A stretch of DNA of 64,000 nucleotides from Amycolatopsis suaedae (lineage in GTDB: Bacteria > Actinomycetota > Actinomycetes > Mycobacteriales > Pseudonocardiaceae): assembly GCF_004214935.1 (NCBI RefSeq), contig NZ_SFCC01000003.1, positions 310,001 to 374,000 on the forward strand, read 5' to 3'. Of this stretch, positions 1 through 64,000 are shown one piece after another (the first letter of the stretch is position 1; the number at the start of each line of letters is the position of its first letter). Position numbers and translations under genes: made by a program. The notes below the pieces were generated by a model. It did no database searches, had not been told where the DNA came from, and saw nothing but the letters and a program-made list of their open reading frames with translations.

Positions 1-967
1 GGTCCATCTCCTCGTGGTTCTCCCACGCCTCGGGAATCATCATCAGCACGGCGTGCGGCAGCGGCCTGCCGCCGAGGTGGAGCAGCTCCAGCACCTCGTC
101 GAAGGACGCCGAGTCGCTGGCGTCGCGGGTGATGATCGGGTGGAGCCTGCGCAGGTCGCCCGGGATGAGGTCGCTGGCGAGCATCGACTCGCGCGCGTCC
201 ATCCAGTTCCGGTTGCCGCGCAGCGTGTTGATCTCGCCGTTGTGCGCGACGTAGCGGTACGGGTGGGCCAGCGGCCAGGACGGGAAGGTGTTGGTGGAGA
301 AGCGGGAGTGCACCAGGCCCAGCGCGCTGGTGACGCGCTCGTCGGTCAGGTCGACGAAGAACTTCTCGACCTGCGGCTCGGTGAGCATTCCCTTGTAGAC
401 GATGGTGCGCGCGGACAGGCTGGGGAAGTACACGTCCAGCTCGTGCTCGACGCGCTTGCGCACGCAGAACGCGATGCGCTCCAGCGCGATGCCGTCGACG
501 TCCGGGGTGCGCGGGGCGAGGAACAGCTGGACCATCCGCGGCATGGTGGTGGCGGCCGTCGGCCCGACGTGCTCGGTGCGAACGGGCAGCTCGCGCCAGC
601 CCAGTACCTGGGTGTCCTCCTCGCCTGCGATGCGCTCGACCGCGCTCATCGTGCGGCCGCGCTCGGCGTCGTCGACGGGCAGGAAGGCCGTACCCACGGC
701 GTAGGCGCCCGCGGGGGGCAGCGAGAAGTCGACGACCTCGCGATAGAAGGCGTCGGGCACCTGGATCAGGATGCCGGCGCCGTCGCCGGTCTCCGGTTCG
801 GCGCCCCTGGCGCCACGGTGCTCCAGGTTGCGCAGGGCGACCAGCGCTTTGCGGACGATCCCGTGATCTCTGCGGCCGGCGAGATCGGCGACGAACGCGA
901 CGCCACAGGCGTCGTGCTCGTTGGACGGGTCGTAAAGGCCCCCGCTGGGGCCGGTGTGGCGGATCAC
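1..967 (-). CDS. gltB: Glutamate synthase large subunit, N-terminal part (runs off the window start)
   Basis: This is the first 322 codons of ferredoxin/NADPH-type glutamate synthase large subunit, which makes glutamate from 2-oxoglutarate and glutamine-derived ammonia in the cytoplasm. The visible part is the class II glutamine amidotransferase domain. The nucleophile is Cys21 in [10 protein letters not shown], after a short propeptide that is removed in this family. Further family motifs are [31 protein letters not shown] and [12 protein letters not shown]. The GTG start at 967 is preceded by a GAGGAGG ribosome binding site about 9 nt upstream. The FMN and Fe-S parts lie outside the window. 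Confidence 0.96.
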
Positions 968-1320
968 GGCTGGCCGCCTCCTCGGCGTCGGCCGCTCGCG
1001 TCTCACTCGAAAGGGGCAGGTTGAACAGACCTGGTTAACGGGTGGACGTCGAACGGCGATGGTCAGTCGAGAACGCGATGGAACGGCCCGGGAAATCGGG
1101 CACGGCATCATCGCAGGCCACACGTCGTCGGGTGGCCGGACGCACGTCGTTGTGCCACAACAGGCGCGAGGTCGGGGTCCTGGTGGTGGCAGGACTTGCC
1201 CGGCCTTGGTGGCGCGCCGAACTGCTCCCGGGTTCGCCGGGTCTTATGACAGTAGTGTGAAATCCGGGTTATCGGGATGGTTCGTGCCCGCGGCGTGGGA
1301 AATACCACGCTGTAGTTGAC
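968..1320. other. Intergenic region upstream of gltB
   Basis: No convincing gene is present in these 353 bases; the short open frames on both strands lack ribosome binding sites and family motifs. The gltB promoter is expected here, reading on the minus strand. The AT-richer stretch around 1236-1275, which reads TTTCAC then TCATAAGAC on the minus strand, is a weak candidate. No terminator-like hairpin was seen. Confidence 0.4.
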
Positions 1321-1635
1321 TTACCCCGCGACCGCCGTCATGGTTCCGACCTGCGAAAACGTGTCAAGGCTTGTTGCTGAATCGGTACGGTGCGACAGTG
1401 CCCGCATGCCGGACTCGGTGAGCCTGGCCGGGACCCGCTCCCACGGGGAGCCGGGACGCGCGGGGCTCAGCAGGCCGAGGTGAGCCAGCCGGTGCGCGGT
1501 GCTCTGGTCGCAGCAGGCCAGGCCGTCGATGAACAGGTCGGGCTCGCAGCTGCACGACATCTGCGCGTGCCCGCCGGCCACCGCCCGCAGGGTGGCTCTC
1601 TCCCGGTGGTTGAGCTGTATCACCTGGTCATCCAT
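1321..1635 (-). CDS. Small Cys-rich protein of unknown function
   Basis: This encodes 104 residues with no recognised enzyme domain. An N-terminal helix (HRERATLRAVAGGHAQ) is followed by a cysteine-rich segment, SCSCEPDLFIDGLACCDQ, and then a winged-helix-like stretch (AHRLAHLGLLSPA). Two Cys pairs could bind a metal, but that is only a guess. The ATG at 1635 has a strong AAGGAG about 7 nt upstream, which supports a real gene. It is transcribed in the same direction as gltB but lies 350 bp away, so it probably has its own promoter. Confidence 0.7.
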   Translation of the reverse strand: MDDQVIQLNHRERATLRAVAGGHAQMSCSCEPDLFIDGLACCDQSTAHRLAHLGLLSPARPGSPWERVPARLTESGMRALSHRTDSATSLDTFSQVGTMTAVAG

Positions 1636-1700
1636 GGTGCGCTCCTTCCGTACCCACGATTGAAACGCACACCACCGACATTTCTGACGCGACGCGCGGG

Positions 1701-1738
1701 CGCGAGTCGTAACGTTCCCGCGCGCGAGTCGTACGTTC
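1701..1738. repeat. Two CGCGAGTCGTACGTTC-type repeat units
   Basis: The units are at 1701-1717 (with one extra A) and 1723-1738 (exact 16-mer). The same 16-mer, with small changes, recurs at 15876-15933 and 51134-51191, and a related form at about 27694-27800. Confidence 0.75.
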
Positions 1739-1743
1739 GTGAT

Positions 1744-1796
1744 GCCGTGAAGGGGGCTCTCACGGCATGAGACGCCGTGAGAGCCCCCTTCACGGC
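1744..1796. repeat. Perfect long hairpin with 23-nt arms
   Basis: The arms at 1744-1766 and 1774-1796 are perfectly complementary around a 7-nt loop, ATGAGAC. The arm core is GTGAAGGGGGCTCTCAC, a variant of the dispersed GTGAAGG...CCTTCAC hairpin family. It lies between divergent genes. Confidence 0.85.
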
Positions 1797-2015
1797 AAAG
1801 TCGGGTTTGGACCGGGCCGGGCGTGGTTGTCGAGGGCGTCTTGGTTGCGAAAGGCGCAAGTGAGGTGCCGTTGGCTGCGCGGGGTGTGAAGGCCGAGTTT
1901 CTGTCGTCTCATGTGATGAAGGTGGCCTTCATGCACCTTCCCGCCGGGCGGTCGCGGCCCCACCAGTCACACCCGGCCCAGCAGACCCAGCCGTCACCAC
2001 GAAAGAGACCCAGCA

Positions 2016-2069
2016 AACTCCCCCAATGTGGCATTGGGGGAGTTCAAGTTCCCCAATGCCACATTGGGG
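2016..2069. repeat. Twin palindromes with a CCCCAATG...CATTGGGG core
   Basis: The first is a 29-bp palindrome (2016-2044) with 13-nt arms AACTCCCCCAATG and a TGG centre. The second (2051-2069) has arms CCCCAATG and a CCA centre. The two are also inverted copies of each other, so one large or two small hairpins could form. Confidence 0.85.
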
Positions 2070-2165
2070 GCACGCAGTACCCGGACTTTGCCGGGACCCT
2101 GACGTCTCACGTGGTGAAGGTGGCCTTCACGTGCTTGGGCGCGGCGGACGGGATTGAATGGGGCG

Positions 2166-4955
2166 ATGCGGGAGCTGCGAGAAGACCTGCGCCGGGAGCT
2201 GGGGCGGATCGAGGGGCAGGCGGCGTTCGACCCCGGCACGCTGGCGCTCTACACCACCGACGCGTCCAACTACCGGCACGAACCGGTCGGCGTCGTGCTG
2301 CCCCGCACGGACGCCGACGTCGAGGCCGCCGTCGCCGCGGCCCGCGCGGTCGGCGTGCCGATCGTGCCCCGCGGCGGGGGCACCAGCGTCGCGGGCAACT
2401 CCTGCGGGCCGGGGCTGGTGCTGGACTTCTCCCGGCACCTCGGCGGCGTCGAGGACCTCGACCCGGACGCCCGCACCGCGTGGGTCCGGCCCGGTACGGT
2501 GCTCGACGACCTGCAGGCCGCGGCCGCACCGCACGGCCTGCGCTTCGGCCCCGATCCGTCGACACACAGCCGGTGCACGCTCGGCGGCATGATCGGCAAC
2601 AACGCCTGCGGCTCGCACTCGGTGGCCTGGGGACGGACGGCCGACGCCGTGCGCGAACTCGACGTCCTGCTCTACGACGGCACCCGCATGAGCACCGCGG
2701 CCACCGAGGGCCGCGTCCACGACGAGCTACGCCGGCTGGTCGACGGCAACCTCGCCACGCTGCGCACCGAACTCACCCCGTGGTCGCGCCGGGTCTCCGG
2801 CTACGGGCTGGAACACCTGTTGCCGGAGAACGGTTTCGACCTCGCCAAGGCACTCGTCGGCAGCGAGGGCACCTGCGTGACCGTGCTCGGCGCGCGGGTG
2901 GAGCTGGCCCGGCTGCCCGCCGCGAAGGTCCTCGCCGTGCTCGGGTTCGCCTCCGACGTCCACGCCGCCGACGCGGTGCCGGACATCCTGCCGTGGTCGC
3001 CGCTGACCGTGGAGGGCGTCGACGCCGACCTGGTCGCGTTGCTCCCGAAGGCACGCGCCACCGACCTGCCCGACGGCGGCGCCTGGCTGTTCGTCGAGAT
3101 CCCCGGCGAGACCCTCGACGACGCCGAGCGGCGGGCACAGGCGCTCGCCAAGGCAGTCGCCGGGCACCTCACCGGCCACCTCGTCCTGCGGGACACCAGG
3201 ACCCAGCGGCAACTGTGGCGGATCCGCGAGGAGGGCGCCGGGCTGGCCACCCGCCTCGCCGGTGGCGCCGAGGCGTGGCCCGGCTGGGAGGACGCCGCCG
3301 TCCCACCCGACCGCCTCGGCGGCTACCTGCGCGAGTTCAAGACCCTGCTGCGAACGTACGACCTGCGCAGCGTTGTCTACGGCCACTACGGCGAGGGCTG
3401 CCTGCACCTGCGGCTGAACTTCGACCTGCTGTCGGACCGCGGAGTCGGGAAGTTCCGGTCGTTCCTCCAGGACGCCGCCGACCTCGTCGCCGCACACGGC
3501 GGGTCGCTGTCCGGCGAGCACGGCGACGGCCAGGCCCGCTCGGAACTGCTGCCGCGCATGTACTCCGCCGACGTCATCGAGCTGTTCGGCCGGTTCAAGG
3601 CCGTCTTCGACCCCGGCGGCCGGATGAATCCCGGCATCCTCGTCGACCCGCGCCCGGTCGACGCCGACCTGCGGGTCCGCTCCGGACACGACCGCGCGGT
3701 CTTCCTCGGCTACCCGCACGACCACGGCAGTTTCGCCGAGGCGACGCGGCGCTGTGTCGGCGTCGGCAAATGCCGCAACACCACCGGTCCCGGCGTGATG
3801 TGCCCGAGCTACCGGGTCACCCGCGAGGAGAAGCACTCCACCCGCGGCCGCGCGCACCTGCTGGCCGAGATGCTGAACGGCGAGCTGATCACCGACGGCT
3901 GGCGGTCCACGGAGGTCCGCGAGGCACTGGATCTGTGCCTGTCCTGCAAGGGCTGCCTGTCCGACTGCCCGGTCGATGTCGACATGGCGACCTACAAGGC
4001 CGAGTTCTACCACCAGCACTACCGCCGCAGGCTCCGCCCGGCGGCGCACTACTCGATGGGCTGGCTGCCGCTGTGGCTGCGGCTGGCGGCCCGCGCCCCG
4101 CGCGCGGCCAACGCCCTGCTGCGCAGGCCCCGCCTGGCCGCGGTGGCGAAACGGCTGGGAGGCATCGCCGCCGAGCGCGACCTGCCCGCGTTCGCCGGTG
4201 TCCCGTTCACCCGCGCCCGCCGCGACCTGCGGACCGCCGCCGGGGAACGGCCGGTGCTGCTGTGGCCGGACTCGTTCAACAACTTCTTCACCCCGGACGT
4301 CCTGCACGCCGCAACCGACGTGCTCACCGCGGCCGGGTTCACCGTGCTGCTGCCGAGCCGCCCGGTCTGCTGCGGGCTGACCTGGATGTCGACCGGCCAG
4401 CTGGGCATCGCGCGCCGGGTGCTGCGGCGCACGGTCGACACCCTGCGGCCACACCTGGAAGCCGGGGTTCCCGTGGTGGGACTGGAACCCAGCTGCACCG
4501 CCCTGCTGCGTGACGACGCCGCCGCACTGCTTCCCGGCGACGACGGCGCGGGGCTGCTCGCCCGGTCCACCCGCACGTTCGCCGAACTGCTCGACGACGC
4601 CCCGCTGCCGCTGCGGGACCTGGACGTCGACGCGATCACCCAGGTGCACTGCCACCAGCACGCCGTGCTCGGCTTCGACGCCGACGAGCGGTTGCTCGCC
4701 AGGGCCGGGGTTCGCAACACCGCGCTCGACTCGGGCTGCTGCGGCCTCGCGGGCAACTTCGGGTTCGAACGCGGGCACTACGACGTGTCCGTCGCCTGTG
4801 CCGAGGACCGGCTGCTGCCCGCCGTGCGCGAGGCCGATCCGGCCACGCTGGTCCTCTCCGACGGATTCAGCTGCCGCACGCAGATCGCCCAGCAGTCCGA
4901 CCGCACGGCCGTGCACCTCGCCGAGATTCTGCGCAGCGCACTCGACCCGCCGTAA
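2166..4955 (+). CDS. FAD-binding and Fe-S cluster dehydrogenase (YdiJ-like D-2-hydroxyacid dehydrogenase)
   Basis: This 929-residue fusion combines a FAD-linked oxidase, roughly residues 1-520, with a GlpC-like iron-sulfur module. The FAD-binding PCMH motif is PRGGGTSVAGNS, followed by LGGMIGNNACGSHS. The C-terminal FAD-oxidase domain has GHYGEGCLHLR and SGEHGDGQAR. The Fe-S part has CLSCKGCLSDCP and two CCG-type motifs (RPVCCGL, DSGCCGLAGNFGFE). Such proteins oxidise D-2-hydroxy acids such as D-lactate or D-2-hydroxyglutarate; the substrate here is not defined. ATG at 2166 is chosen; an in-frame TTG at 2154 is possible, and neither has a strong ribosome binding site. Residue positions are approximate. 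Confidence 0.9.
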   Translation: MRELREDLRRELGRIEGQAAFDPGTLALYTTDASNYRHEPVGVVLPRTDADVEAAVAAARAVGVPIVPRGGGTSVAGNSCGPGLVLDFSRHLGGVEDLDPDARTAWVRPGTVLDDLQAAAAPHGLRFGPDPSTHSRCTLGGMIGNNACGSHSVAWGRTADAVRELDVLLYDGTRMSTAATEGRVHDELRRLVDGNLATLRTELTPWSRRVSGYGLEHLLPENGFDLAKALVGSEGTCVTVLGARVELARLPAAKVLAVLGFASDVHAADAVPDILPWSPLTVEGVDADLVALLPKARATDLPDGGAWLFVEIPGETLDDAERRAQALAKAVAGHLTGHLVLRDTRTQRQLWRIREEGAGLATRLAGGAEAWPGWEDAAVPPDRLGGYLREFKTLLRTYDLRSVVYGHYGEGCLHLRLNFDLLSDRGVGKFRSFLQDAADLVAAHGGSLSGEHGDGQARSELLPRMYSADVIELFGRFKAVFDPGGRMNPGILVDPRPVDADLRVRSGHDRAVFLGYPHDHGSFAEATRRCVGVGKCRNTTGPGVMCPSYRVTREEKHSTRGRAHLLAEMLNGELITDGWRSTEVREALDLCLSCKGCLSDCPVDVDMATYKAEFYHQHYRRRLRPAAHYSMGWLPLWLRLAARAPRAANALLRRPRLAAVAKRLGGIAAERDLPAFAGVPFTRARRDLRTAAGERPVLLWPDSFNNFFTPDVLHAATDVLTAAGFTVLLPSRPVCCGLTWMSTGQLGIARRVLRRTVDTLRPHLEAGVPVVGLEPSCTALLRDDAAALLPGDDGAGLLARSTRTFAELLDDAPLPLRDLDVDAITQVHCHQHAVLGFDADERLLARAGVRNTALDSGCCGLAGNFGFERGHYDVSVACAEDRLLPAVREADPATLVLSDGFSCRTQIAQQSDRTAVHLAEILRSALDPP

Positions 4956-4964
4956 CGTGGGAAC

Positions 4965-6044
4965 ATGCTCAGCTACGCGTCGGCGGCCGCCGCGCTGCGC
5001 ACCCGCACCGGCGAGGCGGTGTTCGCCGGCGGGATCGCCGCGCTCGTCCTCACCGCCGCCGTGCTGGTGTCGCTGGCCGACCCGGCCGCGCGCCCGGCCT
5101 GGCAGGGCGGCGGCGGGCTGCTGGTCGCCGCGACCGCCGCGTTGCTGTGGCGGCGGGAGCACCCGGTGCCGGTGCTGGTGGTCACCGCGGTGTTCGGCGG
5201 TGCCTACTTCGCGCTCGGCTTCGCCGGCGGTCCCGAGCCGATCCCGTTCGTGGTGGCCCTCTACGCCGCCGCGGCCGAGGGACACCGGATTGCCGCGCTG
5301 GCGGCGATTCCGGGCGTCGTGGGTGTCGTCGCGGGCGTCAACACGGTCCGCGCCGAGCCACTGCCGGGCGCCGGTGAGCTGGCGGCGATCGTGGCGACGC
5401 TGGCCACGGTCGTCGCGCTGGGCGAGCTGGGCCGCGCCCGCCGCGCCTACCTGCGGGAGGCACAGGACCGTGCCGCCCTGGCCGAACGCCTGCGCATCGC
5501 CAGGGACCTGCACGACCAGCTCGGTCACCGGCTGGCCGTGATCAGCGTGCAGGCCGGTGCGGCACTGCTGCGTGGCCGGGACCGCCCGGAGGTCGCCGAG
5601 GCCGCGCTGACCACCATCCGCGAGGCCAGTACCGAGGCGGCGGGCGAGCTGCGGGCCACCCTCGGCGCGCTGCGCTTCGGAAGTACACCGGGTCTGGACC
5701 GGCTCGCCGACCTGCTGCGCGACGTTCGCGAGACCGGCCTGGAGGTACGCCACCACGTCGAGGGCACACCGTGGCCGCTCCCCGCGGCCACAGAGGAGGC
5801 CGCCTACCGCATCGTGCAGGAGGCGCTCACCAACGTGCTCCGGCACGCCCGGGCGTCCACTGTGGACGTGACGACCCGCTACCGCGGGCGGTGGCTCGAA
5901 CTGGAGATCCGCGACGACGGCACGGCGGCACCCGGCCCGGAGGGCGGCGGTCTGCGCGGGATGCGGGAGCGGGCGAGCGGAAGGCTGACCGCCGGGCCCG
6001 CACCCGGTGGCGGGTTCGCCGTGCGGGCCAGGCTCCGCGCATGA
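4965..6044 (+). CDS. NarL-type sensor histidine kinase
   Basis: This is a 359-residue membrane kinase. The N-terminal ~140 residues contain four to six hydrophobic segments. The HisKA_3 dimerisation box is RIARDLHDQLGHRLAVI, with the phospho-accepting His near residue 183. The HATPase_c domain has the N box in QEALTNVLRHA and the G box in EIRDDGT...GGGLRGMRERA. It overlaps its response regulator by 4 nt (ATGA), so the two are translated together. The signal sensed is unknown. The membrane-protein gene just downstream is a possible target. Confidence 0.93.
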   Translation: MLSYASAAAALRTRTGEAVFAGGIAALVLTAAVLVSLADPAARPAWQGGGGLLVAATAALLWRREHPVPVLVVTAVFGGAYFALGFAGGPEPIPFVVALYAAAAEGHRIAALAAIPGVVGVVAGVNTVRAEPLPGAGELAAIVATLATVVALGELGRARRAYLREAQDRAALAERLRIARDLHDQLGHRLAVISVQAGAALLRGRDRPEVAEAALTTIREASTEAAGELRATLGALRFGSTPGLDRLADLLRDVRETGLEVRHHVEGTPWPLPAATEEAAYRIVQEALTNVLRHARASTVDVTTRYRGRWLELEIRDDGTAAPGPEGGGLRGMRERASGRLTAGPAPGGGFAVRARLRA

Positions 6045-6709
6045 TCACCGTCCTGATCGCCGACGACCAACCGCTCGTGCGGGCCGGGCTGCGCACGATG
6101 CTCGACGAGCCGGACATCGCCGTGGCCGCCGAGGCCGCGACCGGCATCGAGGCGGTGCTGCTGGCCCGCGAGCACCGGCCGGACGTCGTGCTCGCCGACA
6201 TCCGCATGCCCGGGATCGACGGCATCGAGGCCACCCGGCGCATCGTGGCCGACCCGGAACTGGCCGGCACCCGGGTGCTCGTGCTGACCACGTTCGACCT
6301 CGACGAGTACGTCTACCGCGCGTTGCGGGCGGGGGCGAGCGGGTTCGTGCTCAAGGACACCGACCCGTCGCAGCTCATCGCGGGGGTACGGGCCGTCGCG
6401 GCGGGTGACGCCATGCTCGCACCCGCCGTCACCCGGCGGCTGATCGGCGAGTTCGCCGCCTCGGCGCCGCCTGCCGCGCCCCCGTTGCCGCTGGACCGGC
6501 TCACCGCGCGCGAGCGGGAGGTGCTGCACCTGGTCGTCGCCGGTCTGTCCACAGAGGACATCGCGGGCCGCCTGGTGATCAGCCTGGCCACGGCGAAGAC
6601 CCACGTCAGCAGGATCCTCGCCAAGCTGGACGTCCGCGACCGCGCGCAGCTCGTCGTGCTGGCCTACGAGAGCGGGCTGGTCCGTCCAGGTGAACGGCAT
6701 GCGACTTAG
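6041..6709 (+). CDS. LuxR/NarL-family response regulator
   Basis: This encodes 222 residues. The receiver domain (about 1-120) has the acidic pair in IADDQ, the phospho-acceptor Asp53 in LADIRMPG, the Thr in VLTTFD and the Lys in FVLKDTD. A C-terminal LuxR helix-turn-helix (about 155-215) reads LTAREREVLHLVVAGLS and LVISLATAKTHVSRIL. It is the partner of the overlapping upstream kinase. Regulated promoters are unknown, but the adjacent membrane-protein gene starting 64 bp downstream is a candidate. Confidence 0.94.
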   Translation: MITVLIADDQPLVRAGLRTMLDEPDIAVAAEAATGIEAVLLAREHRPDVVLADIRMPGIDGIEATRRIVADPELAGTRVLVLTTFDLDEYVYRALRAGASGFVLKDTDPSQLIAGVRAVAAGDAMLAPAVTRRLIGEFAASAPPAAPPLPLDRLTAREREVLHLVVAGLSTEDIAGRLVISLATAKTHVSRILAKLDVRDRAQLVVLAYESGLVRPGERHAT

Positions 6710-6772
6710 TCGTACGCCGGTTGTCACCCGAGGCTGACGACGCGCGGGCGCTCGCGGCGAAGACTCGGTCGC

Positions 6773-7372
6773 ATGATCACAGACGACATTCCAACCGTGG
6801 AGCGGCACCTGAGAACGGTCCTGCTCGTGGTCGGCCCGGTGGTGTTCGCCGCGTCGACGTTCTTCTGGCTTCCCGGCGGCACCTACGGCGCGACCGCGGG
6901 GGCCCTGATGGTGGCGGGCCTGGTGTTGTGGGCCTACGGCCTGCTGGCGCTGGTCGACGGCCTGCGGACGCGGCTTCCCCGGTACGCCGCACTTGTCCGG
7001 CTGCTGGTGGTCGGCGGCCTGGCCGGCGGGGTCACCTTCGGCGTGCAGGGCGTGTACGACGAGGTGTTCGCGCTGACCCGGGAGACGTCGGTGGGCGTGC
7101 TGGAGCCGTTCGGCTGGCAGGCCGACGTCGTCTTCTACTGGACCGGACCGCTGTTCCCGCTGGCGTTGCTCGCGCTCGGCGTGGGGCTCGGCCATGCCCG
7201 GCTGGTGCCGTGGTGGCCGGCCGTGGCGCTGGGGGTGTGCGGGGTGGCGTTCCCGCTGTCCCGGATCCCGAGGGAGACCTGGGTGGCCCACGCAGTGGAC
7301 GGCCTGCTGGTCGTCGTCTTCGCCTACCTCGCGTTCCGAAGCGCCCGTGCGAAAACCTCATATGTCATATGA
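6773..7372 (+). CDS. Polytopic membrane protein of unknown function
   Basis: This encodes 199 residues with about six hydrophobic helices and no recognised catalytic motif. The N-terminus is cytosolic-looking (MITDDIPTVERHLRT), followed by LLVVGPVVFAASTFFWL and further helices. Position directly behind a two-component system is typical for a regulated membrane target. No DNA-level anomaly was seen. Confidence 0.75.
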   Translation: MITDDIPTVERHLRTVLLVVGPVVFAASTFFWLPGGTYGATAGALMVAGLVLWAYGLLALVDGLRTRLPRYAALVRLLVVGGLAGGVTFGVQGVYDEVFALTRETSVGVLEPFGWQADVVFYWTGPLFPLALLALGVGLGHARLVPWWPAVALGVCGVAFPLSRIPRETWVAHAVDGLLVVVFAYLAFRSARAKTSYVI

Positions 7373-7379
7373 TTAACCG

Positions 7380-8132
7380 ATGGGTGACGCCGATGTGCTG
7401 ATCAGCGCCGGCCACCTGCGTCAGGTCGGCACCGAGATCCTGGAGGCGGTCGGGACCGGGCACGAGGACGCCGTGGCCGTCGCCGGATCGCTGGTCCGGG
7501 CCGACCTGCGCGGTCACGAAGCCCACGGCGTACGCCGGCTGCCCGGCTACGTGCGGGCGGTCCGCGAGGGCGGGGTCGACCCGACGGCCGCGCCGGAGTC
7601 CGAGCGGCCCAGCCCGGGAACCGTGGTGGTGTACGGAAACCGGGCGTTCGGGCAGCTCGCGGCCGCGCACGCGGTACGCGAGCTGTGCGTGGTCGCCGCC
7701 CAGCAGGGCAGCGGGGTCGCGGTGATCCGTGATCCCGCGCACGTCGGCAGGCTCGGCGAGTACGTCGCCGCGCTTGCCGACCTGGGGCTGGTCGCCATGG
7801 CGTTCGGCTCCGCCGCGTCGCTGGCGTGGGCCGTGCCGAGGGGCACCGGGCAGCCGCCGGTGGTGCTGGACCGCACCGATCACGCCGACCCGGGACTGGG
7901 GCTGCTGACCGGGCTCGCCGGTGGTCTGGCCGGCACCGGCATGGTGCTGCAGGCGGTCGACATCGCGGCGCTGGACCTGCCGGAGCGCTTCCGCGAGCAG
8001 GTCGAGCGGCTCTGCCGGGAGCGTGGGACGGTCCCCGGCGACCGCGAGGAACGCGCCGCCAGGGAACGGGAGCGGGCGGGAATCCCGTTGCCACGCCGGA
8101 CGTGGGAGGAGCTGACCGCGTTGCGCGGTTAG
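7380..8132 (+). CDS. Ldh-family (malate/L-lactate dehydrogenase fold) oxidoreductase, internally shortened
   Basis: At 250 residues this is about 100 shorter than usual family members (~340-360). The N-terminal part is clearly Ldh-like: DLRGHEAHGVRRLPGYV holds the conserved His pair, and GNRAFGQLAA and DPAHVGRLGEYVAALADLGL follow. The family's central NAD(P)-binding section, normally with a TNP-type motif, LDMATS-like and KGYGLAL-like segments, is reduced to a short Gly-rich stretch (GLGLLTGLAGGLAGTG). The end (GIPLPRRTWEEL) is again family-like. The frame is intact, so this looks like in-frame deletion rather than frameshift. It may be inactive or have a non-enzymatic role. An SDR gene follows 9 bp downstream. 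Confidence 0.75.
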   Translation: MGDADVLISAGHLRQVGTEILEAVGTGHEDAVAVAGSLVRADLRGHEAHGVRRLPGYVRAVREGGVDPTAAPESERPSPGTVVVYGNRAFGQLAAAHAVRELCVVAAQQGSGVAVIRDPAHVGRLGEYVAALADLGLVAMAFGSAASLAWAVPRGTGQPPVVLDRTDHADPGLGLLTGLAGGLAGTGMVLQAVDIAALDLPERFREQVERLCRERGTVPGDREERAARERERAGIPLPRRTWEELTALRG

Positions 8133-8141
8133 TGTCCTCGG

Positions 8142-8906
8142 GTGGACCTCGACAAGACCGTGGCCGTGGTGACCGGCGGCGCGACCGGCATCGGCAGGGC
8201 GACCGCACTCGCGCTGGCCCGCGCCGGTGCCTCGGCGGTGGTGGTCAACTTCTCCCGCTCGGCCGGCGACGCGCGGCGCACCGTCGCCGAGCTGGACGCG
8301 CTGGGCTGCACCGGCGTGGCCCACCGGGCCGACGTCGCCGACGACACGCAGGTGCGGGCCATGGCCGCGACCGTGCTGGAGCGGTTCGGCAGGGTGGACG
8401 TCCTGGTCAACAACGCGGGCATCACCCGCCCCGCGCCGCACGACGACCTGGAGGCGCTGACCGACGAGGTGTGGCACGAGGTCCTCGGCGTCAACCTGCT
8501 CGGGCCGTTCCGCTGTGTCCGCGCGTTCGCTCCCGCCCTGCGGCGGGCCCGCGGCGCGGTGGTCAACGTCGCGTCGATAGCCGCCTACCGGGCCGGCGGG
8601 TCGTCGATGGCCTACGGCGTGAGCAAGGCGGCGCTGCTGCAGCTGACCCGCGGCCTCGCCGTCGGGCTGGGACCGGACGTGCGGGTCAACGCCGTCGCGC
8701 CGGGCACCGTCGCCACCCGCTGGCAGACCGGCCGCTACGGCGAGGAGGAGTTCGCCCGGCGTGCCGAGGCCGAGGCGGGAACCGTTCCGCTGGGCCGGAT
8801 CGCCGGTCCGGAGGACGTCGCGCAGGCCGTACTGGGCCTGCTGGCGATGGACCTGGTCAGCGGGGAGACCGTGATCGTCGACGGCGGCAAGCACGTGAGG
8901 TACTAA
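8142..8906 (+). CDS. Short-chain dehydrogenase/reductase
   Basis: This 254-residue classical SDR has the Rossmann cofactor motif TGGATGIGRATAL, the structural NNAG motif and a catalytic Ser-Tyr-Lys set in VASIAAYRAGGSSMAYGVSKAAL. The ending SGETVIVDGGKHV is typical of FabG-like enzymes. A residue of Asn followed by Phe-Ser after the second strand (VVNFSRS) suggests NADP(H) rather than NAD, but this is weak. GTG at 8142 is used as the start. The substrate is unknown. It probably forms an operon with the shortened Ldh-like gene upstream. Confidence 0.92.
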   Translation: MDLDKTVAVVTGGATGIGRATALALARAGASAVVVNFSRSAGDARRTVAELDALGCTGVAHRADVADDTQVRAMAATVLERFGRVDVLVNNAGITRPAPHDDLEALTDEVWHEVLGVNLLGPFRCVRAFAPALRRARGAVVNVASIAAYRAGGSSMAYGVSKAALLQLTRGLAVGLGPDVRVNAVAPGTVATRWQTGRYGEEEFARRAEAEAGTVPLGRIAGPEDVAQAVLGLLAMDLVSGETVIVDGGKHVRY

Positions 8907-8972
8907 CAGAAATACCCGATACAGCGACTGTCGTAGCTTGTGCGGACGCCGCGCAGGCGGTGGACTCTGCGG

Positions 8973-9917
8973 ATGAGGATTCACCGGATCGCCACCGTCG
9001 CCGCCGGGTTGAGCGTCCTCGCCGCGCTCACCGCCGTCCCCGCCACCGCCGAGGAGCCGGGGGAGCAGCCGAACCCGCCCAGCTGGGGGCTGGACCGCAT
9101 CGACCAGCGCACGGGCACCGACCAGCTCTACCGCTACCAGACCAGGGCGGAGAAGGTCACCGCCTACATCATCGACACCGGCGTCGACGCCGACCTGCCC
9201 GACCTCGCCGGCCGGGTCGTCGGCGGCAAGGACTTCGTCGACGGCGACGAGAACCCGGACGACGGCAACGGTCACGGCACGCACCTGGCCGCGATCGTCG
9301 GCGGTGAGGACTTCGGGGTGGCCAAGGACGTCCGGATCATGCCGGTGCGCATCCTCGACGACGCCGGCGCGGGCCAGATCGCCAAGATGATCGAGGGCAT
9401 CGACTGGGTCGTCGCCAACGCCCAGCAGCCCGCCGTCGCCATCCTTGGCCTCGGCGGCCCCGCCAACCAGGCCATCGACGACGCCGTGCGCAGGCTCGCG
9501 GCCGTCATGCCGGTGGCCGTCCCGGCCGGTGGCTCGGGCAGCGACGCCGGGCAGTTCTCCCCGGCCAGGGTGCCCGAGGCGGTCACGGTCGCGGCCAGCG
9601 ACAGCGCGGACGGCGCGGCCGAGAACTCCAACTTCGGCCCCTCGGTCGACCTCTACGCACCCGGCGTGCGCATCTCGTCACCGGGCAGCGACGGTGGCAC
9701 CCGGGTACTGTCCGGTACGTCGACCGCGGCCGCCCACGTCGCCGGGGCGCTCGCGCTGTACCGCGCGCTGCACCCGGACGCCACCGCCCCGCAGGCCGCG
9801 CAGGCCGTCGTGGACAACGCGACGAAGGACGTGCTGCGCGCGGTGCCCGGCGGGACGCCGAACCGGCTGCTCCACACCCTGGTGGAAAACCGGGAGATGT
9901 CCATCACTCGGGACTGA
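8973..9917 (+). CDS. Secreted S8 (subtilisin-like) peptidase lacking the oxyanion Asn and the propeptide
   Basis: This 314-residue product has a signal peptide (residues 1-27, ending AVPATAEE) and a proteinase-K-like domain. The catalytic triad is intact: Asp68 in YIIDTGVD, His101 in GNGHGTH, Ser250 in SGTSTAAAHVAG. Two oddities are visible. Where the family has AAGN, whose Asn forms the oxyanion hole, this protein has PAGG (Gly187). Also the I9-type propeptide usual between signal peptide and catalytic domain is missing. The enzyme may be weak, specialised or a pseudo-protease. ATG at 8973 is chosen because it begins the signal peptide; an in-frame GTG at 8940 is possible. Confidence 0.88.
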   Translation: MRIHRIATVAAGLSVLAALTAVPATAEEPGEQPNPPSWGLDRIDQRTGTDQLYRYQTRAEKVTAYIIDTGVDADLPDLAGRVVGGKDFVDGDENPDDGNGHGTHLAAIVGGEDFGVAKDVRIMPVRILDDAGAGQIAKMIEGIDWVVANAQQPAVAILGLGGPANQAIDDAVRRLAAVMPVAVPAGGSGSDAGQFSPARVPEAVTVAASDSADGAAENSNFGPSVDLYAPGVRISSPGSDGGTRVLSGTSTAAAHVAGALALYRALHPDATAPQAAQAVVDNATKDVLRAVPGGTPNRLLHTLVENREMSITRD

Positions 9918-9986
9918 ACTCCCGCAGAACGGGACGTGCACGGTAACGTTCCCCGGAACCCGATCCGCAGTAAAGAGAGGACCGGC

Positions 9987-12900
9987 ATGTTCCGCAAGGT
10001 GCTCGTCGCCAATCGCGGTGAGATCGCGATCCGGGCGTTTCGTGCAGGCTACGAACTGGGCGCGGGAACGGTCGCGGTGTTCCCGCACGAAGACCGCAAC
10101 TCCCTGCACCGGCTCAAGGCCGACGAAGCACACGAGATCGGCGAGCCCGGCCATCCGGTCCGTGCCTACCTGTCGGTGGACGAGATCGTCCGCGCCGCCC
10201 GCAAGGCCGGCGCCGACGCCGTCTACCCCGGCTACGGCTTCCTGTCGGAGAACCCCGACCTGGCCAGGGCCTGCGCCGAAGCCGGGATCACGTTCGTCGG
10301 CCCGAGCGCCGAGATCCTGGAGCTGACCGGCAACAAGGCCCGCGCGGTCGCCGCCGCCAGGGAGGCCGGCGTACCCGTGCTCGGTTCCTCCGAGCCGTCC
10401 TCGGACGTCGACACGCTCGTCGCCGCGGCGGAGGAGCTGGGCTTCCCGGTGTTCGTCAAGGCCGTCGCCGGTGGCGGCGGGCGCGGCATGCGGCGGGTGG
10501 ACGACCCGGCGACGCTGCGGGAGTCGATCGAGGCCGCGGCCAGGGAGGCCGAGTCCGCGTTCGGCGACCCCACGGTCTTCCTGGAGAAGGCCGTGGTGAA
10601 CCCCCGGCACATCGAGGTGCAGATCCTCGCCGACGGCGAGGGCAACGTGATTCACCTGTTCGAGCGGGATTGTTCCGTCCAGCGGCGGCACCAGAAGGTC
10701 GTCGAGCTGGCCCCCGCGCCAAACCTCGACCCCGAGCTGCGGGACCGGATCTGCGCCGACGCGGTCGCGTTCGCCCGCACCATCGGCTACCGCAATGCCG
10801 GCACCGTCGAGTTCCTGCTCGACCGCGACGGCAACCACGTGTTCATCGAGATGAACCCACGCATCCAGGTCGAGCACACGGTGACCGAGGAGGTCACCGA
10901 CGTCGACCTGGTGCAGTCGCAGCTGCGCATCGCCGCCGGTGAGACGCTGGCCGACCTCGGGCTGTCGCAGGAGAAGGTGTACCTGCGTGGCGCCGCGCTG
11001 CAGTGCCGCATCACCACCGAGGACCCGGCCAACGGCTTCCGCCCGGACACCGGGATGATCAGCGCCTACCGCTCGCCGGGCGGTTCGGGCATCCGGCTGG
11101 ACGGCGGTACCGCGTTCTCCGGCACGGAGATCAGCGCCCACTTCGACTCGCTGCTGGTCAAGCTGACCTGCCGGGGCCGTGACTTCAAGACCGCGGTCGG
11201 CCGCGCCCGCCGCGCGGTCGCCGAGTTCCGCATCCGCGGTGTGGCCACGAACATCCCGTTCCTGCAGGCCGTTCTCGACGACGACGACTTCCGCGCGGGC
11301 AACGTCACCACATCGTTCATCGACGAGCGCCCGCACCTGCTGACCGCCCGCCACTCGGCCGACCGCGGCACCCGGCTGCTGACCTACCTCGCCGACGTCA
11401 CGGTCAACAAGCCCAACGGCGAGCGGCCGCGGCTGATCGACCCGCTGACCAAGCTGCCCGCGCTGCCCGATTCCGAGCCCCCTGCCGGGTCGAAGCAGCA
11501 GCTGGACCAGCTCGGCCCGGCCGGGTTCGCCAGGTGGTTGCGTGAGTCGCCGAACGTCGGCGTCACCGACACCACGTTCCGTGACGCCCACCAGTCGCTG
11601 CTGGCGACCCGGGTGCGCACCAAGGACCTGCTGGCCGTCGCACCGGTGGTGGCCCGCACGGTGCCGCAGCTGCTGTCGCTGGAGTGCTGGGGCGGCGCGA
11701 CCTACGACGTGGCGCTGCGCTTCCTCGCCGAGGACCCGTGGGAGCGGCTGGCCGCGCTGCGTGAGGCCGTGCCGAACATCTGCCTGCAGATGCTGCTGCG
11801 GGGCCGCAACACCGTTGGCTACACGCCGTACCCGACGGAGGTGACCGAGGCGTTCGTCGAGGAGGCCACGGCCACCGGCATCGACATCTTCCGCATCTTC
11901 GACGCGCTCAACGACGTCGAGCAGATGCGGCCGGCCATCGAGGCCGTCAACGCCACCGGGAAGGCCGTGGCCGAGGTGGCGCTGTGTTACACCTCGGACC
12001 TGTCCGATCCCGGCGAGAACATCTACACGCTGGACTACTACCTCAAGCTGGCCGAGCAGATCGTCGGCGCGGGTGCGCACGTGCTGGCCGTCAAGGACAT
12101 GGCGGGCCTGCTGCGTGCCCCCGCCGCGGCCAAGCTGGTGACCGCGCTGCGCAAGGAGTTCGACCTGCCGGTGCACATCCACACGCACGACACCGTCGGC
12201 GGGCAGCTGGCCACCTACCTGGCCGCGATCCAGGCCGGTGCCGACGCCGTGGACGGTGCGGTGGCGTCGATGTCGGGCACCACGTCGCAGCCGTCGCTGT
12301 CGGCGATCGTGGCCGCCACCGACCACTCCGACCGGCAGACCGGGCTCGACCTGCAGGCCATCGGCGACCTGGAGCCGTACTGGGAGATCGTGCGGCGCAT
12401 CTACGCGCCGTTCGAGGCCGGGCTGGCCTCGCCGACCGGTCGCGTGTACCACCACGAGATCCCCGGCGGGCAGCTGTCCAACCTGCGTACCCAGGCGGTC
12501 GCGCTCGGGTTGGGTGACCGGTTCGAGGAGATCGAGACCATGTACGCCGCGGCCGACCGGATGCTCGGCCACCTGGTCAAGGTGACGCCGTCGTCCAAGG
12601 TCGTCGGTGACCTGGCGCTGCACCTGGTGGGTGCCGGTGTCGACCCGGCCGAGTTCGAGGCCGAGCCGAACCGGTTCGACATCCCGGACTCGGTCATCGG
12701 GTTCCTGCGGGGCGAGCTGGGCGATCCGCCCGGCGGCTGGCCGGAACCGTTCCGTACCAAGGCACTGGAGGGCCGGTCGGCGGCCAAGCCGGTCGCCGAG
12801 CTGACCGATGCGGACCGGCAGGGACTCGCCGAGGACCGGCGCGGCACGCTGAACCGGCTGCTGTTCCCCGGGCCCACCAAGGAGTTCCTGAACCACCGGG

Positions 12901-13361
12901 AGTCCTACGGCGACACCAGCGTGCTCAACAGCAAGGACTTCTTCTACGGCCTGCGGCCGGGCGAGGAATACCAGGTCGACCTGGAGCCGGGGGTGCGGCT
13001 GCTGATCGAGCTGGAGGCCATCGGTGAGGCCGACGAGCGTGGCATGCGCACGGTGATGGCGTCGCTGAACGGGCAGCTGCGGCCCATCCAGGTGCGTGAC
13101 AACGCCATCGCCACCGACATCCCCGCGACCGAGAAGGCCGAGAAGGGCAACAGCAAGCACGTCGCGGCCCCGTTCGCCGGTGTCGTGACGCTGAACGTGT
13201 CCGAGGGTGACCGGGTCGAGGCCGGTGCCACGGTGGCCACGATCGAGGCGATGAAGATGGAGGCCGCCATCACCGCGGCGTCGAGCGGGACCGTCGGCAG
13301 GCTGGCGATCAACTCGGTGCAGCAGGTGGAGGGCGGCGACCTGCTTCTCGTGCTGGAGTGA
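9987..13361 (+). CDS. pyc: Pyruvate carboxylase
   Basis: This is a full-length 1124-residue biotin enzyme that makes oxaloacetate from pyruvate, bicarbonate and ATP to refill the TCA cycle. The biotin carboxylase domain comes first (KVLVANRGEIAIR; Gly-rich ATP loop GGGGRGMR; EMNPRIQVEHT). The carboxyltransferase domain begins near DTTFRDAHQSLLATR, with the metal site in HIHTHDT and the KDMAG segment. The C-terminal biotinyl domain carries the biotinylated Lys in EAMKMEA. The ATG at 9987 has AGAGAGG about 6 nt upstream. In mycobacteria pyc lies next to rsmD; here the two are 32 kb apart. Confidence 0.98.
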   Translation: MFRKVLVANRGEIAIRAFRAGYELGAGTVAVFPHEDRNSLHRLKADEAHEIGEPGHPVRAYLSVDEIVRAARKAGADAVYPGYGFLSENPDLARACAEAGITFVGPSAEILELTGNKARAVAAAREAGVPVLGSSEPSSDVDTLVAAAEELGFPVFVKAVAGGGGRGMRRVDDPATLRESIEAAAREAESAFGDPTVFLEKAVVNPRHIEVQILADGEGNVIHLFERDCSVQRRHQKVVELAPAPNLDPELRDRICADAVAFARTIGYRNAGTVEFLLDRDGNHVFIEMNPRIQVEHTVTEEVTDVDLVQSQLRIAAGETLADLGLSQEKVYLRGAALQCRITTEDPANGFRPDTGMISAYRSPGGSGIRLDGGTAFSGTEISAHFDSLLVKLTCRGRDFKTAVGRARRAVAEFRIRGVATNIPFLQAVLDDDDFRAGNVTTSFIDERPHLLTARHSADRGTRLLTYLADVTVNKPNGERPRLIDPLTKLPALPDSEPPAGSKQQLDQLGPAGFARWLRESPNVGVTDTTFRDAHQSLLATRVRTKDLLAVAPVVARTVPQLLSLECWGGATYDVALRFLAEDPWERLAALREAVPNICLQMLLRGRNTVGYTPYPTEVTEAFVEEATATGIDIFRIFDALNDVEQMRPAIEAVNATGKAVAEVALCYTSDLSDPGENIYTLDYYLKLAEQIVGAGAHVLAVKDMAGLLRAPAAAKLVTALRKEFDLPVHIHTHDTVGGQLATYLAAIQAGADAVDGAVASMSGTTSQPSLSAIVAATDHSDRQTGLDLQAIGDLEPYWEIVRRIYAPFEAGLASPTGRVYHHEIPGGQLSNLRTQAVALGLGDRFEEIETMYAAADRMLGHLVKVTPSSKVVGDLALHLVGAGVDPAEFEAEPNRFDIPDSVIGFLRGELGDPPGGWPEPFRTKALEGRSAAKPVAELTDADRQGLAEDRRGTLNRLLFPGPTKEFLNHRESYGDTSVLNSKDFFYGLRPGEEYQVDLEPGVRLLIELEAIGEADERGMRTVMASLNGQLRPIQVRDNAIATDIPATEKAEKGNSKHVAAPFAGVVTLNVSEGDRVEAGATVATIEAMKMEAAITAASSGTVGRLAINSVQQVEGGDLLLVLE

Positions 13362-13367
13362 GAGCCT

Positions 13368-13516
13368 GTTGGCGGACCTCCGATCGAGGGGATTCGTGAT
13401 CCAGATGGTTCCTGGCAAGGCGGAGCGAGGTCCTCATATCGGGCATATTCGGGCCTTGCGACAACGCAGCCAGGGGCCATCTGGGCGCGAATCACGCGAT
13501 CATGAGGTTCGCCAGC
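13368..13516. repeat. Imperfect inverted-repeat element with ~48-nt arms between pyc and the cyclase
   Basis: The arms at 13368-13416 and 13469-13516 are roughly three-quarters complementary; the best segment pairs CCAGATGG..CCTGGC with GCCAGG..CCATCTGG. About 52 nt separates them. The element has no ORF of its own and could be a decayed MITE-like insertion or a large terminator hairpin for pyc. It covers the first codons of the cyclase reading frame. Confidence 0.55.
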
Positions 13517-15054
13517 AGGCTCTGGGCAGCCCGCTGGGGTCCTGGCTGCTCGGCTCGGCCGACCAGCCGGCCTCGGTGCTGCGCGTCCGCCTGCACCTGC
13601 TGCTGATCTCGCTGAACCTGCTGTCCAACCTGGTCGGCATCGCGGTCGCGGTGACGCTGGTGATTCTGGTCATCCCGGGCCCCAGCGTGTTCGCACCCGA
13701 ACTGGTGCTCTGGCACACCGTCGCGCTGCCCGCCTACGTCGCCGTCTCGCTCGTGCTGGGCCCGGTGTGGGGCAGGCGGCGGACGGTGCGCACGCTGGCG
13801 TGGGTGTTCGACGGCAGCGTGCCAACGCAGCGCCAGCGCAAGGCGACGCTGCGGATGCCGATGCGGCTGGTCCGCGTGCAGGCGGTGCTGTGGTTCGGCG
13901 CGCTGGTGCTGTTCACCACCGTGCACGCGCTGCTGCTGCCCGGCTCGGCGTTCAAGGTCGGCTTCACCGTGGCGATTTCGGCCATGGTGGTGTGCGCGAA
14001 CTCGTACCTGTTCAGTGAGTTCGCGTTGCGGCCGGTGGCGGCGCGGGCGCTGTCCAGCGGGCCGCCGCCCAAGCGCAAGCTGGTGGCCGGGATGACCGTG
14101 CGCCAGCTGCTGGGCTGGGGACTGGGGTCGGGGCTGCCGGTCGTCGGGCTGATGCTGGTGGCGGTGTTCGCGCTGGTGCGCGACGACGTGTCCAGTACCC
14201 AGCTGTCGGTGACGATCCTGGTGCTGGGATCGGTGATCCTGGTCTTCGGGCAGCTGCTGATGTGGCTGACCGCGCGGGCCACGTCGGCGCCGGTGCGGAC
14301 GGTGCGGCAGGCGCTGGCGCGGGTGGAGCGGGGCAGGCTGGACACCGAGGTCGCCGTGTTCGACGGCACCGAGCTGGGACTGCTGCAGGCCGGGTTCAAC
14401 CGGATGGTCGGCGGGCTGCGGGAACGGGACCGGATCCGTGACCTGTTCGGCAGGCATGTCGGCGAGGAGGTCGCCGCCGAGGCACTGGCGCGGCGGCCCG
14501 AGCTGGGCGGCGAGGTGTGCGAGGTGGCCGTGTTGTTCGTCGACCTCGTCGGGTCGACGACGCTGGCGGCGACCCGGCCGCCCGCCGAGGTCGTCGGCCT
14601 GCTGAACCGGTTCTTCGCCGTGGTGGTCGACGAGGTGGACAGGCACGGCGGAATGGTGAACAAGTTCGCGGGCGACGCCGTGCTGGCCGTGTTCGGCGCA
14701 CCGGTGCGGCGGGCGGACGCGCCGGGGCAGGCACTGGCGACGGCCCGCGCGGTGGCGCGGCGGCTGCGTGCCGAGGTACCGGATTGCGAGGCGGGAATCG
14801 GGGTGGCGGCCGGGCAGGCGGTCGCGGGCAACGTCGGTCACGAGAGCCGCTTCGAATACACCGTGATCGGTGACCCTGTCAACGAGGCCGCCCGGTTGAC
14901 AGAGCTGGCCAAATCTGTTCCCGGCGGGGTGGTGGCGTCGATGGTGGCGGTCGAGGCGGCCTCGAACGGCGAGGCGGGCCGGTGGCGTGAGCACGACGAG
15001 ACGACGCTGCGTGGCCGGACCGAAATCACCAGGGTGGCCGTGCCGGAATCGTGA
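13369..15054 (+). CDS. Membrane-bound class III adenylate/guanylate cyclase with HAMP domain
   Basis: This resembles the six-helix/HAMP/cyclase proteins of mycobacteria (Rv1318c group). Hydrophobic helices span roughly residues 74-300, a HAMP domain follows (about 305-360), then a catalytic domain from about 375. The catalytic residues look complete: metal Asp in VLFVDLVGSTT and in NKFAGDAVLAVFG, substrate Lys in NKF, and the Asp, Asn and Arg of VIGDPVNEAARL. It should make cAMP or cGMP from NTP. The start is uncertain: the first ~48 codons from TTG 13369 lie in an inverted-repeat element, and a GTG at 13576 would still keep the first helix. Confidence 0.88.
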   Translation: MADLRSRGFVIQMVPGKAERGPHIGHIRALRQRSQGPSGRESRDHEVRQQALGSPLGSWLLGSADQPASVLRVRLHLLLISLNLLSNLVGIAVAVTLVILVIPGPSVFAPELVLWHTVALPAYVAVSLVLGPVWGRRRTVRTLAWVFDGSVPTQRQRKATLRMPMRLVRVQAVLWFGALVLFTTVHALLLPGSAFKVGFTVAISAMVVCANSYLFSEFALRPVAARALSSGPPPKRKLVAGMTVRQLLGWGLGSGLPVVGLMLVAVFALVRDDVSSTQLSVTILVLGSVILVFGQLLMWLTARATSAPVRTVRQALARVERGRLDTEVAVFDGTELGLLQAGFNRMVGGLRERDRIRDLFGRHVGEEVAAEALARRPELGGEVCEVAVLFVDLVGSTTLAATRPPAEVVGLLNRFFAVVVDEVDRHGGMVNKFAGDAVLAVFGAPVRRADAPGQALATARAVARRLRAEVPDCEAGIGVAAGQAVAGNVGHESRFEYTVIGDPVNEAARLTELAKSVPGGVVASMVAVEAASNGEAGRWREHDETTLRGRTEITRVAVPES

Positions 15055-15066
15055 CAGGCTCGGGGT

Positions 15067-15861
15067 ATGCGAATCCACGTCGTACCCCAGACCCAGGGGG
15101 CGCTGACCCCGCACGCCGGCAAGCTCGCCGACGGTGCCCGCGCGCTGGGCGCGCTGACCGCGGCTGTGTTCGGTGTCCCGGCCCAGGAGATGCCCGTCCA
15201 GTCCGGCGGTTCGTCCACAGTGGACGGTATTGCCAACCGGGAGGTGCTCGTCGCCAACCGGACGGCGCAGCTGGCGGCACTGGAGGCCCCCGAGGGGCCG
15301 GTGCTGACCGTCGGCGGCGACTGCGGCGTCGACGTCGTGCCGGTCGCCGTCGCCCGCTTCCGGCACGGCGCGGACCTGCGGGTCGCCTGGTTCGACGCGC
15401 ACGCCGACCTCAACACGCCGGAGTCGTCGCCGTCGGGTGCGTTCCACGGGATGGCGTTGCGGGCGCTGGTGGGCGAGGGTGACCCGGAGTTCGCGGCCGC
15501 GCCCGCGATCAGCGGGCCGGTGCTGCTCGGTGCCCGCGCGTTCGACCCCGCCGAGCGCGAGGCCGTCGACCGTGGCCTGGCGACGGTGGCGCCGGTGTCC
15601 TCGGCGGCGGAGGTGCTGGCGCCGGGGCCGTGTTACGTCCACCTCGACCTCGACGTCCTCGACCCGGCGGAGTTCGCGGGCATGGACTACCCGGAGCCGG
15701 GCGGCTGCACGGTGGCCGAGCTGGCGGAGGCGCTGCGTTCCCTGCGTGGCCGGGAGGTCGTCGGCGGGGCGATCACCGAGTGCGTCACGGCCGACGAGGC
15801 CGAACTGCGCCGCCTGCTCCCCGTCCTGGAGGCCTTCGCCGACCTCTTCCCGGAATCCTGA
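15067..15861 (+). CDS. Arginase/agmatinase/formiminoglutamase-fold hydrolase
   Basis: This 264-residue ureohydrolase-family protein has the metal-ligand motifs GGDCGVD, DAHADLN and DLDVLDP. The usual GGDH ligand His is replaced by Cys (GGDC). If two metals are bound, the site would be altered. The substrate (arginine, agmatine, formiminoglutamate or another guanidino compound) cannot be assigned. It starts 12 bp after the cyclase stop and is probably co-transcribed with it. Confidence 0.88.
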   Translation: MRIHVVPQTQGALTPHAGKLADGARALGALTAAVFGVPAQEMPVQSGGSSTVDGIANREVLVANRTAQLAALEAPEGPVLTVGGDCGVDVVPVAVARFRHGADLRVAWFDAHADLNTPESSPSGAFHGMALRALVGEGDPEFAAAPAISGPVLLGARAFDPAEREAVDRGLATVAPVSSAAEVLAPGPCYVHLDLDVLDPAEFAGMDYPEPGGCTVAELAEALRSLRGREVVGGAITECVTADEAELRRLLPVLEAFADLFPES

Positions 15862-16246
15862 CACGTGCCCGTTCGCGCGAGTCGTACGTTCTAGGGCGCG
15901 AGTCGTAGGTTCTGACGCGCGAGTTGTACGTTCCCGCCCGTGCGTGAAGGTGGAGTTCGCGTGTGGGAGCGTGGGACTCGCGTGCGCGAAGGTGGGACTC
16001 GCGGGGCCGCGGGGTGGGAGGCGTGTCTCACGGTATGAACTCCACGCTCGTGCACGCGAGTTCTGCGTTCCGGTACGCGAGTCCCACGTTCGCGCACGAT
16101 CATCCCGGCCACGGACTTTGCCGGGGCCCTTACGTGAGACGTGGTGAAGGTGGCCTTCACGAGCATTCCAAGCCACCGGGCGGGTGACCCGGTTCACCGG
16201 ATCAGCGGGGTTGCGGGCCCGCGGGCGCGCCTCTAGGTTCTGTGCT
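15862..16246. other. Repeat-rich intergenic region upstream of the RiPP precursor
   Basis: No gene was recognised here. The left part is a degenerating array of CGCGAGTCGTACGTTC-type units in both orientations (15876-16110). The right part holds a half copy of the GTGAAGGTGGCCTTCAC repeat (about 16132-16162), preceded by CGGACTTTGCCGGG as at 2080-2095. The stretch 16163-16246 should hold the precursor promoter. Confidence 0.65.
15876..16110. repeat. Array of CGCGAGTCGTACGTTC-type units
   Basis: Clear units are 15876-15891 (exact), 15897-15912 (one change, GTAGGTTC) and 15918-15933 (one change, GAGTTGTAC). More diverged direct and inverted units (GGGACTCGCG, CGCGAGTTCTGCGTTC, CGCGAGTCCCACGTTC) continue to about 16110. 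Units are separated by 5 bp in the regular part. Confidence 0.75.
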
Positions 16247-16269
16247 GTGATGAAAACCGTTTTCATCAC
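16247..16269. promoter_or_regulatory. Perfect 23-bp palindrome resembling a Zur box
   Basis: Eleven-nt arms surround a central C. The inner 15 bp are TGAAAAC-C-GTTTTCA, flanked by GTGA and TCAC. Actinobacterial Zur (FurB) boxes have the form TGAAAA-N3-TTTTCA, which this matches at all fixed positions. It ends 15 bp before the precursor start codon, so bound repressor would cover the promoter or the transcript start. The family match is established knowledge; the claim that Zur binds here is inference. Confidence 0.75.
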
Positions 16270-16272
16270 GCG

Positions 16273-16280
16273 AAGGAGGG
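16273..16280 (+). promoter_or_regulatory. Ribosome binding site of the RiPP precursor
   Basis: AAGGAGGG ends 4 nt before the ATG at 16285. It is one of the strongest Shine-Dalgarno sequences in the window and decides the start of this 63-codon gene. Confidence 0.85.
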
Positions 16281-16284
16281 ACTG

Positions 16285-16476
16285 ATGGAAGAGATCGCGT
16301 TCCAGGACGTGGAGGCACCGCAGGCGCTCGCGGCGCCGCAGGCCCCCGGTACCAACGCCCTGGTGCACAACCCGTTCGCCTTCGAGGAGGTGGAGGCCCC
16401 CGAGGCGATGGCAGCGCCGCAGGCGCCGGGTACCAACGCGCTGGTGCACAACCCCTTCGCATGGGACGCCCGGTAG
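16285..16476 (+). CDS. Putative RiPP precursor peptide with two 27-residue repeats
   Basis: This encodes 63 residues. Residues 6-32 and 33-59 are two repeats of an acidic, Ala/Pro-rich lead-in (VEAP.A.AAPQAP) followed by GTNALVHNPFA, then Phe or Trp. There is no Cys and no Ser; Thr23 and Thr50 are the only hydroxyl side chains in the candidate cores. His28 and His55 are the only His. The 17-residue segment AAPQAP..NPFA is identical in both repeats although six of its codons differ synonymously, so the protein sequence is under selection. Neighbours (E1-like/RRE protein, two YcaO, SagB-type dehydrogenase) mark it as the substrate of azoline-type or other YcaO chemistry. A palindromic operator and strong ribosome binding site lie just upstream. 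The precursor role is inference from context. Confidence 0.85.
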   Translation: MEEIAFQDVEAPQALAAPQAPGTNALVHNPFAFEEVEAPEAMAAPQAPGTNALVHNPFAWDAR

Positions 16477-16513
16477 CTGACTGACCCGCACCCTCGTCGA
16501 CGAAGGACCATCC

Positions 16514-17287
16514 GTGATCAGTCCAGGACACCACCTCTACCGCACCGCCGACGGCTCGTGGCGGTACTCCGCCCCCGGCGGCAGGTTCGTCCGGGTCAGC
16601 GGCCCGGAACACCTGCTGCACCGGGTCCGCGACGGCGGCGAGGTGGAACCGGACGAGGCCGAGGCATTCGGCCAGCTGGTCGCCGCGCTGCGCGCGCGTG
16701 GCGTACTCGAAGACCCGGCGCCGACCGCCCTGGCGCCGGGGGGCCGGGTACACGTGGTGGGAGACAACCCGGTGGCCGAGGCGGTGGCGCTCGCGGTGGC
16801 GCCACACGCCGAGGTCAGCACCGGGCCCGTCGACGAGGGTGCGGTCGCCGCGACCGATGTCCTGGTCAGCGTCGCGGACTGGCTGCCCGACGCGCACTGG
16901 CAGCAGGTCGACCGGTGGTGCCGCGACCACGGCGTCGCCTGGCACCGCTGTCACGCCGAGGACACTGGCTTCGCCATCGGCCCGTTCTACCTGCCCGGAC
17001 GTACCGCGAGCTACGCCGACACCCGCGGCAGGCGCCTGGCGGCCAGCCCGGTCGCCGACGAACTGCTCGCGCAGTGGGCCTACCTGGACAGCGGCCCCAC
17101 CCCGCCGGTCCGCTGGCCGCGCGGCGGGCTTCCCGTGGCACTGCTGATCGAGGACGTCCTGGCTCACCTGGCAGGCGAACCCGTTCCCAGCCACGGCCAC
17201 CAGCTGGTGGCCGACCCGGCGACGGCCCGCGTCACCCGGCACCCCGTGCTGCCGCTGCCCGACCTCGCCGCGGGCCCCGCCCGGTGA
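16514..17287 (+). CDS. E1-like/RRE partner protein for YcaO (TOMM precursor leader-binding protein)
   Basis: This encodes 257 residues. The N-terminal ~75 residues (HHLYRTADGSWRYSAP ... ARGVLE) look like a winged-helix RiPP recognition element that would bind the precursor leader. The rest resembles the short E1/ThiF-like cyclodehydratase partner family: a Rossmann-like GGRVHVVGDNPVAEAVALAV, then GFAIGPFYLPGRTASYAD. In many relatives the last region carries zinc-binding CxxC pairs; here they are absent. The expected role is to deliver the precursor to the YcaO enzymes. GTG at 16514 is preceded by GAAGGACC. Its stop overlaps the next start by 4 nt (GTGA). Confidence 0.75.
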   Translation: MISPGHHLYRTADGSWRYSAPGGRFVRVSGPEHLLHRVRDGGEVEPDEAEAFGQLVAALRARGVLEDPAPTALAPGGRVHVVGDNPVAEAVALAVAPHAEVSTGPVDEGAVAATDVLVSVADWLPDAHWQQVDRWCRDHGVAWHRCHAEDTGFAIGPFYLPGRTASYADTRGRRLAASPVADELLAQWAYLDSGPTPPVRWPRGGLPVALLIEDVLAHLAGEPVPSHGHQLVADPATARVTRHPVLPLPDLAAGPAR

Positions 17288-18699
17288 CCGACCAGCCCCG
17301 CGTCCAGGCCAACCTGCGTCTTCGCGCCGCCGATGGCACCCCGCTGGCCACCGACGTCTACCTCCCGGCCACCGACACGCCGGTGCCCGCGGTCGTGACC
17401 CGCACCTGCTACGGCCGCGGCGCGCACCTGGCCGAGGGACTCGGCTGGGCCCGGCACGGGTTCGCCTACGTCGTCCAGGACGTCCGCGGCCGCTACGACT
17501 CCGGGGGCACCTGGTGCCCGTACCGCGGCGAACGCTCCGACGGCGCCGCGACGGCCGGGTGGATCACCGGTCAGCCGTGGTCGGACGGGCGGCTCGTCCC
17601 GCTCGGCGGATCGTACGCCGCCTACACCGCCTACGCGCTCACACTGTCCACACCGGACAGTGTCGCGGCACTGGTGAGCCAGGTGCCCGCGATGGGCCCG
17701 CACCGGGTCAAGTTCGACCCCGGCGGCGTGCTGCGGCTGGCCGAGCACGCCAACTGGTGGCTGGAACACGCCGAGGCCAGCACCAGCAGGCCGGGCCTGC
17801 TGGCCCGCCATCCCGACGTGCTCGACCGGCTTCCGGTGAGTGGCCTTGCCGAGCACTTCTGGCCCCGGCTGCCGGGCTGGTGGCCGGCCGTGCGGCCGTG
17901 GACGGTCCCCGGCGAGCCGCCCCCGCCCGAGGCCGTCACCGACGCCGAGCTGGCCGCCGTCGCCGTGCCGACGCTGCACGTCGGCGGCTGGCACGACCTG
18001 CTGGTCACCGAGACGCTGCACCACTGGCGCACGATCCCGGGCGCCACCCTGCGGATCGGCCCGTGGGGGCACGACCTCGCCCCGCTCGGTGGCGTGCTGG
18101 TCGACTGGATCCGGGCCGCGCTCACCGGCCAGGTCCGGCCGGACGTCGTCGGACTGCTCGGCGAGGACGGCTGGCGCACCGACCCGGTATGGCCCGAACC
18201 GGTCGAGTGGCTGTCCGGCGGCGTGCGCCGGTTCACCCACGATCCGCTGCGGCCGTTCCCGTCCACCGTGGCCGGTGCCGATCGCAGGGCACTCGACGCC
18301 CGCGACGACGCCGCCCGCTACCGCGGACCGGCTCTGGCCCGGCCGCTGGTGCTGCTGGGCAGCCCCCGGGTCCGGCTGGACGCACACACCAGCGCCGCCG
18401 GTACCGACTGGATCGCCAAGCTCGTTCACCGGCGTGCCGACGGCGGTGCCGTCGAGCTGGCGTCGGGCATGGTCGTCGCCGGCCCCGGCCGGGGCGAGCA
18501 CACCGTGGAACTGAGCCCGGCCGGTGTCCGCCTGCCTGCCGGTTCCGCGCTGGAACTGCACGTCACCAGCGCCGACTTCCCGAATCTGGCCCGCAACCTC
18601 GGTACCGGCGAGGACCGTTACACCGGCACCGCCGTCGCGGTCGCCGAGCAGACCGTGCACTCCGTCGCCGTCGAGCTGCCCATCCTGGAGGACGCGTGA
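17284..18699 (+). CDS. CocE/NonD-type (S15 family) alpha/beta hydrolase in the RiPP operon
   Basis: This 471-residue protein has the S15 X-Pro dipeptidyl-peptidase/cocaine-esterase layout. The N-terminal hydrolase domain has QDVRGRYDSGG and the nucleophile Ser (about residue 109) in LGGSYAAYTAY. A later GWHDLL and the His in GPWGHD fit the Asp and His of the triad. The C-terminal jelly-roll domain (VRLDAHTSAAGTDWIAKL) is also typical. Inside this operon it could trim the Pro-rich leader or act on a modified group; that is inference. It overlaps both neighbours by 4 nt (GTGA), so it belongs to the biosynthetic operon. Confidence 0.88.
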   Translation: MTDQPRVQANLRLRAADGTPLATDVYLPATDTPVPAVVTRTCYGRGAHLAEGLGWARHGFAYVVQDVRGRYDSGGTWCPYRGERSDGAATAGWITGQPWSDGRLVPLGGSYAAYTAYALTLSTPDSVAALVSQVPAMGPHRVKFDPGGVLRLAEHANWWLEHAEASTSRPGLLARHPDVLDRLPVSGLAEHFWPRLPGWWPAVRPWTVPGEPPPPEAVTDAELAAVAVPTLHVGGWHDLLVTETLHHWRTIPGATLRIGPWGHDLAPLGGVLVDWIRAALTGQVRPDVVGLLGEDGWRTDPVWPEPVEWLSGGVRRFTHDPLRPFPSTVAGADRRALDARDDAARYRGPALARPLVLLGSPRVRLDAHTSAAGTDWIAKLVHRRADGGAVELASGMVVAGPGRGEHTVELSPAGVRLPAGSALELHVTSADFPNLARNLGTGEDRYTGTAVAVAEQTVHSVAVELPILEDA

Positions 18700-20006
18700 G
18701 AGAGGACCTGCTCGTCGATCCCCGCTTCGGGCTCGTCACCGAGCTGGTGACGCGGCCGCGGCAGCCAGGCCTGCCGCCCGCGTGGGTCGGCTGCAGCGCG
18801 AAGGTCGCCGACACCACCCGCGCCGGACTGTCCGAAGTGGACCGCTACGGGTTCGGTGCCGCGCTGGGTGATCCGGCCGTCGCCCGCGCCGCGGCACTCG
18901 GTGAGGCGATCGAGCGTTACTGCGGCAACCTAGTGCCCGACCGGCTGCCGCTGCGGTCCTACCGCGAGCTGCGTGCGGCCGGGGTCGCCGCGGTCGACCC
19001 GGCCGAGCTGGCGCTGTACTCGCCGCGGCAGTACGCCACCCCGGGGTTCCCGTTCGTGCCGTTCACGCCGGACCTGGAGGTGGCCTGGACGCGCGGCACC
19101 GACCTGCGCACCGGCGAGGAGGTCTGGGTTCCCGCGTCACTGGTGTACCTCAACTACTTCCGCGGCGCCCACGTCGCCGAACCACCGACCCACGCGCTGA
19201 GCTACTCCGGCATCGCCACCGGTCCGACGCCGGAGGCGGCCAGGCAGTCCGCCCTGCAGGAACTGCTGGAACGCGACGCCAGCACCCTGTGGTGGGCAGG
19301 CGGTGGCCCGGCCGACGCCGTCCTCGACGCCGACGCCGTGACCGGCCAGTTCGCCGACCCCGCCGCGCCCGAGCGGACCATTCGCCTGTTCCGGATTCCG
19401 TCCGAGTTCGGTGCGCCCGTGCTGGCCGCGTTCGTCACCGACCACCCCGGTCGTGACCTGATCGCGTTCGGCACCGCCTGCCGGACGACGGCGCGGGCGG
19501 CAGCCGTCAAGGCGACGGTCGAGGCGTTCGCCGTGCTGGAGCTGACCGTCGAGCTGACCGAGCCGGACAGCGAGCTGTGGCGGGCCGTGGACGGCGGCAG
19601 CCTGGGCGGGCACGTGTTCAAGCCGTGGCGGGCCGACCGTGCCTACCGGCAGGACTTCGCCGACGACCTGCGGGACCTGGTCGACCTGCCCGCCGTCGCG
19701 CAGTTGTACCTGGACCCGGCCATGCGCGGGGAACCGCTGGACCGGCTGCGGGCCACTGAGCCCGCCGTCCCGTTCGCCGCGATCCCCGACGCGCCACCGC
19801 TGGTGGAGGCGCTGACGCGGGCCGGGCTGCGGGCGGTCGCCGTCGACCTGACGACGCCGGACGTGCGGGCCGCCGGGCTGCACGTCACCAGGGTCGTCGT
19901 GCCCGGTCTGTACGGCAACGCGCCCGCGGCCTTCCCCTACCTCGGCGGCAGCAGGCTGCCGGTCGCCGAGGACGACGTCTTCCCATACCCCATCCCGCTG
20001 GCCTAG
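18696..20006 (+). CDS. YcaO-family cyclodehydratase, copy 1
   Basis: This encodes 436 residues. YcaO ATP/Mg-binding motifs are GEAIERYCGN (about 69-78) and SALQELLERDASTLWW (about 185-200), each with the E-x-x-x-E/ER signature. The C-terminus ends FPYPIPLA, giving the PxPxP tail (PYPIP) that azoline-forming YcaO enzymes need. This copy is therefore the better candidate for backbone cyclodehydration, with Thr as the only possible azoline residue in the precursor. It overlaps the S15-type hydrolase gene by 4 nt, and the second YcaO gene starts 7 bp downstream. Confidence 0.9.
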   Translation: MREDLLVDPRFGLVTELVTRPRQPGLPPAWVGCSAKVADTTRAGLSEVDRYGFGAALGDPAVARAAALGEAIERYCGNLVPDRLPLRSYRELRAAGVAAVDPAELALYSPRQYATPGFPFVPFTPDLEVAWTRGTDLRTGEEVWVPASLVYLNYFRGAHVAEPPTHALSYSGIATGPTPEAARQSALQELLERDASTLWWAGGGPADAVLDADAVTGQFADPAAPERTIRLFRIPSEFGAPVLAAFVTDHPGRDLIAFGTACRTTARAAAVKATVEAFAVLELTVELTEPDSELWRAVDGGSLGGHVFKPWRADRAYRQDFADDLRDLVDLPAVAQLYLDPAMRGEPLDRLRATEPAVPFAAIPDAPPLVEALTRAGLRAVAVDLTTPDVRAAGLHVTRVVVPGLYGNAPAAFPYLGGSRLPVAEDDVFPYPIPLA

Positions 20007-20013
20007 GAGCAGC

Positions 20014-21312
20014 ATGCACCTCGTCGACGAACGCACCGGCGTGATCCGGCGCCTCGTGCCGCAGCCGGTGCCCGGCAGGCTGCCCGCGGCGTTCGAGCTG
20101 ATCGCCGCGGAACTGTCGGACACCACGCGGTTCTCGGTCTGGCCCAGCGACTCCGGCGGTGCGGGTTACGCGCTCGGCGACCCGGACGCCGCGGCCGGAG
20201 CGGCGGTCGGTGAGGCGGTGGAGCGTTACTGCGGCAATCTCGTGCCGCCGGGGCTGCGCCACGGTGCGTTCGACGAGCTGGACGCCGCCGTCGACCCCGA
20301 GTCGGTGGCGTTGTTCTCCGCGGAGCAGTACGCGAGCGAGGGCTTCCCGTTCCGGCCGATGACCAGGGATCTGCCGATGGAGTGGGCAGACGGCGTCGAC
20401 CTGCGGACCGGGCGGGCGACGCTGGTGCCGGCGAGCCTGGTGTGGGTGTCCTACGTCGCCGCGGCCGTCGAGGCGGGCCTGCCGCCGACCAACCCGATCA
20501 TCCAGGCGGGGCTCGCCGCGGGCCGGGGCCGCGCGGCCGCCGGGCGCAGCGCGTTGCTGGAGCTGCTGGAGCGGGACACCATCGCGCTGGCCTGGCACGG
20601 CAGGGCAGGCTTGCGCGAGGTGGCGCCGCCGCCGTGGCTGGCCGCGTGGGGCAGGGGAGGACACGGCACCTGGCGGACGCGGTTCGTCGAGTTCACCGGC
20701 GGGTTCGGCGTCCCGGTGGCCGGTGCGCTGGTGCACGACGTGGAGACCGGCTACCTGGCCATGGGCACCGCCTGCCGTCCCGACGGCGCCGACGCGTTGC
20801 GCAAGGCGCTGGCCGAGGCGTGTCAGCTGCAGTTGTTCGTCGCGGGCTACGACGACCCGGACGGCCCGTACATGCGGGCAGCCGCCGACCCGCGCAGCCC
20901 GCTGGCCCCGTGGCGGGCCGGGCGCGACTACGCGGCGGCCTACCGCGACGACCTGCGGGACGTCGTCGACTACGGCTGTCACCTGCAGCTGTACCTGGAC
21001 CCGGCGTTCCAGCGGCGGTTCCTGACCGAGCTGGACGACGCGGTGACCGGTGAGGTCTCCTGGCGGGACCTGCCTGCCGGTCCGCCGGACCTGGCCGGGC
21101 TGGTCGAGCGGGTCGCCGACGTGGCCGGTGCCCCGGTGGTGTCGGTGGACGTCACGACGCCCGACGTGGTGCCCAGCGGGCTGTCGGTGGTGCGGGTGCT
21201 GGTGCCCGGCCTGTACTCGAACTCGGCCGCGGGACTGCCGTTCCTCGGCGGCGTCCGCCAGCGTGACGTGCTGGCCGGCCGCCCCCGCCGCGACCTGCCC
21301 CTACCGCACTGA
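20014..21312 (+). CDS. YcaO-family protein, copy 2
   Basis: This encodes 432 residues and is a paralogue of the preceding gene: GEAVERYCGNLVP (about 66-78), EGFPFRPMTRDL, GRSALLELLERDTIALAW and RVLVPGLYSN all align. The ATP-site acidic residues are kept. Unlike copy 1 its C-terminus ends DLPLPH, giving a single PxP rather than PxPxP. It may form a heterodimer with copy 1 or do a different YcaO reaction, as in RiPP pathways that use two YcaO enzymes. AGGAGC lies just before the ATG. The gene is followed by a strong bidirectional hairpin. Confidence 0.9.
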   Translation: MHLVDERTGVIRRLVPQPVPGRLPAAFELIAAELSDTTRFSVWPSDSGGAGYALGDPDAAAGAAVGEAVERYCGNLVPPGLRHGAFDELDAAVDPESVALFSAEQYASEGFPFRPMTRDLPMEWADGVDLRTGRATLVPASLVWVSYVAAAVEAGLPPTNPIIQAGLAAGRGRAAAGRSALLELLERDTIALAWHGRAGLREVAPPPWLAAWGRGGHGTWRTRFVEFTGGFGVPVAGALVHDVETGYLAMGTACRPDGADALRKALAEACQLQLFVAGYDDPDGPYMRAAADPRSPLAPWRAGRDYAAAYRDDLRDVVDYGCHLQLYLDPAFQRRFLTELDDAVTGEVSWRDLPAGPPDLAGLVERVADVAGAPVVSVDVTTPDVVPSGLSVVRVLVPGLYSNSAAGLPFLGGVRQRDVLAGRPRRDLPLPH

Positions 21313-21320
21313 CGGCCAAA

Positions 21321-21375
21321 GCACGTGAAGGCCACCTTCAGTACGTCTCACGTACTGAAGGTGGCCTTCACGTGC
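21321..21375. terminator. Bidirectional hairpin between converging RiPP operons
   Basis: Perfect 25-nt arms (21321-21345 and 21351-21375) flank a TCTCA loop. The core is CACGTGAAGGCCACCTTCA. It lies between the stops of the second YcaO gene and the SagB-type gene, where a shared terminator is expected, although no U-tract follows. It belongs to the dispersed hairpin family in this window. Confidence 0.75.
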
Positions 21376-21383
21376 CCTGAGCC

Positions 21384-22100
21384 CTAGACCGCATGCCCCA
21401 CGGCGAAGAGCATCGTGGGGATCTCCGCGTCGGGCAGTTTCAGCAGCTCGCTGAGCACGTTGTCGTCGAAGCCCGCCACGGCGCAGCCGGCCAGCTTCAG
21501 CGCCGTGGCGATCAGGTACAGGTTCTGCACGGCGATCCCGGCGTCGACGTGCAGCGTCCGGTAGTGCCGCAGCGGGTACTTGGCGAACGCCAGGTCCAGC
21601 CGCGTGGTCAGGGCCAGCGTCACCGGCGCCCGCGCGGCGAACTCGGGCTGCAGGTAGGCCTTCGCCAGTTCCTCGGCAGGCGGCTCCTGCGTCACCTCGA
21701 CCAGCTCGTGGGACACCGATTCGTACCGGTAGACCCCCGGCGCCAGGCCGGCGGCCGACGTGACGATCGCGTACGCGGTCAGGCAGCGCAGCCCGCCCGC
21801 GCTGGGCGCCATGCCCAGCGGGTGGTCCTCGACGCCGTAGGCCTGCACGAACCGCTGCACCCCCAGCGCGAACCGGAACAGGGTGGACAGCGCGTCCAGC
21901 TGCAGCGGCTTGTCCGCGTAGGTGTAGTGGGAGCGCCGCTGGACCAGCGTGGCGACCATGTCGACCCGCGGCGGCTCGAAGTCGGGCAGCGCGATGCGGT
22001 GCCCGTCCGGGCGGGTGGGGTGCTCCGACTCGACGGCCGACTGCCCGTTCAGCATGCCGTGCACGGCCTTGGCCGCCGAGAGCGCCTTCCCTGGATCCAT
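21384..22100 (-). CDS. SagB-type FMN-dependent dehydrogenase
   Basis: This 238-residue nitroreductase-fold protein of the SagB/McbC type normally oxidises azolines to azoles in RiPP maturation. Motifs are RRSHYTYADKPL, the Gly-rich flavin contact APSAGGLRCL and HVDAGIAVQNLYLIATALKL near the C-terminus. Its ATG overlaps the stop of the binding-protein gene by 1 nt (ATGA), so it is translated with the ABC transporter operon, although its substrate is probably made by the convergent YcaO operon. Confidence 0.88.
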   Translation of the reverse strand: MDPGKALSAAKAVHGMLNGQSAVESEHPTRPDGHRIALPDFEPPRVDMVATLVQRRSHYTYADKPLQLDALSTLFRFALGVQRFVQAYGVEDHPLGMAPSAGGLRCLTAYAIVTSAAGLAPGVYRYESVSHELVEVTQEPPAEELAKAYLQPEFAARAPVTLALTTRLDLAFAKYPLRHYRTLHVDAGIAVQNLYLIATALKLAGCAVAGFDDNVLSELLKLPDAEIPTMLFAVGHAV

Positions 22101-23098
22101 CAGCGGAACGCCTGCGGGTGCAGAGCCCTGGCCAGGCTCGCGACGGCGGGGGCGCTGCGCAGCGCGCCACCGAAGGACGCCTCCTCGATCGGGACGAAGC
22201 GGCCGGAACGCCCAGCGGCGGTGGCCGCGAACAGCCTGCGCATCTCCTGCTCGGAACTCACCCGGTTGTCCTCCGTCCGGTACACGTAGACGATCACCTC
22301 GGGGTTCTTCCTGGCGATCACCTCGGGGCTCAGCTGACCGTAATACTCCCCGGCCGGAATTTCCGCCTGTTCGGTGAGGTTGCGTGCTCCGGCCCTGGTC
22401 AGCACGTCTCCGTACAGCCCACCCGCGTGTGCGTACAGAGCAGAGTCGTAGCTGGTCAGCAGTACCGCCCCGACCGGCGTCACCCCGGCCAGCCTAGCTT
22501 CCACATCGGACAGTTGCTGGCGCAGGCCCGCGGTGAGCGGCTCGGCGAGGTGGGTCGTGCCGAGGATGCGGCCGAGGTCGAGGACGTCGGCGAAGGAGTC
22601 CGGCACGGTCGAGGTCACCTTCGTCGGCTCGTGCAGGGCACGGTTGATGTAGACCTGGATGCCGCGCCCGGCCAGGTCGTCGCGGCGGGGCAGGCGCTTG
22701 CCGTCGAAGTGGTACTCCTGGTCGGAGACGACCAGGTCGGGACGGGCGTTGAGCAGCGCCTCCGTGGTGGCCTCGGTGTCGGCGAGCACCGGCACCGCGG
22801 CTGCCTTGTCCTTGTACTGCGGCTGCGGTGCCGAGTAGCCGGTCCCGGCCTGGCCGACCAGCCTGCCCTCCGCGCCGAGCGCGATGAGCAGGTCGGTCAT
22901 GCTCGGGTACAGCGACACGATGCGGGCGGGTGGCGCGGCGAACGTCAGCGTGCGGCCGGTGTTGCCGACCGTCAACGGGAAGCCCGGGGCGGCACCGGCC
23001 GCGGGGGCCTGCGGCCGTTCACCCGAGGCGGAGCAGGCGGCGGTGGCCGCGGCACCGGCAACAGCGATCAGCAAGCTCCGCCTGGTCAGGTCGCGCAT
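22100..23098 (-). CDS. Fe-siderophore/metal-type ABC transporter substrate-binding lipoprotein
   Basis: This 332-residue FecB/BtuF-like binding protein is exported and lipid-anchored: MRDLTRRSLLIAVAGAAATAACSAS carries a Tat-like RR and lipobox TAAC. The fold signatures include PPARIVSLYPSMTDLLIALGAEGRLVG and ARPDLVVSDQEY. Such proteins bind metal chelates (siderophores, haem, cobalamin) outside the membrane. In this locus the candidate ligand is the metal-loaded modified peptide, which is inference. It overlaps the ATPase gene by 13 nt. Confidence 0.88.
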   Translation of the reverse strand: MRDLTRRSLLIAVAGAAATAACSASGERPQAPAAGAAPGFPLTVGNTGRTLTFAAPPARIVSLYPSMTDLLIALGAEGRLVGQAGTGYSAPQPQYKDKAAAVPVLADTEATTEALLNARPDLVVSDQEYHFDGKRLPRRDDLAGRGIQVYINRALHEPTKVTSTVPDSFADVLDLGRILGTTHLAEPLTAGLRQQLSDVEARLAGVTPVGAVLLTSYDSALYAHAGGLYGDVLTRAGARNLTEQAEIPAGEYYGQLSPEVIARKNPEVIVYVYRTEDNRVSSEQEMRRLFAATAAGRSGRFVPIEEASFGGALRSAPAVASLARALHPQAFR

Positions 23099-23886
23099 TC
23101 CGGGGTCCCTTCGGTGTCGGATCTGGAGAAGAACAGGTGCGGCGCGCCGGACACCGGGTGCCTGCCGAGCGTGGCGGACACCCCGAACACCTCGCGCACC
23201 GTCTCGGGGGTGAGGACGTCGGCGACCGGCCCGGCGGCGACCACCCGGCCGCCGTCGAGCAGGTAGAGCCGGTCGCAGTAGGCCGCGGCCAGGTTGAGGT
23301 CGTGCAGGACGACGACCGTGGTGGTCGGCAGCGCCGCCACCAGGTCGAGGAACTCCAGCTGGTGGGCGATGTCGAGGTGGTTGGTCGGCTCGTCGAGCAC
23401 CAGCACCCTGCTCTGCTGGCACAGCGCGCGGGCCAGCACCACCCGCTGCCGTTCGCCGCCGGACAGCGTCCCGAACAGCCGGTGCCCGGCGTGGTCCATG
23501 CCGACCTGTTCCAGCGCGGTGTCGGCGATGCGGTGGTCGGTGGCGGTCGCCGGGGCCAGCAGCGACTGGTGCGGGGTACGGCCCATCAGCACGACCTCCC
23601 GCACGCTGAGCCGGAACTCCTCGGCCGAGTGCTGGGTGACCGCCGCCGTGCGGCGGGCGGCGGCGCGGGCGGACAGGTCGCGCCAGACGTCGTCGCCGTC
23701 GACCAGGACGGCCCCGGCATGCGGCCGCAGCGCCCGGTACAGCGAGCGCAGCAGCGTCGACTTGCCACTGCCGTTCGGGCCCAGCACGCCGACGATCTCG
23801 CCGTCGCGGGCCTCCAGTTCGACGCCGTGCACGATGTGCACCCCGTCGATGGCCACCGAGACGCCGTCGAACCGCACGGTGCTCAC
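23086..23886 (-). CDS. FecE-type ABC transporter ATPase
   Basis: This 266-residue ATPase powers import of a metal chelate with the adjacent permease. Walker A is GPNGSGKST, Q-loop TQHSAEEF, signature LSGGERQRVVLARAL, Walker B RVLVLDEPTNHLDI and H-loop VVVLHDLN. GTG at 23886 is chosen because it forms a GTGA overlap with the permease stop; a longer form from ATG 23913 is possible. The gene sits in the order permease-ATPase-binding protein-SagB. Confidence 0.92.
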   Translation of the reverse strand: MSTVRFDGVSVAIDGVHIVHGVELEARDGEIVGVLGPNGSGKSTLLRSLYRALRPHAGAVLVDGDDVWRDLSARAAARRTAAVTQHSAEEFRLSVREVVLMGRTPHQSLLAPATATDHRIADTALEQVGMDHAGHRLFGTLSGGERQRVVLARALCQQSRVLVLDEPTNHLDIAHQLEFLDLVAALPTTTVVVLHDLNLAAAYCDRLYLLDGGRVVAAGPVADVLTPETVREVFGVSATLGRHPVSGAPHLFFSRSDTEGTPECAT

Positions 23887-24926
23887 GTGGTCACCTCCCT
23901 GCGCAGCAGCCACAGCAGGAACGGCACGCCGATCACCGCCGTGAGGATGCCCAGCGGCAGTTCGGTGTCCGACAGCACGCGGCCGAGCAGGTCGACCAGC
24001 GCGAGGTAGCAGGCACCGGCGAGTGCGGCGGCGGGCAGCAGCTTGCGGTGCTCGGCGCCGACGAGCAGCCGGACGACGTGCGGAACGACCAGCCCGACGA
24101 ACCCGACCCCGCCCGCCACCGAGATGACCGCGCCGGTGAGCAGCGCGGCGGTCACCAGCAGCCCGACCCGTAGCCGGGTCAGCTGGGCGCCCAGTGCCGC
24201 GGCCGCGTCGTCACCGAGCAACAGCAGGTTCAGCCTGCGTGACTGCGCGAACAGCAGCACGGTGCAGGCCGTGACGATGGCCGCGGGCAGGCCGAGCTGG
24301 TCCCACCGGGCGCCGGACAGCGAGCCCAGCAGCCAGAACACCACGCCGGCGAGCTGGTCCGGACTGGCCTTGATCTGCAGGTAGCTGGTGACGGCCTGGA
24401 GCAGGTAGCCGATGGCGACGCCGGCCAGCAGCAGCCGGGTGGGCGCTAGTTGGCCGCCGCGCCTGCCGAGCAGCAGCACCAGCCCCAGTGCGAGCATCGC
24501 GCCCGCGAAGGCAGCGGCGGAGACCCCGAGCCCGCCGACGGCGGCCGCGCCGAGCGTCAGCACCGCGACCGCCGCGGCCGACGCGCCGGAGGAGACGCCG
24601 AGGATGTACGGCTCGGCCAGCGGGTTGCGCACGACGGCCTGCAGCACGACGCCCGCCACCGACAGGCCGGCTCCCACGATCAGGGCAAGGAACACGCGCG
24701 GAGCGCGCTGGTCCCAGATGATCGCGTCGTCGATGGGATCGAGCGATCCCGCCGAGCCGATGCCCAGCAGGTGATGGCCGAGGATCCGCCACAGCTCGGC
24801 GGTGTCCACCCCGACGGTGCCGAGGGTGACGCCGGTGGCCAGCGCGACGACCGTCGCGGCCAGCAGCGCCAGGAGGAAGAGGGGATAAGCCTTGCCAGAG
24901 ATCGGATGTGGATGTCCGCGCGTCAC
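23883..24926 (-). CDS. FecCD-type ABC transporter permease
   Basis: This 347-residue permease of the siderophore/cobalamin/haem import family has about ten hydrophobic helices. Recognisable motifs are DQRAPRVFLALIVGAGLSVAG near the N-terminus, NPLAEPYILGVSSGAS and GFVGLVVPHVVRLLVG. It is the first gene of the four-gene minus operon. The GTG start at 24926 has AGGGTGGGT upstream. Divergent from it, 98 bp away, is an MFS exporter with a shared promoter region that has a Zur-like site. Confidence 0.93.
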   Translation of the reverse strand: MTRGHPHPISGKAYPLFLLALLAATVVALATGVTLGTVGVDTAELWRILGHHLLGIGSAGSLDPIDDAIIWDQRAPRVFLALIVGAGLSVAGVVLQAVVRNPLAEPYILGVSSGASAAAVAVLTLGAAAVGGLGVSAAAFAGAMLALGLVLLLGRRGGQLAPTRLLLAGVAIGYLLQAVTSYLQIKASPDQLAGVVFWLLGSLSGARWDQLGLPAAIVTACTVLLFAQSRRLNLLLLGDDAAAALGAQLTRLRVGLLVTAALLTGAVISVAGGVGFVGLVVPHVVRLLVGAEHRKLLPAAALAGACYLALVDLLGRVLSDTELPLGILTAVIGVPFLLWLLRREVTT

Positions 24927-25000
24927 TACCCACCCTGCCGTCGAGGTCCGCCGAAGGCCAGCCGGTCGATCTTACCGGCCGCCGTCTGATTAGATGTACA

Positions 25001-25015
25001 TGACTATCATTTCCA
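25001..25015. promoter_or_regulatory. Zur-box-like site in the divergent transporter promoter
   Basis: TGACTATCATTTCCA matches the actinobacterial Zur consensus TGAAAATCATTTTCA at 12 of 15 positions. It lies in the only AT-rich patch of the 98-bp region between the FecCD permease gene and the MFS exporter gene. It is a weaker palindrome than the site before the precursor gene. Binding by Zur is inference. Confidence 0.5.
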
Positions 25016-25024
25016 ATAGCTTGG

Positions 25025-26275
25025 ATGGCGGGGGGTTTGCCAGTGGCGTTGCGCACGCGATCGGAGCGATCGCTGTGGACCGACGGCCGGTTCGTCGTGT
25101 TCACCGTCGCCCGCACGGTCTCCTGGGCCGGTACCGCCATCACCCTGGTCGCGCTGCCGATGCTGGTCTTCCAGCGCACCGGCAGCCCCGCGCTGACCGC
25201 GTTGCTCACCGCCGCCGAAGTGCTGCCCTACCTGTTGTTCGGCCTGCTCGCCGGTGCGCTGGCCGACCGGTGGTCGCGGCGCGCGGTGATGGTGGTGACC
25301 AGCGTCGGGCAGGCCGCGGTGCTGGCCAGTGTCCCGCTCGCCGACGCGTTCGGTGTGCTCGGCACCGCCCACCTGCTGGTGGCCGCGTTGTGCACGGCCG
25401 CCGCCGGGGTGTTCTTCGACGCGGCGAGCTTCTCCGCCATCCCCGAACTGGTCGGCCGGGACAAGCTGGCCGAGGCCACCGGTGTCAGCTCGGGCCTGAG
25501 CACGGTGATCTCCATGCTCGGCCCCGGCGTCGGCGGGGTGGTCGCGGCCTCGCTGGGGCCTGCCAACGCGATCGGCATCGACGCGCTCAGCTACGCCGTC
25601 GCCGCCGTGCTGCTGGCCCGGCTGCCGCTGCTGCGGGCGGCGTCGGCGCCCGCCGGACGGCCGTTGCGGGGTGACATCGCCGAAGGACTGCGTTACGTCT
25701 GGCGGCATCCGCTGATCCGGCCGCTCACCCTGCTCGGCATCGGCAACAGCCTGGCCGCCGGTGCGGTGCTGGCCCTGCTGCTGCCCGCGGCCGTCGAACA
25801 GCTCGGGCTGGCCGCCGACGACGCCAGGATCGGCCTGCTCTACGCCGCCGTAGGCGCGGGCGCGCTGCTGGCGACCGTCGTGCTGCCCAGGCTCAGCCGG
25901 GCGTTGCCGCCGGGCTGGGTGACGCTCGGCGGCCTGCTGCTGAGCTGGGTGTTCCTGCTCGGCTGGGTGCTGGCCACGACGTTCCCGGTCGCGCTGGCCG
26001 CGCTGGCGTTGTGGCAGGCGTCGAACACCCTGGTGGTGCTGAACGGGATCCTGGTCCGCCAGCGGGTCACGCCGGACGAGTTGCAGGGCAGGGTCAACAC
26101 GACCGGCCGGATGATCGCGTGGGGCGGGCAGCCCCTCGGGGCGGTGCTCGGCGGCGGTCTGGCCGGCGTGTGGGGAACGTCCGGCGCGCTGGTGTGTGTC
26201 GGGTCGGCGGCGCTGGCGGCCTGCCTGGCCGGTCTGTGCACGCCGTTGCGCAGACGGCGGTACGCGTTGGTCTGA
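25025..26275 (+). CDS. MFS exporter, EntS-like
   Basis: This 416-residue transporter has about 12 helices and resembles the enterobactin exporter EntS group: RSLWTDGRFVVFTVARTVSWAG, the loop LAGALADRWSRRAVMV between helices 2 and 3, and FFDAASFSAIPELVGRDKLAEATG. In the RiPP locus it is the natural candidate for exporting the mature peptide. ATG at 25025 is listed, but GTG at 25043, preceded by a GGGGGG tract, may be the real start. Confidence 0.85.
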   Translation: MAGGLPVALRTRSERSLWTDGRFVVFTVARTVSWAGTAITLVALPMLVFQRTGSPALTALLTAAEVLPYLLFGLLAGALADRWSRRAVMVVTSVGQAAVLASVPLADAFGVLGTAHLLVAALCTAAAGVFFDAASFSAIPELVGRDKLAEATGVSSGLSTVISMLGPGVGGVVAASLGPANAIGIDALSYAVAAVLLARLPLLRAASAPAGRPLRGDIAEGLRYVWRHPLIRPLTLLGIGNSLAAGAVLALLLPAAVEQLGLAADDARIGLLYAAVGAGALLATVVLPRLSRALPPGWVTLGGLLLSWVFLLGWVLATTFPVALAALALWQASNTLVVLNGILVRQRVTPDELQGRVNTTGRMIAWGGQPLGAVLGGGLAGVWGTSGALVCVGSAALAACLAGLCTPLRRRRYALV

Positions 26276-26322
26276 CCGGGCGCGGTCAGTTGTCAGCCGA
26301 GTGCGGGGTCAGCGTGTGAACC

Positions 26323-26338
26323 TGTCACAACGGTGACA
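26323..26338. promoter_or_regulatory. TGTCAC-AACG-GTGACA inverted repeat upstream of the PucR gene
   Basis: This 16-bp perfect inverted repeat lies about 90 bp before the PucR start; a further GTGACA is at 26364-26369. The 12-mer CGGTGACAAGAA (26331-26342) recurs at 37285-37296 upstream of the mce operon. It could be an autoregulatory site for the PucR protein. Confidence 0.45.
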
Positions 26339-26429
26339 AGAAATCGGTTTCCTCTGGGGTTTGTGACACGTTCCCGGCTACTTTTTCGATGTGTCCGGTG
26401 TCACCATCGGACGAAGCGAAGGGGCTGCG

Positions 26430-27689
26430 ATGACGGTCGAGCGCGCCGAGGTATCCCTGCCACCCAGGCTCGCCGACATCTTCCGGCCCGAACTGCCCAG
26501 CCTCGCCGAGGACATCGTCGGCGAGGTGCGCTCGCAGATTCCCGAGTACGCGCGCCCACTGGACGGGCCGTACGGCCGTTCGATCCGGGCCGGCGTCGAG
26601 CATGCGATCACGATGTTCGTCGAGCAGATCGCCGACCCCGGCGCGCCGAAGCAGAACTCGCTGGAGGTCCACCGCAAGCTCGGGCAGAACGAGATGCGGG
26701 AGGGCCGCAGCCTGGACACACTGCAGGCCGCCTACCGGGTGGGGGCCAGGGTGGCGTGGCGGCGGATCATGCGGATCGGCAGGCGTAGCGGGCTGTCGTC
26801 GGCGGTGATGTCGCAGCTGGCCGACGCGATGTTCGCGTTCATCGACGAGCTGGCCTCGATCGCGCTGGACGGCTACCTGGAGGCCAAGGCGTCGTCGGCG
26901 GGCGCGCTGGAGACGTGGCGGCGCAGGCTGTTGCAGTTGCTGCTGGAACGTCCGCTGGTGCCCAGGGAGGCCATCGCCGAACTGGCGCAGCTGACCGGCT
27001 GGGCCGTGCCGGAGGAGGCGACGCCGATCGCGTTGCGGCCGACGCCGGTGAGCGGGCACGTCCGCAGGCACCCCTCCCTGGACGCGGACATCCTGGCCGA
27101 GCTGGACACCCACGAGCCGGTCCTGCTGGTGCCCGGTGAGCTGACCGAGGAGCGGCTGGCGAACGTGCAGCGGGCGCTGCCCGGATGCCGGATGTCGGTG
27201 GGGCCGACCGTGCGGCTGGAGTTCGTCGCCGACTCGCTGCGCTGGGCCCGCCGCGCGCTGGCCCTCGTCGACGACGGGGTGCTGCCGCCGGGGCGCACCA
27301 CGTTCTCGTCCGAGCACCTGGCGACCCTGTTGCTGCATTCGGACGAGCAGCTCGTCACGCACCTGCGCCGGACCGTGCTGGCGCCGCTGGAGGGCATGAC
27401 CGACAAGCAGAAGGAACGGCTGACCGAGACGCTGCGGGCGTGGCTGGACACCCAGGGCAGCGTGCTGGGCATCGCCGAGCGGCTGAACGTCCACCCGCAG
27501 ACCGTCCGCTACCGCATGCGGCAGCTGCATGCCACGTTCGGTGAGCAGCTGGCCGACCCGGCGACCCGGTTCGCCATGGAACTGGTGCTGCGTGCCGACC
27601 GCACGGCGGCCCGTCCCGCGACGGCCGTGCCCTGGCCCGCCTACCGCCTGCCCGACCTGCCCGGCCCGCGCCTGAGTGCCCGCGCCTGA
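26430..27689 (+). CDS. PucR-family transcriptional regulator
   Basis: This 419-residue regulator has an N-terminal all-helical sensor-like region (about 1-170, with EVHRKLGQNEMREGRSLDTLQAAYRVGARVAW), a central GGDEF-like degenerate domain and the C-terminal PucR helix-turn-helix LDTQGSVLGIAERLNVHPQTVRYRMRQL. ATG at 26430 has AAGGGG about 6 nt upstream. It faces the mce operon convergently. Shared TGACAA-type motifs in its own promoter and the mce and secreted-protein promoters suggest it could control them. Effector unknown. Confidence 0.88.
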   Translation: MTVERAEVSLPPRLADIFRPELPSLAEDIVGEVRSQIPEYARPLDGPYGRSIRAGVEHAITMFVEQIADPGAPKQNSLEVHRKLGQNEMREGRSLDTLQAAYRVGARVAWRRIMRIGRRSGLSSAVMSQLADAMFAFIDELASIALDGYLEAKASSAGALETWRRRLLQLLLERPLVPREAIAELAQLTGWAVPEEATPIALRPTPVSGHVRRHPSLDADILAELDTHEPVLLVPGELTEERLANVQRALPGCRMSVGPTVRLEFVADSLRWARRALALVDDGVLPPGRTTFSSEHLATLLLHSDEQLVTHLRRTVLAPLEGMTDKQKERLTETLRAWLDTQGSVLGIAERLNVHPQTVRYRMRQLHATFGEQLADPATRFAMELVLRADRTAARPATAVPWPAYRLPDLPGPRLSARA

Positions 27690-27693
27690 CCCG

Positions 27694-27800
27694 CGCGAGT
27701 CCACCACCCGCACCCCGCGAGTCCGCCTTTCCCGCCCCCCGAGTTGCACGTTCCTGCCCCGCGAGTCCACCGCCCGCACCCCGCGAGTTGCCCGCCCGCA
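27694..27800. repeat. Degenerate CGCGAGT-type repeat array
   Basis: Units such as CGCGAGTCCACCACCCGC, CGCGAGTCCGCC, CGAGTTGCACGTTC and CGCGAGTCCACCGCCCGC follow directly after the PucR stop codon, with roughly 20-bp spacing. They resemble the 16-mer arrays elsewhere in the window. Confidence 0.55.
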
Positions 27801-27828
27801 CCCAGGGGCCTCGGCGAAGCCCAAAGCA

Positions 27829-27877
27829 CGTGAAGGCCACCTTCAGTACGTGTGACGTAGTGAAGGTGGCCTTCACG
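27829..27877. terminator. Hairpin between converging PucR gene and mce operon
   Basis: Arms 27829-27851 and 27855-27877 (core CGTGAAGGCCACCTTCA) pair with one mismatch around a 3-nt loop. The position between two converging transcription units fits a shared terminator. It belongs to the dispersed hairpin family. Confidence 0.65.
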
Positions 27878-27915
27878 AGCTTTCACGCGCCGTGTGTCGG
27901 GTGCTCCCGAACGGC

Positions 27916-27981
27916 CTGAGTGGTCAACTCGCGGGGGCTGAGTGGTGGACTCGCGGGGGCTGAGTGGTGGACTCGCGGGGG
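27916..27981. repeat. Three tandem 22-bp repeats
   Basis: Units 27916-27937, 27938-27959 and 27960-27981 share the core GAGTGGTGGACTCGCGG. Units 2 and 3 are identical; unit 1 differs at two positions (CA for GG). They abut the end of the last mce-operon gene. Confidence 0.85.
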
Positions 27982-27984
27982 CGG

Positions 27985-28530
27985 TCAGCGCGGGGTGAGG
28001 CCGGTGATCAGCCAGGTGCCGTCGACGCGCTGGGCCGTCACCGACAGCTGCGCCGCCGCCGTGCCGGCGGGCACGCCCGCCCGCGTCGCGGACTGGGTCA
28101 GGAACGCCAGCACCGTCGCACCGTCACCGTCGATCCGCTGGACGGCCGTGCTCACCACCCGGCTGGTCAGCACCAGCTTCTGGGCCGGCGCGTCGGCACG
28201 TACCCGCTCGAACAGCACCCGGTAGTCGTCCAGCGCCTTACCCCGCAGCACCGACGCCGCAGCCCGCTCGGTGGCCGCCGTGTCGGCGTGGGAGTACGAG
28301 AAGATCCGGTTCAGCGCGCTGGTGACCGCCGCGTCGACCTCCGCGGTCGCGTTCACGTCGACCAGCGCCGTGTTGGCCGCGGACGACGACCCGGTCAGCT
28401 GCCGCGCCTCGATCGTGAACCACGTCCCCAGCCCGGTCAGCACCAGCGCCACGACCACCAGCGGCAGCACCCGCGACGGCCGCCGCTGCGGCTCGGCGAC
28501 CACCACCTCGGCCGGCGCCACCATCGTCAT
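27985..28530 (-). CDS. Mce-associated membrane protein (last gene of the mce operon)
   Basis: This 181-residue protein has one N-terminal transmembrane helix (about 20-40, PLVVVALVLTGLGTWFTI) and an extracytoplasmic domain resembling the Mas/SnoaL-like proteins encoded after mce genes (VDVNATAEVDAAVTSALNRIFSYSHAD). Such proteins are thought to stabilise Mce lipid importers. It overlaps the gene before it by 4 nt (ATGA). Confidence 0.82.
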   Translation of the reverse strand: MTMVAPAEVVVAEPQRRPSRVLPLVVVALVLTGLGTWFTIEARQLTGSSSAANTALVDVNATAEVDAAVTSALNRIFSYSHADTAATERAAASVLRGKALDDYRVLFERVRADAPAQKLVLTSRVVSTAVQRIDGDGATVLAFLTQSATRAGVPAGTAAAQLSVTAQRVDGTWLITGLTPR

Positions 28531-29015
28531 CCGCCCACCCCCACCTGGTCCAGCGCGCTGAGCTTCCAGCCCGCGTCGGTGCGGGTCAGCTTCGCCGTGA
28601 ACCGGTTGCGGTCCACCGACGGCGCCGCACCCGCCTTGGCGACGGTGATCTCCACCGACGCCAGCAGCCGGGCGGTGCCCGCGTGGTCGTCCAGCTCGCT
28701 GACAGCCGCGTCGAGCACGGTCCCCTTCGACACCGTGCCGCCGTCCCGCCAGGCCTGCCGGGTGGCGGCGTCGGTGCCCGCCAGCCGCTCTCGCAGCGGA
28801 CCGGTCGACGCCTCCAGCCAGCGGGCGATGTCGGCGTCGACCCTCGTGTGGTCCAGCGAGTTCAGCACGGCGACCTGCTCACGTCCCGCGGCCAGCGCGG
28901 CGTCGCGCTCGGCGGCGTAGCCGAGACCGTCGTCGGTCGCCGCCGACAGCCACGACCAACCCGCCCAGCCGGCGAACACCACCGCCACCAGCACCAGCCC
29001 CCACGCGATCCTCAC
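28527..29015 (-). CDS. Mce-associated membrane protein
   Basis: This encodes 162 residues: an N-terminal helix (MRIAWGLVLVAVVFAGWAG) and a domain of the same type as the following gene (RDAALAAGREQVAVLNSLDHTRVDADIARWLEASTGPLRERL). GTG at 29015 is chosen because it gives the same 4-nt GTGA overlap seen at other junctions of the operon; GTG at 29027 is an alternative. Predicted role is support of the Mce complex in the cell envelope. Confidence 0.82.
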   Translation of the reverse strand: MRIAWGLVLVAVVFAGWAGWSWLSAATDDGLGYAAERDAALAAGREQVAVLNSLDHTRVDADIARWLEASTGPLRERLAGTDAATRQAWRDGGTVSKGTVLDAAVSELDDHAGTARLLASVEITVAKAGAAPSVDRNRFTAKLTRTDAGWKLSALDQVGVGG

Positions 29016-30226
29016 CTGGGTAGCCACAGCATCCCCTCCAGATCGGTCGCCACCGTGGTCAGCGCGGGCAGGCCCAGCGGCGCGCTCTGCGTGCCCGATC
29101 CGGGCACCGCGGCGGGCGGCACACCGCCCTTGGGCGCGTTCTGCGAGCCGCGGACCGAGCTGGCGTCGCCGTAGGGCAGCGTGCACGCCGCCCCGGTGTT
29201 CCACGCCTTCGGCGTGAGGTCGGTGGGCAGGCGCCGCTCGGTGCCCTCGTAGCCCTGCTGGCACGGCGGCGGATCACGGAACGTCAGCGCCACCGACAGC
29301 TGGGCCGACTCGGGGGTGATCGACGTCGACGCGGCCGCCACCGCCCTCGGCACGTGCACGAACAGGTGCTCCATCCCCGCGGTGCGCGTGTGGAACAGGT
29401 CCGACGTCGTGAGCAGGTTCGCCACCAGGATCGGCAGCCCCGGGTCGGTGTCCTTCAACAGCCCGGTCAGCTGGGTGGCGGCCAGCGGCGCGGTCCCGAT
29501 CAGCCTGCGCAGGTCGCCGTCGGCGCCTGCCAGCTCGCGGGCGAACAACGCGGCGTTGCTGCTGAACGTCCGCCACGCCTGCGCCGAGTCCAGCTGCGTG
29601 CGCAGGACGGTCGTGCCGTCGCTGAGCAGCTCCGTGGTCTGCGGCAGGTGCGCGGCGGCGGTGTCGGTGAACGACGTCGCCGAGTCCATCAGCACCTGCA
29701 GGTTCGGCCCGGACCCGTGCAGCGCGGTGCCCAGCTCGTCGACGACCGTGCGCAACGCGTCGGTGGGCACGGAGGCGTTGAACGCGCTCAGGTTCGTCAT
29801 CACCTCGCTCACCGGCAGCGGCAGCCGGGTCGACTCGACGCCGATCACCGAACCGTCCTCCAGGAACGGCCCGTCGGCCGTGCGTGGCTGGAGGTCGACG
29901 TACTGCTCGCCGACGGCGGACCGGTTGGCGACCACCGCCATGGTGTTGCTGGGAATCGCCGGCGCGCCGGAGTCGATGCGCAGGTCCGCCTCCATGCCGT
30001 CGTCGGTCAGCCGCAGCTCGCCGACCCGCCCGACGGCCACGCCCCGGTAGGTGACCTCGCCGCCGGTGAACACGCCGCTGCCGTCGGCCAGCCGCACCTT
30101 CACCAGGTAGCCGCTGCCGCCGAACAGCCGGTCGACGCCCGCGTACCGCGCGCCGACGAACGCGACGACCGCCAGCGCGATCACGACGAACGCGATCACC
30201 TGGGCCCGTACCACCCGGGTCAGCAT
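29012..30226 (-). CDS. mceF: MCE-family protein, sixth of six
   Basis: This 404-residue protein has one N-terminal membrane helix (IAFVVIALAVVAFVGARYAG), an MlaD/MCE domain (about 40-120, with GVFTGGEVTYRGVAVGRVGEL) and a long helical region. It probably forms part of a hetero-hexameric tube that carries lipids or sterols through the envelope. The C-terminal part has Cys pairs in CQQGYEG and ACTLPYG. It overlaps its neighbours by 4 nt and 1 nt. Confidence 0.9.
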   Translation of the reverse strand: MLTRVVRAQVIAFVVIALAVVAFVGARYAGVDRLFGGSGYLVKVRLADGSGVFTGGEVTYRGVAVGRVGELRLTDDGMEADLRIDSGAPAIPSNTMAVVANRSAVGEQYVDLQPRTADGPFLEDGSVIGVESTRLPLPVSEVMTNLSAFNASVPTDALRTVVDELGTALHGSGPNLQVLMDSATSFTDTAAAHLPQTTELLSDGTTVLRTQLDSAQAWRTFSSNAALFARELAGADGDLRRLIGTAPLAATQLTGLLKDTDPGLPILVANLLTTSDLFHTRTAGMEHLFVHVPRAVAAASTSITPESAQLSVALTFRDPPPCQQGYEGTERRLPTDLTPKAWNTGAACTLPYGDASSVRGSQNAPKGGVPPAAVPGSGTQSAPLGLPALTTVATDLEGMLWLPR

Positions 30227-31278
30227 CAGCGCTCACCCCCGGAGTTGGTGACGGTGCCCGCCGCGGGCAGCGGCAGCGTGGCCTCCGGCGGGGGCACCTC
30301 GCCCTGGGGGACGATCTCGATGAACATGTTCATGTAGTCGCCCTTCACCGCGTCCAGCACCGGATCGGTGAACGGGAACGTCGGCAGGATCTCCAGTGCC
30401 CTCGGCAGGTCCTGACCGGCCTCGGCGAGCCGGTGCACGATCGGCGCGAGTGCCTTGAGATCGGCCACCATGTCGTTCTTGCTGCGGGTGATGGTGTCGA
30501 CGGCCACCGTCGACAGCTGGTCCAGCGACTGCAGCATGGACACCAGCATCGTGCGCTGCTCGGCCAGCGAGCGCATGCCCGGCGCCAGGTCGTCGAGCGC
30601 GGTGTCGATCTGGTCGGTGCGGGCGGCCAGGGTGGTGGCCAGCCGGTTGAGCCCGTCCAGTGCCTCGACGATGTCCGTGCGGTGGGTGTCCAGATTGCCC
30701 ATGAGCTGCCGCACGCCGGACAGGAACGACCGGATCTCCTCCTCGTTGCCGGTCATCACCTTCGACAGTTCCTGGCTGATCGTCTGGAGCTGACCGATGC
30801 CGCCGCCGTTGAGCAGCATCGACAGCGCCCCGAACACCTCCTCGAACTCCGGGTTGCGGTTGGTCCGGTCGGCCGGGATCAGCGCCCCCTCACCCAGCCG
30901 CGCCGGATCGGGCGGTGCCGTGGGCTGTGCCAGTTCGACGAACTTCTCGCCCAGCAGGCTGGACTGCCGCAGCCGGGCGACGGCGTTGGCAGGCAGCACC
31001 ACGTCGCCGTTGACGGCCACCACGACCTCGGCGGTCCACCCGTCGCCACCCAGCTTGATCGACTCGACCCGGCCGACGGCGACGTCGGCGACCTTCACCG
31101 CCGCCTGCGGAACCAGGTCCAGCACGTCGGCGAACTGCACGGTGACCCGGTACGGCGACTCGCCGAGGTCGGCGCCGCCGGGCAGCGGCAGGTCGTAGAC
31201 GCCGCCGAAACCGTCCCCCGAGCATCCCGCGGTCACCAGGCAGAGCGCGGCCGCCACGGCCGCCACCCGCCGCTTCAT
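30226..31278 (-). CDS. mceE: MCE-family lipoprotein, fifth of six
   Basis: This encodes 350 residues. A lipoprotein signal with lipobox TAGC (Cys19) marks the member that corresponds to the LprK/MceE position in mycobacterial operons. The MCE domain follows (YRVTVQFADVLDLVPQAAVKVADVAVGRVESI), then a coiled helical region. It is expected to anchor the Mce assembly by its lipid. Its stop overlaps the next start by 1 nt. Confidence 0.92.
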   Translation of the reverse strand: MKRRVAAVAAALCLVTAGCSGDGFGGVYDLPLPGGADLGESPYRVTVQFADVLDLVPQAAVKVADVAVGRVESIKLGGDGWTAEVVVAVNGDVVLPANAVARLRQSSLLGEKFVELAQPTAPPDPARLGEGALIPADRTNRNPEFEEVFGALSMLLNGGGIGQLQTISQELSKVMTGNEEEIRSFLSGVRQLMGNLDTHRTDIVEALDGLNRLATTLAARTDQIDTALDDLAPGMRSLAEQRTMLVSMLQSLDQLSTVAVDTITRSKNDMVADLKALAPIVHRLAEAGQDLPRALEILPTFPFTDPVLDAVKGDYMNMFIEIVPQGEVPPPEATLPLPAAGTVTNSGGER

Positions 31279-32285
31279 CGCCCGCTCACAGGCAAGGGGA
31301 GCGGTGGTCCGCCCGGAATGAAGTACTCCATGTTCGGGCGGCCCTGCAGCGTGCCCGACCGCGCGTCGAACGCGCCGCCGACGTTCTCCACCGCCAGCGG
31401 CATCGAGTCCAGCGCCTCGGCCAGCTCGGCCCGGTTGTCCACCAGGTTCTGCGTGACGTGCGCCAGCCGGTCCACAGTGGACTTCAGGGCGACCCGGTTG
31501 TCCCGGATGAACGCCTGCACCTCACCGAGCGAGGCGCCCAGTGCCGCCAGCGCGCCGGACAGTTCCTCCCGGTCGGCGGCCAGCAGCTGGGCCACCTCGG
31601 CCAGCTTGGTGTTGACCGCCCGCACCTGCCCGTCGTTGGTGGCCAGCATGTTCGTGAACGTCCGCAGCTGGTCCACCGTGCCGAACAGGTCCTCCTTCGA
31701 GTCTGCCAGCGTGCGGGCGAGCTGGGCGAAGTTGCCGATGTTGTCGTTGATGGCACGGCCGTTGCCGGCGAGGTTGGCCGCGCCGGTGCGCAGCAGCTCC
31801 GACAGCGCCCCGTTGGCGTTGGCGCCCTGCGGTCCCAGCGCGTGGGTCAGCGTGTTGAGGCTGGCGTACAGCTCGTCCAGCTCGACCGGCGTCGCGGTGC
31901 GCTCGACGCCGATCAGCGCGCCGTCGGCGATCCGTTCCGTGCCGCGCCGGGCCAGCGTGGAGAACTGGACGTAGCGGTCGGACACCACGCTCGGCGCGAC
32001 GACCAGCGCCCTGGTGTTCGCCGCGACCGGCGCGGTGCCGTCGACCCGCAGCCGCACGTCGACCCGGTCGCCGACCGGGGTCACCTCCTCGACCTCGCCG
32101 ATGCGCACGCCGAGCAGCCGCACGTCCGACCCCGCGTACACGCCGACCGCGCGGCCGAACTGGGCGGTGACCCGCTTGTCACCGTCACCGCTGAAGATCC
32201 ACCACAGCGCACCGGCGACGACCACCGCCGCCACCGTGATGACGACGAAGACCTTGCTCATGCGGACCTGGAAACGTGTGCTCAC
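31275..32285 (-). CDS. mceD: MCE-family protein, fourth of six
   Basis: This 336-residue protein has an N-terminal helix (VFVVITVAAVVVAGALWWIF), an MCE domain with AVGVYAGSDVRLLGVRIGEVEEV and a helical needle-forming region. GTG at 32285 gives a 4-nt overlap with the preceding gene; it overlaps the lipoprotein gene by 4 nt as well. It is a subunit of the Mce import complex powered by the YrbE permeases and an ATPase encoded elsewhere. Confidence 0.9.
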   Translation of the reverse strand: MSTRFQVRMSKVFVVITVAAVVVAGALWWIFSGDGDKRVTAQFGRAVGVYAGSDVRLLGVRIGEVEEVTPVGDRVDVRLRVDGTAPVAANTRALVVAPSVVSDRYVQFSTLARRGTERIADGALIGVERTATPVELDELYASLNTLTHALGPQGANANGALSELLRTGAANLAGNGRAINDNIGNFAQLARTLADSKEDLFGTVDQLRTFTNMLATNDGQVRAVNTKLAEVAQLLAADREELSGALAALGASLGEVQAFIRDNRVALKSTVDRLAHVTQNLVDNRAELAEALDSMPLAVENVGGAFDARSGTLQGRPNMEYFIPGGPPLPLPVSGR

Positions 32286-33277
32286 CTCGGTCCCGTCCCT
32301 TCGAAGCCCGGTGGGGTACACGGGTCGCGGTTCTCCGGTATGAGGCCGCACAGGTAGAAGTCCAGCCAGCGGCCGTTGCCCATGATGTTGTTGACCTGCC
32401 GGAAGTACGGGCCGGCCAGGGCCAGCCCGCGGTCCAGGTTCTCGGTGTGCCGCTGCAGGATCTCCGCGACGCTGTTCAGCCGCGCCAGCGCCGGTCCGAG
32501 CTGGGCCTTGTTGTCCGCGACCAGCCCGGACAGCTGCTCACCCAGCCTGCGGGCGCCGGTGAGCAGTGCGGAGATGGCTTCTCGCCGGTGGGTCAGCTCG
32601 GTGAGCAGCAGGTTGCCGTCGCCGAGCAGCTTCTCGAACGCCGTGCCCGAGCCGGCCAGGCTGGTGGCGACCGTCCTCGTGTTGGCCAGCAGCTGGGCCA
32701 GCTGCTCGTCGCGTTCGGAGATGGTGCGCGACAGCGCGGTCAGGCCTTCGAGCGCGGTACGCACGTGCTGCGGCGAGTCGGCGAACGTCTCCGACAGCGT
32801 GCGGAAGCTCTGCGCCAGCTGGCCGGTGTCGATGGCGCCGACGGTGTTGGCCAGCCCGCTGAACGCCTCGGTCACGTCGTACGGGGTGACCGTGCGATCC
32901 AGTGTGATCGGCGTGTCCGGGTCCAGTGCGGCGTCGCCGGTCGGGTACAGGGACAGGAACTTGCGCCCCAGCAACGTCTTGATCTTGATCTCCGCGGTGG
33001 TGCGGTTGCCCAGCCAGACGTCGGACACCCGGAACGCCACGCGCACCCGGTCCTCGGCCAGCTCGACGTCGGTGACCTCGCCGACCTTGATGCCCGCCAC
33101 CCGGACCTCGTCGTCGGCCTGCAGCCCGGCTGCCTCGCCGAACTCCGCGTGGTAGGTGGTGCCGCCCCCGATGATCGGCAGCTCCTCGGCGTAGAACGCC
33201 GTGGTCACCACCGCGGCCAGCACCACCGAGCCGATCACGCCGATGGTGAACGGGTTGCGTTCCTTGAACGACGTCAC
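32282..33277 (-). CDS. mceC: MCE-family protein, third of six
   Basis: This 331-residue protein has an N-terminal helix (TIGVIGSVVLAAVVTTAFY), an MCE domain with AEFGEAAGLQADDEVRVAGIKVGEV and a helical C-terminal region ending near NGRWLDFYLCGLI. GTG at 33277 gives the GTGA overlap with the preceding gene. Confidence 0.9.
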   Translation of the reverse strand: MTSFKERNPFTIGVIGSVVLAAVVTTAFYAEELPIIGGGTTYHAEFGEAAGLQADDEVRVAGIKVGEVTDVELAEDRVRVAFRVSDVWLGNRTTAEIKIKTLLGRKFLSLYPTGDAALDPDTPITLDRTVTPYDVTEAFSGLANTVGAIDTGQLAQSFRTLSETFADSPQHVRTALEGLTALSRTISERDEQLAQLLANTRTVATSLAGSGTAFEKLLGDGNLLLTELTHRREAISALLTGARRLGEQLSGLVADNKAQLGPALARLNSVAEILQRHTENLDRGLALAGPYFRQVNNIMGNGRWLDFYLCGLIPENRDPCTPPGFEGTGPR

Positions 33278-34278
33278 CGGCGGCACCTGCTCTCGTCCGA
33301 GGTGTAGCCCCGCGCGGGGTCGGTCAGCACCACGCCCTCGCACAGGAAGCCGTTCATCCACGAGGCGTACGAGCCGAGCTTGCCGATCGCGGCCATCTTC
33401 TCCGGCAGCAGCGTCAGGAAGCGCTCGACGTCGGCCTGGCCGGTGAGGAGGTTCCCGGACAGCTCGTGCAGCCCGGCGATCGACTCCTTCAGTGGCGGCC
33501 GGGCCGCTTCGAACAGCCCGGCGGTGGCCGACGACAGCGCGGCGATGCCCTCGATCGACTCGCCGATCGCGGTCCGGTCCTGGGCTAGTCCGGACACCAG
33601 TTGCTGGGCCGTGGTGACCACCGTGCCCAGCCGGTCGCCCTTGCTGTTCACCGTGCGCAGCACCGTGTTCAGGTTCGTGATGACCTCGCCGATCACCCGG
33701 TCACGCCCGGCCAGCGTCGAGGTCAGCGACGCGGTGTGGGCCAGCAGCGCCTCGATCGTGCCGCCCTCGCCCTGCAGCACTTGCACGATCTGGCCGGACA
33801 GCTTGTTCACGTCCGGTGGGGACAGCGCCTGGAACAGCGGTTTGAACCCGTTGAACAGGTCGGTGAGGTCCAGTGCGGGCGTGGTCCGCTCCAGCGGGAT
33901 CTCCCCGCCCGGGGCCAGTGCCGGCGCACCCGGCTGCGAGCCGCGCTCCAGCGCGACGTAGCGCTGGCCGACCATGTTGCGGTACTTGATGGTGGCGCGG
34001 ACGTCGGCGGGCAGTACCCGGCCGCGTTCGACGCTGAACCGGACCAGCGCGATGTGCTGGTCCACAACGGACAGTTCCTCCACCTGGCCGACCCGGACAC
34101 CGGAGATCCGCACGTCGTCGCCGGTGTTGAGTGCCGTGGCGTCGGTGAAGCGCGCGGCGTAGTGGTCGGCGTCGCCGACGTCGGTGTTGGAGATCGACAC
34201 GGCCAGCACGGTGGTGGCCAGCGCGGTGACCAGGATGAACAGCAGGCCCTTGATCAGCGGCGCGACGAACTTCCTCAT
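33274..34278 (-). CDS. mceB: MCE-family protein, second of six
   Basis: This 334-residue protein has an N-terminal helix (IKGLLFILVTALATTVLAV), an MCE domain with YAARFTDATALNTGDDVRISGVRVGQVEEL (split here as one continuous family block) and a helical region. The C-terminus carries WMNGFLCEGVV. ATG at 34278 overlaps the mceA stop by 4 nt. Confidence 0.9.
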   Translation of the reverse strand: MRKFVAPLIKGLLFILVTALATTVLAVSISNTDVGDADHYAARFTDATALNTGDDVRISGVRVGQVEELSVVDQHIALVRFSVERGRVLPADVRATIKYRNMVGQRYVALERGSQPGAPALAPGGEIPLERTTPALDLTDLFNGFKPLFQALSPPDVNKLSGQIVQVLQGEGGTIEALLAHTASLTSTLAGRDRVIGEVITNLNTVLRTVNSKGDRLGTVVTTAQQLVSGLAQDRTAIGESIEGIAALSSATAGLFEAARPPLKESIAGLHELSGNLLTGQADVERFLTLLPEKMAAIGKLGSYASWMNGFLCEGVVLTDPARGYTSDESRCRR

Positions 34279-35549
34279 CGCAGCTCCACCTCCGCACCCC
34301 GGTAGAGCGGCCCGAGCAGCACGCTGCCCCAGGCCGGCACCGCACCGGCCGGCTTGCCCAGCTGGGCTCCGGCGATCGTGGCGACCAGCTCCTGTTCCTG
34401 TGGCGAGTTCGGCAGTCCCAGCCCGCCGCTGCCCGGCGCGGCGGGGGGCGCCACCGCCGCCGGCGCGGCGGTGGCGGGGGTGTCGGCGGGCGCGACCCCG
34501 CTCGGGTAGCACCGCGGCCCGCCCGCCGCGTCGAACACCGGGTCGTCGACGCCGGGCAGGTACTTGCCGCGGCTCTCGGTGGCCAGCCCGCGGATGTGCA
34601 GGCCGGGTTCGTCGGTCCCCACGCCCAGTGCCTTGTCCATCGCGGGCTTGAGGTCGGTCATCGCCTTGAGCGTGCAGGGGAAGCTGGGGGAGTAGCGGGC
34701 GGCGACCTCCAGCGGTTCCCTGGCGGACACGGCGAGCCGGATCAGGTTGTGCCGGTTGGCCTCCAGGAACCGGGTGAGGTCGCGGGCGCTGCCGCCGACG
34801 GCCGGGTACAGCGCGGACAGCTCGCCGTGTTTCTCGGCGACCGTGCGCAGGCTCGTCGCCGAGTCGGTGAGCGCGTCCAGCAGGTCCGGCGCGATGTCGC
34901 CGTAGAGCTGGCTCACCCTGGCCAGGTCGGCGACGTTGCGGTTGAGGTCGGGCAGGTGCGGGTTGAACTCCTCCAGGTACCCGGCGGCGGTGACCAGCGT
35001 GTCGCCGAGCTGCTCGCCCCGGCCGTCGAGTGCGGTGGCCACCGCGGTCAGCGTGGTGGCCAGCTTCTGCGGCTGGACGGCCTTGAGCACCGGGAGCAGG
35101 TCGCTGAACACCTTCTCCAGCTCGATGGCGTTGGCCGAACGGTCCTGGCTGATCACGTCCCCCTGTGCCAGCGCGGGCTTGGCCGCACCGTCCGGAATGG
35201 ACAACTGGACGTACCGCTCGCCGAACAGGGTCTTGGGCACCAGCAGCGCGGAGACGTCCCGGGGCAGCCTGCCGACGCTGCGCGGGTCGAGCGCAAGCGT
35301 GATGTCGGCGCCCTCCGGGGTGGCGTTGACCTGCCGGACCTCGCCGACCACCACGCCGCGGGCCTTCACCTCGGACTGCGGGTTGAGCTGGTTGCCGATC
35401 CGGTCGGTGCGCAGCGTCACGATCACCGACTCGGTGAACTCCTTGTTGTAGACGGCGACCGACAGCGCGGCCAGGCTCGCCAGCACGGCCAGCAGCACCA
35501 CCCCGGCGGTGCGGTGGACGTACTTGCGTCGGCGGGCGTCGCGGGTCAT
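34275..35549 (-). CDS. mceA: MCE-family protein, first of six
   Basis: This 424-residue protein has an N-terminal helix (TAGVVLLAVLASLAALSVAV), an MCE domain (about 45-125, with SEVKARGVVVGEVRQV and LFGERYVQL), a helical region and a Pro/Ala-rich tail (PAAVAPPAAPGSGG). It directly follows the two YrbE permeases, as MceA does in all such operons. ATG at 35549 overlaps the permease stop by 4 nt. Confidence 0.92.
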   Translation of the reverse strand: MTRDARRRKYVHRTAGVVLLAVLASLAALSVAVYNKEFTESVIVTLRTDRIGNQLNPQSEVKARGVVVGEVRQVNATPEGADITLALDPRSVGRLPRDVSALLVPKTLFGERYVQLSIPDGAAKPALAQGDVISQDRSANAIELEKVFSDLLPVLKAVQPQKLATTLTAVATALDGRGEQLGDTLVTAAGYLEEFNPHLPDLNRNVADLARVSQLYGDIAPDLLDALTDSATSLRTVAEKHGELSALYPAVGGSARDLTRFLEANRHNLIRLAVSAREPLEVAARYSPSFPCTLKAMTDLKPAMDKALGVGTDEPGLHIRGLATESRGKYLPGVDDPVFDAAGGPRCYPSGVAPADTPATAAPAAVAPPAAPGSGGLGLPNSPQEQELVATIAGAQLGKPAGAVPAWGSVLLGPLYRGAEVELR

Positions 35550-36397
35550 CCGGCCACCTTCACCGTCGTCGTCGCGCCCCAGATGGCCAGGCTGAGGAAG
35601 AAGTCCAGCAGGGCCACGGTCACGATCGCGGTGCGCACTGCCCGGCCGACGGCCACGCCGACGCCCGCGGGCCCGCCGGTGGCGCGGTAGCCGTAGTAGC
35701 AGTGGGTCAGCACGACCACGACGCTGAACACGAGCACCTTGAGGAACGACCACAGCACGTCCTCGGGTGGCAGGAACAACGCGAAGTAGTGGTCGTAGGT
35801 GCCCGCGGACTGCCCGTAGAACCAGATGGTCACCTGGCGGGAGGCGATGTAGGAGGTCAGCAGGCCGATGGCGTAGAGCGGGATGATGGCGACGAAGCCC
35901 GCGACGATCCGGGTGGTCACCAGGTACGGCACGCTGGGCACGCCCATGACCTCGAGCGCGTCGATCTCCTCGGAGATCCGCATGGCGCCCAGCTGCGCGG
36001 TGAACCCGCAGCCCACCGTCGCCGACAGCGCGAGCCCGGCCACCAGCGGCGCGATCTCGCGGGTGTTGAAGTAGGCGGAGATGAACCCGGCGAACGCCGA
36101 GGTGCCCACCTGGTTCAGCGCCGAGTAGCCCTGGATGCCGACGACCGACCCGGTGAACACGGTCATGCCCACCATCACGCCGATCGTTCCGCCGATGACG
36201 GCCAGCGCGCCCGAGCCGAAGCTCACCTCGGCCAGCAGCCGGACGATCTCCCTGACGTAGCGGCGGATCGCGCGCGGCACCCAGGCCAGCGCGCGGAGGA
36301 AGAACAGCAGCTGGTCGCCGAGGGTGTCGAGGAAGGAGAACCGCCGGTCGACGGCACGGCCGGCCCTGCGCAGCGTGGAGTCCTCGTGCAGCAACAT
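35546..36397 (-). CDS. yrbEB: MlaE/YrbE-type ABC permease, second
   Basis: This 283-residue MlaE-family permease has about five helices and the family signature ATVGCGFTAQLGAMRISEEIDALEVMG, which contacts the ATPase. It pairs with the preceding YrbE to form the membrane part of the Mce importer. The matching ATPase (MceG/Mkl type) is not in the window, as is usual. ATG at 36397 overlaps the first permease's stop by 1 nt. Confidence 0.95.
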   Translation of the reverse strand: MLLHEDSTLRRAGRAVDRRFSFLDTLGDQLLFFLRALAWVPRAIRRYVREIVRLLAEVSFGSGALAVIGGTIGVMVGMTVFTGSVVGIQGYSALNQVGTSAFAGFISAYFNTREIAPLVAGLALSATVGCGFTAQLGAMRISEEIDALEVMGVPSVPYLVTTRIVAGFVAIIPLYAIGLLTSYIASRQVTIWFYGQSAGTYDHYFALFLPPEDVLWSFLKVLVFSVVVVLTHCYYGYRATGGPAGVGVAVGRAVRTAIVTVALLDFFLSLAIWGATTTVKVAG

Positions 36398-37194
36398 CAC
36401 ATGCCCTTCGGCGGTACGAGCTGCACGTACAGCGCGGTCAGTACCAGGTTGAGCAGGAACAGCAGCAGGAACGTGATGACGACCGACTGGTTGACCGCGT
36501 CGCCGACGCCCTTGGGGCCGGCCTTGGGGTTGAGCCCGCGGTAGGCGGCGACGATACCGGCGACGAAGCCGAAGATCAGCGCCTTGATCTCGCTGATCCA
36601 CAGGTCGGGAAGCTGGGCCAGCGCCGAGAAGCTGGCCAGGTAGGCGCCCGGTGTGCCGTTCTGCATGACGACGTTGAAGAAGTAGCCGCCGAGTACGCCG
36701 ACGACGCTGACCATGCCGTTGAGGAAGACGGCGACGCCCATGGCCGCCAGCACCCTGGGCACGATGAGTCGCTGCACGGGGGAGACGCCGAGAACCTCCA
36801 TGGCGTCGATTTCCTCGCGGATGGTGCGCGAGCCCAGGTCGGCACACATCGCGCTGCCGCCCGCGCCCGCGATGAGCAGCGCGGTCACCAGCGGGCTGGC
36901 CTGTTGGATGATGGCGAGCACGCTGGCCGCGCCGGTGTAGGACTGCGCGCCGATCTGGGTGGTCAGCGAACCCAGGTGCAGCGCGATGACCGCGCCGAAC
37001 GGGATCGACACCAGCGCTGTCGGCAGGATCGAGACGCTGGCGATGAACCAGAACTGCTGCACCAGTTCCCGGAACTGGAAGGGGCGCTTGAACAGGCAGC
37101 GCGCCACGTCCAGGCCCAGCGCGTAGAGCCGGCCTGCCTGACGGATGGCCCCCGCTCCGGGGAAACCGTTGCCCGGTCTGGTCCGTGTCGCCAC
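36397..37194 (-). CDS. yrbEA: MlaE/YrbE-type ABC permease, first gene of the mce operon
   Basis: This 265-residue MlaE-family permease has the signature GSAMCADLGSRTIREEIDAMEVLGV. It begins a ten-gene operon (two permeases, six Mce proteins, two Mce-associated proteins) in which every junction overlaps by 1 or 4 nt. GTG at 37194 follows GGAGGTGGC. Upstream, at 37253-37264, is a TACTGGCCAGTA palindrome abutting a candidate -10 element (TAATCT on the minus strand). Confidence 0.95.
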   Translation of the reverse strand: MATRTRPGNGFPGAGAIRQAGRLYALGLDVARCLFKRPFQFRELVQQFWFIASVSILPTALVSIPFGAVIALHLGSLTTQIGAQSYTGAASVLAIIQQASPLVTALLIAGAGGSAMCADLGSRTIREEIDAMEVLGVSPVQRLIVPRVLAAMGVAVFLNGMVSVVGVLGGYFFNVVMQNGTPGAYLASFSALAQLPDLWISEIKALIFGFVAGIVAAYRGLNPKAGPKGVGDAVNQSVVITFLLLFLLNLVLTALYVQLVPPKGM

Positions 37195-37252
37195 GCCACC
37201 TCCCCTGAAAACGGTGAGTAGTCCATTCGGCGGAATGGCCGAGGGAATAGAT

Positions 37253-37264
37253 TACTGGCCAGTA
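37253..37264. promoter_or_regulatory. TACTGGCCAGTA palindrome upstream of the mce operon
   Basis: This perfect 12-bp palindrome lies 59 bp before the mce start. On the minus strand it reads TAGCGTACTGGCCAGTAATCT, where TAATCT fits a -10 hexamer. The same box occurs at 37433-37444, and diverged forms at 41028-41039 and 41162-41173. It is a candidate repressor/activator site or a special promoter class. Confidence 0.65.
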
Positions 37265-37340
37265 CGCTAACCGCGTCCCGTTGCCGGTGACAAGAATTCC
37301 GGGGCAATCCACCGGTCACGGGGACGTAACCGGAAGCGTT

Positions 37341-37359
37341 TTTGTCATCCGATGACAAA
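37341..37359. promoter_or_regulatory. TTTGTCATC-C-GATGACAAA palindrome in the mce divergent promoter
   Basis: Nine-nt perfect arms surround a single C. A near copy, TTTGTCGTTCGATGACAAA, is at 41116-41134 in the next divergent promoter, and related half-sites lie before the PucR gene. It is probably an operator. Confidence 0.65.
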
Positions 37360-37432
37360 GCGGATGCTGTGAGTTGTCTGCCGGGGCGAACAATTTCTTG
37401 ATGCTTTACGAGGGGTGGGGCCGTACGTAGCC

Positions 37433-37444
37433 TACTGGCCAGTA
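37433..37444. promoter_or_regulatory. TACTGGCCAGTA palindrome upstream of the secreted-protein gene
   Basis: This is a second perfect copy of the 12-bp box, oriented toward the gene starting at 37484. It reads TAGCCTACTGGCCAGTAAACT, with TAAACT as the possible -10. The flanks match the mce-side copy read on the opposite strand. Confidence 0.65.
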
Positions 37445-37483
37445 AACTTCGTTGCTCGACATTCCTGGAATTGAGGTACCGCA

Positions 37484-38119
37484 ATGTCGCGTACGTCCAC
37501 GTCCAGACCCGGCAGGCGGATCGGCCTCGGCCTCGTCGCCGCGACCGTGGCGCTCGGCGCGAGCGTGCTCTCCGCCGCCCCCGCCTCCGCGGCCGAGCTC
37601 AAGCTCACCTACCCGGTCTCCGGCACGTCGATCGTGGCCAAGACCGGCGGCGAGCTGAAGCTGGGCCCGGGAACGCTGAAGTCGACGGTGACGCCCAAGC
37701 CGGGCGGTGGTGACATCGTCGGCGACATCAGCCTGCCGCCGTCGCAGGCCACGTTCGAGGTCGTCGGCTTCATCCCGGCCAAGGCCACCGTCACCGTGCT
37801 GCCGACCGGCCCCGCGGTCGGCGAGATCAAGCAGGGCGCGCTCACCGCGCGGTCCAGCTTCAACCTGCAGCTGACCGACATCTGGGTGGGCGTCATCCCG
37901 ATGATCGGCGCGAAGTGCACGACGGCTGAGCCGGTCGTGGTCGATCTGAAGTCCACCGGTTCGTTCACCGTGTTCAACGGTGGCAACCTGGAGGGCGTCT
38001 ACACGATCCCGAAGTTCGGCGGCTGCCCGGTGCTCGACGCCGCGCTCAGCTCGATGATCTCCGGGCCGGACAACAAGCTCACGTTCACCCTGGGCAAGCC
38101 GACGACCGGTACGTCCTGA
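37484..38119 (+). CDS. Secreted protein of unknown function, divergent from the mce operon
   Basis: This 211-residue protein has a signal peptide (IGLGLVAATVALGASVLSA, cleavage near APASAAE). The mature part is a beta-rich domain with a Cys pair (AKCTT, GGCPVL). Its C-terminus, CPVLDAALSSMISGPDNKL, resembles the end of the 38844-40190 product (LVTGLISGPGNQLNLNL), so the two share a domain. It may be an envelope or carrier partner of the Mce system; this rests only on position and shared promoter motifs. Confidence 0.78.
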   Translation: MSRTSTSRPGRRIGLGLVAATVALGASVLSAAPASAAELKLTYPVSGTSIVAKTGGELKLGPGTLKSTVTPKPGGGDIVGDISLPPSQATFEVVGFIPAKATVTVLPTGPAVGEIKQGALTARSSFNLQLTDIWVGVIPMIGAKCTTAEPVVVDLKSTGSFTVFNGGNLEGVYTIPKFGGCPVLDAALSSMISGPDNKLTFTLGKPTTGTS

Positions 38120-38140
38120 CCCGTCACCGACGCCCCCGAT

Positions 38141-38195
38141 GCACGTGAAGGCCACCTTCACCACGTCAGACGTGGTGAAGGTGGCCTTCACGTGC
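38141..38195. terminator. Bidirectional hairpin between converging secreted-protein genes
   Basis: Perfect 25-nt arms (38141-38165 and 38171-38195; core CACGTGAAGGCCACCTTCA) flank a TCAGA loop. It lies between converging genes ending at 38119 and 38204 and belongs to the dispersed hairpin family. Confidence 0.75.
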
Positions 38196-38203
38196 GTGGA
38201 ACG

Positions 38204-38836
38204 TCAGCCGAAGACGCCGGAGGTGACCGTCATCGGCGGCGAGAACACCGGGTCCTGGCCCGCGTTCAGCCAGCACCCGACGTTGTCCGCACGTTGCCAG
38301 CCCTCGTTGACGTAGTGCACGTCGAAGGCCACCTCGAACGTGCCGGACAGCCTCGCGGTGACGGTCCCCGGTGCGCCGGCCGTGATGGTCGGCAGCACGG
38401 TGCCCGCGGCGGGCCGGGCCACGATCACCCACGGGATGCCCGGCGGGCCGGAGATGAAGTGCTCACCGAAGTCCAGTCCGAGCGACACCGACGCCGGGGT
38501 CGCGTTCGTCAGTGTCGCGTCACCGGCCGTACTGCCGCGCAGACCGTCGACGCCGGCCAGCGAGCGGATGGCGTCCGCGACGTCGGGCGGGATGACGCCG
38601 GTCGCCTCCAGTCTGGACGGCTGACCGCTCCAGCCCGACGGCACCGAGCTGGGGCCGTCGAACGTGACGTTGCCGGTGATGGCCGTTTCGCCGATCAGCG
38701 GGAAGTTGCAGGTGAAGTCCAGATTGCCGGTCGAGTAGGTCTGGTCGGTGGCTGCGAGTGCCGCGGTCGCGGAGAACAGTCCGGTCGCGGCCGTGGCCAG
38801 GGCGACGCTGGCCGCGATGCTGGTGAGTCGTCTCAT
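38204..38836 (-). CDS. Secreted DUF6801-like protein
   Basis: This 210-residue protein has a signal peptide ending in ATAALAATDQ. The mature part starts YSTGNLDFTCNFPLIGETAI and has VIPPDVADAIRSLAGVDGLRGS, matching the paralogue at 40266-40895 (LAYTCAYPIIGDGP; LYNLAGVDGVRGDA). The TCxFPxIG pattern resembles DUF6801 proteins of actinobacteria, from memory and unverified. ATG at 38836 has GAGG about 7-10 nt upstream; GTG at 38842 is an alternative. It lies 7 bp after the next secreted-protein gene and is probably co-transcribed with it. Confidence 0.78.
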   Translation of the reverse strand: MRRLTSIAASVALATAATGLFSATAALAATDQTYSTGNLDFTCNFPLIGETAITGNVTFDGPSSVPSGWSGQPSRLEATGVIPPDVADAIRSLAGVDGLRGSTAGDATLTNATPASVSLGLDFGEHFISGPPGIPWVIVARPAAGTVLPTITAGAPGTVTARLSGTFEVAFDVHYVNEGWQRADNVGCWLNAGQDPVFSPPMTVTSGVFG

Positions 38837-38843
38837 GTACACC

Positions 38844-40190
38844 TCAGGGCTTGAGTTTGATCGCCGGAAGGTTCAGGTTGAGCTGATTTCCCGGCCCGGA
38901 GATCAGGCCGGTGACGAGGGCGTCGATGCGTTCGGTGACACCGCAGTCGACGAAAGGCGGAATGGTGAACCCCCGGACCTCGGGAACAGGCGAGTCCGGC
39001 ATGGTCTGCAGCGGCCCGCCGTTGGTCGGGGTCCAGTTGGTCCTGGGATCGCTGGCGATGGCGATCTTCACAGGTGTTTCCGTGCGGCAGTTCGGTCCCA
39101 CGTCGTAGGGCACGCCGTTGATGGTGACGTCACTGAGCCGGATGACGTTCTCGAGGCGCATGACCTCCAGTCGTCCCGCCTTCAGGATGCCGGTTCCGGC
39201 GGTCAGCGTGCTTCCCGAATCGTCGGCGGGGCGAAACTCGGCGGTCCCGTTGGTGGGTACGAAATCGAACGCGAGGAATGGGCTACGGGCAGGCGGTACC
39301 GCGGCCTCGGTGTAGAGCGTGTTGTCCGCTCCTTGCGAGAACACCGAGACGTACGGAATGAATCCCGGCCCCAGTGCGATCTTCGTCTTGATCTTCAGCA
39401 CGGTGGACGTCCCACTCAGCGTCTCCGGCGGGGCGAAGAGCAGGTTCGGCACCGCGGCGGCCTGGGCGCCCGCGGTCACACCTGGCTGCTCGGCCTGCTC
39501 CTGACGTGCCCCCGGTGCTGTCTGGGACGGTGGCGCGGGTGGGACGGCACCGGGAGGCACCACCGCGACCGTCGCGAGAACCGGGTTGAGTTCTTCGGCC
39601 GGCGAGCAGGTGAGCACCGTCGGTGTGGGTGCCGGGTCCAGCGGTGGTGCGCCGTCGGCGGGTTCCGGGACCAGGGTGACCGTCGGTGGCGACACGGTCA
39701 GCCGCAGCTGAGCCGGCCCCGAGGTGGGAATGGGAGGAATCGTGGCTTTCCCCGACAGCAGTGGCGAACCGGTTTCGGGAACCGACATCTTCTCGTACCC
39801 GATGTCGATCGCCGACGGCCTTCGGGCGCCGCCCTGCTCGGCGACGAGTTCGAAGGCGACCCGGCCGCTCATGGCGGCGGGACTGCCGAGGAGGGGCCGG
39901 ACTTCGGGGGGAAGGGTGACCGCGGTGTCCGGCGCGCCCAGCTCGACGGACTGCCCCTGGGCGACCCACGCCGGGACGGTGGTCGTGATTCCCAGCGTCA
40001 CCGGGTAGGTCACGGCGGGGTCGGTGCCGGTGCACCGGTAGTCCAGGAGCGCGGCGACAGGCACGGACCAGTTCTGCCCGGGAGGTTCCTCGGGTGCGGG
40101 GCCGGCTCCGGCGAGGCCGGCGTTGAGGCCGGCTGCCGACAGCGCGATCAGGGCACCGGCGCCGAGCCGGCTCGGCAGGTGACGTCGCAT
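38844..40190 (-). CDS. Large secreted protein of unknown function
   Basis: This 448-residue protein has a signal peptide (LGAGALIALSAAGLNAGLAGAG). The mature N-terminal half carries YRCTGTDPAVTYPVTLGI, a middle Pro-rich linker (PPGAVPPAPPSQTAPG), and a C-terminal domain ending CGVTERIDALVTGLISGPG that matches the end of the 37484-38119 product. It therefore looks like a fusion of two domain types found singly in its neighbours. ATG at 40190 follows AAGGACGG. Confidence 0.78.
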   Translation of the reverse strand: MRRHLPSRLGAGALIALSAAGLNAGLAGAGPAPEEPPGQNWSVPVAALLDYRCTGTDPAVTYPVTLGITTTVPAWVAQGQSVELGAPDTAVTLPPEVRPLLGSPAAMSGRVAFELVAEQGGARRPSAIDIGYEKMSVPETGSPLLSGKATIPPIPTSGPAQLRLTVSPPTVTLVPEPADGAPPLDPAPTPTVLTCSPAEELNPVLATVAVVPPGAVPPAPPSQTAPGARQEQAEQPGVTAGAQAAAVPNLLFAPPETLSGTSTVLKIKTKIALGPGFIPYVSVFSQGADNTLYTEAAVPPARSPFLAFDFVPTNGTAEFRPADDSGSTLTAGTGILKAGRLEVMRLENVIRLSDVTINGVPYDVGPNCRTETPVKIAIASDPRTNWTPTNGGPLQTMPDSPVPEVRGFTIPPFVDCGVTERIDALVTGLISGPGNQLNLNLPAIKLKP

Positions 40191-40265
40191 GTTCCGTCCT
40201 TCACCGCAGGGATGGCTGGGTGCCCCGGACGTGCTCGCCCGGGGCACCCAGCCATGCCGCGCATG

Positions 40266-40895
40266 TCACGTGATGGGTGCGCTTCCCAGGGTGGAATCCT
40301 GACCCGGGTCGAGTGTGCAGGTGAAGGGATCCTGCGCTTGCCACTCGGGTGTCGAGTTCAGGAAGTGGAAGTCGGCCTTGACCGTGAACTGGTTGTTCAG
40401 GCTGATCGTCAGCGGCCCCGGAGCGGGACCGGCCGTCGCCGTGGGAATCACGGTGTTGGCGTCCTGCAGGGCGTTGACCGGGAAGGTTCCGGCGCCGGGG
40501 TAGAGCTGCTCCGGAATGGCGATGTCCTTCGCGGTCGGTGAGCTCAGGGTGCCCCCGCTGGCGGAGACGTCGGCGTCCGCGTCCCCGCGTACGCCGTCGA
40601 CCCCGGCGAGGTTGTACAGCAGCTGGGCGATGTCCTCGGGCACCGTGGCGACCACCTCGAGGCTGTGCACGGTGGCGGTGGAACCGCTGGCGACCGAGTC
40701 CGGGCCGAGTGCCTTGGCGTGCACGGTGAGCGGGCCGTCACCGATGATCGGGTACGCACAGGTGTAGGCGAGGTCCCCGGTCTCGTACACCTTGTCGGCG
40801 GCGAGCGCGGTGCCGGTGCCGAGCGCGGCCGCCAGGCCGGCTGCCATGCACAGTGCTGCGCCCTTGGCCGCGAAACTGCCGAGTCTTCGATTCAT
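40266..40895 (-). CDS. Secreted DUF6801-like protein, paralogue
   Basis: This 209-residue protein has a signal peptide (AALCMAAGLAAALGTGTALAA) and a mature domain starting VYETGDLAYTCAYPIIGDGP. It is paralogous to the 38204-38836 product, including LAGVDG(V/L)RG and a late Cys in a D/AGQD context (TCTLDPGQD versus CWLNAGQD). It is the first gene of the three-gene minus set; its promoter region holds a TACYGRYCGGTA-type box at 41028-41039. Confidence 0.78.
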   Translation of the reverse strand: MNRRLGSFAAKGAALCMAAGLAAALGTGTALAADKVYETGDLAYTCAYPIIGDGPLTVHAKALGPDSVASGSTATVHSLEVVATVPEDIAQLLYNLAGVDGVRGDADADVSASGGTLSSPTAKDIAIPEQLYPGAGTFPVNALQDANTVIPTATAGPAPGPLTISLNNQFTVKADFHFLNSTPEWQAQDPFTCTLDPGQDSTLGSAPIT

Positions 40896-41027
40896 CCTTG
40901 AACCGCCTCCATTGTTCTTAACGCTTCTCTTCGCCCGGTACGGTGTTTCCTGAGTCGCCGATGACTCGCCGTCAATGGTCGTCGCGTCAGACTTTCGTGA
41001 GATAACCGGCGAGAGTTCCGGCTCGGT

Positions 41028-41039
41028 TACCGACCGGTA
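41028..41039. promoter_or_regulatory. TACCGACCGGTA box (variant of TACTGGCCAGTA)
   Basis: This box lies upstream of the minus-strand secreted-protein gene at 40895. Flanking TACGCTA matches the mce-side copy (TTACTGGCCAGTACGCTA against TTACCGACCGGTACGCTA), so the similarity extends beyond the palindrome. Confidence 0.55.
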
Positions 41040-41115
41040 CGCTACGACCGGATTGTCGAGGCGACAAGGCCTCGCCGCGAATGTTGTCACCGAAGCCGGA
41101 ACCGGTGACGGCCGT

Positions 41116-41134
41116 TTTGTCGTTCGATGACAAA
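41116..41134. promoter_or_regulatory. TTTGTCGTTCGATGACAAA palindrome
   Basis: This imperfect copy of the 37341-37359 palindrome differs at two positions in the left arm. It lies 51 bp before the GTG of the RCC1-repeat gene. Similar surroundings (AACCGG upstream) suggest a common origin of the two promoter regions. Confidence 0.55.
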
Positions 41135-41161
41135 TTCGATCCGGGTCTGCGAGAAGTCGTC

Positions 41162-41173
41162 TACCGGCGAGTA
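41162..41173. promoter_or_regulatory. TACCGGCGAGTA box upstream of the RCC1-repeat gene
   Basis: This is the fourth, most diverged member of the TACTGGCCAGTA family. TAGCAT at 41172-41177 could be the -10, which would put the transcript start at or next to the GTG at 41186 and make the mRNA leaderless. Confidence 0.45.
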
Positions 41174-41185
41174 GCATCACGCCTC

Positions 41186-42211
41186 GTGTCTTCCCGGGTG
41201 CACGTTCGCCGCGCTGCCGTCGCGCTGCTCGCCGTGAGTGCAGTGACTGCCGCGTGCGCACCGGTACCCGAGGTGCCCGCCGCGCCGGCCCTGCCCGCGG
41301 GCGCCGCGGCTGCACCCGCGAAGGCGGCCGCGGGGCCCGGGGGCGGCATACTGACCGCCGGCAGTCCACTGTTCGCTCAGAACGTCCCCAACGCGAATGC
41401 CGCGAAGAACTTCGGAGTCGCCAGTGGCGTTGTCGAGGTGCGTAGCAGCACCCTCCAGACGATCGCGTTGAAGGCCGACGGCAGCATCGTGGTGTTCAAC
41501 GACAACAACTTCGGCCAGAAACAGATACCGGCCCAGGCGATGCCCGCGACCGCCGTGGCCTCCGGGTTCGGGCATCTGCTGGCTCTGAAGGACGGTCGGG
41601 TCCATGCCTGGGGGAGCACGTTGTTCGGCGTCACCGAGGTCCCGGCGGCCGCCCGGTCAGGTGTGGTGGCCATCTCCTCGAAGAACCTGCACAACCTGGC
41701 GTTGCGAAACGACGGGAGCGTGGTCAGCTGGGGTAACCGCACCGATGTTCCGGCCGAAGCCCGCTCAGGTGTCACCGCCGTCGCCGCGGGTGGCGATCAC
41801 AGTCTGGCGCTGAAGGGTGGCGGAGTCATCGCCTGGGGGAGCAACCGGCACGGGCAAGCCACGGTGCCGCCGCAGGCCCGGTCGGGAGTAAAGGCCATCG
41901 CGGCCGGATGGAACCACAATCTGGTTCTGAAGGAGGACGGCACGCTCGTCGCCTGGGGGTACAACGCCAACTGTGAGGCCACCTTGCCCACGCCAGCTCC
42001 GTCCGGTGTGGTGGCGATCTCCGCCGGAGTGGAACACAACGCGGTACTGCTGGACACCGGTGTCGTGAAGGCATGGGGAGGCAACACGGGGTTCGGTCCC
42101 ACCTGCAACATGAACCGTCCGGTGCCGGTGAAGCCCGCGGGTAACACGGCGGTGGCCGTCGAGGCCGGCGCCCGCAGCACCGCCGTGCTCTACCAACTGC
42201 CGTTCCCCTGA
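41186..42211 (+). CDS. Secreted RCC1-repeat lipoprotein
   Basis: This 341-residue protein has a lipoprotein signal (VALLAVSAVTAAC, lipobox TAAC), a Pro/Ala-rich linker and about six RCC1-type beta-propeller blades, each with an ALKxDGxVxxWG-like core (ALKDGRVHAWGST, ALRNDGSVVSWGN, VLKEDGTLVAWGY). RCC1 propellers are protein-interaction scaffolds; the role here is unknown. GTG at 41186 is chosen because it begins the signal peptide; the longer frame from 41081 would include the operator-like palindromes. Confidence 0.82.
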   Translation: MSSRVHVRRAAVALLAVSAVTAACAPVPEVPAAPALPAGAAAAPAKAAAGPGGGILTAGSPLFAQNVPNANAAKNFGVASGVVEVRSSTLQTIALKADGSIVVFNDNNFGQKQIPAQAMPATAVASGFGHLLALKDGRVHAWGSTLFGVTEVPAAARSGVVAISSKNLHNLALRNDGSVVSWGNRTDVPAEARSGVTAVAAGGDHSLALKGGGVIAWGSNRHGQATVPPQARSGVKAIAAGWNHNLVLKEDGTLVAWGYNANCEATLPTPAPSGVVAISAGVEHNAVLLDTGVVKAWGGNTGFGPTCNMNRPVPVKPAGNTAVAVEAGARSTAVLYQLPFP

Positions 42212-42291
42212 CCGGCGCAGGACACCAGGTTCTCGCCACCGTTGGTCGTGACCGAGGCCTCCCCGCTCGGGATCGCTGAGGCGGTCTTCGG

Positions 42292-43293
42292 CTAAGCCGC
42301 TGCCCTGAGACCCGCGACCAGCTCGTAGGAACGACGGCGGTCGGCCTCGTCGTGGACCATCGTGGTGATCATGATCTCGTTCGCGCCGGTGTCGGCCAGT
42401 AGCTTGTCCAGTCCCTTGTGGACGGTCTCGGGCGAGCCGATGATCTGGCTGTCGAAGCGGTCGGCGACGAACGACTCCTCGATGGGGGAGTACTCGTAGG
42501 CCGCGGCCTCCTCCGGTGTCGGCAGCGGGATCGGCCTGCCCTTGCGCAGGCTCAGGAACGACAGCGCGCTGGGACCGGCGAGGTAGCGGGCCCGCTCGTC
42601 GGTCTCGGCGCACAGGACCGACGCGCCGAGCATGACGTAGGGCTCGTCGAGGACCTTGGAGGGCTGGAACGAGTCGCGGTACAGCGCGACCGCGGGCAGT
42701 GTGTTCTCCGCGCTGAAGTGGTGCGCGAACGAGAACGGCAGCCCCAGCGCCCCGGCCAGGCGCGCGGAGAAGCCGCTGGAGCCGAGCAGCCAGATCGGCG
42801 GGCCGTAGCCCTGCGCCGTGACGGCGGTGACCGGGCCGGTGACGGCCGGGTCGAAGTAGTCCATCAGCTCCCGCAGCTTCTGCGGGAAGTCGTCGGCCGA
42901 CAGCCCGGCCGGACCACGCAGCGCGAGCGCGGTGCGCTGGTCGGTGCCCGGGGCGCGGCCGAGGCCGAGGTCGATACGGCCGGGGAAGAACGCCTCCAGC
43001 GTGCCGAACTGCTCGGCCACGACCAGCGGCGCGTGGTTGGGCAGCATGACCCCGCCCGAGCCCACCCGGATCCGCTCGGTGGCCGCCGCGACCTGCCCGA
43101 TCAGCACCGACGTCGCCGAACTGGCGATGCCCGGCATGTTGTGGTGCTCGGCCAGCCAGTAGCGGTGGTAGCCGAGCTGCTCGGTGTACCTGGCCAGCTC
43201 GACGCTGGCGCGCAGCGCGGCGCGTGCGTCGGAGCCCGCGGACACCGGGGCGAGGTCGAGTACGGACAGCGGGATGTCGGACAGTGAGCTCAC
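42292..43293 (-). CDS. LLM-class (luciferase-like) flavin-dependent oxidoreductase
   Basis: This 333-residue TIM-barrel flavin monooxygenase of the MsnO8/YvbT-like group shows [13 protein letters not shown] at the start, [50 protein letters not shown] (family block) and [23 protein letters not shown]. It uses reduced FMN supplied by a partner; the substrate is unknown. GTG at 43293 is used; GTG at 43295 would be out of frame. Confidence 0.9.
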
Positions 43294-43330
43294 ACGATTG
43301 CCAACGCGCAGGCCTCCGGGAAGCTTCCCG

Positions 43331-45448
43331 CTAACACCAGTCCGAGTCGGAGGCCAGTACGGTCAGCTGCTGGGTCGCCCGGGTCAGCGCCACGTACAGC
43401 ACGCGGCGGCCGGTCGTGGACTCGGTGATCAGCTCGGTCGGCTCGACCAGCACCACCGCGTCGTATTCCAGCCCCTTCGAGTCGAGGCTGCCGACGACCT
43501 TGAGCCGCTCGTCGGTGTGCCCGGCCAGCCAGCCCTCGATCTCCGGCACCCTGTCCATGGCGCAGATGACGCCGACCGTGCCCTCGACCGCGTCCAGCAG
43601 CTCCTTGGCCGCCGCCCGCACCGACCCGTCCAGCGTGGCCGGCTCCACGGTCCGCACCTCGGGCACCAGGCCGGTGGTTCGCACGGCGTGCGGCAGCTCG
43701 CCCTCCGCGGCCGTCCCGGCGACGACCCGCGCCGCCAGGTCGAAGATCTCCGCCGAGTTGCGGTAGTTCGTCCGCAGCGTGTACCGCCTGCGAGCGGTCC
43801 GCGCGCCGAACGCCTGGTCACGGGCCTGCGCGGCCTCGGCCGGATCCGGCCAGGAACTCTGCACCGGGTCGCCGACGACGGTCCAGCTGGCGTACTTGCC
43901 CCGCCTGCCCACCATCCGCCACTGCATGGGCGAGAGGTCCTGCGCCTCGTCGACGACGATGTGCGAGTACTCGTCGTAGTGCTCCGGCCGCTGCGGCCCG
44001 GTACCGGTGCTGCCGCGCTGCGTCGGCGCCGCGTCCAGCTCGACCTGCTGGACCCTGCGGCGACGCTTCGGCGGCGGGCCGATCAGCACCCGCAGCTCGT
44101 CGAGCAGCGCGACGTCGGCCACCGACCAGCCACGTGAACGGTCGGCGAACGACGCGGCCAGCGCGCTGATCTCATCCCGGTTCAGCAGGCCCTTGCCCGC
44201 CCTGGCCAGGCGCGGCTCGTCGGCGAGCCAGCGCAGCACCTCGGCGGGGCTCAGCACCGGCCACCAGACCACCAGGAACCGGTGGAAGTCGATCCGCTCG
44301 CCCAGCTCGGTGATCAGCTCGGCCCGGTCGACCGGCCGGTCCTCGGCGTGTTCCTCGGCCTTGTCGGCCAGTGCCTCCAGCAGCGTCTCCGCCGCCCGGA
44401 CCCGGGACCGGTTCGGCGGGCCACCCTGGACGTGCACCTTGCGGCGCACCTTCTCCAGCTCCTTGGCGGTGAGCTTGAGGACCTGGCCCTTGTAGACGAT
44501 CCGCATCTCCGTCGGCACGTCCGGCGGCGTATCCCGCAGCCCGCGCAGCAGGATCTTGCGCATCCGCAGCGAACCCTTGATCGCCGCCAGCCTCGCCGGG
44601 TCCTGGTGCGTGCCCTCGGCGCCGTCGAGCACCTCGCCCAGTGCCCGGAGTTCGACGTTGGTCTCGCCCATCGCGGGCAGCACCCGGGAGATGTAGTTGG
44701 TGAACACCCCGGACGGGCCGACGACCAGCACGCCCGCGCCGCCGAGCTGGCGGCGGTGCCGGTACAGCAGGTACGCGGCCCGGTGCAGCGCCACCGCCGT
44801 CTTGCCGGTGCCCGGCCCGCCGGTGATCTCGGTGACCCCGCGCCACGGCGCCCGGATGACCTCGTCCTGCTCGCGCTGGATGGTGGCGACGATGTCGCGC
44901 ATCTTCTCGCCGCGGGCCCGGCCGAGCGCGGCCATCAGCGCACCCTCGCCGACGATCCGCATGTCGTCCGGGACGGCCTCGGCCATCAGCACGTCGTCGT
45001 CGACGTCCAGCACGGTCTGCCCGGAGCAGCGGATCACCCTGCGCCGCACGACGTCCATCGGTTCCTCGGCGGTGGCCTGGTAGAACGCGGCGGCCGCCGG
45101 TGCGCGCCAGTCGGTGACCAGGTTGTCGAACTCGGCGTCGCGGATGCCCAGCCTGCCGACGTAGACCGCCTCACCGCTGGTCTGATCGAGCCTGCCGAAC
45201 ACCAGGCCCTCGTACTCGGCGTCGAGGGTCTGCAGCTGCTGGTTCGCGTGGTAGACCATCATGTCCCGCTCGAACAGCATCGACGCCTGCTCGAAGACGG
45301 CTTCCCGCTGCGCGCCGTGGCCCAGTTCGTACCCCTTCGCCCGCATGGCCTCGGCCTGGGTACGAAGCTCGGCGAGCCGGGTGTAGACCCGGTCGACATG
45401 GGTCTGTTCGATGGCGATCTCGGCCCGTCTGACCCGAGGTTCCGACAC
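43331..45448 (-). CDS. HelD/HelR-type RNA-polymerase-associated UvrD-like helicase
   Basis: This 705-residue SF1 ATPase has the N-terminal coiled-coil arm typical of HelD proteins ([18 protein letters not shown]). Motifs are Walker [13 protein letters not shown], Walker [25 protein letters not shown] and [13 protein letters not shown]. HelD-type proteins bind RNA polymerase, release stalled complexes, and in actinobacteria (HelR) can displace rifampicin. No rifamycin-associated element (GGGGCTTGC-type repeat) was seen in the 119 bp upstream, so rifamycin induction is not supported by sequence. Confidence 0.9.
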
Positions 45449-45567
45449 GCACTGCTCCTACAGCTCACTAGCCGGGAAGGGGAAGAACGACAATACGCGC
45501 CTACGCCCCCGGCATCACCAACCGGCGGGCAAAAACACAGTCGCGCGGACGCTGGCAGGATGCCGGG

Positions 45568-46125
45568 GTGACCAGGATCGTCGCCGGCAGCGCGGGCGGG
45601 CGCAGGCTCCGTGTGCCGCCCCGGGGGACCCGGCCCACGTCCGAGCGGGTCAGGGAGGCCCTGTTCAACGCGCTCGAGGTGGCCGGTGAGCTGGACGGCG
45701 CCGCCGTGCTGGACCTCTACGCCGGCTCCGGTGCCCTCGGTCTGGAGGCCCTGTCCCGGGGTGCGGGCAGTGCGTTGTTCGTCGAGGCCGACCGCAGGGC
45801 GGCGGCGATCCTGCGGGACAACGTCGCGGCGCTCGGCCTCGGGGGTGAGGTCCGTCACGGCCGGGCCGAGGCGGTGCTGAGCGCCGGTTCCGGTGAGCCG
45901 TTCGACCTGGTGCTGGCCGACCCGCCCTACGACGTCGGCGACGCCGAGCTGACCGGCGTCCTGACGGCGCTGACGGCCGGCCGGTGGCTGGCCGGGGGCG
46001 CGCTGGTGATCGTCGAGCGGGCGACGCGGGCGGGGGAGCCGCCGTGGCCGGCCGGGCTGGCCGCGCTGCGCGTCCGGCGTTACGGCGACACCGCCCTGCA
46101 CTGGGCCGAGTTCACCGGCGCTTGA
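45568..46125 (+). CDS. rsmD: 16S rRNA (guanine966-N2)-methyltransferase
   Basis: This 185-residue SAM-dependent enzyme methylates G966 of 16S rRNA. Motifs are the N-terminal RIVAGSAGGRRLRVP, the SAM site VLDLYAGSGALGLEALSRGA and the catalytic DPPY. GTG at 45568 is used. It is followed 13 bp later by coaD, the standard bacterial arrangement. Confidence 0.96.
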   Translation: MTRIVAGSAGGRRLRVPPRGTRPTSERVREALFNALEVAGELDGAAVLDLYAGSGALGLEALSRGAGSALFVEADRRAAAILRDNVAALGLGGEVRHGRAEAVLSAGSGEPFDLVLADPPYDVGDAELTGVLTALTAGRWLAGGALVIVERATRAGEPPWPAGLAALRVRRYGDTALHWAEFTGA

Positions 46126-46138
46126 TACCGTCCGCGCC

Positions 46139-46612
46139 ATGCGGCGTGCGGTCTGTCCCGGCTCCTACGACCCGGCGACGAACGGTCATCTGGACGTCAT
46201 CGAGCGCGCGTCGGCGCTGTTCGACGAGGTCGTCGTGGCGGTACTGGTCAACCAGAACAAGAAGGGCCTGTTCGCCATCGAGGAACGGCTCGACCTGCTC
46301 AGGGAGATCACCTCGGAGCTGCCGAACGTGCGGGTCGACTCCTGGCAGGGCCTGCTGGTCGACTACTGCGTGCAGAACGACATCGCCTCGATCGCCAAGG
46401 GGGTGCGGGTGGTCAGCGACTTCGACTACGAGCTGCAGATGGCGCAGATGAACCGCAGGCTGACCGGCGTCGAGACGCTGTTCATGCCGACCAGCCCCGA
46501 GTACAGCTTCCTGTCCAGCTCGCTGGTCAAGGAGGTCGCCGCGCACGGCGGCGACGTCTCCCACCTGGTGCCGGAAACGGTCCACAAGCGCCTCCTGCAG
46601 AAGTTCGCCTGA
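46139..46612 (+). CDS. coaD: Phosphopantetheine adenylyltransferase
   Basis: This 157-residue enzyme makes dephospho-CoA from 4'-phosphopantetheine and ATP, the penultimate step of CoA synthesis. The nucleotidyltransferase motif GSYDPATNGHLDVIERA (TxGH) is present, as is the C-terminal PEYSFLSSSLVKEVA. Full family length. A family hairpin follows as likely terminator. Confidence 0.97.
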   Translation: MRRAVCPGSYDPATNGHLDVIERASALFDEVVVAVLVNQNKKGLFAIEERLDLLREITSELPNVRVDSWQGLLVDYCVQNDIASIAKGVRVVSDFDYELQMAQMNRRLTGVETLFMPTSPEYSFLSSSLVKEVAAHGGDVSHLVPETVHKRLLQKFA

Positions 46613-46630
46613 CTCGCGCCTGACCGTCCA

Positions 46631-46686
46631 AGCACGTGAAGGCCACCTTCATTACGTCTCACGTGGTGAAGGTGGCCTTCACGTGC
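46631..46686. terminator. Hairpin after coaD
   Basis: Arms 46631-46656 and 46661-46686 (core CACGTGAAGGCCACCTTCA) pair with two mismatches. The hairpin lies 18 bp after the coaD stop and before a separately promoted gene. It is a member of the dispersed hairpin family. Confidence 0.7.
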
Positions 46687-46788
46687 TTTGAGCCGTTGGG
46701 CGAGGTGTAGCCCGATCGGTGGCGTCCGCTCGTCGGTAGTTCATCCGCACGTCCCCCGTTGATCACTGGATCGGGTTACGGTCCGAAA

Positions 46789-47205
46789 ATGACCAACTAC
46801 CGTTCCCGCATCACCGCGATTCTCGTCGCGTTCGTCGTCGCGCTGCTGGGCGGCTTCGGAGCAGGCGTGTCGGCAGCCGAGCCCGCCGGCCCCGCCGGGG
46901 TCCAGGCCGACTGCGGCGACACCTCCGGCTTCCGCAAGACGCCGCTGTCGCAACTGCCCAGCCAGGCCACCGACACCTACAACCTCATCCGCAAGGGCGG
47001 CCCGTACCCGTACCCGCAGGACGACACCGTGTTCCAGAACCGGGAGCGGCTGCTGCCGCTGTGCGCCAGCGGCTACTACCGCGAGTACACCGTCAAGACC
47101 CCCGGCAGCCCGGACCGCGGCGCCCGCCGGATCGTCAAGGGCAAGGGCAACGAGTTCTTCTACACCCGCGACCACTACCGCAGCTTCGTGCTGATCACCT
47201 TCTGA
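46789..47205 (+). CDS. Secreted guanyl-specific ribonuclease (RNase Sa/barnase family)
   Basis: This 138-residue protein has a signal peptide (AILVAFVVALLGGFGAGVSA) and a mature RNase Sa-like domain of about 95 residues. Family features are LPSQATDTYNLIRKGGPYPYPQDDTVFQNRE with the catalytic Glu in NRE (shown as a family block), YREYTVKTPG, GARRIVKG with the Arg, and YTRDHYRSF with the catalytic His. Cys pairs bracket the fold as in RNase Sa. No barstar-like inhibitor gene is visible nearby, which is acceptable for an exported enzyme. ATG at 46789 begins the signal peptide. Confidence 0.9.
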   Translation: MTNYRSRITAILVAFVVALLGGFGAGVSAAEPAGPAGVQADCGDTSGFRKTPLSQLPSQATDTYNLIRKGGPYPYPQDDTVFQNRERLLPLCASGYYREYTVKTPGSPDRGARRIVKGKGNEFFYTRDHYRSFVLITF

Positions 47206-47318
47206 GCGGCACCCCGGGCCCCGGGCGCCACGCCCGGGGCCTGACCTGCGAGCCAATCCCGCCGGAAGCGGGCAGACTGGAGGAGGCAGACGAGGGATCA
47301 GGTGTTGAGGGAGTAGCC

Positions 47319-48047
47319 GTGTACCGCGTGTTCGAAGCGCTCGACGAGCTCGTCACCATCGTGGAAGAGGCTCGCGGCGTACCGATGACCTCCAGTTGCG
47401 TGGTGCCGCGCGGTGACGTGCTGGAGCTGCTCGACGACGTGCGGGACGCGCTACCTGCCGAGGTCGACGACGCGCAGGATGTCCTGGACAAGCGCGACGA
47501 GCTGATCTCGACGGCCCGCCAGGAGGCCGAGACCACCGTCAGCACCGCCAACTCCGACGCCGAGCGCACGCTCGCCGACGCGAACGCCGAGGCCGAGCGC
47601 CTGGTCGCGGACGCGCGGGCACGCGCGGAGCAGATGGTCGCCGACGCCCGCGACGAGGCCGACCGCACGGTGGCTGCCGGGCAGGCCGAGTACCAGAACC
47701 TCACCGAGCGGTCCCGGGCCGAGTCCGAGCGGATGATCCAGGCAGGCCGCGACGCCTACGACCGGGCCATCGACGAGGGCCGTGCCGAGCAGGCCAGGCT
47801 GGTCGCGCAGACCGAGGTGGTACAGGCCGCGCACGCCGAGGCGGCCCGCATCGTCGACGAGGCACACAACGAGGCCGACCGTCAGCGTGCCGACTGCGAC
47901 GCCTACGTCGACGGCAAGCTCGCCGAGTTCTCCGAGCTGCTCTCGACGACGCTGCGCACGGTCGACTCGGGCCGCAACCACCTGCGTGCGCCGAGCGCGC
48001 CGCTGGGCGGCGGTGGCCGTACCCCGCTGTACGACTACCAGGCCTGA
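47319..48047 (+). CDS. sepIVA: Septum regulator SepIVA (DivIVA-domain coiled-coil protein)
   Basis: This 242-residue protein closely matches mycobacterial SepIVA (Rv2927c): VYRVFEALDELVTIVEEARGVPMTSSCVVPRGDVLELLDD at the N-terminus (family block), then a long Ala/Glu-rich coiled coil (about 60-215) and VDGKLAEFSELLSTTLRTV. It is a cytoplasmic protein that helps direct septum and cell-wall growth. GTG at 47319 follows GAGGGAG. The gene order sepIVA-DUF177-rpmF-rnc-mutM is conserved in actinobacteria. Confidence 0.93.
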   Translation: MYRVFEALDELVTIVEEARGVPMTSSCVVPRGDVLELLDDVRDALPAEVDDAQDVLDKRDELISTARQEAETTVSTANSDAERTLADANAEAERLVADARARAEQMVADARDEADRTVAAGQAEYQNLTERSRAESERMIQAGRDAYDRAIDEGRAEQARLVAQTEVVQAAHAEAARIVDEAHNEADRQRADCDAYVDGKLAEFSELLSTTLRTVDSGRNHLRAPSAPLGGGGRTPLYDYQA

Positions 48048-48118
48048 CCCGCGTAGTCTTGTGAGGTTGCGCGCCGTACGGCACGCAGAGAACGTCGACC
48101 CTTTCACGTGAAGTAGAG

Positions 48119-48700
48119 ATGCCTGAGAACAAGACGGACCCGCGTGGTCCCTGGGTGGTCGACACCCGTGAACTGGGGCGCCGTGCCGGCCTGTCCCGTG
48201 CTGTCCGCCGGGAGGCGACGGTGGACGCCGAACTCGGTGTCCCCGACGTGATCGTCGTGCCCGCCGGTGCCACGGTCGAGCTGGACCTGCTGCTGGAGTC
48301 GGTGGTCGAGGGTGTGCTGGTGACCGGCACGGCGGTCGCGCCGCTGGCTGGCACCTGTGCGCGGTGCCTCGACCCGCTCACCGACGAGGTGGAGGTCGAC
48401 CTCACCGAGCTGTTCGCCTACCCGAACTCCACCACGGAGGCGACCACCGACGAGGACGAGGTCAGCAGGCTGGTCGACGACCGGATCGACCTGGAGCCGC
48501 TGGTGCGTGACGCGGTGGTGCTGGCCCTGCCGCTGGTACCGCTGTGCCGCGAGGACTGCCCGGGGCTGTGTCCCGAGTGCGGTCGCAAGTGGGTCGATCT
48601 CGAGCCCGGACACGGGCATGAGACCATAGACCCTCGGTGGGCAGCGTTGGCCGATCGCCTCGGCGACGACCGCCCTTCCGGCGAGTCTCCGGACAAGTAG
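48119..48700 (+). CDS. YceD/DUF177 family protein
   Basis: This 193-residue protein has the DUF177 domain, which in bacteria and plastids is linked to 23S rRNA accumulation and is commonly encoded before rpmF. The two CxxC pairs (GTCARCLDPL and CREDCPGLCPECGRKW) could bind zinc. ATG at 48119 overlaps no gene; rpmF follows 69 bp later. Confidence 0.9.
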   Translation: MPENKTDPRGPWVVDTRELGRRAGLSRAVRREATVDAELGVPDVIVVPAGATVELDLLLESVVEGVLVTGTAVAPLAGTCARCLDPLTDEVEVDLTELFAYPNSTTEATTDEDEVSRLVDDRIDLEPLVRDAVVLALPLVPLCREDCPGLCPECGRKWVDLEPGHGHETIDPRWAALADRLGDDRPSGESPDK

Positions 48701-48769
48701 CCGACGAGCACAAGCTCGACCCGTGAAGCATGCCCGCACGCGGGCAGATCGTGATGAGGAGAACTAGAC

Positions 48770-48952
48770 GTGGCCGTCCCCAAGCGCAAGATGTCGCGGT
48801 CCAACACGCGCTCGCGCCGCGCCCAGTGGAAAGCCGCTCCGGTGCAGCTCGTGCCCTGCTCGAACCGTGCCTGCAAGCAGCCCAAGCCGCAGCACGTGGC
48901 TTGCCCGACGTGCGGTCAGTACGACGGGCGTCAGGTCGTCGAGCCAGCCTGA
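48770..48952 (+). CDS. rpmF: 50S ribosomal protein L32
   Basis: This 60-residue ribosomal protein reads [20 protein letters not shown] at the N-terminus. It is the zinc-ribbon (C+) form, with Cys in [10 protein letters not shown] and CPTCGQY. The GTG start has GAGGAG about 8 nt upstream. The presence of the four-Cys form matters for zinc economy, since Zur-controlled Cys-free paralogues of ribosomal proteins are common in this phylum; none is in the window. Confidence 0.97.
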
Positions 48953-48966
48953 GGCAGCTGAAGCCG

Positions 48967-49701
48967 ATGGGGGGCAAGTCGCCGACCGGACCACCTGCTG
49001 ATCCCGCGCCGCTGCTCGAGGCGCTCGGCGTCACCCTGGATCCCGAGCTGCTCACTCTGGCGTTGCGACACCGTTCCTTCGCCTACGAGAACGGCGGTCT
49101 CGCGCCGAACGAGCGGCTCGAGTTCCTCGGTGACGCCGTGCTCGGGCTGGTGGTCACCGACCACCTCTACCGCACGCACCCCGAACTGCCCGAGGGGCAG
49201 CTCGCGAAGCTCCGCGCCAGCGTGGTGAACATGCACGCGCTGGCAGGCGTCGCCCGTGGCCTCGGCGAGGGCGGCCTCGGTGCCCACCTGCTGCTGGGCA
49301 AGGGCGAGGAGATGACCGGCGGCCGGGACAAGGCGAGCATCCTCGCCGACGGCCTGGAGGCCGTCATCGGCGCCGCCTACTTCGAGCACGGCATCGACAC
49401 CGCGCGGGCCCTGGTGCACCGGCTGTTCGACGGCCTGCTTGCCGAGGCGCCGCTGCGGGGCGCCGGACTGGACTGGAAGACCAGCCTGCAGGAACTCACC
49501 GCGTCCTCCGGGCTGGGTGTGCCGGAGTACCGGGTCGAGGACACCGGGCCGGACCACCGCAAGGAGTTCAAGGCCACGGTGCTGGTAGGCGGCCGTTCGC
49601 TCGGCTACGGCGAGGGAACGACCAAGAAGGAAGCCGAGCAGAAGGCCGCCGAGACGGCCTACCGCGCGCTGTCCGAGGAGCAGGGCAAGACCGACGACTG
49701 A
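48967..49701 (+). CDS. rnc: Ribonuclease III
   Basis: This 244-residue double-strand-specific endoribonuclease processes rRNA precursors and other RNAs. The catalytic signature is [14 protein letters not shown] with the second acidic site in [17 protein letters not shown]-terminal dsRNA-binding domain (about 165-235) ends [19 protein letters not shown] at 48967 is chosen, 14 bp after the rpmF stop. Confidence 0.96.
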
Positions 49702-49706
49702 CTGGG

Positions 49707-50282
49707 GTGACGGCCGTGGCGGCACGGGTCCTGCTGGTAGGTGGTGCGGTGGTGCTCGGCGTGCTCGCCGGGTGTTCGAGCAGTGAGCCGGGTGAGGCCG
49801 TGCCCGCCCCCGGCCCGGCGTCCCCACAGCAGCGCGGTGAGAACCGCCAGCCGCCGTCGCCGCCCCCTTCCGGTCACCCGAGGAGCACGCCCGCCAAGGC
49901 GGTCAAGGCGTGTGAGCTGCTGACCGCCGACGACCTCGGCAGGCTGGCGCTGACGGCGAATCCCCGGCCGGGCGCCCGGGACGACCGCTGCGGCTGGGAG
50001 AACACCGGTGTGCCGGTGAAGTCGCTGTCGATCGACGTCCTGCAGAGCGGGCTCGGCTCGGTGAAGGCCGACGGGGAGGACGCCGAACCCACGGAGCTGA
50101 CCGTCGGAACGCGTCGCGCGCTGAAGCAGGTGCAGGGCGCGAAGGCGTGCTCGGTGTTCGTGGAGAACGGGTCCGGTTCGATCGAGGTCGGGGGCAGGGT
50201 CAACGGGTCCCCCGACGATTCCGCGCAGGCGTGTGCGCTGGCCGAGCAGGCCGCGCCGCTGGTCGCCGCGAAGCTGGGGTGA
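49707..50282 (+). CDS. DUF3558-like lipoprotein
   Basis: This 191-residue lipoprotein has lipobox LAGC after [11 protein letters not shown], a Pro/Ser-rich linker and a domain with two disulfide-like Cys pairs ([39 protein letters not shown]). The pattern CELLTADDL...CxW fits the DUF3558 family common in Pseudonocardiales. Function unknown. It lies between rnc and mutM with gaps of 5 and 4 bp and is probably co-transcribed with them. Confidence 0.85.
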
Positions 50283-50286
50283 CGGG

Positions 50287-51153
50287 ATGCCAGAGCTGCC
50301 CGAGGTCGAGGTCGTCCGGCTGGGACTGGAACGGCATGTGGTCGGCAGGACGATCACCGCGGCCGAGGTCCTGCACCCGAGGGCCGTGCGCAGGCACGTC
50401 GCCGGAGCCGGCGACTTCACCGCGCGGCTGGCCGGCCAGACGATCGGTGCCGCGCGGCGCCGGGGCAAGTACCTGTGGCTGGAACTGTCCGGCGGTGACG
50501 CGGTGCTCGCGCACCTGGGCATGAGCGGCCAGATGCTGGTGCAGCCGGACGACGCCGCCGACGAGAAGCACCTGCGGGTGCGCATGCGGTTCGACGACGG
50601 CGGGCCCCAGCTGCGTTTCGTCGACCAGCGCACGTTCGGCGGACTGGCGCTGGCCGACCTGGTGGAGGTCGACGGCGTCGCGCTGCCGGACACCATCGCG
50701 CACATCGCCCGCGATCCGATGGATCCCGCGTTCGACCCGGTGCTGGCCGTGCGTGCGTTGCGGGCGCGGCGGACCGAGGTCAAGCGGGCCCTGCTGGACC
50801 AGACGCTGGTCTCCGGCGTCGGCAACATCTACGCGGACGAGGCGTTGTGGCGGGCCCGGCTGCACTGGGCGCGGCCCACCGACCGGCTGACCGCGAAGCA
50901 GGGCACGGAGCTGCTGCGGGCGGCGACCGAGGTGATGGCGGAGGCGCTGGCCGCGGGCGGCACGAGTTTCGACGCGCTCTACGTCAACGTGAACGGCCAG
51001 TCCGGCTACTTCGACCGCAGCCTGTCCGCCTACGGCCAGGAGGGCAGGCCCTGCCCGCGCTGCGGCACCCCGATCCGCCGCGACCCGTTCATGAACCGCT
51101 CCAGTTTCTCCTGCCCGCGCTGCCAGCGCCGCGCGCGAGTCGTACGTTCCTGA
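50287..51153 (+). CDS. mutM: Formamidopyrimidine-DNA glycosylase
   Basis: This 288-residue bifunctional glycosylase/AP lyase removes 8-oxoguanine and FapyG from DNA. Pro2 and Glu3 of PELPEVE are the catalytic residues; Lys in RRRGKYLWL contacts DNA; the H2TH segment is [15 protein letters not shown]; the zinc finger is [19 protein letters not shown] then CPRCQ. The last six codons (ARVVRS) come from a unit of the intergenic CGCGAGTCGTACGTTC repeat, which has extended the C-terminus. Confidence 0.97.
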
Positions 51154-51191
51154 CCGCGAGTCGTACGTTCTCACCTGCGAGTTGACAGTTC
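51134..51191. repeat. CGCGAGTCGTACGTTC repeat units at and after the mutM stop
   Basis: Exact 16-mers lie at 51134-51149, overlapping the mutM 3' end, and at 51155-51170. A diverged unit (TGCGAGTTGACAGTTC) follows at 51176-51191. Confidence 0.8.
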
Positions 51192-51219
51192 CCGGCCACC
51201 GAACGGCGCACCGCTACAC

Positions 51220-51246
51220 ACACTACTGCGCAATGCGTGCTAGTGT
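51220..51246. promoter_or_regulatory. Imperfect palindrome upstream of the PadR gene
   Basis: ACACTA and TAGTGT arms enclose CTGCGC-AAT-GCGTGC, with 10 of 13 pairs matching. It lies 24 bp before the GTG start, where a PadR regulator would typically bind its own promoter. Confidence 0.5.
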
Positions 51247-51270
51247 TCTCAGCGAACAACTGGAGGGCCG

Positions 51271-51594
51271 GTGGAGATCAGTCAACTGCTGAAGGGCGTG
51301 CTGGATCTCGCCGTACTGGCGGTGCTGCGCGATCACGACGGCTACGGCTACGACGTGCTGCGCCGGCTCAGACAGGCGGGACTGGACGAGGTGGGTGACG
51401 CGTCGGTGTACGGCACCCTGCGACGGCTGTACAAGGCGGGAATGCTGACCTCGTACGTCGTGCCCAGCGAGGAAGGGCCACACCGGAAGTACTACAGCTT
51501 GAACGCCTCAGGGCGTGAGCGACTCGCGGAGTCCGGCCGGATCTGGCAGAGCTTCGCGAAGACCATGGAAAGCCTGTTGGGAGAGGCAGCATGA
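51271..51594 (+). CDS. PadR-family transcriptional regulator
   Basis: This 107-residue winged-helix regulator has the PadR pattern LLKGVLDLAVLAVLRDHDGYGYDVLRRL, then GDASVYGTLRRLYKAGML and PHRKYYSLNASGRERL. GTG at 51271 follows TGGAGGG. Its stop overlaps the next gene by 4 nt (ATGA). The pair PadR plus HAAS-domain membrane protein is a common bacterial module in which PadR represses the operon. Confidence 0.92.
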   Translation: MEISQLLKGVLDLAVLAVLRDHDGYGYDVLRRLRQAGLDEVGDASVYGTLRRLYKAGMLTSYVVPSEEGPHRKYYSLNASGRERLAESGRIWQSFAKTMESLLGEAA

Positions 51595-52829
51595 CCACGC
51601 AGACTCCCGCCGCCGTGCGGGTCTATCTGGCCAGGGTGCGTACCGCACTGGCCGACCTGCCGGACGCCGAGGTGGACGAGATCCTCGAGGACGTGCGGCC
51701 ACAGCTCAACGAGATCGGCGCCGAACTGGGCGACGCGGCCAGGGTCGAGACCCTGACCGAACGGCTGGGCTCGCCGGAGAGCTACGCGGCCGAGCTGCGG
51801 GCGGCGGGCGGCTACCCGCCGCTCGAACCGCCGGAGATGCCGGCCGGCCAGGCCAAGCCGTCGCCCGTCGCGGCGCGTTTCGCGGTGTGGAGCATGATCG
51901 CGGCACTGGTCGTCCTGGTGCTGCTGGGCTTCGGGGTGGCGCTCGAGCCGGCGTTCGCCGTGCTGGCGGTGCTGCTGCTCGTCGTTCCGGTGCTGGTGGC
52001 CGGTGGTCTCTACGCCGCCAAGCACGACGAGCGGATCAGGGACCTGCCGGAGGTGCGCTGGCTGCACGGCAAGCTGACCGGTGCCTCCGCCGGGACCCGC
52101 CGGGTGCTGGACTACCTGCTCTCACTGCGCCCCGCCTGGTGGCTGCTCTGCGCGGCGGTACTGCTGGTGGTCGGCCTGATGCTGTTCGTCCGGCGTTCCG
52201 AAGGGCTCGCCGCGCTCGTCCTGCTGGCGCTGGCCGGTGCGGCCGTCGTCTGGCTCGGCCCGAAGTCGGCCGGGGAACGCAAGTGGCTGTGGCTGAGCCT
52301 GCCGGTGTCGGCGTTCGTGTTCGGCAGCACGTTCGGACTGGTCGCGCACGCCATCGACGCGGTCAAGGACCGGATGGGCTACAGCGGCGGGTACTCGTCC
52401 TACCCGGGGCAGGCGTACAACAACGGCCAGCAGGATCTCCTCTACAACGGCAATTACCTGGACAACGTCTACGCCTTCGACGCGCAGGGCAAGCCGATCA
52501 CCGACTTCTATCTGTACACAGAGGACGGTAAGCCGATTCTCATGCCGCGTTACGGCTGCGAGCCCGGCACGGAGAGCAGGCGGAAGCTTGGCGAGGACAA
52601 CCGGTTCCCGCGCCCGCGGATCGAGACCGGCGCCTACGACGACAACGGCAACTACAACGGCTACAACGCCTACCGGCCCGACTGCCGGGAGATCACCGGG
52701 GTCCCGTTCACCGCGGCCATCCCGGCGCCGCCGGTGGTCTCGGTGCCCGCGCCTCCGCCGCCTCCGCCGCCCCCGTCGGCACCGTCGGCACCGTCGAGCC
52801 CGCCGCCCCCGCCCACTCCTACGAAGTAG
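51591..52829 (+). CDS. HAAS-domain (DUF1700-like) membrane protein with proline-rich tail
   Basis: This encodes 412 residues. The N-terminal ~80 residues (RVYLARVRTALADLPDAEVDEILEDVRPQL) form the HAAS domain found next to PadR regulators. About six hydrophobic helices follow (roughly 100-255). The C-terminal ~150 residues are outside-facing by prediction, rich in Tyr, Asn and Gly (SGGYSSYPGQAYNNGQQ), and end in a Pro run. Function unknown. Confidence 0.85.
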   Translation: MTTQTPAAVRVYLARVRTALADLPDAEVDEILEDVRPQLNEIGAELGDAARVETLTERLGSPESYAAELRAAGGYPPLEPPEMPAGQAKPSPVAARFAVWSMIAALVVLVLLGFGVALEPAFAVLAVLLLVVPVLVAGGLYAAKHDERIRDLPEVRWLHGKLTGASAGTRRVLDYLLSLRPAWWLLCAAVLLVVGLMLFVRRSEGLAALVLLALAGAAVVWLGPKSAGERKWLWLSLPVSAFVFGSTFGLVAHAIDAVKDRMGYSGGYSSYPGQAYNNGQQDLLYNGNYLDNVYAFDAQGKPITDFYLYTEDGKPILMPRYGCEPGTESRRKLGEDNRFPRPRIETGAYDDNGNYNGYNAYRPDCREITGVPFTAAIPAPPVVSVPAPPPPPPPPSAPSAPSSPPPPPTPTK

Positions 52830-52880
52830 GAGCGCCCGGTACGCGCCGAGTGGGGGTCGGGGCCCACTCGGCGCGTGCCA

Positions 52881-53387
52881 TCAGCCGACGGCCAGCCGGG
52901 CCAGCAGGTCGCGCCCGCGCTCGGCGTTGCGGGGCAGGGAGAGCACGTCGTAGCGCCGGGCCACGAGCTGGCTGTGCGAGACGAAGTCGCGCCTGCCCCT
53001 GGTGGCCGCGTAACCGATGGCGGCGAACACGAGCCCGAAGCCGATACCGGACGCCAGGCCGATCAGGATCGGCGCGAAGCCGGCACCCGGGGTGAACAGG
53101 CTGAGCAGCAGACCGACGAACAAACCGAACCACGCGCCGGACATCGCACCGCTCGTCAGTACCTTGCCCCAGGTCAGCCTGCCCGAGATGCGCTCCACGA
53201 GCATGGGCTCGACGCCCACGATCGTGACGTCCTCAACGGGGAACTTCTGGCCGGCCAGGTACTCGACGGCCCGCTGGGCACCCTCGTAGGACTCGTACGA
53301 GCCGATGGGCCAGCCGGTCGGCGGGGTCGGCAGCTGTGGCGCCGCGGTACCCCTGGTCAAGGTCGCCTGCGAGAAAGCCGCGGTCAT
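52881..53387 (-). CDS. General-stress-protein 17M-like (YflT-type) membrane protein
   Basis: This encodes 168 residues. The N-terminal half (PIGSYESYEGAQRAVEYLAGQKFPVEDVTIVG) is the YflT/GSP17M-like domain. The second half has one long Gly-rich hydrophobic region (about 80-125) that probably forms two helices. ATG at 53387 follows AGGACA. Proteins of this type are often stress induced; the function is not known. Confidence 0.8.
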   Translation of the reverse strand: MTAAFSQATLTRGTAAPQLPTPPTGWPIGSYESYEGAQRAVEYLAGQKFPVEDVTIVGVEPMLVERISGRLTWGKVLTSGAMSGAWFGLFVGLLLSLFTPGAGFAPILIGLASGIGFGLVFAAIGYAATRGRRDFVSHSQLVARRYDVLSLPRNAERGRDLLARLAVG

Positions 53388-53500
53388 TGTCCTCACCTCT
53401 CCTTCACCCTGTCCAACGTCGGCCCCGCTCCGGGAATGCCCGCTCACGCGGTTTCACAGACACTTCTCAGCCACACCGTGTCCTGGGTAACACCCCAGGG

Positions 53501-55324
53501 CTACAGCAGCAGGCTCGGCCTGTACAGGTCCAGCCAGGTGTGCAGGTCCAGCACGCGGTCCAGGCCCGCCCTGGTGGTGCTCTCCATGGCGGCCGGGTCG
53601 GTCCGCAGGGCTTCGTCCAGCCAGGTCCGGTCCACCAGGTCGAACACCGGGTCGTCGCGCCGGATGTCGCCGATCTGCCGCTGTAGCGCCGCGGCGTAGC
53701 CGGGGTCCTGAGTGGACGGATACGGGCTCTTCAGCCGGTTGGTCACCGACTCCGGCAGCACGTGCTTGGCCGCGTGCCGCAGCAGGCTCTTCTCCCTGCC
53801 GTCGAACGTCTTCAGCGCCCACGGGGTGTTGTAGACGTACTCGACGAGCCGGTGGTCGCAGAACGGCACCCGCACCTCAAGGCCGACAGCCATCGACGCG
53901 CGGTCCTTGCGGTCGAGCAGCTGCCGGACGAACCGGGTCAGGTGCAGGTGGCAGACCGTGCGCATGCGGTGTTCCCGCTCGGACTCGCCGTCCAGGTGGT
54001 CCACGGCCGCGACGGCGGTGGCGTACTGGTCGCCGATGTAGCCGGGCAGGTCCAGGGTCGCCCGGACGTCCGTGCTCAGCATCGAGGTCCGGTCGAGCCC
54101 GGCGTAGCGGGCCAGCCAGGGGAAGGTGCCCGACGTGGTGGCCGCGTCGTCGTGGAACCAGGCGTAGCCGCCGAACACCTCGTCGGCCGACTCGCCGGAC
54201 AGCGCCACCGTCGACTCCGCCCGGATCGCCTTGAACAGCAGGTACAGCGAGTTGTCCATCTCGCCCATGCCGGGCATGTCCCGCGCGGTGATCACCGCCG
54301 CGCGCACGGCCGGGTCGCTCAGCGCGGCCGGGTCCAGCACGACGTCCTGGTGCGCGGAGTCGACGAGCTTGGCGACGTCCCTGATGTACGGGGAGTCCGG
54401 AGTGGACCGCAGATCGTCCGGCTTGAAGTGTTCCTCCTGCCCGACGAAGTCGACCGAGAACGTCCGCAGCTGCTCCTTCTCGCGGGCCAGTTCGGCCGCG
54501 GCCAGGCCGGTGATCGCGCTGGAGTCCAGGCCGCCGGACAGCAGCACGCACCGCGGCACGTCGGCGACGAGCTGACGGCGCACGATGTCGGTCAGCAGCT
54601 CGCGCACGTTGCCGACGGTGGTGTCCTGGTCGTCGGTGTGCTCGGCGGCCCGCAGCGTCCAGTAGGCGCGGGTGCGGATGCCGCGCCGGTCCACCGTGAC
54701 GACGGTGCCCGGCTCGACCTCGGACATGTTCTGCCACAACGACCAGCCCGGGGCCTTGGTGAACGCCATCAGCTCACGCAGGCCGTCGGCGTCGACGGCC
54801 CGCTTGGCGAGCGGGTTGGCCAGGATGGCCTTGGGCTCGGAACCGAACAGCACGCCGTCGGCGGTCGGCTCGAAGTACAGCGGCTTGATGCCCATCCGGT
54901 CGCGGACCAGCACCAGCCTGTCCTCGCGGCCGTCCCAGACGGCGAACGCGTACATGCCGTTGAGGTGCTCGGGCAGGCCCTCGCCCCACTGCAGGTAGCC
55001 GCGCAGGACGACCTCGGTGTCGCTGTCGGTGCGGAACCGGTGGCCCAGCCCGGCCAGTTCGTCCCTCAGCTCGGTGAAGTTGTAGGTCTCGCCGCTGTAG
55101 ACGAGCGTGACCGGTCCGGACGCGGTCTGCTCGGTCATGGGCTGCTTGCCGCCGGGCAGGTCGATGATCGCCAGTCGACGGTGTCCGAGTGCCGCGTGCG
55201 CCTCGACCTGCGTACCCGCGTCGTCCGGACCACGGCAGGCCATGGTGTCGGTCATCGCGTTCACGATGTCACGGCGTTGCCGCAGGTCGGAGTCGTAGGA
55301 CACCCAGCCGGTGATGCCACACAT
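53501..55324 (-). CDS. asnB: Asparagine synthase (glutamine-hydrolysing)
   Basis: This 607-residue enzyme converts aspartate, glutamine and ATP to asparagine. Cys2 is the glutaminase nucleophile (MCGITGWV), with RRLAIIDLPGGKQPM and the Gln-binding YSGETYNFTELRDEL. The synthetase domain has the PP-loop VLLSGGLDSSAITG and SGESADEVFGGYAWF. ATG at 55324 follows GGAGGGG. The upstream region (55325-55375) is AT-rich and has a plausible minus-strand promoter (TTACAA...CATAGT). Confidence 0.93.
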   Translation of the reverse strand: MCGITGWVSYDSDLRQRRDIVNAMTDTMACRGPDDAGTQVEAHAALGHRRLAIIDLPGGKQPMTEQTASGPVTLVYSGETYNFTELRDELAGLGHRFRTDSDTEVVLRGYLQWGEGLPEHLNGMYAFAVWDGREDRLVLVRDRMGIKPLYFEPTADGVLFGSEPKAILANPLAKRAVDADGLRELMAFTKAPGWSLWQNMSEVEPGTVVTVDRRGIRTRAYWTLRAAEHTDDQDTTVGNVRELLTDIVRRQLVADVPRCVLLSGGLDSSAITGLAAAELAREKEQLRTFSVDFVGQEEHFKPDDLRSTPDSPYIRDVAKLVDSAHQDVVLDPAALSDPAVRAAVITARDMPGMGEMDNSLYLLFKAIRAESTVALSGESADEVFGGYAWFHDDAATTSGTFPWLARYAGLDRTSMLSTDVRATLDLPGYIGDQYATAVAAVDHLDGESEREHRMRTVCHLHLTRFVRQLLDRKDRASMAVGLEVRVPFCDHRLVEYVYNTPWALKTFDGREKSLLRHAAKHVLPESVTNRLKSPYPSTQDPGYAAALQRQIGDIRRDDPVFDLVDRTWLDEALRTDPAAMESTTRAGLDRVLDLHTWLDLYRPSLLL

Positions 55325-55555
55325 GGAACGTCCCCTCCAATGCTTAGCTATGACAACTATGTAACTCATTTGTAACACCAAGTGGGCGCCAGTGCACGGC
55401 CTGTGGCGCGCTTCACCGGCCGTTAGAGCTCCGTAAACGGCCCACCTCAGGGGCATCAAGGGCTCGTCAACGGGGGTCGATCACCTCGGGTGACGGGCGC
55501 ACGCTTCGTCGGGTTGTGGTCACCACACCGGGTGACCCGTCGTGAGAGGTGCACA

Positions 55556-55639
55556 TTGGCCGACTTGCTCTACGCCGTCCTGCTGATCGGCGTTTTCGTG
55601 GTGCTGGCGCTGACGCTGCGCGGTCTGGAGAAGCTGTGA
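55556..55639 (+). CDS. 27-residue single-helix membrane peptide upstream of kdpF
   Basis: This TTG-initiated small ORF reads MADLLYAVLLIGVFVVLALT then RGLEKL. It has a ribosome binding site (GAGAGGTG) 5-6 nt upstream and a GTGA overlap with kdpF. Its hydrophobic helix followed by a short basic/acidic tail mirrors KdpF (helix then RPEKF). It is probably an accessory subunit or a second KdpF-like peptide of the potassium pump. Too short to verify by homology here. Confidence 0.7.
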   Translation: MADLLYAVLLIGVFVVLALTLRGLEKL

Positions 55640-55734
55640 GCACATCCGTGACGGCCAACGTCATCGGCGGTGTGCTGGCGCTGGGCCTGCTCGTCTACCT
55701 GTTCGTCGCCCTGATCCGGCCGGAGAAGTTCTGA
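55636..55734 (+). CDS. kdpF: K+-transporting ATPase subunit F
   Basis: This 32-residue peptide has one transmembrane helix (VIGGVLALGLLVYLFVALI) and the family C-terminus RPEKF. KdpF stabilises the KdpABC complex. GTG at 55636 overlaps the upstream small ORF, and its stop overlaps the kdpA ATG. Confidence 0.92.
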   Translation: MSTSVTANVIGGVLALGLLVYLFVALIRPEKF

Positions 55735-57398
55735 TGACCGACACGACGGCCGGCCTGATCCAGGTCGGCCTGCTTCTGCTTGCCCTCGCGGCGGTCTACA
55801 AGCCGTTCGGCGACTACATCGCCCGCGTCTACACCAGCGACAAGCACCTGCGTGGCGAACGGGTGCTGTACCGGCTGTTCCGCGTCGACCCGGCCTCCGA
55901 GCAGCGCTGGGGGATCTACGCGCTGAGCGTGCTGGCGTTCTCGCTGGTGTCGGTGCTGCTGCTGTACCTGCTGCAGCGCCTGCAGCCGCTGCTGCCGTTC
56001 GACTTCGGCCGTGGCGCGGTGAACCCGGCGACGGCGTTCAACACCGCGGTCAGCTTCGTCACCAACACCAACTGGCAGTCCTACGTCCCGGAGACCGTGC
56101 TCGGGCACAGCGTGCAGATGCTGGGCCTGACCGTGCAGAACTTCCTGTCCGGGGCGGTCGGCATGGCGGTGGCGATCGCGGTGGTCCGCGGCTTCATCCG
56201 GTCCCGTACCGACCGGCTCGGCAACTTCTGGGTGGACCTGACCCGCGGCACCGTACGGATCCTGCTGCCGGTGGCGTTCGTCTTCGCCATCGTGCTGGTC
56301 GCGCTCGGCGTCGTGCAGAGCCTGGCCTCCGGGGTGGACGTCGTCGGCCCGGACGGCACGCCGAACACCCTCGCGCTCGCGCCCGCGGCGAGCCAGGAGG
56401 CCATCAAGGAACTGGGCACCAACGGCGGCGGCATCTTCAACGCCAACTCGTCGCACCCGTTCGAGAACCCGAACTCCTGGACCAACCTGATCGAGATCTT
56501 CCTGATCCTGGTCATCCCGGTCTCGATGACCAGGGCGTTCGGCACGATGGTCGGCAACCGCAGGCAGGGCTACGTCCTGCTGTCGGTGATGGGCCTGCTG
56601 TGGGGCGCCATGCTGGCGATCTCCTGGGTCGCCGAGGCCAACCCGAACGGGCCGGCCGCGTTGCTGGCCGGGGCGAACCTGGAGGGCAAGGAACAGCGGT
56701 TCGGCATCGGCGCGTCCAGCCTCTGGGCGACCAGCACCACCGGGACGTCCACCGGCGCGGTGAACTCCATGCACGACAGCTTCACCGGCCTCGGCGGCGG
56801 GACGACGTTGCTGAACATGCTGTTCGGCGAGGTGTCGCCGGGCGGGGTCGGCACCGGCCTGTACGGCATCCTGGTGATGGCGGTTATCGCCATGTTCCTG
56901 GCCGGGCTCATGGTCGGCCGGACGCCGGAGTACCTGGGCAAGAAGCTCGGCAGGCGTGAGGTGACCTGCGCGGCGGTGTCCATGCTGGCCATGCCGACCG
57001 TCGTGCTGCTCGGCGCGGGCGCCGCGCTGATGATGCCCGGTGAGCTGAGCACGGCACTGACCAACAGCGGCCCGCACGGGCTGTCCGAGGTGCTCTACGC
57101 CTACGCCTCGGCGGGCAACAACAACGGCAGCGCGTTCGGCGGGCTCACCGTGACCAGCGACTGGTTCCAGTCCTCGCTCGGCGTGGCCATGCTGATCGGC
57201 CGCTTCGTCCCGATCCTGGCCGTGCTCTGCCTGGCCGGATCCCTTGCCGCGCAGAAGAAGGTGCCGCAGACCGCGGGCACCCTGCCCACCACCGGGCCGC
57301 TGTTCGGCTCGCTGCTGACCGGGACCGTCGTCCTGGTCGCCGCACTGACGTTCATCCCGGCGCTCGCGCTGGGTCCCATCGCGGAGGCACTCGCGTGA
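55734..57398 (+). CDS. kdpA: K+-transporting ATPase subunit A (channel-like subunit)
   Basis: This 554-residue membrane subunit binds and conducts K+. Four selectivity-filter-like loops are visible: [41 protein letters not shown] and [11 protein letters not shown]. About ten to twelve helices. Overlaps both neighbours by 1-4 nt. Confidence 0.97.
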
Positions 57399-59494
57399 CA
57401 ACCACCCAGACCCCACCCCGAAGTCCTGTTGAGGACATGGAGCACCACGTCGAGAACACCGGCAGGGTCGGTGCGGGCGTGTTCAACCCGCGTCAGCTGC
57501 TGACGTCCCTGCCCGACGCGCTGCGCAAGCTGAACCCCCGCCACCAGCTGGGCAACCCGGTCATGTTCGTGGTCTGGGTCGGCTCGGTGCTGGTGACCGT
57601 GTTCGCCGTCGTCGACCCGAGCGTGTTCACCGTCCTGATCGCGGTGTGGCTGTGGTTCACCGTGTTGTTCGCCAACCTGGCCGAGGCCGTCGCCGAGGGC
57701 AGGGGCAAGGCACAGGCGGAAACCCTGCGGCGCACCAAGAAGGAGACGATGGCGCGGCGGCTCACGCCGGACGGCTCCGAGGAGCGGGTACCCGGCGCCG
57801 AGCTGCGGATCGGCGACCTCGTGGTGGTCGAGGCCGGCGGGGTGATCCCCGGTGACGGCGACGTCGTCGAGGGCATCGCCACCGTCGACGAGTCGGCGAT
57901 CACCGGCGAGTCCGCGCCGGTCATCCGGGAGTCCGGCGGCGACCGGTGCGCGGTCACCGGCGGCACCACCGTGCTGTCCGACCGGATCGTCGTGAAGATC
58001 ACCACCAAGCCCGGCGAGTCCTTCGTGGACCGCATGATCGCACTGGTGGAGGGCGCCTCGCGGCAGAAGACGCCGAACGAGATCGCGCTGACCATCCTGC
58101 TGTCGACGCTGACGATCATCTTCCTGCTCGCCGTCGTGGCGCTGCAGCCGATGGTGGGCTACTCCGGCAGCACGCAGTCGGTCATCGTGCTGGTGGCGCT
58201 GCTGGTCTGCCTCATTCCGACGACCATCGGCGCGCTGCTGTCGGCCATCGGCATCGCGGGCATGGACCGGCTGGTGCAGCGCAACGTCCTGGCCACCTCG
58301 GGCCGCGCGGTCGAGGCCGCCGGTGACGTGTCCACGCTGCTGCTGGACAAGACCGGCACGATCACCTTCGGCAACCGCAAGGCAACCGAGCTGATCCCGG
58401 TCGCCGGGTCCACTGTGGACCAGCTGGCGCGGGCCGCACGGCTGTCCAGCCTCGCCGACGGCACGCCCGAGGGGCGCAGCATCGTCGAGCTGATCGAGCG
58501 CGAGCACGGCCTGCCCGCGGAGGCCACCGAGGACGAGCGGCTCGCCGAGTTCGTGCCGTTCACCGCCCAGACCCGGATGTCCGGAATGGACATCGGGGAG
58601 CGGCTGATCCGCAAGGGCGCCACCAGCGCGCTGCGGACGTGGGTGCGCGAGCGTGGCGGCGACGTGCCCGACGAGGTCGAGCGGATCGTCGACGAGGTCA
58701 GCGAACAGGGCGGCACCCCGCTGGTGGTGGCCGAGTACACCGGCGGCAAAGCCGTGCTGCGGGGTGTGATCCGGCTGTCCGACGTGGTCAAGCCGGGGAT
58801 GCGGGAACGCTTCGAGGAACTGCGGTCCATGGGCATCAGGACGGTGATGATCACCGGTGACAACCCGCTGACCGCGCGGGCCATCGCCGCCGACGCCGGC
58901 GTCGACGACTACCTCGCCGAGGCCAAGCCCGAGGACAAGATGGCGCTGATCCAGAAGGAGCAGGAGGGCGGCAGGCTGGTCGCGATGACCGGCGACGGGA
59001 CGAACGACGCCCCGGCGCTGGCCGCGTCCGACGTCGGGGTGGCGATGAACACCGGAACGTCGGCCGCCAAGGAGGCCGGCAACATGGTCGACCTCGACTC
59101 CAACCCGACCAAGCTGATCGAGATCGTCGAGATCGGCAAGCAGCTGCTGATCACCCGCGGCGCGCTGACCACGTTCAGCGTGGCCAACGACCTGGCCAAG
59201 TACTTCGCCATCCTGCCCGCGATGTTCGTGGCCATCTACCCGCAGCTCGGCGGGCTGAACGTGATGGGGCTGGCCACGCCGCAGTCGGCCATCCTGTCCG
59301 CGGTGATCTTCAACGCGCTGGTCATCGTCGCGCTGATCCCGCTGGCGCTGCGGGGCGTGCGGTACCGGCCGTCCAGCGCGTCGGCGCTGCTGCGGCGCAA
59401 CCTGCTGATCTACGGCCTGGGTGGCATCGTCACCCCGTTCGCCGGGATCTGGCTGATCGACCTCCTCGTCCGGCTCATTCCGGGGATCGGGTGA
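57395..59494 (+). CDS. kdpB: K+-transporting ATPase subunit B (P-type ATPase)
   Basis: This 699-residue P-type ATPase drives K+ uptake. It has the actuator motif ITGESAPV (TGES), the phosphorylation site [10 protein letters not shown] (Asp near residue 318), the hinge [21 protein letters not shown] and the membrane motif near [19 protein letters not shown] at 57395 gives a GTGA overlap with kdpA. Confidence 0.97.
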
Positions 59495-60081
59495 AACTCA
59501 TGAAGGCACTGTTCAATCAGGCGGGCGCCGCGGTGCGGGTGCTGCTGGTGTTCACCGTCCTGCTCGGCGTGGTGTACCCGCTGGGCGTCTGGGCGGTCTC
59601 CCGGATTCCCGGGCTGCAGGACAACGCCGAGGGGTCGGTAATCGTCCACAACGGTCAGGCCGCCGGGTCGTCGCTGATCGGGATCGACCCGGTGGCGGCC
59701 GACCCGGCCCGTGACCCGTGGTTCCACACCCGGCCGTCGGCCGCGAGCCTGCCGGCGTCGGGGGGCAGCAACAAGAGCGGGTTCAACGAGGACCAGGTCG
59801 CGTTGGTGACCGAGCGCCGGGCGGCCGTCGCGGCCCGCGAGGGCGTCCCGGCCGAGGCCGTTCCGGCCGACGCGGTGACGGCCTCGGGCTCCGGCCTGGA
59901 CCCGCAGATCAGCGTCGCCTACGCCCAGCTGCAGGCGCCGAGGGTGGCCCGCAACACCGGTGTGCCGGAGGACGTCGTGCGCCGCCTGATCGAGGAGAAC
60001 ACCACGACCGGCATCGGCGTGCCCTCGGTCACCGTCCTGGAGCTGAACCTCGCGGTGACAGGGCGCAAACTGACACCGTGA
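59491..60081 (+). CDS. kdpC: K+-transporting ATPase subunit C
   Basis: This 196-residue subunit has one N-terminal helix ([22 protein letters not shown]) and a periplasm-type domain with [27 protein letters not shown] and [17 protein letters not shown]. It assists ATP and K+ handling by KdpAB. GTG at 59491 overlaps the kdpB stop; its stop overlaps kdpD. Confidence 0.96.
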
Positions 60082-62615
60082 GCGAGAACGACGACACGCC
60101 GGCCCCGCCGCGCCGAGGTGAACTGCGCATCTACCTCGGCGCGGCGCCCGGCGTCGGCAAGACCTACGCCATGCTCGGCGAGGCGCACCGCAGGCTCGAA
60201 CGCGGCACCGACGTGGTGATCGGGCTGGTCGAGACCCACGGCAGGGCGAAGACCGCGCGGCTGATCGAGGGGCTGGAGGTCGTGCCGCGGCGGGCGAGCA
60301 CGCATCGGGGCAGGGACTTCACCGAGTTCGACGTCGACGCCGTCCTGGCCCGCGCACCCGAGGTCGCGGTCGTCGACGAGCTGGCGCACACCAACGTCCC
60401 CGGCTCCCGCAACGAGAAGCGCTGGCAGGACGTCGAGGAACTGCTCGCCGCCGGCATCGACGTGCTGTCCACGGTGAACGTGCAGCACCTGGAGAGCCTC
60501 GGCGACGTCGTCGCGCGCATCACCGGCGTCGTGCAGCACGAGACGGTGCCCGACGACGTCGTGCGCAGGGCCGAGCAGGTCGAGCTGGTCGACATCACGC
60601 CGGAGGCGCTGCGGCGCAGGCTCGCGCACGGCAACGTCTACCCGGCACACCGCATCGACGCGGCACTGGGCAACTACTTCCGCCCCGGCAACCTGACCGC
60701 CCTGCGCGAGCTGGCCCTGCTGTGGGTGGCCGACCAGGTGGACGTCGCGTTGCAGCGGTACCGGGCCGAGCAGAAGATCACCGACACCTGGGAGGCCCGC
60801 GAACGGGTCGTCGTGTCGATCACCGGCGGCCCGGAGAGCGAGACGCTGATCCGGCGGGCACGGCGGATCGCCGCGCGGGCCGGCGCGGAGCTGCAGGTGG
60901 TGCACGTGCTGCGGGGTGACGGCCTGACCAGGGTCGGGCCGACGTCGATCGGCCGCTACCGCAAGGTGGCCGAGGACGTCGGCGCCACGTTCCACACCGT
61001 GGTGGGCGACGACGTCCCGACGGCGCTGCTGGACTTCGCCCGCGGCGCCAACGCCACCCAGCTCGTGCTCGGCACGTCCCGGCGGTCCCGGCTGGCGCGG
61101 CTGTTCGAAGAGGGCATCGGGGCCACGGTCGTGCAGCGGTCGGGCCCGATCGACGTGCACATGGTGACCCACGACGAGGCGGGCGGGCGGCTGCGGGCGC
61201 GGCTGGACGCCAACCCGCTGGCGCCGTCGCGGCGGGTGTGGGGCTGGGTGCTGTCGCTGGCGGCGCCGGCGCTGGCCACGCTGGGCGGGGTGGTCCTGCG
61301 GGACCAGCTGGACTTCTCCACCGACGTCGTCGTGTACTTCCTGGCCACGATCGTGGTCGCGCTGGTCGGCGGGCTCGGGCCCGCGTTGTTCGCCGCCGTG
61401 CTGTCGGCGGGGCTGCTGAACTTCTTCTTCACCCCGCCGTATCACCTGCTGACCGTGCAGGATCCGCGCAACGTCGTCACGCTGGTGGCCATGGTGGTGG
61501 CCGCGGTGCTGGTGGCCGCGGTCGTCGACGTCGCGGCGCGGCGGGCGGCGCAGGCGGCCAGGGCGCGGACCGAGGCGTCGTTGCTGGCGTCCTACGCCCG
61601 CACGGTGCTGACCCACGCCTCGCCGGCCGAGCGGCTGCTGGAGAAGGTGCGGGAGAACTTCAGCCTCGAATCGGTGGCGCTGGTGGAGAAGCGGGACGGC
61701 AAGTGGCAGCGGGTCGCGCACGCTGGCCCGGACCCGTGCGGGCACCCCGACGATGCCGATGTGGACGTTCCGGTGACCTCCGGTGTGCACCTGGTGTTGC
61801 GCGGCAGGGCGTTGCAGGCGGCCGACCGGGGCGTGCTGGAGGCCGCCGCCGGGCAGGCGCTGCTGGCCCTGCGGCAGCAGCGGATGGCCGCCGCGGCCGA
61901 CAAGGCCGAACGCAAGGCGGCGGCGACCGAGCTGCGCACGGCGCTGCTGTCGGCGGTCGGCCACGACCTGCGCACGCCGCTGACGTCGATCAAGGCGGCG
62001 GCGGGAAGCCTGCGGGCGACCGACATCGAGCTGTCCGAAGAGGACACGGCGGAGCTGCTGGCGACGATCGAGGAGTCGGCCGACCGGCTGGCCGGGCTGA
62101 TCGACAACCTGCTGGACTCGTCACGGCTGGCCACCGGCGCGGTGCGGCCGCACCTGCGTCCGGTCGGCTACGACGAGGTGGTGCACCACGCGTTGTCCAG
62201 TGTGGACGGGTCGGCGAGCATCGAGGTCGGCATCGCCGACGACGTGCCCTGGGTGCTGGCCGATCCCGGGCTGCTGGAGCGGGTCGTCGCCAACGTCGTC
62301 GACAACGCCCTGCGGCACGGCGCGAGCCCGCAGCCGGTCTCGGTGCGGGCCAGTGCGCACGCCGACTGGGTGGAGCTGCGGGTCACCGACCACGGCCGGG
62401 GACTGAAGAAGGGCAAGGCGGACTCGGCGTTCGCCCCGTTCCAGCGGCTCGGCGACCGCAACGGCGCGCCGGGCGTCGGGCTCGGGTTGTCGGTGGCGAA
62501 GGGGTTCACCGAGGCCATGGGCGGCACCATCCGGGCGGAGGACACGCCGGGCGGTGGGTTGACCGTCGTCGTGGCGCTGCCGAAGTATGCCGGTGTGGAA
62601 GGGGAGCAGGCGTGA
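60078..62615 (+). CDS. kdpD: Osmosensitive K+ sensor histidine kinase
   Basis: This 845-residue sensor has the KdpD N-terminal domain with Walker-like GAAPGVGKTYAML (about 21-33) and VDELAHTNVPGSRNEKRWQDVEELL, a USP domain (about 245-370), four helices (about 385-490), a GAF-like region, HisKA (His in SAVGHDLRTPLTSI, near 627) and HATPase (about 735-840, with N, G1 and G2 boxes). Low K+ or c-di-AMP state controls it in relatives. GTG overlap with kdpC. Confidence 0.96.
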   Translation: MSENDDTPAPPRRGELRIYLGAAPGVGKTYAMLGEAHRRLERGTDVVIGLVETHGRAKTARLIEGLEVVPRRASTHRGRDFTEFDVDAVLARAPEVAVVDELAHTNVPGSRNEKRWQDVEELLAAGIDVLSTVNVQHLESLGDVVARITGVVQHETVPDDVVRRAEQVELVDITPEALRRRLAHGNVYPAHRIDAALGNYFRPGNLTALRELALLWVADQVDVALQRYRAEQKITDTWEARERVVVSITGGPESETLIRRARRIAARAGAELQVVHVLRGDGLTRVGPTSIGRYRKVAEDVGATFHTVVGDDVPTALLDFARGANATQLVLGTSRRSRLARLFEEGIGATVVQRSGPIDVHMVTHDEAGGRLRARLDANPLAPSRRVWGWVLSLAAPALATLGGVVLRDQLDFSTDVVVYFLATIVVALVGGLGPALFAAVLSAGLLNFFFTPPYHLLTVQDPRNVVTLVAMVVAAVLVAAVVDVAARRAAQAARARTEASLLASYARTVLTHASPAERLLEKVRENFSLESVALVEKRDGKWQRVAHAGPDPCGHPDDADVDVPVTSGVHLVLRGRALQAADRGVLEAAAGQALLALRQQRMAAAADKAERKAAATELRTALLSAVGHDLRTPLTSIKAAAGSLRATDIELSEEDTAELLATIEESADRLAGLIDNLLDSSRLATGAVRPHLRPVGYDEVVHHALSSVDGSASIEVGIADDVPWVLADPGLLERVVANVVDNALRHGASPQPVSVRASAHADWVELRVTDHGRGLKKGKADSAFAPFQRLGDRNGAPGVGLGLSVAKGFTEAMGGTIRAEDTPGGGLTVVVALPKYAGVEGEQA

Positions 62616-63307
62616 CTGAGCGGCCGAGCACGGTGCTCGTGGTGGACGACGAGCCGCAGATCGTGCGTGCCTTGCGGATCAACCTGTCCGCGCGCGGGTA
62701 CAAGGTGGTGACCGCGCACGACGGCGCCGCCGCGCTGCGGGCGGCCGCCGAGACCAAGCCCGACGTCGTGGTGCTCGACCTCGGCCTGCCGGACATGGAC
62801 GGCAACGAGGTGATCGACGGCCTGCGTGGGTGGTCGACCGTGCCGATCATCGTGCTGTCGGCAAGGGGCGACTCGACCGACAAGGTGCGGGCACTCGACG
62901 CCGGTGCCGACGACTACGTCACCAAGCCGTTCGGCATGGACGAGCTGCTGGCCCGGCTGCGGGCCGCGGTGCGGCGGTCGGCGGTCACCGGTGCCGACGA
63001 CGCCAGCGCCGTCGTCGAGACCGGTTCGCTGCGGATCGACCTGGCGGCCAAGCGGGTGCGCCGCGACGGCGCGGACGTGCACCTGACCAAGACCGAGTGG
63101 GGTGTGCTGGAGCTGCTGGTGCGCAACCGGGGCAGGCTCGTGGCGCAGAAGCAGCTGCTGCACGAGGTCTGGGGGCCGTCCTACGACACCGAGTCGCACT
63201 ACCTGCGGGTCTACCTGGCGCAGCTGCGCCGCAAGCTGGAGGCGGAGCCGTCACGGCCCCGCCACCTGCTCACCGAGCCCGGCATGGGCTACCGCTTCGA
63301 GATGTAG
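62612..63307 (+). CDS. kdpE: KdpE response regulator
   Basis: This 231-residue OmpR/PhoB-type regulator has receiver motifs VVDDEPQ, LDLGLPDMDG, LSARGDSTDKV and YVTKPFGMDELLARLRA, and a C-terminal winged helix (LTKTEWGVLELLVRNRGRLVAQ ... SHYLRVYLAQLRRKLE, TEPGMGYRF). It is expected to activate kdpFABC. Stop is 12 bp from the convergent gene. Confidence 0.96.
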   Translation: MTERPSTVLVVDDEPQIVRALRINLSARGYKVVTAHDGAAALRAAAETKPDVVVLDLGLPDMDGNEVIDGLRGWSTVPIIVLSARGDSTDKVRALDAGADDYVTKPFGMDELLARLRAAVRRSAVTGADDASAVVETGSLRIDLAAKRVRRDGADVHLTKTEWGVLELLVRNRGRLVAQKQLLHEVWGPSYDTESHYLRVYLAQLRRKLEAEPSRPRHLLTEPGMGYRFEM

Positions 63308-63319
63308 TTGCGCCGGGGC

Positions 63320-63922
63320 CTACTGCGGGCGGGACGTGCCCGTCGTCGTCGACGAGGACGTCGTGCCCTCCGAGGTCGTGCTCGACGGCGGGTCCGTCGG
63401 GGTGCTGGTCGGCGGAGTGGACGTCGGCGGCGTGTGCGTGCGGGTCGGCGTCGACGTCGGCGAGGTCGGGTCGCTGGTCACCGGCGGCGGCGTGCCAGGG
63501 GGCGGGTTGCCGGGCGGCGGGTTGACCGGCGGCGGCACGTTCGGCGGCGGGGTGAACACCGTGGTGGTCGGCCTGCCGTCCGGGCCCGTGGTCACGGTCG
63601 TGCTCGGCGGGGCCGAGTACGAGCCCGCGACCGGCTCGCCGTTGACGATCATCGGGTCCTGGGCGGGCACCGGCTGGCCCGGTACGACCGGCGAACCGGG
63701 CCCGCCACCGGGGCTGCCCACCTGCGCGGGCCCGCCGGCGTCGGCCGAGGGCTCACTGCCGGCCAGCTGGGCGACCGCGCCGAACGCCGTGGCCAGCACG
63801 AGTCCGCTGGCGGCGAGGACGGCGAGGCCGGTGCGCTGCAGGCGGCCACCCGGCGCGCCGGGCGGCGTGAGCGTGCCGGGCGTCTCGGGGTGGTTCGACG
63901 GGGACCCCGGGGACTGGGGCAT
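63320..63922 (-). CDS. Membrane-anchored Pro/Thr/Ser-rich protein
   Basis: This encodes 200 residues. After a Pro-rich cytosolic start it has one hydrophobic segment (about 30-52, LQRTGLAVLAASGLVLATAFGAV), then a long low-complexity outside region rich in Pro, Thr, Ser and Gly with PPPVNPPPGNPPPG and TSTPPTSTPTDPPSST. No known domain. Such tails are often O-glycosylated in actinobacteria. Ends in SRPQ. The last 78 bases of the window (63923-64000) contain nothing I can assign. Confidence 0.7.
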   Translation of the reverse strand: MPQSPGSPSNHPETPGTLTPPGAPGGRLQRTGLAVLAASGLVLATAFGAVAQLAGSEPSADAGGPAQVGSPGGGPGSPVVPGQPVPAQDPMIVNGEPVAGSYSAPPSTTVTTGPDGRPTTTVFTPPPNVPPPVNPPPGNPPPGTPPPVTSDPTSPTSTPTRTHTPPTSTPPTSTPTDPPSSTTSEGTTSSSTTTGTSRPQ

Positions 63923-64000
63923 CGTGGCTCCTAGCGTGGCTGTGCCTGGGAGTGGAATCCGGTGCGGGACGTTATCACTGCCGGATGACCCTGGGCGAGC

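What the first reader, a model, noticed from the sequence alone, without database searches (positions are those of the whole stretch)
16247..26275. Candidate zinc-regulated RiPP system with its own export and re-import machinery
One 10-kb locus combines a short repeat-containing precursor, an E1-like/RRE protein, an S15-type hydrolase, two YcaO proteins, a SagB-type dehydrogenase, an FecCD/FecE/FecB-type chelate importer and an EntS-like exporter. Zur-like sites sit before the precursor gene and in the transporter promoter. That architecture is what a metallophore pathway looks like, but with a ribosomal peptide as the chelator. I know of no described zincophore of this type. The parts are seen in the sequence; the linkage to zinc is inferred from the operator and from precedent (Zur control of coelibactin and EDDS pathways).
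Basis: partly seen in the sequence, partly recalled or inferred. Interest (0 to 1): 0.95.

Follow-up and report, generated by a model that had tools for sequence, protein, structure and literature searches.

The report
Zinc-regulated streptamidine-family peptide cluster
These genes encode a ribosomally made small peptide with predicted modifying enzymes, exporter and importer, and the DNA in front of them, as in nearly all relatives examined, matches the known binding site of the zinc sensor Zur, so this widespread peptide family, whose role was unknown, is likely a zinc scavenger made when zinc runs short.

Summary
The family is not new: the precursor is a streptamidine-related RiPP (NCBIfam NF040715, 119 bits, cut-off 45), and the cluster is a motif-B, two-YcaO relative of the ami cluster published in 2021 (PMC8442711). 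Its authors suspected metal import, found no metal binding by streptamidine (zinc included) and no mutant phenotype, and left the role unknown.

New here is the zinc link. A Zur box ends 19 bp before the precursor gene. Of 64 non-redundant actinobacterial loci, 59 carry a box with at most 2 mismatches before the precursor (shuffles: 3.7%), 58 at a class-specific distance. So do 30 of 30 loci of a Streptomyces-type genus. The same motif marks zinc genes in the window's genome (L28/MRF, AztA) and in relatives (ZnuA, COG0523). One acidobacterial relative sits beside the zinc chaperone ZigA.

Zur control of the family is well supported. A secreted and re-imported zinc carrier is the likeliest function but unproven, and the published zinc-binding test speaks against it. 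The precursor's aligned core has no histidine, so the proposed His chelator is doubtful.

The parts
16251..16265 (.). Zur box TGAAAACCGTTTTCA (21-mer TGATGAAAACCGTTTTCATCA), ends 19 bp before the precursor start
   Evidence: fits the published motif (PMC5472717); conserved in 59 of 64 loci
16285..16476 (+). amiA-type precursor, 63 aa, two repeat units, no Cys or Ser
   Evidence: NF040715 119 bits, cut-off 45
16514..17287 (+). AmiB-type RRE/E1-like partner protein
   Evidence: TIGR03882 weak; AlphaFold2 and Foldseek to LynD/TruD, MccB
17284..18699 (+). AmiC-type S15/CocE serine hydrolase, presumed leader peptidase
   Evidence: PF02129, PF08530, TIGR00976
18696..20006 (+). YcaO protein 1 (AmiD-type, closer to the single YcaO of motif-A clusters)
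   Evidence: PF02624, TIGR03604
20014..21312 (+). YcaO protein 2
   Evidence: PF02624, TIGR03604
21384..22100 (-). SagB-type dehydrogenase (AmiE counterpart), last gene of the importer operon
   Evidence: TIGR03605 124 bits, cut-off 78
22100..23098 (-). FecB-type substrate-binding protein
   Evidence: PF01497
23086..23913 (-). FecE-type ATPase (start uncertain)
23883..24926 (-). FecCD-type permease
   Evidence: PF01032 306 bits
25001..25015 (.). second, weaker Zur-like box (2 mismatches) in the divergent importer/exporter promoter
   Evidence: same place in L081
25025..26275 (+). MFS exporter, EntS-like
   Evidence: PF05977, PF07690; NF007792 132 bits, below cut-off

Best explanation
This locus is a motif-B member of the streptamidine (ami) RiPP family with a Zur box before its precursor gene, so it is predicted to be switched on by zinc starvation and likely makes a small modified peptide that is exported, binds zinc and is taken back in as the chelate. 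Predicted course: zinc-loaded Zur sits on the box at 16251 and, more weakly, on the one at 25001, and holds both operons off. When zinc falls, the precursor is made, held by the RRE of the E1-like protein, modified by the two YcaO proteins (a six-membered amidine by analogy with streptamidine, perhaps also an azoline at the invariant Thr, oxidised by SagB), trimmed by the serine hydrolase, exported by the MFS protein, and recovered by FecB/FecCD/FecE. Shown here: gene content, the box, its conservation and its sharing with zinc genes. Inferred: Zur binding, the chemistry, export and re-import, and zinc as the cargo.
For: Precursor over the NF040715 cut-off and the ami gene set. Box with up to 2 mismatches before the precursor in 59 of 64 non-redundant actinobacterial loci, the window included (24 of 28 motif B, 35 of 36 motif A; 44 with up to 1, 20 with none), against 3.7% (0.3% for up to 1) of shuffles; 58 of 59 within class-specific spacing ranges that I read off the data; centre C or G in 97% and A/T flanks, positions not selected on. 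23 of 24 named genus groups. 30 of 30 loci of a Streptomyces-type genus, one of which was also in the first sample. In the window's genome the motif also stands between an L28 paralogue and an MRF GTPase and before AztA. In ten genomes, 12 of 23 strict non-ami sites adjoin ZnuA, COG0523, AztA-like or L33 genes. Separate import operons have their own box with up to 1 mismatch in 14 of 43 loci, tiles 3.3%. COG0523-type genes in 12 of 67 stretches, some weak matches; ZigA beside an acidobacterial relative. FecCD present in 59 of 64 loci.
Against: Purified streptamidine, a motif-A product, showed no binding of zinc or six other metals, and the amiD mutant grew like wild type in metal starvation (PMC8442711). 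Streptamidine was made in substantial amounts in cultures whose zinc level I could not see. The aligned core of this precursor has no His or Cys. Five of 64 loci lack a box with up to 2 mismatches; 18 of 43 separate import operons have none. Acidobacteriota relatives lack this box. FecB's nearest solved relatives are remote and do not tell the cargo. No sigma-70 promoter was found. Which of three FUR-family genes is Zur is not settled by models. No expression, binding or product data for this locus.
Confidence: 0.64

Rival explanations
1. The peptide is controlled by Zur but is not a zinc carrier: it acts as a signal or a weapon during zinc starvation, and the Fec importer brings in something else or takes the peptide back as a signal.
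For: Streptamidine bound no metal in the published assays and the mutant had no starvation phenotype; the authors suggest signalling or development (PMC8442711). Zur regulons hold non-transport genes too (table in PMC6103462, passage).
Against: Importer of a metal-chelate type in 59 of 64 loci, often with its own box; in S. albidoflavus the fec genes are needed for production. No antibacterial or antifungal activity was detected.
Confidence: 0.22
2. The peptide carries another metal (iron, cobalt, nickel or copper), and Zur or a related FUR-family regulator controls it for another reason.
For: Fec-type importers mostly serve iron chelates or B12; the nearest NCBIfam models are F420-0, B12 and siderophore transporters, all below cut-off. 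Three FUR-family genes in the genome.
Against: The box equals the published Zur motif and marks ZnuA, AztA, COG0523 and ribosomal paralogue genes in these genomes; zinc genes lie beside several clusters. The published assays found no binding of iron, cobalt, copper, nickel, manganese or magnesium either.
Confidence: 0.1
3. An ordinary azole-type RiPP antibiotic cluster with a chance Zur-like site.
For: Two SagD-type YcaO proteins and a SagB dehydrogenase are the azole-forming set.
Against: The precursor has no Cys or Ser and two Thr; the box is conserved far beyond chance.
Confidence: 0.03

Closest known systems
Streptamidine (ami) cluster of Streptomyces albidoflavus J1074, Russell et al. 2021, PMC8442711
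   Same: Precursor with the ALV..NPF element, AmiB E1-like protein, S15-type hydrolase, YcaO, dehydrogenase and Fec-type importer
   Different: Motif A core HLSATH, one YcaO, four fec genes, two ABC exporter genes; here motif B, two YcaO, three fec genes, MFS exporter. No regulation described in its main text
Motif-B, two-YcaO ami clusters of Frankia, Rhodococcus and Clavibacter (same paper; L054, L094, L102 here)
   Same: Two-repeat or single motif-B precursor, two YcaO, Fec importer, MFS gene; gene set of the window
   Different: Gene order and sequence (YcaO1 46-57% identical in most, 72% in Amycolatopsis anabasis); no product known
Zur-controlled zincophores: coelibactin (S. coelicolor) and [S,S]-EDDS (Amycolatopsis japonicum)
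   Same: Actinobacterial metallophore pathways under Zur (PMC6103462, passages)
   Different: Non-ribosomal or other enzymatic chemistry, not a ribosomal peptide
Klebsazolicin and bottromycin
   Same: YcaO-made amidine rings in RiPPs (as told in PMC8442711)
   Different: Unrelated precursors; klebsazolicin blocks translation; no Zur link that I know of

Membership tests
streptamidine-related RiPP family (NF040715 / ami clusters) | precursor scores above the family cut-off | tested here: met
   119.2 bits, cut-off 45
streptamidine-related RiPP family (NF040715 / ami clusters) | AmiB RRE/E1-like, AmiC hydrolase, YcaO, dehydrogenase | tested here: met
streptamidine-related RiPP family (NF040715 / ami clusters) | Fec-type importer in the cluster | tested here: met
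   FecB, FecE and one FecCD gene, not four genes
streptamidine-related RiPP family (NF040715 / ami clusters) | amidine ring in the product | not testable with these tools
   needs the compound
streptamidine proper (NF040714) | precursor above cut-off, core HLSATH, ABC exporters AmiT1-T2 | tested here: not met
   33.1 bits, cut-off 40; core region APQAPG; MFS exporter instead
Zur regulon | 7-1-7 Zur box in the promoter region | tested here: met
   16251-16265, conserved
Zur regulon | motif shared with known zinc genes of the same genome | tested here: met
   L28/MRF and AztA
Zur regulon | zinc-dependent Zur binding and derepression | not testable with these tools
   needs EMSA and expression data
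zincophore | product binds zinc | not testable with these tools
   published test on streptamidine, a relative, was negative
zincophore | export and chelate-import genes in the cluster | tested here: met
   MFS and FecB/E/CD
classical azole RiPP (LAP) | Cys/Ser/Thr-rich core | tested here: not met
   no Cys, no Ser, one Thr per repeat

The most novel reading that the evidence does not exclude
The whole streptamidine superfamily is the first class of ribosomal zincophores: three or more precursor classes (motif A, motif B and an unannotated HSSNH class of about 31 residues) stand under Zur, the family reaches from Actinobacteria into Acidobacteriota where one cluster sits beside the zinc chaperone ZigA, and the isolated streptamidine is a zinc-free fragment of the true chelator, cut next to the invariant Ser/Thr that follows the core and that the essential dehydrogenase oxidises.
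Probability: 0.42. Interest if true: 0.92.

Novelty: new variant of a known kind. Interest (0 to 1): 0.8.

Why it matters
Streptamidine-type clusters were reported from over 230 species, and the 2021 paper states that their biological role is unknown. Zur control gives that question a specific, quickly testable answer: starve producers of zinc, or delete zur, and look for the real product. It also offers a reading of the negative metal tests: the compound isolated may be a fragment, or the cultures zinc-replete. If right, it adds ribosomal peptides to the known chemistry of zinc scavenging and gives a Zur-guided way to find more.

Tried and rejected
Chance box: rejected by conservation and shuffles. 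Azole antibiotic: the precursor lacks Cys and Ser. Another metal regulator: not favoured, since the motif marks zinc genes. Own-family search: of 100 genomes of the window's family only the window's own has an NF040715 precursor, so the cluster is rare there. The genome-wide look with up to 3 mismatches gave 17 sites, reversed control 3; of the 16 others I looked only at the three with 2 mismatches: L004 and L005 adjoin zinc genes, L003 an MFS gene and an ORF without a Pfam hit. Promoter scan: nothing. FecB against solved structures: remote relatives only. Internal negative set: 7 YcaO loci with an AmiB-like protein but no AmiC (L108, L110, L112-L115, L118) have no box with up to 1 mismatch; neither do some with AmiC, such as L119 (Chloroflexi MAG) and L135.

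Rows dropped: one search had 74 precursor rows; 7 near-identical upstream regions and three rows that are not actinobacterial motif A or B (L109, L111, L116) were dropped, leaving 64. The 60 sites of its motif table include one spurious L111 row. The precursor expression missed L080 (in-frame stop, below cut-off), L096/L097 (SIV for ALV; 2-mismatch box 34 bp upstream), L134 and the HSSNH class; none of these is among the 64. Three of 33 loci were not fetched.
Full report
Observation. Five genes run forward from the precursor (16285) to the second YcaO (ends 21312). SagB, FecB, FecE and FecCD run backward (21384-24926). The MFS exporter runs forward from 25025. The flanking genes look unrelated: an adenylate cyclase and an arginase-family protein upstream, a PucR-type regulator downstream.

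What it is. NCBIfam names the precursor: NF040715, streptamidine-related RiPP repeat protein, 119 bits against a cut-off of 45; the stricter streptamidine model gives 33 bits, below its cut-off of 40. Streptamidine was described in 2021 (PMC8442711; I read parts 1 to 4 of the 5 parts of the main text, plus passages; not the supplements). The paper defines amiA, B, C, D, E, F1-F4 and T1-T2, two precursor motifs A and B, and two-YcaO clusters, usually motif B, mainly in Frankia, Rhodococcus and Clavibacter. It hypothesises metal import from the Fec genes, reports no metal binding (zinc included) and no phenotype of an amiD mutant in metal starvation, and says that the biological role remains unknown. 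The words Zur and promoter do not occur in its main text. The window locus is a motif-B member. An AlphaFold2 model of its AmiB (22 aligned sequences; pLDDT 93.3, pTM 0.75) matches the LynD/TruD heterocyclases and MccB, which supports RRE plus E1-like.

The zinc link. The published Zur motif of S. coelicolor is a 7-1-7 palindrome, tGaNNatSatNNtCa, with a 21-bp computational form taaTGaNAANNNTTNtCANta from 17 actinobacterial genomes (PMC5472717, passages). The window's box is TGATGAAAACCGTTTTCATCA. I tested conservation with two samples: 27 stretches from 25 other genomes with NF040715 or NF040714 hits (8, the window's included, and 18 of 394 class genomes), and 80 named loci from a YcaO search (the best 80 of 449). 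A precursor was recognised in 74 rows, 67 after removing near-identical upstream regions; three of these are not actinobacterial motif A or B, leaving 64 with the window. Of these, 59 have a box with up to 2 mismatches at the 10 fixed positions in the 350 bp before the precursor: 24 of 28 motif B and 35 of 36 motif A; 44 have up to 1 mismatch and 20 none. Shuffles of such regions reach 2 mismatches in 3.7% and 1 in 0.3%; other 350-bp tiles of the loci in 2.7% and 0.8%. In 58 of 59 the spacing falls in a narrow range for its class (98-114 bp before the ALV codon in motif B, 130-180 in motif A; ranges read off the data). Positions that I did not select on agree with the published motif: centre C or G in 97% of 60 sites and A/T-rich flanks. 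By named genus group 23 of 24 have a box; the exception, a Pseudonocardiales MAG (L091), also shows no FecCD in its 20.7 kb. A further sample, the genus of G039 (unnamed; its precursors match those of named Streptomyces), had precursors in 33 of 246 genomes; of 30 loci scanned, 30 have a box, 29 of them 147-167 bp before the ALV codon, and many have the exact streptamidine core HLSATH (G039 itself was also in the first sample).

That the box is Zur's. In the window's genome, two of the three closest other matches stand between an L28 paralogue and an MRF GTPase, and before AztA, the ATPase of a zinc importer. In ten genomes chosen for their ami clusters the strict pattern TGANAAYSRTTNTCA gives 30 sites against 3 for the reversed control. 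Six are amiA boxes and one an ami import operon. Of the other 23, 12 adjoin ZnuA (7), COG0523 (2), AztA-like (2, one weak) or L33 (1) genes. The remaining 11 include two NRPS genes, two family-5 binding proteins and a FecCD gene. The window's genome has three FUR-family genes; one follows an ArsR-like ORF, an arrangement that I recall as typical of actinobacterial Zur, but NCBIfam's models do not settle it.

Zinc genes beside the clusters. COG0523-type genes match in 12 of 67 fetched stretches (48 to 224 bits, so a few are weak), with L28/S14/S18 paralogues in three that have HLSATH precursors (L061, L062, L155). Where the import operon is separate from amiA, 14 of 43 have a box with up to 1 mismatch in 1.6 kb upstream (25 of 43 with up to 2), against 3.3% (12.3%) of 703 tiles; 18 of 43 have none. 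FecCD is present in 59 of 64 loci. In two acidobacterial MAGs (L109 Holophagales, L116 Thermoanaerobaculia) related clusters have His-rich precursors (HSNTHNHALVHNPF, HTNSHNHALVENPF). In L109 the precursor is divergent from ZigA, a zinc metallochaperone GTPase (603 bits, cut-off 600); in L116 from a FecB-type binding protein. They lack the actinobacterial box.

Mechanism. The regulatory half is well supported: Zur would repress with zinc and release both operons without it. The transport half rests on the constant company of a Fec-type importer and an exporter gene. The chemistry is by analogy: in streptamidine the N-terminal amine and the second carbonyl form an amidine. If the hydrolase cuts at the aligned place, the window's core would be Ala-Pro-Gln-Ala-Pro-Gly, followed by the invariant Thr (49 of 49 distinct motif-B units; Ser in 33 of 33 motif-A units). 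That Ser/Thr next to the core would suit cyclisation and oxidation by YcaO plus SagB, and could explain why the dehydrogenase is essential although streptamidine is not oxidised, one of the options its authors list. This is inference.

Limits. The published zinc-binding test on streptamidine is negative; the aligned motif-B core has no His or Cys; five of 64 loci lack the box. Searches for an existing report of the zinc link found none: streptamidine (12 papers listed, one of them read), Zur with YcaO, Zur regulon with RiPP, YcaO, RiPP, zinc and metallophore, and two broader sets. The library holds only open-licence papers.

Verdict. A real locus of a known family. The family-wide Zur link is the new point.

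Noticed in passing
L117, L121, L122, L123, L124, L127, L128, L130, L131, L137, L138, L144, L151: A third precursor class of about 31-40 residues with an H(S/T)SNHA core and an AW(R/K) or similar end, next to AmiB-like and YcaO genes; 11 of 13 have a Zur box with up to 1 mismatch within 450 bp (not L123, L151). The three tested have no meaningful NCBIfam match.
   Followed up: partly
L134:8577-8699: Pseudonocardia sp. CNS-139: a 40-residue ORF with RAHCTPAVDAPFSW, a 1-mismatch Zur box 28 bp upstream, Fec genes and COG0523 matches nearby; a possible further precursor type.
   Followed up: no
L109, L116: Acidobacteriota MAGs carry ami-like clusters with His-rich precursors; L109 sits beside ZigA.
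   Followed up: partly
window 21325-21371, 27830-27876, 38145-38191, 46636-46682; singles at 1916, 2114, 16144: Palindromic element GTGAAGGTGGCCTTCAC, 11 matches with up to 2 mismatches (0.01 expected), four times as an inverted pair 30 bp apart; one pair lies between the convergent ends of YcaO2 and SagB.
   Followed up: no
window 15874-16091: Five copies of an 18-bp repeat like CGCGCGAGTCGTACGTTC, 21 bp apart in two groups, upstream of the precursor promoter.
   Followed up: no
   Followed up: no
L076, L077, L078 (genome G081): One genome with three copies of the precursor gene; two have a 1-mismatch box, the third (L078, near a contig end) none.
   Followed up: no
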